The notes under the pieces: generated by a model
What the model was told of the DNA's origin: nothing
The model's database searches: none
What the model saw: only the letters and a program-made list of their open reading frames with translations
Translations under genes and position numbers: made by a program
Assembly: GCA_021849045.1 (NCBI GenBank)
Contig: JAJZTK010000021.1
Location: 2,819 to 40,599 of the forward strand
Source: Deltaproteobacteria bacterium
Lineage (GTDB): Bacteria; Desulfobacterota; Desulfuromonadia; Geobacterales; DSM-12255
DNA: 37,781 bases
Direction of reading: 5' to 3'
In this document: positions 1 through 37,781 of the stretch, piece by piece
How positions within the stretch are numbered: the first letter of the stretch is position 1
Layout of the letters: every line of letters starts with the position of its first letter

Positions 1-2
1 CA

Positions 3-1241
3 GTCGCCAAACCATTCCTCGGTGAAGAGGAAGCTGCCGCAGCGAAGGAAGTGATCCTTTCCGGATGGCTTACGCAAGGCCCCCGCGTCCTGAAGTTCGA
101 GCAAGACTTTGCCTCCTGTGTCGGCTCACCGTTCGCCTGTGCCGTGTCAAGCTGCACGACGGCCCTGCATCTTGCCCTCCTTGCGGCAGGCGTGGCTCCG
201 GGAGACGTCGTCATCACGGTGAGCCACTCGTTCATCGCGACGGCCAACTCGATCCGTTACTGTTTCGCCGAACCGGTCTTTGTAGATATCGATCCGGATA
301 CCTTCAACATGTCGCCGGAAAGCCTGCGGCATTGCCTGGACGAACGATGCGAGAGCCGAGAGGGAAAGCTCTATTATCGAGACATCGCCGGACTCGCCGT
401 CGGAGAATCTCCCCTGTGCACCTTCGTCGAAGGAGGAATATCTTCAACAAGGCGTGCCATAGGAAGAGTGGCCGCAATCGTACCGGTCCATCAAGTGGGA
501 ATGCCTTGCGACCTGAATGCAATCCTTTCCCTTGCGCAAGAGTTTAACCTCCCCGTGATCGAAGATGCGGCCTGCGCTATCGGGAGCGAAATTAATCTTG
601 CCGGGAGCTGGGAACGAATCGGCAAACCTCACGGAGACATTGCCTGTTTTTCGTTTCATCCCCGCAAGATCGTCGCCACCGGTGACGGGGGGATGATTAC
701 GACGAAGAATCCTGAATACGACCGGAAATTTCGCCTTCTGAGGCAACACGGAATGTCGGTGCCTGATACGGTCAGGCACAGCGCCAGCCAGGTGATATTT
801 GAAGATTACGTGACCACCGGATTCAACTACCGGATGACGGACGTTCAGGCGGCAATAGGGATAGAGCAGCTTAAAAAACTGCCGTCACTATTGGAGGAAA
901 GGAGACAGTTGGCGGCCTTGTATGACGAAATGCTGAAAGATATCAGCTGGCTGGATACCCCGAGAGAGGCGCCGTACTGCAGAACGAACTGGCAGAGCTA
1001 TCCGGCGAGGGTCAGAGACGGCGCACCGGTGAGCCGGGACAAGCTCATGCAGCATCTGCTCGATTTGGGAATCTCGACTCGCCGGGGGATCATGAATGCC
1101 CACCAGGAGCCTGCGTACGCTGCAATGTGCCCGCTGCCGCATTCTGAACTGGCAAGGGACTCCGTGGTGCTTCTGCCACTCTTCAACGGGATGAAAGAGA
1201 GTGAGGTGGAAACGGTTACGAAAGGAATCGCCAATGTCTAA
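3..1241 (+). CDS. DegT/DnrJ/EryC1/StrS-family sugar aminotransferase (5' partial)
   Basis: PLP-dependent aminotransferase of the DegT family, which transaminates keto-sugar nucleotides to amino sugars in the cytoplasm. The frame is open from base 3 and encodes VAKPFLGEEE before the GTG at 51, a typical family N-terminus, so the true start lies upstream of the window. Counting from the GTG, the PLP-binding lysine is K206 in SFHPRKIVATGDGG and the cofactor-ring aspartate is D172 in VIEDAACAIGS. The gene overlaps the next one by 8 bases, and an aminotransferase next to a NeuD/PglD-like acetyltransferase suggests synthesis of an N-acylated amino sugar, as in bacillosamine-type pathways. The exact substrate cannot be read from the sequence. 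Confidence 0.9.
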   Translation, partial: VAKPFLGEEEAAAAKEVILSGWLTQGPRVLKFEQDFASCVGSPFACAVSSCTTALHLALLAAGVAPGDVVITVSHSFIATANSIRYCFAEPVFVDIDPDTFNMSPESLRHCLDERCESREGKLYYRDIAGLAVGESPLCTFVEGGISSTRRAIGRVAAIVPVHQVGMPCDLNAILSLAQEFNLPVIEDAACAIGSEINLAGSWERIGKPHGDIACFSFHPRKIVATGDGGMITTKNPEYDRKFRLLRQHGMSVPDTVRHSASQVIFEDYVTTGFNYRMTDVQAAIGIEQLKKLPSLLEERRQLAALYDEMLKDISWLDTPREAPYCRTNWQSYPARVRDGAPVSRDKLMQHLLDLGISTRRGIMNAHQEPAYAAMCPLPHSELARDSVVLLPLFNGMKESEVETVTKGIANV

Positions 1242-1887
1242 AAAACTTCTTCTGTTCCCGTTCGGAGGCAATGCCAGAGAAGCTCTCATTTCGGTATTTG
1301 CCATAAATGAGAGGGGAAATGAGTGGGATGTCGTTGGTTTTATCGATGACGACCGATCTCGGCATGGCCAGGAGTGTTGCGGGATACGGGTTCTTGGGGG
1401 AAGAGAGGTTCTGGAGGAAATCCCTGACGCTTATGTTCTTGCCGTGCCCGGGAGTCCAACAAGCTATCCCAGACGCAAGGAGATCATTGCGAGCCTGAAT
1501 TTAGATAGATCACGCTTTGCAAACATCATTCATCCCTCAGTCGTAATTGCGCCCGATGCGATAATAGGTTGTAACATAATCATGATGCCAAACGTAGTAA
1601 TAAGTTGCGGAGTCACCATCGGAGATCACTGCATCATTCTGCCAAATACTGTAATTTCACATGACAGCAAGGTGGGAGACTATTGTTGCCTGGGTTCCAA
1701 CATATCAATTTCCGGATCTGTACGTATCGGCAATAACTGTTATATAGGTTCCGGTTCCAAATTCAAGGAAAATGTTTCTATAGGCAACGAGACACTTGTG
1801 GGGCTAGGTTCCAATGTAATATGCGATATTGATGCCAATGCTATAGCTGTTGGTAATCCTGCAAAAGTTATCAAAGCGAAAACGTAA
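1234..1887 (+). CDS. NeuD/PglD-family sugar acetyltransferase
   Basis: Sugar O- or N-acetyltransferase of the NeuD/PglD type. The N-terminal part has a nucleotide-binding-like start (LLLFPFGGNAREAL) and the C-terminal half is a series of hexapeptide repeats (for example IGDHCIILPN, VGDYCCLGS, IGNNCYIGS) that form a left-handed beta helix binding acetyl-CoA. The ATG at 1234 is chosen because it gives MSKKLLLF and overlaps the aminotransferase stop; a start at 1201 would add 11 residues unlike the family. It most likely acylates the amino group made by the upstream enzyme. The last third becomes noticeably AT-richer. No terminator is visible directly after the stop. Confidence 0.88.
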   Translation: MSKKLLLFPFGGNAREALISVFAINERGNEWDVVGFIDDDRSRHGQECCGIRVLGGREVLEEIPDAYVLAVPGSPTSYPRRKEIIASLNLDRSRFANIIHPSVVIAPDAIIGCNIIMMPNVVISCGVTIGDHCIILPNTVISHDSKVGDYCCLGSNISISGSVRIGNNCYIGSGSKFKENVSIGNETLVGLGSNVICDIDANAIAVGNPAKVIKAKT

Positions 1888-1917
1888 ATATGCAATATAT
1901 TTTATTTGCAGCTAGGC

Positions 1918-1945
1918 TTGACTGTACTAAAATATAAGGTAATAA
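1918..1945 (+). promoter_or_regulatory. Candidate sigma70-like promoter upstream of the exported deacetylase-like gene
   Basis: TTGACT at 1918-1923 and TAATAA at 1940-1945 with a 16-base spacer, in a very AT-rich 186-base gap between the acetyltransferase and the next gene. It would begin a new transcription unit about 120 bases upstream of the start at 2074. AT-rich DNA makes chance matches likely. Confidence 0.35.
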
Positions 1946-2073
1946 GTAAAATATTGGATATGTATTTGTAGTTGTAATGTTGTATGTGTAGCACATATTT
2001 AACTCTAAATAGTTTGCTTACCGTAATAGTAGCAGATTTATGTAAGATAAGATGTTGTTAGGGGTTTGGTCTC

Positions 2074-4086
2074 ATGGTAATGACCTTGTTCAAGAGACTT
2101 ATGATACTCACGACGTTATTGGCTGTCGTGGGAGTGGCATTATTCATATACCGGAAAGGTATGGGGGGTATTGTTGGAAAACCCACGTCATACGGCGCGT
2201 TCAGTTCGGCTGACAAGGCAGGCGATCAGGAAAACCTTGGTAGTAGTGCCGTCATGGTTTCGCACCGTCTTCCTCGCCCGGTTCTTATCATTTCATCCGT
2301 GTCGAATCCGTTCACCCATTACTATGCCGAGATTCTGCGCGCCGAAGGTTTGAACGCATTTGACGAGACCGACATAGCATCGGTAACAACTGCAGCGCTC
2401 GCTTCTTACGATGTGGTCATCCTGGGAGAGATGCCTTTGTCAACATCCCAGTCCCACATGATCAGCAGGTGGGTCAACAAGGGGGGACATTTAATCTCCA
2501 TGCGCCCCGACAAGAAGCTTGCCGGCCTGCTCGGCCTGACCGACCTCTCTTCGTCTCTTTCGGACGCGTATCTGCTGGTGGACACCTCCTCCGGTGCCGG
2601 TTCGGGGATCGTGGGAGAGACGATTCAGTTCCATGGTACGGTAGATCTTTACTCTCTCAACGGTGCATCAACTATTGCGACACTATGCTCCAATGCCGTG
2701 ACTAAAACCTCCCACCCGGCCGTAACCCTGAAAAGCGTCGGCAATAGGGGTGGTATGGCGGCCGCATTCGCATACGACCTTGCCCGTTCGGTCATCCTGA
2801 CACGCCAGGGAAATCCGGCTTGGGCGGGACAGGAGAGAGACGGTTATCCACCAATTCGTTCCAATGACATGTTCACTGGCGCCATGAACGTTCCCTCCCG
2901 TTCGGACTGGGTTGATCCCGACAAGATTGCGATTCCCCAGGCCGATGAGCAGCAGCGTCTTCTTGCAAACCTCATCATTCGGATGAACTACGACAAGAAG
3001 CCCTTGCCCAGGTTCTGGTACTTTCCCCGCGGCTTGAAGGCGGTCGTGATCATGACCGGGGACGACCATGGAAACGGGGGGACCGCCGGAAGATTCGATG
3101 CGTACCAGGCCATGAGCCCTCCCGGTTGTTCTGTCGAGGACTGGGAGTGCATCAGAGGCACTTCATACCTCTTCCCGGAAACCCCGCTTGGCAATGCTCA
3201 GGCTTCCGCTTACAGCAACGCCGGTTTCGAGGTAGCCCCCCATCTCAATACCAACTGCGCCGACTGGACCCCTTCCTCTTTGAGGTCCCTGTTCTCGGAC
3301 CAATTCAGCGATTGGAGCGAAAAATACTCTTCCTCTCCCCGTCCCGTTACGCTTCGCGTGCATTGTATTACCTGGAGCGATTACTCAACCATGCCCAAGG
3401 TTGAACGGAGCCATGGAATCAGGCTCGATACAAACTACTATTATTGGCCTGCCGACTGGGTAAGAAATCGCGCCGGCCTTTTCACCGGCTCCGGTATCCC
3501 CATGAGGTTTGCCGACGATAAAGGCAATCTCATCGATGTCTACCAGGCTGTAACTCAAATGACCGATGAGTCGGGCCAGGCATATCCCTTTACCATCGAT
3601 GCGCTGCTCGACAGGGCGATCGGGGCTGAAGGGTACTATGGAGCCTTCGTGGCCAATATGCACACCGATCGGGTTGTTTCGGACGGCTCCACTGCAATTG
3701 TACGGTCTGCCCTGGCCCGGAGGGTTCCCGTGATATCAGCCCGCCAATTGCTGGGATGGCTGGATGGCCGTAATGCTTCGTCATTTGATTCGGTAACATG
3801 GAAAGGGAATACCCTCAGTCTGTCGATTACAGCCGCCAAAGGTGCCCGCGGGCTTGTGACCATGGTGCCGGTGGCACGCGGGCATACTGTCACCGGCGTT
3901 ACGTCCGGCGGCAGGGAGTTGCACTTCACAATTACGGTAATCAAAGGGGTCAAGTATGCATTATTTCCGACGAGAACCGGAAAATACGAGGTTCGGTACG
4001 CATCGCAATCGACCCCTTCGCATCGTTCATTACCGCCTTCGCGACCCACTTCATCGGTATTGATGACATATCTTCAGGGAGTATGA
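2074..4086 (+). CDS. Membrane-anchored ThuA-like/polysaccharide deacetylase-like protein
   Basis: A 670-residue protein with one N-terminal hydrophobic segment (about residues 7-26), so probably anchored with its bulk outside the cytoplasm. Residues about 69-316 look like a flavodoxin/ThuA-type alpha/beta domain (VLIISSVSNPF, DVVILGEMPL). Residues about 317-640 resemble a NodB-type deacetylase: D330-D331-H332 in VIMTGDDHG matches the catalytic/metal motif 1, but motif 2 is HLNTNC rather than the usual HTxxH. The whole module is repeated in the next gene (residues about 986-1562 there) with clear DNA similarity, so the two are paralogues from a local duplication. A role in modifying the exported polysaccharide is inferred; activity is uncertain because of the changed motif. 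An ATG at 2080 is an alternative start. Confidence 0.65.
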   Translation: MVMTLFKRLMILTTLLAVVGVALFIYRKGMGGIVGKPTSYGAFSSADKAGDQENLGSSAVMVSHRLPRPVLIISSVSNPFTHYYAEILRAEGLNAFDETDIASVTTAALASYDVVILGEMPLSTSQSHMISRWVNKGGHLISMRPDKKLAGLLGLTDLSSSLSDAYLLVDTSSGAGSGIVGETIQFHGTVDLYSLNGASTIATLCSNAVTKTSHPAVTLKSVGNRGGMAAAFAYDLARSVILTRQGNPAWAGQERDGYPPIRSNDMFTGAMNVPSRSDWVDPDKIAIPQADEQQRLLANLIIRMNYDKKPLPRFWYFPRGLKAVVIMTGDDHGNGGTAGRFDAYQAMSPPGCSVEDWECIRGTSYLFPETPLGNAQASAYSNAGFEVAPHLNTNCADWTPSSLRSLFSDQFSDWSEKYSSSPRPVTLRVHCITWSDYSTMPKVERSHGIRLDTNYYYWPADWVRNRAGLFTGSGIPMRFADDKGNLIDVYQAVTQMTDESGQAYPFTIDALLDRAIGAEGYYGAFVANMHTDRVVSDGSTAIVRSALARRVPVISARQLLGWLDGRNASSFDSVTWKGNTLSLSITAAKGARGLVTMVPVARGHTVTGVTSGGRELHFTITVIKGVKYALFPTRTGKYEVRYASQSTPSHRSLPPSRPTSSVLMTYLQGV

Positions 4087-4203
4087 ACCAATCATTTGCC
4101 TGGATGGAATTTTATGCAGAACGGTTTTGCTGTCACGCAAGAAATTGATAATGGGCTGCTTCCATGTCCTGTGTGCAATGAGTAGAAGTGAGCGGAGGGA
4201 ATA

Positions 4204-7200
4204 ATGAAAACCACTCCAATTGGCAGGCTCTCGGCAGGTTTGACAATTTTTTTCGTCATGATTGGTATCGCCCTGATCTTTCCGATGGAAGGGCGAAGCT
4301 CGTGCACTGCGCCGTCCAATGTTATTGAGTCCGAGAATTGCAAGCCGGGAAACCCTGCCGGCGAGTGGGACATTTCCGGCGCGGGCGACCCGAGCATCCA
4401 GGGGTTCGCCACGGACATCAGCGTCAACAAGGGAGAGACCGTTCATTTCAAGATCCAGACGGATGTGGGCAGTTACCGTCTGGATATCTACCGGATAGGC
4501 TACTATGGTGGCAGTGGTGCCCGCAAGGTGGCAACGGTTCAGCCCTCTGCAGTTTTGCCCCAGGCCCAGCCCGCATGCGTCAACGACAGCACAACCAAGC
4601 TTACCGACTGCGGCAACTGGGCCGAATCGGCCTCTTGGACGGTTCCTGCGGATGCCGTCACGGGAGTCTACGTCGCGAAGCTCGTCCGCTCGGACACCGG
4701 CGGAGCGAGCCACATCATCTTCATTGTCCGGGACGACTCCGGAAACGCCGACCTTCTGTTCAAAACCTCCGATACCACCTGGCAGGCCTATAACAGTTAC
4801 GGCCTCGGTTATATCGAATACCCCGACTACGGCTATCCCACCCAAAAGGCCTCCAAGGCCAGCTATAACCGCCCATTCCTGACCCGTCAGATTAATGATG
4901 GCCTTGGAGCCTATAACTGGTTCTTCCAGGCAGAATACCCCATGATCCGCTGGCTTGAGGCCAACGGCTACAACGTCAGTTATTTTACTTCTGTCGATGC
5001 CGACCGTCGCGGGGGCGACATCCTCAAACACAAGGTCTACCTCTCGGTCGGTCATGACGAATACTGGTCCGGCCAGGAGCGCGCAAACGTGGAGGCGGCC
5101 CGGAATGCAGGCATCAACGTGGCCTTCTTCGGCGGTAACGAAATCTACCGCAAGATCCGTTGGGAAAATGCCATTGATGGCTCCGGTACGCCGTATCGGA
5201 CGATGGTCTGCTATAACGAGAGTAACGCACCCACCCCGATAGATCCCGCCGATCCCCCGATTTGGACCGGAACCTGGCGTAATCCGCGTTTCAGCCCACC
5301 GGCTGATGGTGGTCGCCCGGAGAATGCCCTGAGCGGAACCTTCTTCACAGTGTCGGAAGGGCCAAATCCTCTCGGCATTTCCCTTGAGGTGCCGCAGGCA
5401 AACGGCAGGATGCGATTCTGGAGAAACACTCCCGTGGCATCGCTTGCTGCAGGACAAAAGGCCGTTCTTGGTGACCGTGTGGTCGGCTATGAATTCGATG
5501 AGGATATCGACAACGGTTATCGCCCAGCCGGCCTCGTGCAACTGTCGTCAACCACAACAGCAGTAAACGAAAAGCTCCTGGGGGACAACGTCAATATCGG
5601 CGCCGACATCTATCTGCCCGGGACGGCGACCCATGCTATGACCCTCTATCGGGCCCCGAGTAAGGCACTGGTCTTTTCAGCCGGAACGGTGCATTGGTCC
5701 TGGGGCCTCGACGGCCAGCACGACAATGGGCCGTCGGTTCCCGATCCGAGCATGCAGCAGGCCACGGTGAACATCCTCGCCGACATGGGGGCACAGCCCG
5801 CAACCCTGCAATCGGGGCTGGTCATTGCAACTCCTTCTGCCGATCAAGTTTCCCCGGTTTCTGTAATAACCTCGCCGCCACCCGGTTCCTCACTGCAGGT
5901 GAATAGCCCCGTAACGATCACCGGTACCGCCACTGACAGTGGTGGAGGGGTGGTGGGAGGAGTCGAGGTTTCGACCGACGGAGGAGTGACCTGGCACCCG
6001 GCAATGGGTCGCGGGAACTGGAGCTACACCTGGATTCCGACCGGTACCGGTAATGTCACCATCCTGAGCAGGGCGGTCGACGATAGCGGCAATCTGGAGA
6101 CCCCCTCTTCGGGGGTGAGTGTTACCGTCACCGGCATCCCGAGCTTCACCCTCTGGACTGGCACGACTGTGCCTGGGACCGTGGATTCCGGGCCGGACAG
6201 TGCGGTGGAGCTGGGGGTGAAGTTTCGCTCCGACTCCAACGGCTACATAACCGGTATCCGCTTTTACAAGGCGAGCACCAACACCGGAACGCACGTGGCG
6301 AACCTCTGGACGAGCAGCGGTACACGGCTGGCCACGGTCACCTTTGCCAACGAGAGCGCCTCCGGCTGGCAGCAGGTGAACTTCCCGACGCCGGTTGCGA
6401 TCACCGCCAACACGGTCTACGTGGCCTCGTACCATGCCAATGCGGGGCACTACAGCGATGACCAGAACTATTTTGCGACCGCGACGGATACTCCGCCGCT
6501 CCACGCCCTGGCCGACGGGGTGTCCGGAGCCAACGGCGTATATGCCTACGGCACCACAAGCAGTTTCCCCAGTCTGGGATGGCGCAGCTCCAACTACTGG
6601 GTGGACGTCGCCTTTACCACGGCCCTACCGACACTCTCCTCCATCGCGGTGACGCCGGTGAACCGGACGATCTCGACTGGGACCACGCAGCAGTTCACCG
6701 CCAGCGGCACTTACTCCGATGGCAGCACCCAGGACCTGAGCGCCCAGGCAACGTGGGTTTCTTCGAGCACGGGCGTGGCCACCATCGGCAGCTCCGGTCT
6801 TGCGACGGCAGTCAATCCCGGCAGCACCACCATCTCGGCGACGCTTGGCGGCATCACCGGCAGCACGACCCTGACCGTTCAGGCGACCCCCCTGGCGATC
6901 ACGACAGCGTCACTTTCCGGCGGCACGCAGGGGATCCCGTACTCGGCCACCGTGGCTGCCAGCGGCGGAATCCTGCCCTACACCTGGTCGATCTCCGGCG
7001 GTTCGCTGCCGACGGGGCTCACGCTCAACAGCACCACCGGGGTCATCTCCGGAACCCCCACGGCAACCGGTACCTTCAGCTTTACCGTCGGCGTTGCCGA
7101 TTCGTCCAGTCCTCCACAGAACAGTACACGGTCTCTGAGTATAGCCATCAACGCGGGAGCGCCAATTCTGATCATCTCATCCGCCTCGAACTCCTTCAGC

Positions 7201-9720
7201 CGTTATTATCCTGAGATTCTCCGGACCGAAGGCTTCAACGAGCTTGATGAGGTTGACATCTCTACACTATCTTCGACGGTGCTGGATTCGCATGACATAG
7301 TCATCCTGGGCGAAATGCCGCTGACTTCAAGCCAGGTTACCATGCTTGCCAACTGGGTTAGTGCCGGAGGGCACCTGATTGCCATGCGTCCTGACAAAAA
7401 ACTCGCCGGGCTGCTTGGCCTGACAGACTTGTCCTCTACGCTATCAAACGGATACCTCCTGGTAAACACATCATCCGGTGCCGGCGTAGGGATCGTGAAC
7501 CAGACGATGCAGTATCACGGCACGGCTGACCGTTACAGTCTCAACGGTGCCGCAAGTCTTGCCACTCTTTACTCAAGCTCCACGACAGCGACTTCCAGCC
7601 CCGCAGTAACCCTTCAAAATGCCGGAACTATGGGTGGCCGGGCGGCGGCATTTACCTATGATCTGGCTCGGTCGGTGGTCTACACGAGGCAGGGGAATCC
7701 CGCTTGGGCGGGGCAGCATAGAGACGGCAACTCGGTGATCCGCTCCGATGACCTTTTCTATGGCGCCGCCAGCTTCGATCCCCAGCCCGACTGGGTCGAC
7801 CTGGGCAAGGTGGCGATTCCCCAGGCGGACGAGCAGCAGCGCCTGCTGGTAAACCTCGTCATACAGATGAACTCTGACAAGAAGCCCTTGCCCCGCTTCT
7901 GGTACTTCCCGCGCAATCTGGCGGCAGCCGTGGTCATGACTGGTGACGATCATGGGGGAGGGGGAACCGTCGGGCGGTTTGATGCGTACCTGTCGAAGAG
8001 CCCTTCCGGCTGTTCGGTGAACAATTGGGAGTGCATCAGGAGCACGTCGTACATTTACACCGATACCCCGCTGACAGACTCCCAGGCAGCTACTTATGTC
8101 GCCAACGGCTTCGAGGTGGGCCTCCACGTAAATACCGACTGTGCCGACTGGACACCATCATCGCTTGAATCTTATTTCTCCAGTCAGTTGAGCTCCTGGA
8201 GCGCGAAGTACGCCAGTCTGCCGGCTCCGGCTACAAATCGCGTCCACTGCATTCCATGGAGCGATTATGCAACCATGCCAAAAGTGGAGCTGAATCATGG
8301 AATACGCCTCGATACCGACTATTACTATTGGCCTGACAGCTGGGTCGCCAATCGTCCCGGCTTCTTCACCGGTTCCGGCATCCCCATGCGGTTTGCCGAC
8401 TCAACCGGTGCTCTCATCGATGTGTATCAGGCCCCCACCCAGATGACTGACGAGTCAGGGCAGACCTATCCATTTACCATCGATACGCTGCTCGACCAAG
8501 CCGTCGGACCTGAAGGGTACTACGGTGCCTTCGTAGCCAACATGCACACCGATGTGGCGGCATCGAGCGGGTCGGATGCCATTATACAGTCAGCACAGTC
8601 CCGCGGCGTACCGGTGATTTCTGCGAGACAGCTGCTGGAATGGCTTGATGGACGGAATGCATCAACGTTCAGTTCGCTTTCCTGGGACGGAATTACACTG
8701 GGTTTTTCTGCCACTGCTGCCCCAGGCGCGGATGGCCTGGTGGCCATGGTACCGGTGGCACCTAATCAGACCGTGACGAGTGTCACGAGAAATGGAGGGG
8801 CGATTCCCTTTACGATTGCGGTTCTGAAGGGAGTGCAGTATGCCCGCTTCCCGGCAGTTACCGGCGATTACCGGGTCAGCTTTGCTGCCGATGTCACGCC
8901 ACCCGCAATCAGCGGGGTTGTCCCCGCAAGTGGCGCTACCGGCGTCAGCACGGGGACAGCGGTAACCGTTACCTTCAGCGAGGCAATGGATCCTGCCTCG
9001 ATCAATGCAAATACCATCGAACTGCGGGACCCCTTGAATGTGCAAGTACCGGCAACGGTTTCCTACAACGCAATGGCGCAGACGGCTACTCTTCTTCCGG
9101 CTGCTCCGCTGGCGAATTCGAAGGTCTACACAGCCATCATCCGTGGGGGAATTGGCGGAGTCAAAGACCTTGCCGGCAATCCCCTCGCCAACGATTATTC
9201 CTGGTCATTCACTACCGCATCCGTGTCAACCGGCCCGTTCTCCATCTGGCCCGGCACAACGGTTCCCGTGGTGATCGATTCAGGCCCCGACAGTCCTGTG
9301 GAGCTCGGTGTGAAGTTCCGCGCCGACACGAACGGGTTCATCACCGGTATCCGCTTCTACAAGGCGAGCACCAACACCGGAACGCACGTGGCCAACCTCT
9401 GGACGAGCAGCGGAACTCTCCTGGCCACGGCTACCTTTGCCAACGAAACCGCCTCCGGCTGGCAGCAGGTGAACTTTACGACGCCGGTGGCCATCACCGC
9501 CAACACGGTCTATCTAGCCTCTTACCACACCAATTCCGGCCATTATAGTGATGATTTGTACTACTTCTCGGGCAAAGGAGTGGATACTCCGCCGCTCCAT
9601 GCCCCAGCCGACGGGGCATCGGGCTTCAACGGCGTGTATGCCTACGGGTCCACCAGCAGCTTTCCCAACCAGGGGTGGAACAGTTCCAACTACTGGGTGG
9701 ATGTGGTGTTTCAGCAGTAA
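4204..9720 (+). CDS. Large exported multidomain protein (DMFase-beta-like, Ig, DUF4082, deacetylase-like)
   Basis: An 1838-residue secreted mosaic with a hydrophobic N-terminus (about residues 10-28) and a GGAGGG ribosome site before the ATG. Domains by eye: residues about 50-540 resemble the C-terminal domain of N,N-dimethylformamidase beta subunit (SYRLDIYRIGYYGG, VGHDEYWSGQER); 547-644 Ig-like; 647-805 DUF4082 (ELGVKFRSDSNGYITGIRF); 809-895 Big_2-like; 897-982 putative-Ig (PYTWSISGGSLPTGL); 986-1232 ThuA-like; 1233-1562 deacetylase-like with D1248-D1249-H1250 and HVNTDC; 1563-1675 Big_5-like; 1677-1837 a second DUF4082. The architecture suggests an extracellular or surface protein acting on or binding the polysaccharide made by the surrounding operon. 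The true reaction is unknown. It follows its paralogue after 117 bases. Confidence 0.75.
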   Translation: MKTTPIGRLSAGLTIFFVMIGIALIFPMEGRSSCTAPSNVIESENCKPGNPAGEWDISGAGDPSIQGFATDISVNKGETVHFKIQTDVGSYRLDIYRIGYYGGSGARKVATVQPSAVLPQAQPACVNDSTTKLTDCGNWAESASWTVPADAVTGVYVAKLVRSDTGGASHIIFIVRDDSGNADLLFKTSDTTWQAYNSYGLGYIEYPDYGYPTQKASKASYNRPFLTRQINDGLGAYNWFFQAEYPMIRWLEANGYNVSYFTSVDADRRGGDILKHKVYLSVGHDEYWSGQERANVEAARNAGINVAFFGGNEIYRKIRWENAIDGSGTPYRTMVCYNESNAPTPIDPADPPIWTGTWRNPRFSPPADGGRPENALSGTFFTVSEGPNPLGISLEVPQANGRMRFWRNTPVASLAAGQKAVLGDRVVGYEFDEDIDNGYRPAGLVQLSSTTTAVNEKLLGDNVNIGADIYLPGTATHAMTLYRAPSKALVFSAGTVHWSWGLDGQHDNGPSVPDPSMQQATVNILADMGAQPATLQSGLVIATPSADQVSPVSVITSPPPGSSLQVNSPVTITGTATDSGGGVVGGVEVSTDGGVTWHPAMGRGNWSYTWIPTGTGNVTILSRAVDDSGNLETPSSGVSVTVTGIPSFTLWTGTTVPGTVDSGPDSAVELGVKFRSDSNGYITGIRFYKASTNTGTHVANLWTSSGTRLATVTFANESASGWQQVNFPTPVAITANTVYVASYHANAGHYSDDQNYFATATDTPPLHALADGVSGANGVYAYGTTSSFPSLGWRSSNYWVDVAFTTALPTLSSIAVTPVNRTISTGTTQQFTASGTYSDGSTQDLSAQATWVSSSTGVATIGSSGLATAVNPGSTTISATLGGITGSTTLTVQATPLAITTASLSGGTQGIPYSATVAASGGILPYTWSISGGSLPTGLTLNSTTGVISGTPTATGTFSFTVGVADSSSPPQNSTRSLSIAINAGAPILIISSASNSFSRYYPEILRTEGFNELDEVDISTLSSTVLDSHDIVILGEMPLTSSQVTMLANWVSAGGHLIAMRPDKKLAGLLGLTDLSSTLSNGYLLVNTSSGAGVGIVNQTMQYHGTADRYSLNGAASLATLYSSSTTATSSPAVTLQNAGTMGGRAAAFTYDLARSVVYTRQGNPAWAGQHRDGNSVIRSDDLFYGAASFDPQPDWVDLGKVAIPQADEQQRLLVNLVIQMNSDKKPLPRFWYFPRNLAAAVVMTGDDHGGGGTVGRFDAYLSKSPSGCSVNNWECIRSTSYIYTDTPLTDSQAATYVANGFEVGLHVNTDCADWTPSSLESYFSSQLSSWSAKYASLPAPATNRVHCIPWSDYATMPKVELNHGIRLDTDYYYWPDSWVANRPGFFTGSGIPMRFADSTGALIDVYQAPTQMTDESGQTYPFTIDTLLDQAVGPEGYYGAFVANMHTDVAASSGSDAIIQSAQSRGVPVISARQLLEWLDGRNASTFSSLSWDGITLGFSATAAPGADGLVAMVPVAPNQTVTSVTRNGGAIPFTIAVLKGVQYARFPAVTGDYRVSFAADVTPPAISGVVPASGATGVSTGTAVTVTFSEAMDPASINANTIELRDPLNVQVPATVSYNAMAQTATLLPAAPLANSKVYTAIIRGGIGGVKDLAGNPLANDYSWSFTTASVSTGPFSIWPGTTVPVVIDSGPDSPVELGVKFRADTNGFITGIRFYKASTNTGTHVANLWTSSGTLLATATFANETASGWQQVNFTTPVAITANTVYLASYHTNSGHYSDDLYYFSGKGVDTPPLHAPADGASGFNGVYAYGSTSSFPNQGWNSSNYWVDVVFQQ
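6140..6620 (+). repeat. DUF4082 DNA repeat, copy 1 of 3
   Basis: This segment of the 1838-residue gene is closely similar at DNA level to 9235-9717 (same gene) and 34255-34744 (riboswitch-controlled gene 25 kb away). All share CTTxTACAAGGCGAGCA and AACCTCTGGACGAGCA stretches. Conservation of synonymous sites suggests recent copying or gene conversion between distant loci. Confidence 0.85.
9235..9717 (+). repeat. DUF4082 DNA repeat, copy 2 of 3
   Basis: The 3' end of the 1838-residue gene; same segment as described at 6140-6620, sharing long identical stretches with it and with the copy at 34255. Confidence 0.85.
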
Positions 9721-9757
9721 CGGCTATGGGCTTCAAGTATCTATAGGCGGCAAGACT

Positions 9758-11494
9758 ATGGGATTTGTTTTCTCAAAAAGGCGGTATATGCATCAGGGGG
9801 TGTTTCCGAAAGACAGGCTGCGTTTTAACCGCGCAGTTGCTGAATGGTGTCTACGGAATGCTTCATATTGTATAGAGCATGAAGCCATGGAGGAGGCTTT
9901 GCGTTGGGATGAGCTGGCCGCGCGAGTCATGTCTTTAGAGTGTGCCACACTGGTAGAGCCCGAACTCGAGAAACAACTGGTAAAAATTGGGGGACATCTC
10001 AAAGTTCAAGTTCCAGTTACGTCTTATGCCGTTAATGTGCCTCGTCGAGTAATGCATGTGCTGACACTAGTCAATGCTGATGGTGGTCATAGTGTGATGC
10101 TAAAAAGATGGATTAAATTGGATCCATATCCCAATACCCATAGCGTTGTTCTATTGGCACAGTCAGCACCTGTTCCTGAATCTCTGATTGATGCTGTTGA
10201 TGATAAAAATGGACAGATTATCAAAATGAATCCTCAAGAACGGATGCTAGATCGTGCTATGCGTCTGCGTGAGATTGTCCACACTCAAGCAGATGTGGTT
10301 GTATTGCATACACATCCTTGGGAAGTAATTGCAACTGCTGCCCTTGCGGTTACTAGTGCCCCACCAGTATTGTTGGTTAATCATGCGGCTCATATTTATT
10401 GGGTAGGAGCTTCAGTCAGTGACTTGATACTGAACTGTAGATGGTCGTCATATGAAGATTATTGGACTGCCAAGTATCGGGGTATAGATAGGATTATGCA
10501 TCTACCAATTCCAATAAGTGAGCCCTATGAACATGATTTGAGCTTGGACGGTGAACAAGCATCCCGAGAAACGATCCATAATAATTTGAAAATACCACAC
10601 AGCGCCATCGTAATGTTGACGGTTGGGATTGGAAGCAAATACACCCCTTTGCCTGACATTGACTTTTTGCAGGCAATCACTGAAGTTTTAACCAGCCGCA
10701 AAAATGCATATTTGATCGCAGTTGGTCCAAACTTTGATTCAAGGTGGATAAGCTTCAGGGACAGAATCGGGGAGCGCGTTATCCTAATTGATAAACAGCC
10801 CGAAACGTCGATGCCAGCTTTCTTTGAATCTGCTGATATTTATCTGGAGGGCTTCCCGTTTGGGTCGACTACGGCGCTTCTCGAAGCAGGTGTGAGGAAC
10901 GTTCCGTGTGTCTTGGCGCCGAAGGTGTGTGCAGCACCTTTCACCTCTGACGGAATTGCTTTGGAAGTAATAGACAAACCTGAAGATATCCCTGGGTATC
11001 TGAAGCGAATTCTAGAATTATTGGACGATGAACAAAAGCGAGTCCAGTGCGGACTGATGTTAGGTGCTTCTATTCGAGCACATCATTGTGGAAATTCCTG
11101 GGCTAAATACTTTGCTGAAGTTCAGAAAAACATCCCACCTAAGCATGAAATAGTCATTCCTGAACCAATAGATAATGTGCCGGACAATTTGTCATTTTAT
11201 TGGACTGCATATTCAAATGCAGTTAGCGACGATCCTCTGGAATCGACATTATCCGCAGCGACTTATTATAATCTGGACCCGAGAATCGACACTAAAATAA
11301 TAATGTCATCCCTTTTACATAGACGTGGGAGAGGTGCCAAACATTCATCGGTTCTATCAGTAGTTGTAGAATTGATAAGGCCACCATTTTTGCGGAGCTT
11401 ATTGAGGCCACTTATAGTTGGTTGTAAAATGATACGCAGTTATGTTTTTGCAATAACCGGGAAGAGGACTCAGTATGGCAGACAGAATGTCTGA
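9758..11494 (+). CDS. Glycosyltransferase-like protein (GT-B fold), AT-rich
   Basis: A 578-residue protein. The ATG at 9758 begins just after the previous gene's stop; upstream in-frame codons lie inside that gene in another frame and are rejected. The C-terminal half carries a GT-B style nucleotide-sugar domain: VGIGSKYTPLPDIDFL starts it, followed by SADIYLEGFPFGSTTALLEAG, which resembles the donor-binding segment seen in family 4/41-like transferases. The N-terminal part (MHVLTLVNADGGHS) is compatible with an acceptor domain. No membrane segment is obvious. Codon use is much more AT-rich than in the flanking genes, suggesting recent acquisition. It overlaps the next gene by 20 bases. Acceptor and donor are unknown. 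Confidence 0.7.
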   Translation: MGFVFSKRRYMHQGVFPKDRLRFNRAVAEWCLRNASYCIEHEAMEEALRWDELAARVMSLECATLVEPELEKQLVKIGGHLKVQVPVTSYAVNVPRRVMHVLTLVNADGGHSVMLKRWIKLDPYPNTHSVVLLAQSAPVPESLIDAVDDKNGQIIKMNPQERMLDRAMRLREIVHTQADVVVLHTHPWEVIATAALAVTSAPPVLLVNHAAHIYWVGASVSDLILNCRWSSYEDYWTAKYRGIDRIMHLPIPISEPYEHDLSLDGEQASRETIHNNLKIPHSAIVMLTVGIGSKYTPLPDIDFLQAITEVLTSRKNAYLIAVGPNFDSRWISFRDRIGERVILIDKQPETSMPAFFESADIYLEGFPFGSTTALLEAGVRNVPCVLAPKVCAAPFTSDGIALEVIDKPEDIPGYLKRILELLDDEQKRVQCGLMLGASIRAHHCGNSWAKYFAEVQKNIPPKHEIVIPEPIDNVPDNLSFYWTAYSNAVSDDPLESTLSAATYYNLDPRIDTKIIMSSLLHRRGRGAKHSSVLSVVVELIRPPFLRSLLRPLIVGCKMIRSYVFAITGKRTQYGRQNV

Positions 11495-12572
11495 TATTAA
11501 TGCAAGGCTTATCGCCTTCTATCTGCCGCAGTTTCACCCTACTCCGGAAAATGATGAGTGGTGGGGGAAAGGCTTTACCGAATGGACAAATGTCGCAAAG
11601 GCCAAACCGCTGTTTCGCGGCCATTACCAACCACGCGTTCCTGCTGACTTGGGATTTTATGATCTCAGGGTTCCCGAAACCAGAGCGGCTCAGGCTGAAA
11701 TGGCAAAAGAGCATGGAATTGAGGCATTCTGTTACTACCACTACTGGTTTGCCGGCAGAAGAATGCTCGAAAGACCGTTCAATGAAGTGCTGCAATCGGG
11801 AAAGCCTGATTTTCCCTTTTGTCTTTGCTGGGCAAATCATTCATGGACGGGAATATGGGCAGGCTGCCCGGGAAAGACTTTGATTGAACAAACCTATCCC
11901 GGCTTTGACGACCATGCAGCCCACTTCTATACCCTTTTGCAGGCATTTTCTGACAGCCGATACGTTACAGTCGACGGCAAGCCTTTGTTTCTTGTTTATG
12001 ATCCAATGAGTATTCCTGAGATCAGTAAATTAACGGATTTTTGGCGTGAACTGGCATTAAAGTCTGGCTTGAAGGGGTTATATCTGGTGGGTATGGCATG
12101 GCAACCTGACTGGAACCCGATTCATTACGGATTCGATGCTGCAACACCGAAAGACAGGCTCCCCAAGCTGAGAGAATTCAGATCGCTGTCACACAAGGTG
12201 AATCTTCTGTGTCGGAAATATTATGAAATCATCGGAAAGCCGACGGTATACCTCCACGAGAAAGTGTTGTCAGCCTGGATGTTCAAGGATGAATACAGCT
12301 ACGAATATTACCCCTGTGTGGTCCCAAACTGGGATAACACACCCAGAAGTGGTGCAAATGGGTTGGTCCTTCACGGGTCAACGCCCGAACTTTTCAGAAT
12401 AACCTTAAGAAATGCGATAGACATTATGCTTGATAAGCCTCGGGAGCGCAGGATCGTTTTTATCAAGTCGTGGAACGAGTGGGCCGAAGGGAATTACCTT
12501 GAGCCGGATCTCATGTTTGGAAAGTCTTATCTGGAAGTCGTCAAAGAAGAAGTACTTCGCAGGCACGAGTAA
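11475..12572 (+). CDS. WbsX/GH99-like glycan-processing protein
   Basis: A 365-residue protein of the glycosyltransferase WbsX / glycoside hydrolase 99-like family, common in O-antigen and exopolysaccharide loci. Recognisable are the N-terminal ARLIAFYLPQFHPTPEND and WWGKGFTEWTNVAKAKP, the YYHYWFAGRRMLERP segment, CWANHSWT, and the C-terminal FIKSWNEWAEGNYLEPD. No signal peptide is seen, so it is probably cytoplasmic. The start at 11475 lies 20 bases inside the preceding gene; an ATG four codons later is possible. GH99 relatives cleave alpha-mannosides, but for this subfamily a synthetic or trimming role is not settled, so the call is limited to the family. Confidence 0.85.
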   Translation: MADRMSDINARLIAFYLPQFHPTPENDEWWGKGFTEWTNVAKAKPLFRGHYQPRVPADLGFYDLRVPETRAAQAEMAKEHGIEAFCYYHYWFAGRRMLERPFNEVLQSGKPDFPFCLCWANHSWTGIWAGCPGKTLIEQTYPGFDDHAAHFYTLLQAFSDSRYVTVDGKPLFLVYDPMSIPEISKLTDFWRELALKSGLKGLYLVGMAWQPDWNPIHYGFDAATPKDRLPKLREFRSLSHKVNLLCRKYYEIIGKPTVYLHEKVLSAWMFKDEYSYEYYPCVVPNWDNTPRSGANGLVLHGSTPELFRITLRNAIDIMLDKPRERRIVFIKSWNEWAEGNYLEPDLMFGKSYLEVVKEEVLRRHE

Positions 12573-12640
12573 TCAAAGTATCGGCTCCCGAGTTGTGCAC
12601 CGGTCCGAACCAGTGCTGCCAGTCCCCGGAAGGAAATAAT

Positions 12641-13846
12641 ATGAAAACCCTGATTGTGTCTTACAAATATCCGCTTCCCGAAAATGGCGGCGATAGAATT
12701 AGGACTATGCATTTTGCAAGATTTTTTAAACAAAAGGGTGAAGTTGATGTGATGTATTTCCATAGGGACCAACACGATGTAGAAGTTGCCCCTCCGTTCA
12801 GTAAGGCGATCTATGTTGATATTTATGACGGTAACTATCACAAAAACAAGTTGCTCCATTATTGGGAAAAATTAAAATATACAAAACCATATTATTTGCC
12901 AGAATATACAACTGAAGCAATAAACAAGATAGTCGATATTATAGTAAGTGGTAACTACGATAATGTTTTATGCAGATATGCCATAAATGCCTTGCCGTTA
13001 TTTTTCTTGCCTACCAATATTAATATAAATATCATTATTGATATCGACGATGTTATGTCAAATAACCTGTACAAAAAACTACATACAGACCATAGGTCAA
13101 CTAAATCTATAACTAAAAAAATAAAAATTCTCGTTGATCGTGAATTTGCTCAAAGGTATCAAATTAAGTGCGCCAGGTTGGGAAAGGCAATTATATGCTC
13201 AGATATGGATATGAACACTATCAGTAAAGCTAATGCTACAAGAAATATTTTTGTTGTACCAAACGTTGCTCCAGATATAAAATTGCCACATGGGTATAGT
13301 ATGAATGGCTATCCAAATTTGATAACCATACTTTTTGTGGGGAATTTGTCCTATAAGCCAAATATCGAAGGTATCATATGGTTTATCAAGGAAGTATTTG
13401 ACCGTGCAATACGGGATGGGTACCAACTGCAATTACTGATTGCCGGCAAAGAACCGGATCTGCAATTGCGAGCTTTGTGCAATGAGTACAGGAGTATTGA
13501 ATTAGTCGATACTCCCCCCGCTATTGAACCATTTTACGACAGATGCGGTGCGATAATTGTTCCGTTGTTAGCTGGTGGGGGAACTCGTATAAAGATATTG
13601 GAAGCAGGGAAAGCATTTCGGCCAATAATTACGACACAAATTGGAGCATATGGGTTGAATCTGGAGGATTACAAACATGTGTTATATTTTAATGACTATA
13701 ATACATTTTTAGAACACTATTTGTGGCTTAAAGATACTAATAACTATCATAGTATAATAGAAAGTATGAATGCTTATGTTGAAAGAAATTATTCAATACA
13801 AAAATTCAACTTAGCAGTAGAAAAAACCCTAAATTCCGTACGGTGA
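12641..13846 (+). CDS. Family 4-like glycosyltransferase, strongly AT-rich
   Basis: A 401-residue GT-B transferase. The ATG at 12641 follows a GGAAGGAA ribosome site and gives MKTLIVSYKYPLPENGGD, a typical family 4 N-terminus; the earlier in-frame ATG at 12593 lacks this context. The C-terminal domain has FVGNLSYKPNIEGIIWF followed by PLLAGGGTRIKILEAGKA, the donor-site pattern of this family. Base composition is far more AT-rich than in the genes either side (long A/T runs around 13015-13130), which points to horizontal transfer of this gene, possibly together with the one at 9758. It likely adds one sugar of the repeat unit; specificity is unknown. Confidence 0.85.
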   Translation: MKTLIVSYKYPLPENGGDRIRTMHFARFFKQKGEVDVMYFHRDQHDVEVAPPFSKAIYVDIYDGNYHKNKLLHYWEKLKYTKPYYLPEYTTEAINKIVDIIVSGNYDNVLCRYAINALPLFFLPTNININIIIDIDDVMSNNLYKKLHTDHRSTKSITKKIKILVDREFAQRYQIKCARLGKAIICSDMDMNTISKANATRNIFVVPNVAPDIKLPHGYSMNGYPNLITILFVGNLSYKPNIEGIIWFIKEVFDRAIRDGYQLQLLIAGKEPDLQLRALCNEYRSIELVDTPPAIEPFYDRCGAIIVPLLAGGGTRIKILEAGKAFRPIITTQIGAYGLNLEDYKHVLYFNDYNTFLEHYLWLKDTNNYHSIIESMNAYVERNYSIQKFNLAVEKTLNSVR

Positions 13847-13859
13847 TCCAATAACTGTT

Positions 13860-14894
13860 ATGCAAACTACCATTCAACTCTATAATGACTTGGGGAGAGC
13901 ATGGGATGATTTTATCGCGTTAAATCCCGCCAGTACCAATTATCACCGGTACGCGTGGCGATCCGTTATTGAAAAGAGTTTTGGGCACAAGACTTTCTAT
14001 TTGACCGCCATGGATGATAAGGATGAGATATGTGGTGTCTTGCCCCTTGTTCATATGAAAAGCAGATTATTCGGCAACTTTTTGGTTTCACTCCCTTTCT
14101 TCAATTATGGTGGTCTGGTTTGCAACGAGGGCAATGCTGGAGCTACTTTGCTGGAAAAGGCACGTTTCATGTTGAGTGAAGTCAGCGCTGATCATGCGGA
14201 GCTCCGACACCTCGAACTTTGCCAAGAAGGGCTTGCGACCAAGGAACACAAGGTAACCATGATCCTTGATCTCCACGAGGATGAGGAGACCCAGTGGAAG
14301 GCACTTGACGCCAAGGTGCGGAACCAGGTGCGTAAGGCGGAAAAGAGTGGGTTGAAGACCGTAACGAGCCACCTGGAACTGCTAGATGGATTTTACGATG
14401 TCTTTTGCCGGAACATGAGAGACCTGGGTACGCCTGTTTACGGCAAGAATTTCTTTCGAAATATCCTTGAGACTTTCCCTGATTCTACTCGCATCATTTC
14501 TGTGATGCTGGAAGGGAAAACGATTGCTTCCGGTCTCCTTACCTGGTTCAGGGATAGCCTGGAAGTCCCATGGGCATCGTCGATCGGTGACTATAGGGAA
14601 ATGTGCCCAAACAACCTCCTTTATTGGGAAGCTATCAGATTCGCCATCGGAAACGGGTCCAGGAAATTCGACTTCGGACGATCCACGCCAGGGGAGGGAA
14701 CTTTCCGTTTCAAAAAGCAGTGGGGAGCCAAGCCGGTTCAACTTTACTGGCAATATCTGCTTGAACACGGGAATCAACTTCCAGAACTGAATCCTGACAA
14801 TCCGAAGTACCGGTTGGCCATAAAGCTATGGCAGCGACTGCCGTTGGCGGTGGCTAACATTCTCGGTCCGCGGATCGTAAGAAGCATCCCCTGA
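13860..14894 (+). CDS. FemAB-like protein, exosortase/PEP-CTERM system-associated
   Basis: A 344-residue GNAT-fold protein resembling the FemAB-related family that travels with exosortase loci. Visible are NYHRYAWRSVIEKSFGH near the N-terminus, the KVRNQVRKAEKSGL segment typical of FemAB/BioF2-like acyltransferases, and the C-terminal FDFGRSTPGEGTFRFKKQW motif that defines the PEP-CTERM-associated subgroup. Relatives transfer aminoacyl or other acyl groups; the substrate in exosortase systems is not known to me. It sits 13 bases after the AT-rich transferase, and composition returns to the GC-rich norm here, marking the start of the exosortase-linked core block. Confidence 0.87.
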   Translation: MQTTIQLYNDLGRAWDDFIALNPASTNYHRYAWRSVIEKSFGHKTFYLTAMDDKDEICGVLPLVHMKSRLFGNFLVSLPFFNYGGLVCNEGNAGATLLEKARFMLSEVSADHAELRHLELCQEGLATKEHKVTMILDLHEDEETQWKALDAKVRNQVRKAEKSGLKTVTSHLELLDGFYDVFCRNMRDLGTPVYGKNFFRNILETFPDSTRIISVMLEGKTIASGLLTWFRDSLEVPWASSIGDYREMCPNNLLYWEAIRFAIGNGSRKFDFGRSTPGEGTFRFKKQWGAKPVQLYWQYLLEHGNQLPELNPDNPKYRLAIKLWQRLPLAVANILGPRIVRSIP

Positions 14895-14907
14895 TGGCTT
14901 GAAATTT

Positions 14908-16104
14908 ATGACAATGCGTATCGGAAGAACTCTCCCGCCAGCGGCAGCACCGCTCCATCTCAAGAATATTGTATCAGGGGTCGTCGGGCTTTTCGGAGGG
15001 GGAGAATCGGTCAAAAGGTTCGAGGAGGAACTCAAGGGATTTTATGGTGTCAGGCACTGTTTCGCCGTTTCGTCAGGTAAAGCTGCCCTCGTCCTTGTTC
15101 TCCAGGCACTGAACGAGCTTTTACCTGAAAAAGACGAAGTTCTGATACCTGCCTATACCTGTTATTCCGTTCCCTCGGCGATAGTGAAAGCGGGGCTGAA
15201 AGTCCGGCTGTGCGACATGGCTTCCGATTCACTCGATTTCGATTTTGGGCGGCTTGAGGAGCAATTGAAGAATCCCCGTCTCCTGTGTGTGATTCCCACC
15301 CACTTGTTCGGTGTGCCGGCTGATGTCGAGCGAGTGAGAAAATTGAGCGAACATCGCGGGATATTTGTTGTGGAGGATGCCGCCCAGGCCATGGGAGGGG
15401 AGAGGGACGGCAAGAAATTGGGGACGATGGGAGATGTCGGGATATTCAGTTTGGGGCGGGGCAAGGCCTTCTCGACGGTGGAGGGGGGGATAATACTCAC
15501 GGACGACGATTCGGTCGGACAAGCGATCCGGAACCGGCTTGGGACCATTCCCGGATATGGTCCACTTGATTGTCTGAAACTGATTTTTTATGCCATCGCA
15601 CTGTTGATCCTGATTCACCCGCTGATCTACTGGCTGCCGAAGTCGTTGCCGTTTTTGAAGCTTGGGGAAACGCATTTTGATCCATTGTTTCCCGTCAGGA
15701 GGCTGTCATCGTTTCAGGCAGGAATGGCAAAGGGATGGGAAGGCAGGATTGAAGAATTGAAGGAAATCCGTTCGAACAATGCGAAAGAAATAGCTGCCTG
15801 TGGGGTCGTACCGCCGGTTCTCACCAGCGCCTCGATCCCTGCTTTGATCAGATTTCCAGTTCTGACGGAGAATGTGGATGCCAAGGCCAGGATTCTTCAC
15901 AACAGCGAAAAGATGGGGCTGGGCATCTCCGATGGATACCCCGGACCCATCGACGGGATCGAAGAGCTTGCAATCCCCTTTGACGGGAGAGGATTTCCTG
16001 CAGCAAAGGACATTGCTGAAAGGCTCATTTCTCTCCCTGTGCATCCTTTCGTAAGCAAGGGCGATATCCGAAGCATTGTGCAATCACTGAAAGTCCAGAG
16101 TTGA
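14908..16104 (+). CDS. DegT/DnrJ/EryC1/StrS-family aminotransferase-like protein with hydrophobic insert
   Basis: A roughly 398-residue PLP-enzyme-like protein. Numbered from the ATG at 14908, the expected PLP lysine is K186 in SLGRGKAFSTVEGG and the cofactor aspartate D157 in VVEDAAQAMGG. Unlike the first DegT gene it carries a hydrophobic stretch at about residues 225-243 (YAIALLILIHPLIYW), which could be a membrane-association element. Possible starts are TTG 14899, ATG 14908 and ATG 14914; none has a strong ribosome site and the choice is uncertain. It lies between the FemAB-like gene and the exosortase with almost no gap, so probably acts in the same pathway, perhaps on an amino-sugar precursor. 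Confidence 0.82.
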   Translation: MTMRIGRTLPPAAAPLHLKNIVSGVVGLFGGGESVKRFEEELKGFYGVRHCFAVSSGKAALVLVLQALNELLPEKDEVLIPAYTCYSVPSAIVKAGLKVRLCDMASDSLDFDFGRLEEQLKNPRLLCVIPTHLFGVPADVERVRKLSEHRGIFVVEDAAQAMGGERDGKKLGTMGDVGIFSLGRGKAFSTVEGGIILTDDDSVGQAIRNRLGTIPGYGPLDCLKLIFYAIALLILIHPLIYWLPKSLPFLKLGETHFDPLFPVRRLSSFQAGMAKGWEGRIEELKEIRSNNAKEIAACGVVPPVLTSASIPALIRFPVLTENVDAKARILHNSEKMGLGISDGYPGPIDGIEELAIPFDGRGFPAAKDIAERLISLPVHPFVSKGDIRSIVQSLKVQS

Positions 16105-16107
16105 GCA

Positions 16108-16941
16108 ATGGCAAAAACAGACAAGATAAAAATCGCGATACTTCTCTTGTTATGGGCAGCGGTTTTCTGTCCGATCTGCCCGGAACTTGTTCACGACTGG
16201 TTCGGTCATTCCGACAATTCCCACGCGATTCTCGTACCGTTCATTTCGTTGTTCTTCGTCTGGCAGCGTAAGAATGAACTGCAGTCAACGCCCATTGACG
16301 GTTCTGCCTGGGGAGCTATCATCCTTGGGGCCAGCCTGCTCGCATATATTGCGAGTTATGGGGGCGGATTAGCTTTCCCGGCGAGGGTTGCCATGGTCAC
16401 TTCCCTGTTCGGGCTTGTCTGGTTCTGCCTTGGAAGCCGTTTTGTCCGTATTCTCGCCTTCCCGATAGCTTTCCTGCTCTTCATGATCCCGGTACCGGAC
16501 TCCCTGATGAGCCTTGTAACCTTGCCTCTGCAACTCATGGCGACCCGAATTTCCGCAGACCTTATCGGGAACTGTTCTATCCCGGTCTACCGTGAAGGGA
16601 ACATGCTCTATTTCGTGGGAACTCAGCTCGAAGTTGCCGAGGCGTGCAGTGGCATAAGGTCGATCATGTCGTTAACGATGCTAAGTCTTGTCTTCTGCTA
16701 TTTGTCCCGGGAAAGATGGTGGAAGAAAGCTTTTCTCGTGGCGGCGGCAATCCCAATCGCCATCTTGGCCAATATTGTTCGGGTGACTGGGACTGGAATC
16801 CTGGCCAACTATTACGGAGACAAGGTGGCCAAGGGATTTCTTCACGAATTTTCAGGGATTGTAATATTTGCGTTTGGCTTTGCACTGCTGTTTGCGTTGT
16901 TCGCCTTTATGAACAGGAAAAAGGCTAATGATATCCGGTAA
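16108..16941 (+). CDS. Exosortase (EpsH family)
   Basis: A 277-residue polytopic membrane cysteine transpeptidase-like protein that recognises C-terminal PEP-CTERM sorting signals. The family's conserved triad is all present: C180 in EACSGIRS, R225 in NIVRVTG and H246 in HEFSG, each at the edge of a hydrophobic segment. About eight membrane segments can be drawn. The gene starts 3 bases after the preceding stop and overlaps the EpsI gene by 14 bases. The neighbouring FemAB-like and O-ligase genes resemble those of exosortase A systems, but the subtype is not assigned. A likely substrate is encoded at 27946-28542 within this window. Confidence 0.93.
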   Translation: MAKTDKIKIAILLLLWAAVFCPICPELVHDWFGHSDNSHAILVPFISLFFVWQRKNELQSTPIDGSAWGAIILGASLLAYIASYGGGLAFPARVAMVTSLFGLVWFCLGSRFVRILAFPIAFLLFMIPVPDSLMSLVTLPLQLMATRISADLIGNCSIPVYREGNMLYFVGTQLEVAEACSGIRSIMSLTMLSLVFCYLSRERWWKKAFLVAAAIPIAILANIVRVTGTGILANYYGDKVAKGFLHEFSGIVIFAFGFALLFALFAFMNRKKANDIR

Positions 16942-17581
16942 GTCATTTCTCGTATCACTTGTGTGCATGCTTGTCGCACTGCTGGCAGTGGGATTCATCT
17001 CCCAACGTCCCGAACCGGTTGTCGTTCGGACGAATCTCGAAAATCTGCCGATGGGAATAGCCGGTTACAGGGGGACGGAAGACGCTTTCCCGGAATCGGT
17101 GTATCGCGAACTCAATGCAGACAAGCATGTGTACCGGCATTACCGGTCCGGAGACGGCAGTCAGCTCGATCTGTATATCGGCTATTACGGCACGGCCAAA
17201 GGCGGTCGGACCGGCCACAATCCCTATGCGTGTCTGCCCGGTGCCGGATGGGCAATAGTCGATTCGAGGAAGGTCCGAATCCGGTACCCCTCCCAATCTT
17301 CGGATGTTGAGGTAAACTATGTACAGGCCCGCAGGAATGGAGTCAATACCGTGATGGTTCACTGGTACCAGACCGCGGGCACGACGGTGATGTCGACGGG
17401 AATCCGGCAGAACATCGAAAGGTTTTGGGGCCGCCTGCTCCACAATCGGAATGACGGCACTTTTGTGCAGATTTCGACCCAGGTTCCTGATGACCGTGTG
17501 GTGGATGCTGAGGCCAAGGTAGAGGATTTTGCGGGACAGGTTATTCGGCTTCTTCCCGGTTTCTGGCCGGTTGAGAAGTAG
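16928..17581 (+). CDS. epsI: EpsI family protein
   Basis: A 217-residue exosortase partner protein. It has one N-terminal membrane segment (about residues 7-25, LVSLVCMLVALLAVGF) and the family hallmark GHNPYACLPGAGW followed by the MVHWYQT strand. EpsI is usually encoded directly after, or fused to, an exosortase and is needed for exopolysaccharide production, though its biochemical role is not established. The ATG at 16928 lies inside the exosortase gene, indicating translational coupling. The protein would be anchored in the inner membrane with its main domain in the periplasm. Confidence 0.92.
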   Translation: MISGKSFLVSLVCMLVALLAVGFISQRPEPVVVRTNLENLPMGIAGYRGTEDAFPESVYRELNADKHVYRHYRSGDGSQLDLYIGYYGTAKGGRTGHNPYACLPGAGWAIVDSRKVRIRYPSQSSDVEVNYVQARRNGVNTVMVHWYQTAGTTVMSTGIRQNIERFWGRLLHNRNDGTFVQISTQVPDDRVVDAEAKVEDFAGQVIRLLPGFWPVEK

Positions 17582-17626
17582 TGGCAATAATTCGGTTGCG
17601 AGACCATAAATCCAGGTGATCGCCCC

Positions 17627-18541
17627 GTGGTAAGTGTCATTATCCCAACCTACAATTCGGCCCGGTACCTCTGCGAAGCGCTTGACAGCGTGCTCTGTCA
17701 GAGGTACCCGGACTACGAGATCATTGTGGTGGACGATGGTTCCACCGATGATACTGAACGAATGATCGCGGACCGCTATCCTATGGTGCGCTATCATTTC
17801 ATCGAAAACAGGGGGGCGGCGGCCGCAAGGAATTTCGGGATATCAAAGGCGGAAGGAGAATTCATCGCGTTTCTCGATGCCGACGACCGGTGGCTGCCGG
17901 AGAAGCTCGAGAAGCAGGTCCGTCTGCTGGAGTGCGACCAGCGTCTCGGGATGGTCTTCACGGAAAATGGTTTCTTCAACGAAAGCGGCATAGTGCAGGA
18001 GCGGGTGAACAAGCGCGGTCGTCTGATGGACGGCGACATTGTCAGGAACATATTCCTGAACAGTTATGTCGCCACCCCCACGGTGATGGTCCGAAAGCGG
18101 GTTCTCGACGACGTGGGTCTGTTCGAGGAAGGGCTGGTCGTTGCCGAAGACGACAACATGTGGATGCGGATCGGCATGAAATACGGGATTGAGCTCATTG
18201 ACGACCCTCTGGTCCAGTGCCGGATAACCGACGGGAGCCTGAGCAGGAAGAGCCACAATATCTCTTGGGGCGTGAGGAAGCATATCGAGGTAATCAGGAC
18301 GAAGTACCCCAAAATATACCGCCGCCTTGGCAGGTCGGCGATCAGGAGGAAATATTCAGATCTCTGCTTTTCGGAAGCCTACTATGCCTTTTCCCGGGAT
18401 AGCCACCGGGAGGCCAGGAGTAATTTCATCAGGAGCTTCTTTTGCTATCCTTTCAGGATGAAACCAATGCTCTATGTAATCTCTACGTTTTTTCCCCTCT
18501 GGATGATAGAGAAGATCAAGCATGCAAAGAGAAATCTTTGA
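17627..18541 (+). CDS. Family 2 glycosyltransferase
   Basis: A 304-residue GT-A transferase starting with GTG after an AGGTGA ribosome site. It shows the classic N-terminal VSVIIPTYNSARYL, the VVDDGSTDDT nucleotide-binding loop and a DADDRW metal motif, followed by the AEDDNMWMRIG acceptor-side segment. No membrane anchor is evident. It sits between EpsI and the ligase/polymerase gene and probably adds a sugar to the lipid-linked repeat unit in the cytoplasm. Donor and acceptor are unknown. Confidence 0.9.
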   Translation: MVSVIIPTYNSARYLCEALDSVLCQRYPDYEIIVVDDGSTDDTERMIADRYPMVRYHFIENRGAAAARNFGISKAEGEFIAFLDADDRWLPEKLEKQVRLLECDQRLGMVFTENGFFNESGIVQERVNKRGRLMDGDIVRNIFLNSYVATPTVMVRKRVLDDVGLFEEGLVVAEDDNMWMRIGMKYGIELIDDPLVQCRITDGSLSRKSHNISWGVRKHIEVIRTKYPKIYRRLGRSAIRRKYSDLCFSEAYYAFSRDSHREARSNFIRSFFCYPFRMKPMLYVISTFFPLWMIEKIKHAKRNL

Positions 18542-18556
18542 GGTGGATAGGGGATT

Positions 18557-19804
18557 ATGGATTTGTATAGGCTTAATTTCAGAGACATCAAGCGGACGAT
18601 AACGACAGAGGACAAGGCTTTTGTGCTTATCATGCTGTATCTGTTCTTCGAATATCTGAGGCCGCAGACCCTGTATCCGGTCATCGATATCGTACCGTAC
18701 GGCAAGATCGTCATTTCGATGTGCCTGATAGCGTATCTGCTGCAAAAGAAGAAGATAAAGGTAAGCAATGCGGCAAGCGGATTGATGATTGCGTTTGCAT
18801 TTGTTATCGCCATGTCTTCATTCATGGGGCTTTCACTGAACCTTTCAATTCAGTATTGGTCTGATTTTGTCTCGTGGATGCTTGTCTATTACCTCATCAT
18901 CCATATCGTGAACACGGAAAAAAGATTTCTCCTGTTCATCCTGCTGTTTCTGCTCTGCAGCTTCAAGATGGCGCAATACAGCCTGAGAGGGTGGATCAGG
19001 GGAGGACTGGGGTATTCGTCCTACGGGTTTGGAGGGGGGCCGGGGTGGTTTGCGAATTCGGGCGAGTTCGGCATCCAGATGTGTGTCTATTTTCCAATGG
19101 CCTTCTATTTCTGGATGACAATGAAGGAGTACTGGCCCAAATGGAAACGTCTGGCTATTGCCCTTTTCCCGATTACCGGGATGACGGGAATGTTCTCCAG
19201 CTCGAACCGCGGAACCCTTGTGGGGGGGGCGGCGGTTGTCATCTGGATGTTCCTAAAGAGCAGATACAAATTCAAGGGGCTCTGTGCCCTGGCGCTCGTC
19301 GGTTTCCTCGCGTTCCAGTTCATTCCGGAGGCACAGAAACAGAGATTTGAAGCGGCAGGGGAAGATCAGACATCCATTACGCGGCTCGACAACTGGGAAA
19401 AGGGGCTCAAAATGGTCGAGATGTACCCTGTCTTCGGGGTAGGGTACAAGAACTGGCAGGTTGCGGACCGCCTCTATTTTGACGGGAACGGTCTTCTGGC
19501 CCACAACATCTTTGTCGAGTGCATGTCCGAGCTCGGGTATTCGGGGCTCGTAGTCTTCATCTGTCTGATATTGGTCACCCTGATGAACAATGCAAAGACA
19601 CGAAAACTGGTCATTGCGAACAGAACGGTTGAAAACAGGTTCATCTATAACATGGCCCATGCCCTGGACGCTTCGCTGATCGGTTATCTGGTCAGCGGTT
19701 TCTTCGTTACCGTTTTGTACTATCCCTACTTTTGGATCAATCTGTCGTTGACGGTAGCCTTGAACAACATCGCGAAATCCACGCAGTTCAACCAGGTAGT
19801 CTGA
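18557..19804 (+). CDS. O-antigen ligase/polymerase-type membrane protein, exosortase-associated
   Basis: A 415-residue polytopic membrane protein of the O-antigen ligase/Wzy superfamily, resembling the putative O-glycosylation ligases found in exosortase A loci. Evidence is the N-terminal FFEYLRPQTLYPVID stretch, about ten hydrophobic segments, a large periplasmic-loop-like region containing GVGYKNWQ and LAHNIFVE, which matches the Wzy_C histidine region, and its position in the exosortase block. It would join a lipid-linked glycan to a protein or to another repeat unit in the periplasm. Whether it is ligase or polymerase cannot be decided from sequence alone. Confidence 0.85.
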   Translation: MDLYRLNFRDIKRTITTEDKAFVLIMLYLFFEYLRPQTLYPVIDIVPYGKIVISMCLIAYLLQKKKIKVSNAASGLMIAFAFVIAMSSFMGLSLNLSIQYWSDFVSWMLVYYLIIHIVNTEKRFLLFILLFLLCSFKMAQYSLRGWIRGGLGYSSYGFGGGPGWFANSGEFGIQMCVYFPMAFYFWMTMKEYWPKWKRLAIALFPITGMTGMFSSSNRGTLVGGAAVVIWMFLKSRYKFKGLCALALVGFLAFQFIPEAQKQRFEAAGEDQTSITRLDNWEKGLKMVEMYPVFGVGYKNWQVADRLYFDGNGLLAHNIFVECMSELGYSGLVVFICLILVTLMNNAKTRKLVIANRTVENRFIYNMAHALDASLIGYLVSGFFVTVLYYPYFWINLSLTVALNNIAKSTQFNQVV

Positions 19805-19805
19805 G

Positions 19806-20360
19806 ATGTCCGACAATACAATGATCATCAAGAGGGTGTGCCGACTGCTGCTCCGGAATATCCGGGACTCGATCCTTTATTTTATGACCAGGGGTAAGCG
19901 AGTATCGGGGCCTATCAGCAAGGTCGTCTTCGTCTGCAAGGGGAATATCTGTCGGAGCGCCTTTGCCGATTACCTCCTGAGGGCTGAAACAAAGGGTAAG
20001 CCACTCTCTGTCGAATCCTGCGGGCTTAACGTCGCCAACAGGATGCCTGCGCCCGATGAGGCGATAGCCACAGCTCGAAAGTTCGGTCTGGACCTTGAGA
20101 GGCATATGTCCCGTGGATGGGAATCCTGCAAACTTGAGGATGTCGACCTGATCCTTGCCATGGAATTCTGGCAATACCGGCAGCTGGTTGAGCTGTTCCC
20201 CCACAAGAAAGGAAACATCGCCCTTCTACGTCAGTTTGCACCGTTTCCTGAAAATCTGCTATGCAATATCGATGATCCCTTCGGGCAGAGTGAAGAGATC
20301 TTCGAGAAATGTTTCAGGCAAATCAGGAGATCGGTCCAGGCACTGAAGGCACGGATATGA
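19806..20360 (+). CDS. Low-molecular-weight protein tyrosine phosphatase
   Basis: A 184-residue phosphatase of the Wzb/Etp type. The P-loop C-X5-R is C44-KGNIC-R50 in VFVCKGNICRS, and the general-acid loop is IDDPFGQ near residue 160. The first about 37 residues precede the usual start of the family and may be an extension; a later start is possible but the ATG at 19806 lies one base after the previous stop. Such phosphatases dephosphorylate a tyrosine autokinase that controls polysaccharide chain length; no kinase is seen in this window, so the partner must be encoded elsewhere. Confidence 0.9.
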   Translation: MSDNTMIIKRVCRLLLRNIRDSILYFMTRGKRVSGPISKVVFVCKGNICRSAFADYLLRAETKGKPLSVESCGLNVANRMPAPDEAIATARKFGLDLERHMSRGWESCKLEDVDLILAMEFWQYRQLVELFPHKKGNIALLRQFAPFPENLLCNIDDPFGQSEEIFEKCFRQIRRSVQALKARI

Positions 20361-20496
20361 TCAGCGACCGACTACCGGGGCTTCCCCTGGTTGCTTTATA
20401 TCTGCAGGGGTGGTGGAGGGGATCGAGGATGGCAGGACAGGGTAGTACCTGATAGGCGAAACGATCATATTGCAAACTTGGCCGTAAGGCGGGACC

Positions 20497-21513
20497 ATGA
20501 CGGTAAAGATGCGAATAAAACGGATGGCATCGAACCTGATGTCATCCTGCGGCTTCCATTCGATAGCTGAGCGGGTTTACTGTTCCGACAGGGCATTCGT
20601 GCTGATGTACCATCGCATCCTCCCCTCCGGAAATGATCAGCCGTTCTTTGTCCAGCCTGGCATGTTCGTCTCCACCGCCTCCTTCGAAAGACAAGTTGCG
20701 TTCCTGAAAGACCGGTTCAGGGTCGTTTTCCTCGAAGAACTCGTCGATAAGATCCTGAACGGAGTGGAGATCAGTGAGCATTGCGCAATCACGTTCGACG
20801 ACGGCTGGCGGGACAACTACACGGATGCATTCCCGGTTCTCGAAAAATACGGAGTTCCAGCCACCATCTTTCTGACCACCGGTTTTGTCGGCACCGACCG
20901 GATGTTCTGGCCCGAAGAGCTCTGTTGCTATTTCAATCGCGACGTTGTCTTCAGTTCGGCACCACAGGGTGCGCCACAGTCGCTCGTCCGGTTCAATGTT
21001 GAGATGGGCAGGTATGGTCGCGATAGGGACACGCTCCTGGACGGTGCGATCGGACTGTTGAAGCGGTTTTCTCCCGAGGAGCGAGAGGAGATTCTGGGCT
21101 ATTTTCGCAGCCTGTCCGATAGCGGTCCGATTCCCCGCCAGATGCTGAGCTGGGAGGAAGCGGGAGAAATGTTCGCAAGCGGGCTGATTCGCTTCGGCTC
21201 ACACACTGTCAATCATGAGATCCTCAATCAGGTCCCTCCTGAAAAGACGCGGGAAGAAATCTCTCTTTCGCGTATGGAAATGGAGCGTCGCCTCGGGTGT
21301 GCGGTCAGGACGTTCGCCTATCCGAACGGAAATTTCACCGAAGGCATCCGCGATATTCTCTCGGAAAACGGTTTCGATGCCGCGGTGACAACCCGTAAGG
21401 GATTTCTGGCTCCGGGGATGCCGCTCATGGAAATCCCGAGAATCGCGATTCATGAAGATGTGAGCAACACCATTCCGATGTTCAGGTCGAGAATTCTCTT
21501 CCGGAAATTTTGA
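20497..21513 (+). CDS. Polysaccharide deacetylase (carbohydrate esterase 4 type)
   Basis: A 338-residue NodB-homology enzyme. Motif 1 is AITFDDGW with D101 and D102, and motif 2 is SHTVNH with metal-binding H236 and H240, so the active site looks intact, unlike in the two large exported proteins upstream. No clear signal peptide is present. PEP-CTERM/exosortase clusters often contain such an enzyme, which removes N-acetyl groups from the growing polysaccharide. A 136-base gap without clear signals separates it from the phosphatase, and it continues closely into the ATP-grasp gene. Confidence 0.9.
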   Translation: MTVKMRIKRMASNLMSSCGFHSIAERVYCSDRAFVLMYHRILPSGNDQPFFVQPGMFVSTASFERQVAFLKDRFRVVFLEELVDKILNGVEISEHCAITFDDGWRDNYTDAFPVLEKYGVPATIFLTTGFVGTDRMFWPEELCCYFNRDVVFSSAPQGAPQSLVRFNVEMGRYGRDRDTLLDGAIGLLKRFSPEEREEILGYFRSLSDSGPIPRQMLSWEEAGEMFASGLIRFGSHTVNHEILNQVPPEKTREEISLSRMEMERRLGCAVRTFAYPNGNFTEGIRDILSENGFDAAVTTRKGFLAPGMPLMEIPRIAIHEDVSNTIPMFRSRILFRKF

Positions 21514-21520
21514 GTTGCCT

Positions 21521-22723
21521 ATGAACGTTTTGGTAACGGATGGCGAAAACAGGTCGGCTCTGGCCGTCACAAGATCTCTCGGGAAACGGGGGTGCGGCGT
21601 GTTCGTTGCCGGGAAAGACTCCGGAAACATTTCCGCCAGTTCAAAGTATTGCCGGAGAGCCTTCACGACACCGGACCCCTTAAGCGACGGCGCGGGCTAT
21701 GCGCAGGCAGTCGCGGAGATCGCCGGCAGGGAAGGGATCGACGTGATATTTCCCATGACGGAACAATCGGTCTACAGCCTCAATAGGGCGAGGGAGCAAC
21801 TCGGAGCCCGGGTCGTTCTCGCATGCGCGCCGCCGGAGATGATGGAGGCGGTATCCAATAAGTACAAGCTGTTCCAACTGGCGGAAAGGTTAGGCGTCGT
21901 CGTCCCCGAAACCCTCTACGTTGCTGATGCCAGTAATTTTTTTGTGCAGCGGGCCCGGATATTGCGATACCCGGTGGTCGTGAAGCCGGCGTTCTCGAAA
22001 ATCGAGGATGGCGACCGGATAATCGCGACACGGGTGATGTTCGCCGCGACGCCTGGCGAGTTGGATCGGCTCTACGAGACGAAACCGGAGCTGCGGTTTC
22101 CTTCCCTGATCCAGGAGCTGATTATTGGAGAGGGGACGGGACTGTTCACTCTCTTTGATCGCAACCGCCACCTCGCACTTTTCTCGCACCGGCGTCTGCT
22201 GGAAAAGCCTCCCACGGGTGGAGTAAGCGTCCTTTCGGAGAGCGTTCCTCTCGACGGCGAGATGGTGGAGTCAGCCGGGAAACTTCTTTCGGAGGTCGGC
22301 TGGCAGGGGATCGCCATGGTCGAGTTCAAGCGGGACACCAGGGACGGGAGGGCGAAACTGATGGAGATCAACGGCAGGTTCTGGGGATCGCTGCAACTTG
22401 CCATCTTCTCCGGGGTCGATTTTCCGGCCCTCTGCCTGGATTACTACCTTGGCAGAAATCCCTCACAATCCTCCGTTTACCGGGTGGGACAGAGACTGAA
22501 ATGGTTCTACGGGATCGTGGATCATCTGCTCATCCGTCTGAAGAGGGGGGATGGTTCGCTCAACCTTCCTCCCGATTCTCCCTCTTGCTGGCAGGTGGTC
22601 GGCAAGCTCCTCGGAGTTGGCGGCAGGAGCACCACGTCAGATGTATATGACCTGAGAGACTTGCGGCCGTTCATGGCGGAGACGAAAGCGTACATCTCCG
22701 GTTTCTTCCGCGCGCGACAATGA
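21521..22723 (+). CDS. ATP-grasp domain protein
   Basis: A 400-residue protein resembling ATP-grasp carboxylate-amine ligases (carbamoyl-phosphate-synthase-like). It begins MNVLVTDGENRSALAV, a Rossmann-type pre-ATP-grasp domain, and has PVVVKPAFSK (ATP-binding lysine strand), LIQELIIGEG and the metal-binding LMEINGRFWGSL. The ATG at 21521 is preferred over a TTG two codons earlier. It overlaps the next glycosyltransferase gene by 4 bases. Such enzymes in polysaccharide loci may attach an amino acid to a sugar acid; the substrates here are unknown. Confidence 0.87.
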   Translation: MNVLVTDGENRSALAVTRSLGKRGCGVFVAGKDSGNISASSKYCRRAFTTPDPLSDGAGYAQAVAEIAGREGIDVIFPMTEQSVYSLNRAREQLGARVVLACAPPEMMEAVSNKYKLFQLAERLGVVVPETLYVADASNFFVQRARILRYPVVVKPAFSKIEDGDRIIATRVMFAATPGELDRLYETKPELRFPSLIQELIIGEGTGLFTLFDRNRHLALFSHRRLLEKPPTGGVSVLSESVPLDGEMVESAGKLLSEVGWQGIAMVEFKRDTRDGRAKLMEINGRFWGSLQLAIFSGVDFPALCLDYYLGRNPSQSSVYRVGQRLKWFYGIVDHLLIRLKRGDGSLNLPPDSPSCWQVVGKLLGVGGRSTTSDVYDLRDLRPFMAETKAYISGFFRARQ

Positions 22724-23820
22724 CACGAATTCTGCATACCATAGACACTACTGGCCCGGGCGGGGCCGAAACGGTTTTCGTGAACCTGGTCAAGGGTCTG
22801 GACCGGCAGGAGTTCGAGCCGGTCGTTGCCATCAGGGGGCCGGGTTGGGTATGCGACGAGCTCGGCAAAAACGGCATCGCTCCGCTGTTCATCGACAGCA
22901 AGGGGTCGTTCAGCGTCGGCTATCTCAAGGAACTGGTAGGGATTATCCGCAGTCGGAGGATCGACATTGTTCAGTCCCACCTCCTGGGCTCCAACCTCTA
23001 CTGCAGCCTCGCGGGGATGATCTGCGGCGTCCCCGTGGTCTCGACTTTCCACGGATTCGTGGATATGCATGCGAGGGAGCGGTTTTCGTGGCTCAAGAGC
23101 GCGATCGTCAACTTGGGATCGGCGCGGCTGGTATTTGTGTCCGACAGGCTCAAGGCGTTCTATCTGGACCAGGGGTTTTGGGCCAGAAAAGCGATCACCA
23201 TCTACAACGGGATCGACACTTCTCTCTTCAGACCCCGGCGGGACGACAGCATCCGGAGAAAGCTCGGTATCGGGCCGGAGAATATCCTGGTTGGTGCCGT
23301 CGGCAACATACGGCCGTCCAAGGGATACGAATACCTGCTGGAGGCGGCGAAGCTGGTGGTCAATCGGCATCCGCAGTTCCGATTCATCGTTGCCGGTGAA
23401 GGTTCAGGCAGGCTTTTAGATTCCCTCAAGGAGCAGAGGCAGAATCTGGGACTCAAGAACCATTTCTTCTTCGTGGGATTCGAGCCTGATGTTTCCAGGT
23501 TCATGAACAATCTCGACGTGTTCGTGCTGTCTTCGGTTTCTGAGGGGTTTTCCATCTCGACCATCGAGGCCATGGCCTGCGGCGTGCCGGTAATTGCCAC
23601 GCGTAGCGGGGGGCCCGAGGAGATAGTGCAGCATCTAGATAACGGGATTCTGGTCGATGCCCGTTGTCCCGACAGACTTGCCGAAAGCTTCATCGCCTTG
23701 CAGGAAGACGAATCTCTCAGACAAAGATTTATCGTTAATGGTGTCGAAAGCGTAAGAAACAAATATTCAGCGGCGGCCGCAATCAAGGGTTATTTGAATC
23801 AGTACCGGCAGTTGTTGTAG
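22720..23820 (+). CDS. Family 4 glycosyltransferase
   Basis: A 366-residue GT-B transferase with the glycine-rich N-terminal ILHTIDTTGPGGAETVF and the E-x7-E type donor site in SEGFSISTIEAMACGVPVI, followed by SGGPEEIV. It is translationally coupled to the ATP-grasp gene (ATGA overlap). The protein is probably cytosolic or peripheral and adds a sugar with retention of configuration. The specific linkage is not predictable. Confidence 0.92.
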   Translation: MTRILHTIDTTGPGGAETVFVNLVKGLDRQEFEPVVAIRGPGWVCDELGKNGIAPLFIDSKGSFSVGYLKELVGIIRSRRIDIVQSHLLGSNLYCSLAGMICGVPVVSTFHGFVDMHARERFSWLKSAIVNLGSARLVFVSDRLKAFYLDQGFWARKAITIYNGIDTSLFRPRRDDSIRRKLGIGPENILVGAVGNIRPSKGYEYLLEAAKLVVNRHPQFRFIVAGEGSGRLLDSLKEQRQNLGLKNHFFFVGFEPDVSRFMNNLDVFVLSSVSEGFSISTIEAMACGVPVIATRSGGPEEIVQHLDNGILVDARCPDRLAESFIALQEDESLRQRFIVNGVESVRNKYSAAAAIKGYLNQYRQLL

Positions 23821-23870
23821 AAATTGTGAGAAATAATTACGGATACATATTGTAATCGGATGCGTGACAG

Positions 23871-24809
23871 ATGGATATAAGTTTTGTGATACCGCTTCGA
23901 AACGAAGAAACAACGATTCGCCTATGCATAGAATCCATTGCTGTGCAAATGCACACTGGTGATGAAATAATCGTAGTGGACAACGGATCGACCGACGCTT
24001 CCATAAACAATATCAGCGGATTACGGAACGTTACCATGATCAGCAAGCCGGAGGCTACAATCGCCGCGGTCAGAAATGCGGGAGCTGCGATTGCCAAAGG
24101 GGACATACTGGCTTTCATAGATGCCGATTGCGTTCTGTCGCGCAATTGGAGGGATGAGACTGTTAGGACCTTGAGTGATGACAGTGTAAGCGCGACGGGG
24201 GCGAAAGTTGATATCCCGGATGATGCGGTATGGGTAGAAAAAGTTTGGTATTCACAGCGTGACAGTAAGTGCTCTCAGGTCAGCTATATCAATTCTGGTA
24301 ACTTTGTCATGCGAAAACGTGTCTTCGAGATAGTGGGCGGATTCTCTGAGGCTCTGATAACAGGCGAGGATTCTGAATTAGGTTGGCGAATAAACAAGGC
24401 CGGGTACGTAATCATCAGCAATCCTGCGATAAGATCGATCCACTTGGGAAATCCCAAAAATATCGGTAGTTTTTACAAAAAAGAAAAGTGGCACGCCCTT
24501 GGTATGATGGGGACGTTCAAGGTGTCCTGTATAGATAAACCATTGATAATGACCGCAGCGTTTATGGTGTGTAACTTATTGGCACTATGTATCTTCTTGT
24601 ATCTGACCTTACGCGGAAATCTGGGCTATGGAATTCTGGCATTCTTTGCCTTGACAGTCTCAGTTCCTGCCGTTACTTCACTTTACAGGGTAATGCAGTT
24701 CGGGAATACACGATACTTATTCCATCTCGTCTGCCTCTATTGGATCTATTTTCTTGCAAGGGCTAACGTGCTGTTTTCGATTGGGTTCAATAAGCTAAAA
24801 ATACAGTGA
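23871..24809 (+). CDS. Family 2 glycosyltransferase with C-terminal membrane segments
   Basis: A 312-residue transferase with FVIPLRNEETTIRLC at the N-terminus, the VVDNGSTDAS loop and an AFIDADCVL metal motif; EDSELGWRI lies on the acceptor side. Two to three hydrophobic segments occupy residues about 225-300, so it is anchored to the inner membrane. A 50-base AT-rich gap separates it from the previous gene. It is the last gene of the long plus-strand cluster and is followed by a strong hairpin. Confidence 0.9.
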   Translation: MDISFVIPLRNEETTIRLCIESIAVQMHTGDEIIVVDNGSTDASINNISGLRNVTMISKPEATIAAVRNAGAAIAKGDILAFIDADCVLSRNWRDETVRTLSDDSVSATGAKVDIPDDAVWVEKVWYSQRDSKCSQVSYINSGNFVMRKRVFEIVGGFSEALITGEDSELGWRINKAGYVIISNPAIRSIHLGNPKNIGSFYKKEKWHALGMMGTFKVSCIDKPLIMTAAFMVCNLLALCIFLYLTLRGNLGYGILAFFALTVSVPAVTSLYRVMQFGNTRYLFHLVCLYWIYFLARANVLFSIGFNKLKIQ

Positions 24810-24905
24810 CCCATCTCGTGAGGCAGCTCGACACACGAAGGTAGTGCGAAGGAGAAAGGACACGACAACGGAATTTGTTGATTGAAGTGGAAATGGGAAA
24901 TTACT

Positions 24906-24940
24906 GCCCCGCCCTCATTGAGGACGGGGCTTTATGTCAT
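24906..24940. terminator. Bidirectional terminator between convergent genes
   Basis: Perfectly nested stem: GCCCCG (24906-24911) pairs with CGGGGC (24925-24930) and inner CCTC pairs with GAGG around an ATT loop. On the plus strand it is followed by TTTATGTCATT, on the minus strand by AGTAATTT. It lies between the plus-strand glycosyltransferase and the minus-strand lectin-like gene and likely ends both transcripts, better on the plus strand. Confidence 0.8.
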
Positions 24941-24982
24941 TATGGGTGCTTGTAAGGCCAGCACAGATCCATAACACAGTTC

Positions 24983-25849
24983 TTATTTGCTCGTTACCGT
25001 AAGGTTAGAAGGAGCCGGGAGACTCGTTGCCCCGGAGCTGGTGACTCTCGTCGTCGACACCACCACATTGTCATAATAGATATAATACGGTTTGCCGCCG
25101 TAGTTCTGGTTCCATCCCCCCAGTTGTATACTCTGGACATACGGAGGAGAACTTGTCGAGCGGTTGTTGACTCCTGTGGCTCCCAAAACCTGGACTCCAT
25201 CGTACCATACTTCATAAATACCGTTGCTCTGTCCATCGTCGTTATACTTCATATGGACTTCCCAAGTGTGCCACTTGCCGTCTTTGGGGTCGATATTGCC
25301 GGTTCCCTTGGCTGCAACGGTTGGTGACACACCGCCGCTCTCGATCGTCTTGGAGCCGTCATACCAGAGCACCGATGCGGTATCTCTCTGGTTGCCGGTT
25401 GCGCCGTAGGACAATCCCGTAAAGACCGGTGACGGGGTGCCATAATCAAAGGCTGTCGTGGTGTTCGCATAGCTAGACGAAGCATTCTGGCCGAAAATCT
25501 TCAGGAACTTGGCTCCCCCTGCGCACGTACCGCTACCGCAATCCATCTTGAAATCGAATTTGACGTAGAACTCTTGCAGGTTCTGCGAGGGAGACCAGTC
25601 GCACCATCGGTTGAGTTGATCTGCATCGAATGTGATTCTCAGGGCGTTAGAACCGTCGGATCCTGCGCCAGAGACTACCTGTGCTGTGTTCCACAAATTG
25701 TCCGCATTCCAGCCGTGGCCATTGGGATTGCCAGTGTAACTGTTGAAGTTGTCCTGAAAGAGGGTGGCAGCATAGGATGTACTGACGAAGCATAGGGTTG
25801 CCAAGGCAGTGAATAACAAGCGTCTGATAGTGATAAATTGTTTCGGCAT
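24983..25849 (-). CDS. Secreted concanavalin-A-fold (polysaccharide-lyase-like) protein
   Basis: A 288-residue exported protein. The start at 25849 follows an AAAGGAG site and gives MPKQFITIRRLLFTALATL, a signal peptide ending near SYAA; 22 extra codons of an upstream reading are rejected. The body starts TLFQDNFNSYTGN and has alternating beta-strand patterns with WHTWEVHMKYN and YYIYYDNVVVS, like lectin/glucanase-fold and polysaccharide-lyase-like domains. Catalytic residues cannot be identified. The C-terminus LPAPSNLTVTSK looks like the first strand of an FN3 domain that stops. Its 5' leader carries a CRP-like promoter and a GEMM-type aptamer. Confidence 0.7.
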   Translation of the reverse strand: MPKQFITIRRLLFTALATLCFVSTSYAATLFQDNFNSYTGNPNGHGWNADNLWNTAQVVSGAGSDGSNALRITFDADQLNRWCDWSPSQNLQEFYVKFDFKMDCGSGTCAGGAKFLKIFGQNASSSYANTTTAFDYGTPSPVFTGLSYGATGNQRDTASVLWYDGSKTIESGGVSPTVAAKGTGNIDPKDGKWHTWEVHMKYNDDGQSNGIYEVWYDGVQVLGATGVNNRSTSSPPYVQSIQLGGWNQNYGGKPYYIYYDNVVVSTTRVTSSGATSLPAPSNLTVTSK

Positions 25850-25899
25850 GGTCTTAACTCCTTTGAGGTTTTGCGTGCACCGCCAAGGTGGGTGCTGAG

Positions 25900-25943
25900 G
25901 AAACAGTTCCACCACCGATTATTCCGTAATGGTGCCCTGTTTC
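25900..25943 (-). promoter_or_regulatory. Anti-aptamer hairpin of the GEMM leader (no U-tract)
   Basis: On the minus strand GAAACAG (25943-25937) can pair with CTGTTTC (25906-25900), extended by CACC/GGTG pairing. The same GAAACAG strand is the 3' side of aptamer helix P1, so the two folds compete as in the plus-strand leaders. Here the hairpin is followed by CTCAGCACC rather than a U-run, so an intrinsic terminator is not evident. Confidence 0.55.
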
Positions 25944-26038
25944 TTCGCCAGCCCGGCTGTCCTGAAATTCCTGGGAAAATCTCAGTGCCAGTGGCTTTGT
26001 GTCCCTAGGTCACTCTGGATTTACCTCTTCGGACACAG
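25937..26038 (-). promoter_or_regulatory. GEMM-I (c-di-GMP-I-like) riboswitch aptamer
   Basis: Minus-strand sequence has the GEMM core pieces in order: GAGGTAAATCC, a short hairpin, GGGACACAAAGCCA, a second hairpin with a GGAAT/ATTTC-type arm, then ACAGCCGGGCTGGCG. The base before TAAA is G, the position that in the Vc2 c-di-GMP aptamer (G20) pairs with the ligand, favouring c-di-GMP. Helix P1 (CTGTGTC with GAAACAG) has one mismatch. It precedes the lectin-like gene by about 90 bases. Confidence 0.8.
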
Positions 26039-26064
26039 CGAATATTCTTTTCTATCTTGATTAC

Positions 26065-26107
26065 TTTATCGATAAGTGTTGTCGGGATATGTGTGACTCG
26101 CATCACA
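26065..26107 (-). promoter_or_regulatory. CRP-like operator and -10 element (class II geometry)
   Basis: A perfect TGTGA-N6-TCACA dyad at 26092-26107 lies 21 bases upstream (minus strand) of GATAAA at 26070-26065. The dyad centre is near -41.5 relative to the inferred start around 26058, about 20 bases before the GEMM aptamer. The same spacing occurs at three other leaders in the window. Confidence 0.65.
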
Positions 26108-26119
26108 AAATGATACGCG

Positions 26120-26168
26120 AATTTAAATAGCCGGGAGTCGAAGCCGAGCCGGTCTTCGACTCTCCCGG
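26120..26168 (-). terminator. Probable terminator after the minus-strand secreted protein gene
   Basis: GAGTCGAAG (26135-26143) pairs with CTTCGACTC (26154-26162), with flanking CCGG/CCGG pairing. On the minus strand the stem is followed by CTATTTAAATT, a weak U-rich tail. It lies about 45 bases beyond the stop at 26214 and would insulate the next leader, which begins at the CRP-like site. Confidence 0.6.
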
Positions 26169-26213
26169 TTTCTCATCAAGGCGTTTGAATTTTCTCTCAA
26201 TAATTTCTCCGAC

Positions 26214-27173
26214 TTACTGGCTGATGATCCGCAGGTTTTGCGGCGCGGGAAGTTGGGCATCTGCCAGCCTGCCGGTTGTTACAAGAAGGCTGTCTATCCA
26301 GAAGGTTTGATCCACTGGAGATCCAACACCGATGTAAGGACCAATGATGAACTGGTTAAATTTCATGTCGGCGTTCAGACCGGTGCGAAACACCACATTC
26401 TTGTAATCCATGATGGGATTGCCGTCAAACCAGTACTGGAGAACGCCATCCTTGACTCCTTTGCCGTTGACAATGCTGTTAAGCTTGACGTACGCCTCGA
26501 CCAGATGCCAGTCATTCTTGTAATATGCGCCAGGGGTGTTAGAGAAAAGGACACTGCTCGCCTTCCACATTTTGCCGTTCCAGTAGTCGCTGCCGTTGGC
26601 GTAGCAATCACCATTGCCATAGCCATCGCTATCTCCGTTGCATCCAGCAACGCCTCTCTGCTCGGTAACGTTGGTCAGGTCTTTGCCGACATTAGATTTG
26701 TCGACATTCACGCCGTCCTGGATCCCGATCTGTGGTCTACCCCCGTTTTGCTCCAGATAGACAGTTAAGCGAGTAAAGGCAGGACCGACCCAGGCGGTGT
26801 CCTTGTTGGTCAGAAGGTAAAACTCATGTGGATGGTACGCTACTCCCGATCCAACCCAGTTCGAGCTGTATTTTACGTAATAGCTGATATACACGGAATC
26901 GGATTCCAGGAACTTCTTCCGCATGGTAGAGCCGTTATCGGGGATGGTGGCACCTTTGGCGAAATGGAATTGAAGCGATTTTGCGCTGTTTGCGACGTGC
27001 TCCACACTGGATAATATGGGGGTGGCGTTGTCGTACCAGCCTCGTGCGGCCAGATTCCCATCCTCGAAATTTTCCTGAAAAAGAATATCGGCGGCAAGAC
27101 CGGAATTGGTCCAGCCTAGGGTAACTGCCGAGAGGAACAAGAATAAGAAGAAAGATCCCATTTTACAATTCAT
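26214..27173 (-). CDS. Secreted lectin/lyase-like protein
   Basis: A 319-residue exported protein with an AAAGGAG ribosome site and a signal peptide (GSFFLFLFLSAVTLGW, cleavage near GLAA). The mature protein starts ADILFQENFEDGNLAARGW and contains SVYISYYVKYSSNW, WHLVEAYVKLNS and WIDSLLVTTG, which are beta-strand patterns of a concanavalin-A-like jelly roll. A Gly/Asp/Asn-rich stretch at about residues 178-195 (CNGDSDGYGNGDC) could bind calcium. It ends LPAPQNLRIISQ, again resembling the first strand of an FN3 domain, just like the neighbouring gene at 24983. Probably a paralogue of that gene with low identity. Enzyme activity is not assigned. Confidence 0.65.
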   Translation of the reverse strand: MNCKMGSFFLFLFLSAVTLGWTNSGLAADILFQENFEDGNLAARGWYDNATPILSSVEHVANSAKSLQFHFAKGATIPDNGSTMRKKFLESDSVYISYYVKYSSNWVGSGVAYHPHEFYLLTNKDTAWVGPAFTRLTVYLEQNGGRPQIGIQDGVNVDKSNVGKDLTNVTEQRGVAGCNGDSDGYGNGDCYANGSDYWNGKMWKASSVLFSNTPGAYYKNDWHLVEAYVKLNSIVNGKGVKDGVLQYWFDGNPIMDYKNVVFRTGLNADMKFNQFIIGPYIGVGSPVDQTFWIDSLLVTTGRLADAQLPAPQNLRIISQ

Positions 27174-27242
27174 TGCGAACTCCTTTGCCTGATTCGCTTT
27201 TTATGCGAATACGAAACCATCAAATGGATTGAACAACGGCTA

Positions 27243-27326
27243 CCATTTCGTCAATCCTGAAATCCCTGGGAAAATTTCAGAACTGCGATCTTGGTCCCCA
27301 AGTTGCTCTGGGTTGCCTCTTTGGGA
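27243..27326 (-). promoter_or_regulatory. Degenerate second GEMM-like aptamer
   Basis: Minus strand: AAAGAGGCAACCC, a P2-like hairpin, GGGGACCAAGATCGCAG, then a long hairpin with TCCCAGGGATTTCAGGA. The layout matches the GEMM-Ia units in the plus-strand leaders, but the CACAAAGC core is changed to ACCAAGATCGC and the AGCCGGGT segment before GACG is missing. No poly-U terminator follows. It is probably a decayed riboswitch. Confidence 0.5.
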
Positions 27327-27348
27327 GGCGAGAGCTTTTCTTCTGATA

Positions 27349-27391
27349 CCTTATTGGGACTGCGGCGAAAAGTGGAGTGATTTGAATCACA
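27349..27391 (-). promoter_or_regulatory. CRP-like operator and -10 element
   Basis: Minus strand TGTGATTCAAATCACT at 27391-27376 (one mismatch from TGTGA-N6-TCACA), then 21 bases to ATAAGG at 27354-27349. It sits between the terminator of the upstream GEMM-Ib-like unit and the decayed aptamer, the same place as in the plus-strand leaders. The -10 match is the weakest of the four. Confidence 0.5.
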
Positions 27392-27443
27392 GAAAAAGAA
27401 AAAGCCGGGTCCGAAACCATTTTGGCATTTCGGCAACCCGGCT
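27391..27443 (-). terminator. Terminator overlapping the GEMM-Ib-like aptamer
   Basis: Minus strand AGCCGGG (27443-27437), part of the aptamer's 3' core, can pair with CCCGGCT (27409-27403), followed by a U-rich TTTTTCTTTTT tract. The aptamer fold and the terminator compete for the same strand, so ligand binding would favour read-through. Confidence 0.75.
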
Positions 27444-27509
27444 GTCTCGGTGAGACCCTTTAGGCTTTCCGCCCCATTCTCGCGAATGGTTTAGTATTAT
27501 CGTGTACCA
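27423..27509 (-). promoter_or_regulatory. GEMM-Ib-like (putative cGAMP) riboswitch aptamer
   Basis: Minus strand: TGGTA (P1), CGATAATACTAAACC, a hairpin capped by GCGA, GGGGCGGAAAGCC, the GGGTCTC/GAGAC hairpin, AGCCGGGTTGCCGAAATG and closing TGCCA. From memory it is close to the Geobacter metallireducens cGAMP-sensing GEMM-Ib aptamer, including the AATACTAAACC segment. Ligand is inferred, not shown. Confidence 0.82.
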
Positions 27510-27535
27510 GCTATTTCCAGCAAAGAACTTATCCG

Positions 27536-27564
27536 CTTATACCCCAATAAAATAATAAAGTCAA
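27536..27564 (-). promoter_or_regulatory. Sigma70-like promoter for the GEMM-Ib leader
   Basis: Minus strand TTGACT (27564-27559), a 17-base spacer, then TATAAG (27541-27536). Predicted start is about 20 bases before the aptamer. The two plus-strand GEMM-Ib leaders have the same TTGAC(A/T)-N17-TA(G/T)AA(A/G) arrangement. Confidence 0.7.
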
Positions 27565-27702
27565 TGTTCTCGTTAGATTTCGCAGGGAAAGCAGTTCGGT
27601 GCGTGACACTGATGACCGTCCGGCGGCAGCATGAAGGCAGTTCAGGCTTCGAGAGGGCAACTATTCGCGAGGCCCGTTGAAAGCTATACAACGTGCTTGA
27701 AA

Positions 27703-27768
27703 GTTTGCAAGACGCTGATATGATTATGAACACATATTTTGTAACAGTTCTCTAACGTTTGTAAGACG
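27703..27768. repeat. Direct repeat pair upstream of the PEP-CTERM gene
   Basis: GTTTGCAAGACG at 27703-27714 and GTTTGTAAGACG at 27757-27768, 54 bases apart, about 180-240 bases upstream of the PEP-CTERM start. Spacing of about five helical turns is compatible with an activator binding the same face. The rest of the 27565-27945 gap shows no other clear element apart from weak sigma54-like candidates. Confidence 0.45.
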
Positions 27769-27865
27769 TTTACCCTGTCAACTAATCCGATATTTTTGTC
27801 GGAATATTTTACGCGAACTTCGATGGTTTGACAGCACGGCGAGTTAAAACGCACGCTAAAATAAA

Positions 27866-27892
27866 TGGTTGATTTCTGGCATATGATATGTA
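27866..27892 (+). promoter_or_regulatory. Weak sigma54-like -24/-12 candidates
   Basis: Two overlapping patterns: TGG at 27866 with GC at 27879-27880 (GG-N10-GC), and CTGG at 27876 with GT at 27890-27891 (GG-N10-GT). Neither matches the full TGGCAC-N5-TTGCA consensus. PEP-CTERM genes in other bacteria can be sigma54-dependent through PrsR, which is why they are recorded; the match alone is poor. Confidence 0.2.
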
Positions 27893-27945
27893 TTGGGAAA
27901 TTGGCAATAACGACTTTTTGAACCAGCATGCAGAGGAGTCCATTT

Positions 27946-28542
27946 ATGAAAAAGCCAACGACCCTGATCGCCACTGCTGCATTGCTTTTGTTGACCACAG
28001 GCATTGCCAGGGCAATACTGATCGACATCAACAATTCGAGCGGCCATGTCATTTACGATGACGTAAATAACCAGTACTGGGCCTGGGACCTGACGGCATT
28101 TTCGAACCAGACCTATCAGCAACAATTGGCCACGATTCAAACCGATTACGACGACTCGGCCTATTTCGGCATTACCAACTGGCACCTGGCCAGTTTCGCA
28201 GAAATGGTGGGCCTGTTGGCCGGGCCGAATCAGGCTTATCTAAACCTGTTCAATCCCACCAAGCAGCAGGATACCCCAGTTCCAGTTTGGAGTGGTCGGT
28301 ATGATTTGGCCTTAAATCCCGGAATGCATTATGGTGGTGTTTATTACGTCCCGTTTCCCGGCTACAATGGTGTCAATGTGGAGAGGCTAGATTCGCTGTT
28401 CATCTCTGACAGCACTTCGCTTTCGACGTATGGTGCCTGGGTCACGGCCTCGGCACCGGTCCCTGAGCCTGCCACTTTGCTGCTGCTGGGAACCGGCATT
28501 GCGGGGATGGCAGGGATGCGCATTTTCAGGAGGAAAACGTAG
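27946..28542 (+). CDS. PEP-CTERM sorting-signal protein
   Basis: A 198-residue secreted protein with a signal peptide (MKKPTTLIATAALLLLTTG, cleavage near ARA) and a textbook PEP-CTERM tail: VPEPATLLLLG, a hydrophobic segment and the basic end RIFRRKT (residues about 172-198). The ATG at 27946 follows a GAGGAG site; an ATG 18 bases earlier is less likely. The middle part (DINNSSGHVIYDDVNNQYWAWDL) is not one I can assign to a named enzyme family. It is the only visible substrate for the exosortase encoded at 16108 and would be processed at the inner membrane and then exported or attached to the matrix. A strong terminator follows. Confidence 0.9.
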   Translation: MKKPTTLIATAALLLLTTGIARAILIDINNSSGHVIYDDVNNQYWAWDLTAFSNQTYQQQLATIQTDYDDSAYFGITNWHLASFAEMVGLLAGPNQAYLNLFNPTKQQDTPVPVWSGRYDLALNPGMHYGGVYYVPFPGYNGVNVERLDSLFISDSTSLSTYGAWVTASAPVPEPATLLLLGTGIAGMAGMRIFRRKT

Positions 28543-28570
28543 GTTGTTTCAGTTTGTCATCGACAAGGGA

Positions 28571-28600
28571 GGCAGGGCGATAATCGGCCCTGCCTTTTTT
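28571..28600 (+). terminator. Intrinsic terminator of the PEP-CTERM gene
   Basis: GGCAGGGC (28571-28578) and GCCCTGCC (28587-28594) form a perfect 8-bp stem with an 8-base loop, followed by TTTTTT. The T-run touches the stop codon of the opposing minus-strand gene. The reverse strand has no U-run after the stem. Confidence 0.92.
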
Positions 28601-29730
28601 CATCTCTCCGACGGTGCCCACATAACCATCCTCTTGCCCCCGATGTAGCGCCACCACGCAACAAGAATGGCTGCGTTGACCGTAACGAAATACAGGGGAA
28701 TCTTCAACACGGCATGGGATGGGGGCGACTTTGCCAACCACCCACCGACGGCGGTACCGTAAAAGGCAAGGTGCAAAAGCAGGAGCACCGAGTACCCGAC
28801 GGAATCCAGGCTTAACGCCGCATTAGCCGCCAAGGCGGCAAGCAGGAAGAGGGGCACCAGCCACCGGAGCAGCTTGTGGCAGAAATACTGGTAGGAAAAA
28901 AGGCCGTACCGTAAAGGATTAAGAAATTCGAGGTTGCGGAAAAAGACCGTCAACCCCCTGAGGACGGTACGTACTTTGCGATCAAATTCGCGTTTGCTGT
29001 CGGAGATGTCTTGGTAATAGCCGATGGTGTCGGAATCGCTTACACCCCGCAGTCCCAGCCTCATGCTGTTCAAGACCGTCCTGAAGTCACTCTGCATCTC
29101 CCCGGAGAAATCGCGACATACCTCCCTGCGCGCGGCAAAAAAAGACCCACTGAGGCCAACCAGCGAGTTCACCTGCGACTCCAGATCCCGCAGCCACATT
29201 TCGTACCTGACGTAAAACCCCTCGCCGCAGGGCTTCCCGTCGCGGCCGATGACCCGGTCGACGCTGCTCACGCACCCCACCGATGGATCGGCGAAGTTGG
29301 CGATGATCTCTTTGAGCCCATGGGGCTCGATGAAGGTGGCCACGTCGGAGAACACGATCACTTCGCCGGTGGCGTGGAGCACCGCGTCTTTTTGCGCACT
29401 CTCCTTGCCCCGGCGTTCCGGAAAGGCGAGAAGCTCGATGCCGTGGTGGGCATAACTCCGAACAACGTCGTTGGTGTTGTCGGTGGAGCCGTCGGAGGCA
29501 ACCAGCACCTGCAGTCTTTCCCGGGGGTAGTCTAGGACGATAGTGTTCTCGAGCTTGTCCCTGATCCTGCGTTCTTCGTTGCAGGCGGTTATGATCAGGG
29601 TTGCGGGCGGTTCGAAGGGGGCCTTTGTCACCGTTTTCCTCCTGAAGTAGCGAAGGAGGCGGAGGGTCAACGGATAACCGAAGTAGGCGTGGAAGACCAG
29701 AAAAAGGGATGCGGCGAAAATATATTCCAT
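28600..29730 (-). CDS. Membrane-bound family 2 glycosyltransferase
   Basis: A 376-residue processive-type GT2. One N-terminal hydrophobic segment (YIFAASLFLVFHAYFGYPL) precedes the catalytic domain with LIITACNEERRI, VASDGSTDNT, FSDVATF (metal motif in divergent form) and an acceptor region, and three to four C-terminal membrane segments follow. Start 29730 is chosen for the AGGAG site upstream; an ATG at 29751 overlapping the previous gene's stop is an alternative. It is translationally close-coupled to the GT4 gene upstream on the minus strand, forming a two-gene glycosyltransferase operon separate from the main cluster. Product sugar unknown. Confidence 0.87.
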   Translation of the reverse strand: MEYIFAASLFLVFHAYFGYPLTLRLLRYFRRKTVTKAPFEPPATLIITACNEERRIRDKLENTIVLDYPRERLQVLVASDGSTDNTNDVVRSYAHHGIELLAFPERRGKESAQKDAVLHATGEVIVFSDVATFIEPHGLKEIIANFADPSVGCVSSVDRVIGRDGKPCGEGFYVRYEMWLRDLESQVNSLVGLSGSFFAARREVCRDFSGEMQSDFRTVLNSMRLGLRGVSDSDTIGYYQDISDSKREFDRKVRTVLRGLTVFFRNLEFLNPLRYGLFSYQYFCHKLLRWLVPLFLLAALAANAALSLDSVGYSVLLLLHLAFYGTAVGGWLAKSPPSHAVLKIPLYFVTVNAAILVAWWRYIGGKRMVMWAPSER

Positions 29731-29743
29731 AAAAGCTCCTGTC

Positions 29744-30895
29744 TTATCCACTAAGGACTTGATTCGAAACCATTTTCCGGGTTTCCCGCAGGTAAAGCCG
29801 GTAATACCCCTCAGCCATCTTCTCCGCGGAAAAGCACCGTTCAGCCTTCTCTCTGGCGGCCCGCGCCATCCCCATCCGTTTTTCAGGGTTGTTCCTCAAA
29901 TACAGGCATTTTTCGGCAAAATCACTTGGCTCGCGGCTGCCGATCAGGAAGCCCTCCGCCCTGTCGTCGATGATCTCGACTATCCCCCCAACCGCGGGAG
30001 CGATCACGGGAAGCCCGTGGGCCAAAGCTTCGAGAATGGTCATGGGAATACCTTCGTGGACGGAGGTGTTAAGGTAGAGGTCAAGCCCACGATAGAAACT
30101 GCCCATATCGTCCTGGTGTCCTTTGAGGATAAAGCCTGCGCTGAGCCCATGGCTCTGGACGAGGGTCTGGAGGGCGGGCATGCCGGGGCCATTCCCCGCC
30201 AGTTCGAACCGGATGTCCTCTGGGCCGCCGGCGGCGACAGTTCGCGCGATCTCGACCATGAGCGGGTAATCCTTGACCGGGAAGAGGCGGCCCGATGAGC
30301 CGATCACGAATGGCCCGGCTTTTCCCCCGGAAGCAGAGGGGTAGGGGGGTAACTCTATGCCGTTGTGTATGACCTCGACCTTATCGTTCCGGAATCCGAA
30401 GCGGCCGATCAGGGCGTTGCGCATGTCCTGCGAGACGGCCACCGTGGTGAAAAAACGGGAAAGCGCCAGGAAGTTTGTCCGGGTTATGAGCCGCTGGGTG
30501 ATGCCCGGCTTCTTTTCGTGGAATTCGGGGAGCCCGTGCTGGGTGGAAACCAGCCTTATGCCGCGAGAGCATCCGGAGATCAGGAGTGCGAGGAGGTTTT
30601 CCTTGTAGCGGTGGGAGTGGATGATATCCGGGGTATTGCTGCCGATGAGCCTTCGCGTTTCTCGAAGTATCTCCCGAAAGGAATGCAGACTTTCATCAAT
30701 AACGTGGACGGCCAGGCCGCCGGCCCGCAATTCCCCCGCGAGCCTTCCTTCGTTGAGGAGAACGACGGAAAGATCCAGGTCGTCATACTCCTTCAGACGT
30801 CTGAGCAGGTTGCACGCCATGGTTTCGGCGCCGGCCCAGAGATCTCCGGAGATAAAGTGGATAACCTTGAGTCTTGAATGAATAGAGCTCTTCAC
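29744..30895 (-). CDS. Family 4 glycosyltransferase
   Basis: A 383-residue GT-B transferase. The N-terminal VIHFISGDLWAGAETMACN is the acceptor-domain signature, FVIGSSGRLFPVKDYPL starts the donor domain, and HEGIPMTILEALAHGLPVIAP is the E-x7-E region, followed by VGGIVEII. It is the first gene of the minus-strand GT pair. Upstream, on the minus strand, TTGAAA and TTAAAA about 17 bases apart in the AT-rich stretch around 30930-30960 may be its promoter. Confidence 0.92.
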   Translation of the reverse strand: MKSSIHSRLKVIHFISGDLWAGAETMACNLLRRLKEYDDLDLSVVLLNEGRLAGELRAGGLAVHVIDESLHSFREILRETRRLIGSNTPDIIHSHRYKENLLALLISGCSRGIRLVSTQHGLPEFHEKKPGITQRLITRTNFLALSRFFTTVAVSQDMRNALIGRFGFRNDKVEVIHNGIELPPYPSASGGKAGPFVIGSSGRLFPVKDYPLMVEIARTVAAGGPEDIRFELAGNGPGMPALQTLVQSHGLSAGFILKGHQDDMGSFYRGLDLYLNTSVHEGIPMTILEALAHGLPVIAPAVGGIVEIIDDRAEGFLIGSREPSDFAEKCLYLRNNPEKRMGMARAAREKAERCFSAEKMAEGYYRLYLRETRKMVSNQVLSG

Positions 30896-31030
30896 AGGTG
30901 TTTGCTCACTTTGGAATTCATTTGTAATTTTAAAAATATAACATATGAGCTTTCAAAGAAAAGGGACTCTTCCTACATGGTGTATCTGGAGTGACACGCG
31001 GCTGTTACCGATTGTGTGTGAAGGGTTGAT

Positions 31031-31049
31031 CTGTCTGGAATTCAGACAG
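31031..31049. repeat. Short perfect inverted repeat
   Basis: CTGTCTG (31031-31037), GAATT, CAGACAG (31043-31049), in the divergent gap between the minus-strand GT pair and the GEMM leader of the FN3/Ig protein, about 40 bases upstream of the -35 box at 31089. It could be a repressor or activator site. It is not repeated in the other GEMM leaders. Confidence 0.4.
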
Positions 31050-31088
31050 AAGTATGGTGTCGTTCGGTATACAGCATACATTTTTTTA

Positions 31089-31117
31089 TTGACTTAAGTA
31101 ATGATGTCGGGTAGAAG
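31089..31117 (+). promoter_or_regulatory. Sigma70-like promoter P1 of the tandem riboswitch leader
   Basis: TTGACT (31089-31094), 17-base spacer, TAGAAG (31112-31117). The predicted start near 31124 is about 40 bases before the first aptamer. Matches the promoters at 34774 and 27564 in spacing and sequence. Confidence 0.65.
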
Positions 31118-31163
31118 GTAGCGCGTGTTTTTGCTCTGAGCAAATTCAGCAATAAAAACAATT

Positions 31164-31248
31164 GGTATACGATAATACTCAACCATCCGTGAGGATGGGG
31201 CGGAAAGCCTACAGGGTCTCACTGAGACAGCCGGGTTGCCGAAATGCC
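31164..31248 (+). promoter_or_regulatory. GEMM-Ib-like (putative cGAMP) riboswitch aptamer
   Basis: GGTAT (P1 5'), CGATAATACTCAACC, a hairpin with GTGA loop, GGGGCGGAAAGCC, GGGTCTC/GAGAC hairpin, AGCCGGGTTGCCGAAATG and ATGCC closing P1. It differs from the minus-strand copy in the ACTCAACC segment (ACTAAACC there), at the junction near the ligand-contact position, so ligand preference deserves testing. Nearly identical to the copy at 34840. Confidence 0.82.
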
Positions 31249-31285
31249 CTGATTACCAGGTGTTGAGGCCCCGGCTTTCTTTATT
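31229..31285 (+). terminator. Terminator T1 overlapping the first aptamer
   Basis: AGCCGGG (31229-31235), which belongs to the aptamer core, can pair with CCCGGCT (31270-31276), followed by TTTCTTTATT. Alternative pairing with the aptamer suggests ligand-dependent antitermination (ON switch). Confidence 0.75.
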
Positions 31286-31307
31286 CCGGGATATGAAACA
31301 AGGTTCT

Positions 31308-31350
31308 AGTGATATGAATCACAGACTAAAGGAGCGTTTTAAGCGATAGG
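31308..31350 (+). promoter_or_regulatory. CRP-like operator and -10 element (P2)
   Basis: AGTGATATGAATCACA at 31308-31323 (one mismatch from the TGTGA-N6-TCACA dyad), then 21 bases to GATAGG at 31345-31350. A start near 31357 would place the dyad at -41.5 and lie 16 bases before the second aptamer. This would give the second riboswitch its own promoter, downstream of T1. Confidence 0.6.
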
Positions 31351-31372
31351 TACATCAAAAGAGAAAGCAGTG

Positions 31373-31468
31373 CTGTTTCCGAAGGGGTAAACCCAGGGTA
31401 ACCTGGGGGCACAAAGCTACGGGTCCTGATGCCTGGGAAATTGGGATAGCCGGGTTGGCGAGAAACAG
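31373..31468 (+). promoter_or_regulatory. GEMM-Ia (c-di-GMP-I-like) riboswitch aptamer
   Basis: P1 CTGTTTC (31373-31379) with GAAACAG (31462-31468) is fully paired. The core has GGGGTAAACCC, GGGGGCACAAAGCTA, CGGGTCCTGA and ATAGCCGGGTTGGCG. G precedes TAAACC at the Vc2 G20-equivalent, favouring c-di-GMP. P2 is CCCAGGG...CCTGGG. It directly overlaps the following terminator. Confidence 0.85.
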
Positions 31469-31516
31469 GTTCCTCCATTGGTCTGTTGTACGACGGAGGG
31501 CTGTTTCTTTTTTTTT
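31462..31516 (+). terminator. Terminator T2 sharing a strand with aptamer P1
   Basis: GAAACAG (31462-31468) plus CCTCC (31472-31476) pairs with GGAGG (31495-31499) plus CTGTTTC (31501-31507), then nine T residues (31508-31516). The GAAACAG strand is also the 3' side of P1, and the 3' terminator arm repeats the P1 5' sequence CTGTTTC exactly. Ligand-stabilised P1 would block the terminator. Confidence 0.9.
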
Positions 31517-31585
31517 GCTCGCGAAGCGTGTCGAAGCGATCAAAGAAAAAGGCAATCACAACCAAACATCCAAAGGAGCCAGTTT

Positions 31586-34500
31586 ATGAAACCCCGAATT
31601 TTCAAAACACTACTATTTACTTGGTTACTCGGTATTGCTAGTGTTTCTGTCAGCCATGCAAGAGACGTGACCTTGCAGTGGAATGCCAGTACGGACCCCT
31701 CCGTGGCAGGTTACAAAGTCTATTACAATGCCGACTCTGCAGTCACACCTTTCAAGGGGACAGGAGCGGTCCAAGGTCCGGCACCGGTAGATGCCAAGAA
31801 GGTGACAAGTGCCACCTTGAACGGACTTGACCCCAACCGGTCCTACTATTTTGCGGTTACCGCCTACAACGCCTCGGGAACGGAGAGCTCTTATTCCAAC
31901 GTCGCCAACGTCCTTGAAGCGGTCGCGCCCACGGTTTCGATCACATCTCCCGCCTCAAGTACCTCGGCAAGTGGAACGGTTTCGGTCACCGCCAGCGCCA
32001 CCGACAATGTCGGGGTGACGAAAGTAGAGTTCTATGTGAACGGTGCCCTCGCCGCCACCGACACGTCGACGCCGTACGTATATTCGTGGAACACCACTAC
32101 GCTCACATCCGGGGCATATACACTGATGACCAAGGCGTACGATGCGGCCGGCAACGTTGGGCAGTCGAGCAACGTATCCGTAACGGTCGTGAATGACAAA
32201 ACCGCACCCACGGTATCCCTGACGGCACCCGGCAGCGGCGCCACGGTGGGCGGAACGACGACCTTGACCGCCAGCGCCAGCGACAACGTCGGGGTGACCA
32301 AGGTCGAGTTTTACGTAAACGGAGCGCTATTGAGCGCGACAAACGTTGCCCCGTACAGCTACAGCTGGAATACGACTGCGCTAACAAACGGTGCTTACAC
32401 TCTGACTGCGAAGGCGTACGACAACGCCGGCAACGTGGGGCAATCCGCAAGTATACCGGTGACGGTCAACAATATCGTGGCGGATACCACCAAACCGACC
32501 GTTTCCGTGACCGCTCCGGCCAACAACGCCACCGTCAGCGGGACCGCGTCAATTTCCGCCAGCGCCAGCGACAACGTCGGGGTGACCAAGGTCGAGCTCT
32601 ACGTAAACGGCGCATTGCAAGCCACTGATACCGCATCCCCCTACACTTTCAGTTGGAACACGACAGCGGTTGCCAACGGCAGCTATACCCTGAGCGCCAA
32701 GGCCTACGATGCAGCCGGCAACGTCGGTCAGTCGGCCAATGCAAGCGTCACCGTCAACAATGCGACAACGCCGCCACCGTCGGGGAGCACCACTGCCATT
32801 TTCGGCAACAGCTTCGGCGCAACCAACCCCAACACGATCGAAGATACCTTCATCAACATCAACAGCGACATCAACGCGGCAAATACGGCCCTCAACACCT
32901 ACACCTGGCCGGCGAACACCCCGGCCAACGCGATCCTGATGAAGTGGGACCTCTCGGCCCTGCCGGCCAGCGCCCAGATCCAGAGCGCCACCCTCTACCT
33001 CTACCAGACGGGGAGCGGCGGCGACAGCTCGTACGCGATGCCGGTGTCCGAGGTGATCAACAAGACCCCGGTCATCTCTAAAACCACCGGCTATACCTAC
33101 GATGGGACCAACGCCTGGACGGCGAGCAGCATCCCCTACGGTGGCATCCCCCTGGCACAGTCCGACATCGCCGCCGCCGTCGATACCCCGCTTGTCGACG
33201 CGACCCTTGGGTACAAGAGCTGGAACGTGACGAACATCGTCAAGGGCTGGGTGGCGAACCCGGGGAACAACCGGGGTCTGCTGCTGGACTCCTCGAACAA
33301 GGCCACGGCGGACAGCTACCGTACCTTCGCCTCCAGCGAGGCCGCCGACACCAACCAGAGGCCGAAACTCGTGGTGACCTATACCCTGGCGCCGGCCTCT
33401 GACACCACGGCACCCACGGTTGCGATCACCGCTCCGGCCAACAGTGCAACGGTAAGCGGATCCCAGACCATTACCGCATCTGCCACCGACAACGTCGGGG
33501 TAGCCAAGGTGGAGTTCTACGTGAACGGGGCACTGAAAGCCACCGACACCGCCGCTCCCTATACCTTCAGCTGGAACACGACCAGCGTGGCAAACGGCGC
33601 CTACACCCTCACCGCCAAGGCGTACGACGCGGCGGGCAATGTGGGGCAATCCTCAATAGTCTCCGTCACGGTTAATAATGACACCACGCTACCTGTCGTC
33701 TTAATCACCTCGCCGGTGGCCAGCACCACGGTCAGCGGCACCTCTGCTGTCTCCGCTTACGCCAGCGATAATATCGGGGTAGCCAAGGTGGAGTTCTACG
33801 TAAACGGAACACTGCAGGCCACTAGCACCGCCTTACCCTACACTTTCAACTGGAATACGACGGCAGTGGCAAATGGTGCCTACACCCTCACTGCCAAGGC
33901 CTATGACGCAGCAGGGAACGTAGGGCAGTCGACAAATGTTTCGGTGACGGTGAACAATGTTGCGGCAGATACCACGAAACCGACCGTCTCTGTGACCGCT
34001 CCGGCCAGCAACGCCAAGGTCAGCGGGACCGCATCGGTCACCGTGAGCGCCAGCGACAACGTCGGGGTAGCCAAGGTGGAGTTCTACGTGAACGGGGCAC
34101 TGCAGGGAACCGACGCCGCCGCTCCCTATACCTTCAGCTGGAACACGACCGCGGTTGCCGACGGCGCCTACACCCTCACCGCCAAGGCCTATGACGCCGC
34201 TAACAATGTGGGGCAGTCGTCAGCAGTATCGGTCACGGTAAGCAACGCTACCATTCCCTCGACTGTTTCCCTCTGGTCCAGCTCCGTGGTTCCTGGGGTA
34301 GTGGACAGTGGGCCTGACAGCCCCGTGGAGCTGGGGGTCAAATTCCGCTCCGACGTAAGCGGCTATATTACCGGCATCCGCTTCTACAAGGCGAGCACCA
34401 ACACCGGTACCCATGTGGCCAACCTCTGGACGAGCACCGGCACCAAGCTGGCCACTGCTACCTTCACCAACGAGACTGCCTCCGGGTGGCAGCAGGTAAA

Positions 34501-34747
34501 CTTCTCAACTCCGGTGGCCATTAGCGCCAACACGGTCTACGTGGCTTCCTACCACACCAACGCGGGCCACTACAGTGACGATCAGTATTACTTCTCTGGT
34601 AAAGGTAGGGACAATGCGCCGCTCCACGCCCTGGCCGACGGGGTTTCCGGTGTCAATGGCGTGTACGCCTATGGCAACACCAGCAACTTCCCCAACCAGG
34701 GCTGGAACAGCTCCAATTACTGGGTAGATGTGGTCTTTAAACCTTGA
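31586..34747 (+). CDS. Secreted FN3/Ig-like/DNRLRE/DUF4082 protein
   Basis: A 1053-residue exported protein. The ATG at 31586 follows an AAAGGAG site; the apparent 36-codon extension from a TTG at 31478 lies across terminator T2 and is rejected. Signal peptide: LLFTWLLGIASVSVSHA. Domains: FN3 (about 25-112, YYFAVTAYNASGTESSYSNV), three Ig-like Big_7-type repeats (115-393, DNVGVTKVEFYVNGAL), a DNRLRE-type domain (399-605, LMKWDLSALPASAQIQSATL), three more Ig repeats (607-886) and a C-terminal DUF4082 (890-1053). All are typical of extracellular carbohydrate- or surface-binding proteins. The gene's leader carries two tandem riboswitches, and its first about 200 residues resemble those of the gene at 35258, consistent with duplication of leader plus 5' gene. 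Confidence 0.85.
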   Translation: MKPRIFKTLLFTWLLGIASVSVSHARDVTLQWNASTDPSVAGYKVYYNADSAVTPFKGTGAVQGPAPVDAKKVTSATLNGLDPNRSYYFAVTAYNASGTESSYSNVANVLEAVAPTVSITSPASSTSASGTVSVTASATDNVGVTKVEFYVNGALAATDTSTPYVYSWNTTTLTSGAYTLMTKAYDAAGNVGQSSNVSVTVVNDKTAPTVSLTAPGSGATVGGTTTLTASASDNVGVTKVEFYVNGALLSATNVAPYSYSWNTTALTNGAYTLTAKAYDNAGNVGQSASIPVTVNNIVADTTKPTVSVTAPANNATVSGTASISASASDNVGVTKVELYVNGALQATDTASPYTFSWNTTAVANGSYTLSAKAYDAAGNVGQSANASVTVNNATTPPPSGSTTAIFGNSFGATNPNTIEDTFININSDINAANTALNTYTWPANTPANAILMKWDLSALPASAQIQSATLYLYQTGSGGDSSYAMPVSEVINKTPVISKTTGYTYDGTNAWTASSIPYGGIPLAQSDIAAAVDTPLVDATLGYKSWNVTNIVKGWVANPGNNRGLLLDSSNKATADSYRTFASSEAADTNQRPKLVVTYTLAPASDTTAPTVAITAPANSATVSGSQTITASATDNVGVAKVEFYVNGALKATDTAAPYTFSWNTTSVANGAYTLTAKAYDAAGNVGQSSIVSVTVNNDTTLPVVLITSPVASTTVSGTSAVSAYASDNIGVAKVEFYVNGTLQATSTALPYTFNWNTTAVANGAYTLTAKAYDAAGNVGQSTNVSVTVNNVAADTTKPTVSVTAPASNAKVSGTASVTVSASDNVGVAKVEFYVNGALQGTDAAAPYTFSWNTTAVADGAYTLTAKAYDAANNVGQSSAVSVTVSNATIPSTVSLWSSSVVPGVVDSGPDSPVELGVKFRSDVSGYITGIRFYKASTNTGTHVANLWTSTGTKLATATFTNETASGWQQVNFSTPVAISANTVYVASYHTNAGHYSDDQYYFSGKGRDNAPLHALADGVSGVNGVYAYGNTSNFPNQGWNSSNYWVDVVFKP
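31935..34240 (+). repeat. Six intragenic Ig-like repeats with high DNA similarity
   Basis: Six units of about 275 bases, three before and three after the DNRLRE domain. Each holds a near-constant segment such as GACAACGTCGGGGT followed by GTxGAGTTCTACGT (near 32005, 32283, 32570, 33488, 33768 and 34055) and AAGGCxTACGA. Strong DNA conservation suggests recent expansion or gene conversion and copy-number instability. Confidence 0.85.
34255..34744 (+). repeat. DUF4082 DNA repeat, copy 3 of 3
   Basis: The 3' end of the riboswitch-controlled FN3/Ig gene. Compared with 9235-9717, it keeps the final GGCTGGAACAGCTCCAA-type stretch almost intact, linking the exopolysaccharide cluster and the matrix island by sequence exchange. 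Confidence 0.85.
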
Positions 34748-34773
34748 TAATAGTGAGTGTATTGAATTTTGAG

Positions 34774-34802
34774 TTGACATCGTGGATGTTATCAAGTAGA
34801 AA
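34774..34802 (+). promoter_or_regulatory. Sigma70-like promoter P1 of the second tandem leader
   Basis: TTGACA (34774-34779), 17-base spacer, TAGAAA (34797-34802); start near 34809, about 31 bases before the aptamer. It lies 27 bases after the stop of the preceding gene, so read-through from that gene would also enter this leader. Confidence 0.72.
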
Positions 34803-34839
34803 ATGCCGCTAGTTTTTTCACAAGAATGAAATAAGCAGC

Positions 34840-34924
34840 GGTAGACGATAATACTCAACCATCCGCGAGGGTGGGGCGGAAAGCCTACAGGGTCTCACTG
34901 AGACAGCCGGGTTGCCGAAATGCC
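34840..34924 (+). promoter_or_regulatory. GEMM-Ib-like (putative cGAMP) riboswitch aptamer
   Basis: GGTA...TGCC closes P1; CGATAATACTCAACC, a GCGA-capped hairpin, GGGGCGGAAAGCC, GGGTCTC/GAGAC hairpin and AGCCGGGTTGCCGAAATG follow. Apart from the P2 loop it is essentially identical to the copy at 31164. Confidence 0.83.
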
Positions 34925-34955
34925 ACAAAAGGTATTGAGGCCCCGGCTTTTTTTA
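34905..34955 (+). terminator. Terminator T1 of the second tandem leader
   Basis: AGCCGGG (34905-34911) pairs with CCCGGCT (34942-34948), followed by a run of seven T residues and ATT. The 5' arm is part of the aptamer core, as in the other leaders; loop sequence differs from the 31229 copy while the arms are kept. Confidence 0.8.
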
Positions 34956-34978
34956 TTGCCGGCTAATAATCTGATTTA

Positions 34979-35021
34979 TGTGACATGAATCACACACCAA
35001 AGGAGCTTGTTCAACGATAAA
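34979..35021 (+). promoter_or_regulatory. CRP-like operator and -10 element (P2)
   Basis: Perfect TGTGA-CATGAA-TCACA at 34979-34994, then 21 bases to GATAAA at 35016-35021. Start predicted near 35028, 16 bases before the second aptamer, with the dyad at -41.5 (class II position). Confidence 0.68.
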
Positions 35022-35043
35022 TGCATCATAAGTGACAGTATTG

Positions 35044-35138
35044 CTGTTTCCGAAGAGGTAAACCCAGGGTAACCTGGGGGCACAAAGCTGCGGGTCCTGA
35101 TGCTGGGAAATCAGGATAGCCGGGTCGACGAGAAACAG
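35044..35138 (+). promoter_or_regulatory. GEMM-Ia (c-di-GMP-I-like) riboswitch aptamer
   Basis: P1 CTGTTTC (35044-35050) with GAAACAG (35132-35138); core GAGGTAAACCC, GGGGGCACAAAGCTG, CGGGTCCTGA, ATAGCCGGGTCGACG. Same fold as the 31373 copy with scattered changes. G at the G20-equivalent suggests c-di-GMP. Confidence 0.85.
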
Positions 35139-35188
35139 GTCCCTCCATTTGTCCATAGTGACTGCGGGAGGGCTGTTTCTTTTTTTTT
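35132..35188 (+). terminator. Terminator T2 sharing a strand with aptamer P1
   Basis: GAAACAG (35132-35138) plus CCCTCC (35141-35146) pairs with GGGAGG (35166-35171) plus CTGTTTC (35173-35179), then a run of nine T residues. Loop bases differ from the 31462 copy but both arms are conserved, which supports a functional switch. Confidence 0.9.
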
Positions 35189-35257
35189 GCTTGCAAGGCG
35201 TTGTCGTAAGCGATCAAGAGAAAAGACCTGATTGACGAGATGTAAAGGAGCCAGATT

Positions 35258-36373
35258 ATGAAGAAACGAAATTACGATATTTTTCTGTTTACCATTATTG
35301 CATGCATCCTCACCGTTACGGCCAGCTTTGCCAGAGATGTGACGCTTCAATGGAATCCGGTATCGGACGGTTCCGTAACGGGGTACAAAGTTTACTACAA
35401 TGTCGACTCGTCGGGCACTCCCTTCAATGGAGCCGGAGCTGTCCAGGGAACATCACCGGTAGATACCAGGAATGTGACATCTGCCACCCTGACCGGACTC
35501 GACCCCAGCCGATCGTATTATTTTGCGGTTACTGCCTATAACGCATCGGGCGTGGAAAGCTCTTATTCCAACGTTGTGAGCGTTGCGGAGGCAGTTCCAC
35601 CCACCGTCACCATTACTTCTCCCGGAGCAAATTCCACCATTTCCGGCACGACGTCAGTCGCGATAAACGCCAATGACAACGTGGGCGTTACGAAAGTCGA
35701 GCTGTATGTCGACGGCAATCTTGCGGGGACCGATACCGCCACTCCGTATAGTGTGAGCCTAAACACATCAACCCTTGCGGTGGGCACCCACACCCTCTTG
35801 GCCAAGGCATACGATGCCGCCGGCAACGTGGGGCAATCATCCATCGTTTCCGTGACCGTTGCCAATGACACCACGCCTCCTGTAACTACCATAACATCTC
35901 CTGCGAACGGTTCCGCTGTCAGCGGCATGACGACGGTCAGTATAGCGGCGACAGATAATATCGGCGTTTCCAAGGTGGAGCTGTATTTGAACGGAACTCT
36001 GTTCGCGACATATGGATCAGCCCCCTTCGATATCAGCTGGGATACGACAAAATATGCGAACGGCTCCTATACCCTGACAGCGAAGGCATACGATGCATCT
36101 GGCAATGTATCCAGTGCCCAGGTTCAGGTTACTCTGGCTCCCAAAATAGGAAGTGTCGGAACCGTTAAAGGAGACATGAACGGAGATGGCATAATTACAG
36201 TCGCTGATGCCATTATTGCTCTTAAACAAATGATGTCTGCCAATCCAAACAGCAATACCAATGCGGATGTATACCCGCTAGACGTTAACGCAAAGCCCTC
36301 CGGCAATGGTGTTGTTGATATCAATGACATCCTGACAATTTTGAAGCGGTCAATAGGTTCGTTGTCGTGGTAA
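35258..36373 (+). CDS. Secreted FN3/Ig-like protein with dockerin-like C-terminus
   Basis: A 371-residue exported protein; ATG follows AAAGGAG. Signal peptide IFLFTIIACILTVTASFA, then FN3 (about 28-110, RDVTLQWNPVSDGSVTGYKVYY), two Ig-like Big_7-type repeats (about 112-300), and a dockerin-type pair of calcium loops at about 304-371: GDMNGDGIITVADAIIALK and the imperfect second loop DVNAKPSGNGVVDINDIL. The first about 110 residues closely match those of the gene at 31586. Dockerin modules normally bind cohesins, none of which is visible here; in non-cellulosomal proteins the module may act as a stand-alone calcium-stabilised domain. Controlled by tandem GEMM-type elements. Confidence 0.85.
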   Translation: MKKRNYDIFLFTIIACILTVTASFARDVTLQWNPVSDGSVTGYKVYYNVDSSGTPFNGAGAVQGTSPVDTRNVTSATLTGLDPSRSYYFAVTAYNASGVESSYSNVVSVAEAVPPTVTITSPGANSTISGTTSVAINANDNVGVTKVELYVDGNLAGTDTATPYSVSLNTSTLAVGTHTLLAKAYDAAGNVGQSSIVSVTVANDTTPPVTTITSPANGSAVSGMTTVSIAATDNIGVSKVELYLNGTLFATYGSAPFDISWDTTKYANGSYTLTAKAYDASGNVSSAQVQVTLAPKIGSVGTVKGDMNGDGIITVADAIIALKQMMSANPNSNTNADVYPLDVNAKPSGNGVVDINDILTILKRSIGSLSW

Positions 36374-36409
36374 AATTTCTTTTTTAACAGGTTCTGCCGT
36401 TCATATCCG

Positions 36410-36448
36410 AGCCGTGCTCCAGTGCAACAAGAGAGCACGGCTTTTTTT
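36410..36448 (+). terminator. Intrinsic terminator after the dockerin-like gene
   Basis: AGCCGTGCTC (36410-36419) and GAGCACGGCT (36433-36442) form a perfect 10-bp stem followed by TTTTTTT. It ends the riboswitch-controlled gene and separates it from the nucleotide-sugar dehydrogenase gene. Confidence 0.92.
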
Positions 36449-36562
36449 GTCCATATGCTCGGACGGATTGGTGGAGCCGGATCATTTTGTTGCTATCTTC
36501 CGCAGGAGTTGTAAAATATATCGACAAATGTGTTCCATCTATTTCAATTAAAGGGGATTTTT

Positions 36563-37781
36563 ATGGCGTTGGATCGTATGGTTGCGGTCGTCGGTCTCGG
36601 TTATGTCGGTCTTCCCGTTGCCGTGGCCTTCGGCAAGGTCGGCAGGGCGATAGGCTTCGACATCAATCCGACCCGGATTGCGGAGCTCAGAGAAGGGAAT
36701 GACCGCACCGGCGAGGTGTCAGCGGCGGATCTCAAAGAAGCGGACATTCTCTACACCGCTTCCATCGACGATTTGCGGGGGGCCGATTTCCACATCGTGG
36801 CGGTGCCGACGCCGGTGAGCGAGGCGAACCAGCCCGACCTGACCCTCATGTTCAAGGCGTCCGAGACCGTCGGCAGGGCGCTGAAGCCCGGCGATATCGT
36901 GGTGTACGAGTCGACGGTGTATCCCGGCGTCACCGAGGAGGAGTGCGTTCCCATCCTGGAGAGGGTTTCGGGACTCAAGTGCGGCAGGGATTTCACGGTA
37001 GGTTACAGCCCCGAGCGGATCAACCCGGGGGACAGGGAGCACACCTTCACGAAGATCAGGAAGGTGGTGTCGGGCCAGGATGCGGAAACTCTCGACGTGG
37101 TGGCCCGGGTCTACGAGTCGGTGGTGACTGCCGGCGTGTTCCGTGCCACGAGCATCAAGGTTGCGGAGGCGGCGAAGGTGATCGAAAACACCCAGCGCGA
37201 CCTGAACATCGCCCTCATGAACGAACTTGCGCTCATCTTCGACCGGCTCGGCATCGACACGAACGATGTGCTCGAGGCGGCGGGAACCAAATGGAATTTT
37301 CTCAAGTTCAGGCCCGGGCTCGTGGGAGGGCACTGCATCGGAGTCGATCCCTATTATCTCACCCACAAGGCGGAGAAGATCGGTTACATCCCCCAGGTGA
37401 TTCTCGCCGGCAGGCGTATCAATGACGGGATGGGGAAGTTCGTAGCCCAGCGGGCGGTGAAGGAGATGGTCCATGCAGGACATTGCATCCTCGGCAGCAC
37501 GGTGACGGTGCTCGGCCTCACCTTCAAGGAGGACTGCCCCGATCTGCGCAACTCCCGGGTGATCGACATCATCCGCGAATTGCAGGATTACGGAATCAAC
37601 GTGCAGGTCCACGATCCGCTCGCCGACCCCGACGAGGCACTGCACGAGTACGGAGTGAAGCCTGTACCAATTGAAGAGCTCAGGCCTGCCTCCGGGGTGG
37701 TTGTCGCGGTGGCGCACCGGGAGTTCCGCTCTCTGGAGGTTGCCGACCTGAAAAGGCTCATGGGGGAGGCTCCCGTACTCG
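36563..37781 (+). CDS. Nucleotide-sugar dehydrogenase (UDP-glucose/UDP-HexNAc dehydrogenase family), 3' partial
   Basis: The frame is open from the ATG at 36563 (AAAGGGG site upstream) to the window end, 406 residues so far. It is an NAD-dependent UDP-sugar 6-dehydrogenase that oxidises a sugar C6 alcohol to a uronic acid in two steps. Visible: the Rossmann GLGYVGLP, VPTPV, ESTVYPG, the catalytic-domain lysine and asparagine in AKVIENTQRD (K205, N209), and the catalytic cysteine C258 in GGHCIGVDPYY. The sequence pattern is closer to the TviB/WbpA (UDP-HexNAc) group than to UDP-glucose dehydrogenases, which would supply a HexNAcA residue. It follows a terminator, so probably opens a new operon. 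Confidence 0.92.
   Translation, partial: MALDRMVAVVGLGYVGLPVAVAFGKVGRAIGFDINPTRIAELREGNDRTGEVSAADLKEADILYTASIDDLRGADFHIVAVPTPVSEANQPDLTLMFKASETVGRALKPGDIVVYESTVYPGVTEEECVPILERVSGLKCGRDFTVGYSPERINPGDREHTFTKIRKVVSGQDAETLDVVARVYESVVTAGVFRATSIKVAEAAKVIENTQRDLNIALMNELALIFDRLGIDTNDVLEAAGTKWNFLKFRPGLVGGHCIGVDPYYLTHKAEKIGYIPQVILAGRRINDGMGKFVAQRAVKEMVHAGHCILGSTVTVLGLTFKEDCPDLRNSRVIDIIRELQDYGINVQVHDPLADPDEALHEYGVKPVPIEELRPASGVVVAVAHREFRSLEVADLKRLMGEAPVL

Follow-up and report, generated by a model that had tools for sequence, protein, structure and literature searches.

A duplicated three-domain module with ThuA-like and NodB-like predicted folds and an altered motif 2 in an exosortase-linked exopolysaccharide locus

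Introduction

According to the available parts of the cited reports, enzymes of the carbohydrate esterase families CE4 and CE18 have as their base the first Asp of motif 1, which an Arg holds; their metal is bound by the second Asp together with two His, and their acid is the His of motif 5 (PMC5855634, PMC10967932, PMC7229062). The Pro of motif 3 in CE4 enzymes neighbours a Tyr whose backbone N is described as forming the oxyanion hole (PMC5855634, PMC10967932). NodB2-type poly-GlcNAc deacetylases are described as having the second His of motif 2 at +5, giving H(T/S)x3H (PMC10967932). Of two further enzymes, in the portion available of one report, CtAxeA (2c71) is active and BoPDA (4dwe) binds metal via one His plus an Asp (PMC11713874).

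Here we describe a module with related folds in a 37,781-nt stretch of DNA from a Deltaproteobacteria bacterium (GenBank assembly GCA_021849045.1, contig JAJZTK010000021.1, positions 2,819 to 40,599 of the forward strand), which we call the window. The original prediction, made from the sequence alone, was that a ThuA-like plus deacetylase-like module is duplicated in this stretch and has an altered metal motif.

Results

A module is duplicated in two adjacent genes

Module copy 1 (2260-4026, forward strand) lies inside the ORF at 2074-4086, which encodes P0001, a stand-alone copy of 670 aa comprised of an N-terminal hydrophobic stretch followed by the three-domain module. Read by eye from the sequence, the hydrophobic stretch looks like a membrane anchor. 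The whole of module copy 2, as delimited by BLASTP and codon alignment, is at 7144-8910 on the same strand inside the ORF at 4204-9720 that encodes P0002 (1838 aa). BLASTP aligned P0001 with P0002 at 65% identity over 622 columns (794 bits, E 0.0), a similarity that places the duplication far beyond chance. Thus, the predicted recurrence of the module of 2280-4000 in the next gene at 7160-8880 was borne out. In a codon alignment of 589 codons the copies had 67.5% DNA and 66.9% protein identity, and the ungapped DNA repeat between them was 75% identical over 300 nt. The copies are therefore similar as proteins in the way predicted, whereas "high" was a somewhat generous word for their DNA similarity.

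The same codon alignment gave pS of 0.68, pN of 0.21, dN of 0.25, and dS of 1.7, which is near saturation. These values indicate that the copies are an old pair under purifying selection and led us to reject a recent duplication of the module. An older duplication within the host lineage is a possible origin, judged from the sequences. In an 85-row tree a set of 12 rows with support holds both copies, and all its other rows are from Geobacteraceae. By path, the nearest row to copy 1 was copy 2 and the nearest to copy 2 was a Geobacter row (L019); the forks separating these three lack resolution.

The module is predicted to have ThuA-like and NodB-like folds

The model of the whole module from copy 1 (m1b1c3f35c4f8; mean pLDDT 95, pTM 0.94) begins with an alpha/beta domain, continues with a barrel, and ends in a beta-rich part. 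On the forward strand these correspond to a ThuA/GATase1-like domain (model residues 1-250; 2260..3009), a NodB-like barrel delimited with the model and VIA (residues 250-507; 3007..3780), and a C-terminal beta-rich domain read from DSSP of the model (residues 508-585; 3781..4014). With VIA, the first domain matched GATase1-like 3rht (Z 18.2) and ThuA-like 4jqs (Z 17.5). The second matched the deacetylases 3rxz (Z 17.8) and HpPgdA (3qbu, Z 17.2), and Agd3 (6nwz) was matched across all three domains over 456 residues (model 5..583 against chain 146..803; Z 17.4); the rmsd of 9.9 makes this last superposition loose. The top Z values of the whole-module model were with glycoside hydrolases (6tvk, 20.6; 5xb7, 20.2) and probably come via their ThuA-like domain.

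The NodB-like barrel of copy 2 (7891..8664, forward strand) was modelled on its own (m6e2422a11a52, pLDDT 92.6). Foldseek returned eight chains from five entries at E<=0.001, all of deacetylase type, including 3s6o (2.8e-6), 3rxz (3.0e-6), and CtAxeA 2c71 (1.2e-5). Its VIA Z values were 18.4 for 3rxz, 18.3 for 1z7a, 18.2 for 3s6o, 18.1 for both PuuE (3cl6) and 3qbu, 16.4 for ArnD (8t0j), 13.9 for PelA (9cgy), 13.6 for BoPDA, and 12.9 for CtAxeA, with GH57 enzymes interspersed at Z 13.5-14.5. Agd3 was not among the best 50 VIA matches listed for this barrel alone. Nine BFVD fold matches at E<=0.001 all had TM-scores to the model of 0.27 or less and were rejected. When the PDB was searched by sequence, with P0001 or with alignments as the query, nothing meaningful came back.

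DSSP of both models placed the motifs in or directly past successive barrel strands, in NodB order. In model numbering, to which 62 is added for P0001 numbering, D268 and D269 end strand 261-269, H328 is in strand 324-330, R366 and H368 are in strand 364-368, D390 is in the short strand 389-390, and H468 lies directly past strand 461-466. The predicted structures of the whole module (copy 1) and of the barrel (copy 2) thus agree with the ThuA-like and NodB-like folds first proposed.

The second metal-binding His of motif 2 is absent throughout the alignment

We determined residue conservation in an alignment (A2) of 79 rows, which holds both copies from the window plus every returned locus (77 of 78) except L010, the window's own sequence; the rows are not independent, some loci being paralogues or near-identical. 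Rhizobial and Falsirhodobacter rows are outside the 79-row counts, and L157, a locus that carries no annotation, was left out of the analysis. In copy 1, read directly on the forward strand, motif 1 is GDDHG (3058-3072; D330, D331, and H332 of P0001), motif 2 is HLNTNC (3241-3258; H390 and C395), motif 3 is R-V-H-C (3355..3366; R428, H430, and C431), and motif 5 is H-T-D (3661..3669; H530 and D532). The motif-4 Asp (D452; 3427..3429, forward strand) was located with A2. The corresponding motifs 1, 2, 3, and 5 of copy 2, also read directly on the forward strand, are GDDHG (7942-7956), HVNTDC (8125-8142), RVHC (8239..8250), and HTD (8545..8553). Both copies therefore carry GDDHG as expected; the reading of DDH as NodB motif 1 did not stand, since the canonical motif is TFDDG and the His is particular to the module family. 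HxNTxC does replace HTxxH in both copies, and its literal form is not family-wide (48 of 79 rows).

What is conserved across the alignment is the deviation itself, as the original prediction had it: the second NodB motif-2 His was found in none of the 79 rows, and its slot (332) is occupied by N in 35, G in 29, D in 8, R in 3, T in 2, and S in 2. D268, H270, H328, C333, R366, H368, C369, H468, and D470 (model numbering) were invariant in all 79. The second Asp of motif 1 (D269) is replaced by E in two rows and the motif-4 Asp (D390) by N in two, each being D in the other 77. The place of the motif-3 Pro is taken by His followed by Cys, each in 79/79 rows, and the Arg of this motif is likewise present in 79/79; the equivalence of R-x-H-C with the CE4 R-x-P-Y rests, in the models, on strand order and spacing. 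From the His to the Cys of motif 2 the spacing is +5 in 76 rows and +7 in three. Compared with the catalytic set of CE4 and CE18, the module keeps everything except the second motif-2 His and has His for the motif-3 Pro. Outside the 79 rows, the Sinorhizobium meliloti sequence (L009) has Asn instead of D269 and the rhizobial rows otherwise keep the motif pattern; a Falsirhodobacter protein that is 38-40% identical retains all of the motif residues listed.

Two further Cys in the barrel, C290 and C297, occur together in 68 of 79 rows, are both missing from 11, and never occur singly. All 68 barrels with this pair have exactly four Cys. Among the 11 barrels without it, four have two Cys, five have three, and two have four, so that Cys parity is imperfect in this group (5/11 are odd). 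The all-or-none pattern and the four-Cys count suggest disulfide-like behaviour.

The module falls outside described esterase families

P0001 matched no Pfam family at E<=1, and NCBIfam returned only flavodoxin models far below cut-off; PADLOC and PHROGs yielded no family. Across the 79 modules the commonest Pfam matches in the first domain were DUF4350 (49), ThuA (38), and Glyco_hydro_42M (25), with a best E of 1.6e-6, and no ThuA/GATase-type match was over cut-off in the module proteins checked for it. PF01522 was matched at E<=1 by two of the 79 barrels (best 20.9 bits, below the cut-off of 23.1) and by one of the 79 whole modules. PF25115 (Agd3_CE) was absent from the 24 families matched by the 79 modules and the 17 matched by the 79 barrels at E<=1. 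It was also found in none of nine module-bearing genomes, a set that holds no positive control, and was matched in four of 346 genomes of another phylum. Profile-profile comparison with a small set of four bacterial CE18 proteins gave nothing. With a likewise small set of 14 CE4 proteins (those of 34 loci, L092-L125, that passed a motif filter) only motif 2 aligned, at 16% probability, and no local or global alignment extended beyond it.

The module shares with CE4/NodB enzymes the barrel fold, the Asp-Asp of motif 1, the Asp of motif 4, and the His of motif 5. It has neither the two-His H(S/T)xxH of motif 2 nor the RxP of motif 3, and it does not reach the curated cut-off of PF01522. As modelled, the order of a CBM87-like, a CE, and a beta-rich domain agrees with CE18 (VIA to 6nwz, DSSP). 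The module has no HxxxH in CM2, which was present in all four bacterial CE18 proteins fetched, and no PF25115 match. The Asp-His-His triad of CE21 and CE26, with its two motif-2 His, is likewise missing (second His in 0/79), and a pel locus, judged by PelG over cut-off, was found in none of 12 module-bearing genomes. By sequence, the module is compatible with a His-Asp dyad, in which one motif-2 His and one Asp are on the metal. Because the defining motifs or profiles fail, the module should not be filed as CE4, CE18, CE21, or CE26. A distinct family, where the original prediction spoke of a distinct subfamily, is supported by the lack of any Pfam match for P0001 and of any PF01522 match above cut-off in the barrels.

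P0002 and the surrounding locus

P0002 (4204..9720, forward strand; Pfam scan) is comprised of DMFA2_C, Ig-like domains, DUF4082, the module, an Ig-like domain, and a second DUF4082. DMFA2_C, an N,N-dimethylformamidase-like domain, is at 4480..5721 (Pfam 2.7e-99), and the DUF4082 copies, found by Pfam scan and a DNA repeat finder, are at 6151..6618 and 9259..9699, all on the forward strand. In the same protein or fetched stretch as the module, DUF4082 was found at 72 of 78 loci and a DMFase-like domain at 46 of 78 (L010 included in both). P0002 DMFA2_C aligned weakly with the Paracoccus dimethylformamidase (E 0.0015), whose iron ligands are described, in the part of the report available, as including Y399, Y440, and E521, with H519 nearby (PMC7686228). 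The counterparts of Y399, E521, and H519 are Y196, E286, and H284, each conserved in 48 of 48 domains (P0002 plus the 47 homologous hits of >=400 residues that were kept, in which L010 is the window's own). Two of the three Fe ligands are thus paired in P0002, the pairing of Y399 coming from a low-scoring stretch of the alignment; for Y440, no match was established in this weak alignment.

The window is an exosortase/exopolysaccharide locus that contains genes for DegT aminotransferases, a hexapeptide-repeat protein, glycosyltransferases, a WbsX-family protein, a Wzy_C (O-antigen ligase) protein, EpsI (DUF3485), and a PEP-CTERM protein. The exosortase EpsH is encoded at 16108..16941 on the forward strand (Pfam 1.2e-74), an ordinary NodB deacetylase at 20497-21513, and there are two polysaccharide-lyase-like proteins, one over and one just below the PF14099 cut-off. 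Among 14 module-bearing genomes an exosortase was over cut-off in 11, in two of these (G348 and G352) weakly. It lay within about 20 kb of a module on the same contig in four of the 14 (G000, G015, G030, G352). The remaining seven of the 11 have it on another contig or, in G350, on the same contig more than 900 kb from both modules. PelG was over cut-off in none of 12 module-bearing genomes, with one sub-cut-off match (25.2 of 29 bits), so the polymer is probably not Pel. The S. meliloti module gene adjoins exopolysaccharide-type genes (a sugar transferase and a CpsD/CapB kinase), as does that of Falsirhodobacter; there were no obvious exopolysaccharide genes alongside the Pararhizobium module gene.

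The module family is common and patchily distributed

When one genome collection was scanned, with a single genome for each species, 218 module loci were confirmed among 243 candidate stretches. By the record titles of 78 of these loci, at least about ten phyla are represented: Thermodesulfobacteriota, Acidobacteriota, Chloroflexota, Cyanobacteriota, Actinomycetota, Bacteroidota, Verrucomicrobiota, Pseudomonadota, Myxococcota, and Peregrinibacteriota. Identity to copy 1 was 54-67% in the 77 aligned loci of the 218. Plasmid records yielded 29 more relatives (27 from Sinorhizobium and one each from Pararhizobium and Falsirhodobacter). Where these carry an annotation, it reads 'Ig-like domain-containing protein' or 'hypothetical protein'. 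Besides P0001, smaller module proteins include the rhizobial and Falsirhodobacter ones of 725-745 aa. The module is patchy, being found in three of 58 relatives and in two of 297 genomes of the window's phylum (the window's genome counted in each). In the phylum of G351, a full-length match was found in G351 only among 398 genomes; three weak partial hits there (E 0.004-0.008, positions 181-236) were not counted as members. Two pattern-based scans of viral contigs found no relative, and neither did a search of phage records. The family is thus common and is named by no family library searched. We found no description of it in the literature searched, a body that mostly excludes subscription journals.

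Discussion

An exported polysaccharide de-N-acylase, Agd3-like in build and with a non-canonical metal site, is in our view a fairly probable identity for the module. The ThuA/GATase1-like domain would probably help bind the sugar chain and the NodB-like barrel would be catalytic. By analogy with CE4 and CE18, D330, the first Asp of motif 1, would be the base, with R428 of motif 3 holding it; D331, the second Asp of motif 1, and H390, the first His of motif 2, would bind a divalent metal; and H530 of motif 5 would be the acid, assisted by D452 or D532. The latter Asp (D470 of the model) may activate the motif-5 His, as has been proposed for an Asp of PelADA. Different metal ligation, as initially suggested, is plausible from the motifs. 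The gap left by the second motif-2 His could be filled by water, giving a His-Asp dyad as in BoPDA. Alternatively, a relocated His may supply the ligand, the outcome that was named at the outset as counting against the original prediction. Two invariant residues are candidates for this, H430, which stands where CE4 has its motif-3 Pro, and the extra H332 beside the Asp pair. Directly past the strands of motifs 2 and 3, C395 and C431, likewise invariant, would most likely form a disulfide, which we think more likely than a role for these two Cys as ligands. The substrate would be a polymer made by the exosortase-linked exopolysaccharide locus and met by the module outside the cytoplasm, and the acyl group removed is most likely acetyl. 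The suggestion that the motif points to a non-deacetylase activity was not upheld: one-His NodB enzymes are known, the other catalytic residues are kept, and with CtAxeA active and BoPDA holding its metal via one His plus an Asp such chemistry does not follow.

Three other readings have to be weighed. One, which we regard as unlikely, takes Cys as a metal ligand, so that C395, D331, and H390 would form an Asp-His-Cys site compatible with deacetylase activity. C395 (model C333) is invariant in 79/79 rows and its usual position at +5 (76/79) is the NodB2 spacing, but the variable spacing, +7 in three rows, speaks against a fixed Cys ligand. So does C431, equally invariant and directly past the strand of motif 3, and so does the second Cys pair of the barrel (C290 and C297), with its disulfide-like behaviour. 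It is less probable still that the module is a metal-independent amidohydrolase like the allantoinase PuuE, with its Asp/His set acting on an amide that may be small or part of a polymer. By fold, PuuE (3cl6) ranks with the nearest barrels (Z 18.1) and, according to the available part of the report, likewise has neither the second motif-2 His nor the motif-3 Pro (PMC10967932). However, the same source describes PuuE as without both motif-1 Asp, which the module has in 79/79 and 77/79 rows, and the ThuA-like and beta-rich partner domains together with the exopolysaccharide locus point to a polymer as substrate.

We give a similarly low probability to a dead carbohydrate-binding scaffold, a pseudoenzyme retained for binding in large adhesin-like proteins. 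The frame containing the module is about 1000 codons or longer at 71 of 78 loci (judged by eye from stop to stop, some being cut by contig ends), DUF4082 is in or near it at 72 of 78, and one report describes, in its accessible text, NodB proteins that are inactive and have no metal His (PMC5855634). Yet the base, the acid, the Arg, and the invariant His are retained down to 38-40% identity, residues that dead enzymes usually lose, and smaller module proteins exist (P0001 and those of 725-745 aa from rhizobia and Falsirhodobacter).

An exported polysaccharide de-N-acylase could also be part of a larger proposal, which we put forward tentatively and think rather doubtful. On this view the module would stand for a new family of carbohydrate esterases whose metal-binding His has moved: with the second motif-2 His gone, a His in place of the motif-3 Pro (RxP to RxHC) would take over as ligand, and a disulfide linking motifs 2 and 3 would fix the new pocket. 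In many members the module is joined to, or lies beside, a formamidase-like domain that would depend on iron, and the result would be one exported protein with two different amide-hydrolysing centres that tailors an N-acylated exopolysaccharide. More broadly, this is a recognisable but undescribed enzyme family, not a new kind of machine, and it most likely works like CE4, CE18, CE21, and CE26 enzymes. To our knowledge, the polymers of exosortase/PEP-CTERM loci are largely uncharacterised; if the module does deacetylate, an exopolysaccharide-modifying enzyme would be added to these loci, and the family would offer a natural case in which to study how a NodB enzyme copes with losing a metal ligand.

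Comparison with known systems

The comparisons below with published enzymes follow the available portions of the cited reports. Agd3, an exopolysaccharide deacetylase from Aspergillus fumigatus (CE18 + CBM87, 6nwz), resembles the module in its order of ThuA/GATase1-like domain, NodB-like barrel, and beta-rich domain and in its exopolysaccharide setting (PMC7229062). It differs in that Agd3 keeps HxxxH, whereas the module is without the second His, and in that its base-holding Arg comes from far downstream, whereas the Arg of the module is at the CE4 motif-3 place (PMC7229062). PelA (CE21, 9cgy; PMC12022489) and Bacillus PelADA (CE26 + CBM114; PMC13254593) also have a NodB-like barrel beside other domains. 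Both are polymer de-N-acetylases, and PelADA has the Agd3-like three-domain order (PMC12022489, PMC13254593). An Asp lies directly after the motif-5 His of PelADA and has been proposed to activate that His (PMC13254593), and the module likewise has an Asp there. Unlike the module, PelA and PelADA retain the two motif-2 His (PMC12022489, PMC13254593). The N-deacetylase of NDST1 pairs a Rossmann-like N-terminal domain with an Agd3-like barrel but has the canonical His-His-Asp triad and belongs to an animal enzyme fused to a sulfotransferase (PMC10864358).

PuuE allantoinase (3cl6) and ArnD (8t0j) are among the nearest barrels (Z 18.1 and 16.4). ArnD deformylates a lipid-linked sugar. PuuE is described as metal-free and without the motif-1 Asp pair, unlike the module (PMC10967932). 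CtAxeA and BoPDA, CE4 enzymes with a His-Asp dyad, are, as described, without the second motif-2 His and keep the motif-1 Asp and the motif-5 His (PMC11713874). Their deacetylase fold is matched by the module barrel. BoPDA differs in having its barrel inserted in a CBM and in keeping the motif-3 Pro (AEPN), and the available part of the report on both enzymes mentions no invariant Cys pair like that of the module (PMC11713874).

P0002, the 1838-aa protein that holds the second copy of the deacetylase-like module, also contains a dimethylformamidase-like domain (window 4480-5721, residues 93-506). Putative counterparts of two of the three Fe ligands, Y196 and E286, are conserved in 48 of 48 dimethylformamidase-like domains (P0002 and 47 homologous domains), with the Y196 pairing taken from a low-scoring stretch of the alignment. 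This domain is possibly a second amide hydrolase.

Two copies of DUF4082 are also present in P0002 (6145-6615 and 9238-9711), sharing 83% DNA identity over 300 nt, and DUF4082 is found again in an Ig-repeat protein, at the 3' end of ORF 31478-34747. Because DUF4082 accompanies the module, in the same protein or elsewhere on the fetched stretch, in 72 of the 78 module-bearing loci, it may be a common binding or anchoring domain. The module, the dimethylformamidase-like domain and DUF4082 differ in order between loci (L021, L034, L046, L067 and others) and are either fused or in adjacent frames, with a single frame reaching 4038 codons in L067. This varied arrangement points to domain shuffling. 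At another locus, L016, the contig that carries the module copy was assigned by binning to Candidatus Peribacteria, yet this copy groups in the tree with Acidobacteriota rows, reflecting either transfer or a binning error.

The window encodes the exosortase EpsH, EpsI (DUF3485) and a PEP-CTERM protein (16108-17581 and 27928-28542), and the locus is therefore an exosortase/exopolysaccharide cluster. An ordinary PF01522 polysaccharide deacetylase (20497-21513) is encoded in the same locus as the module copies.
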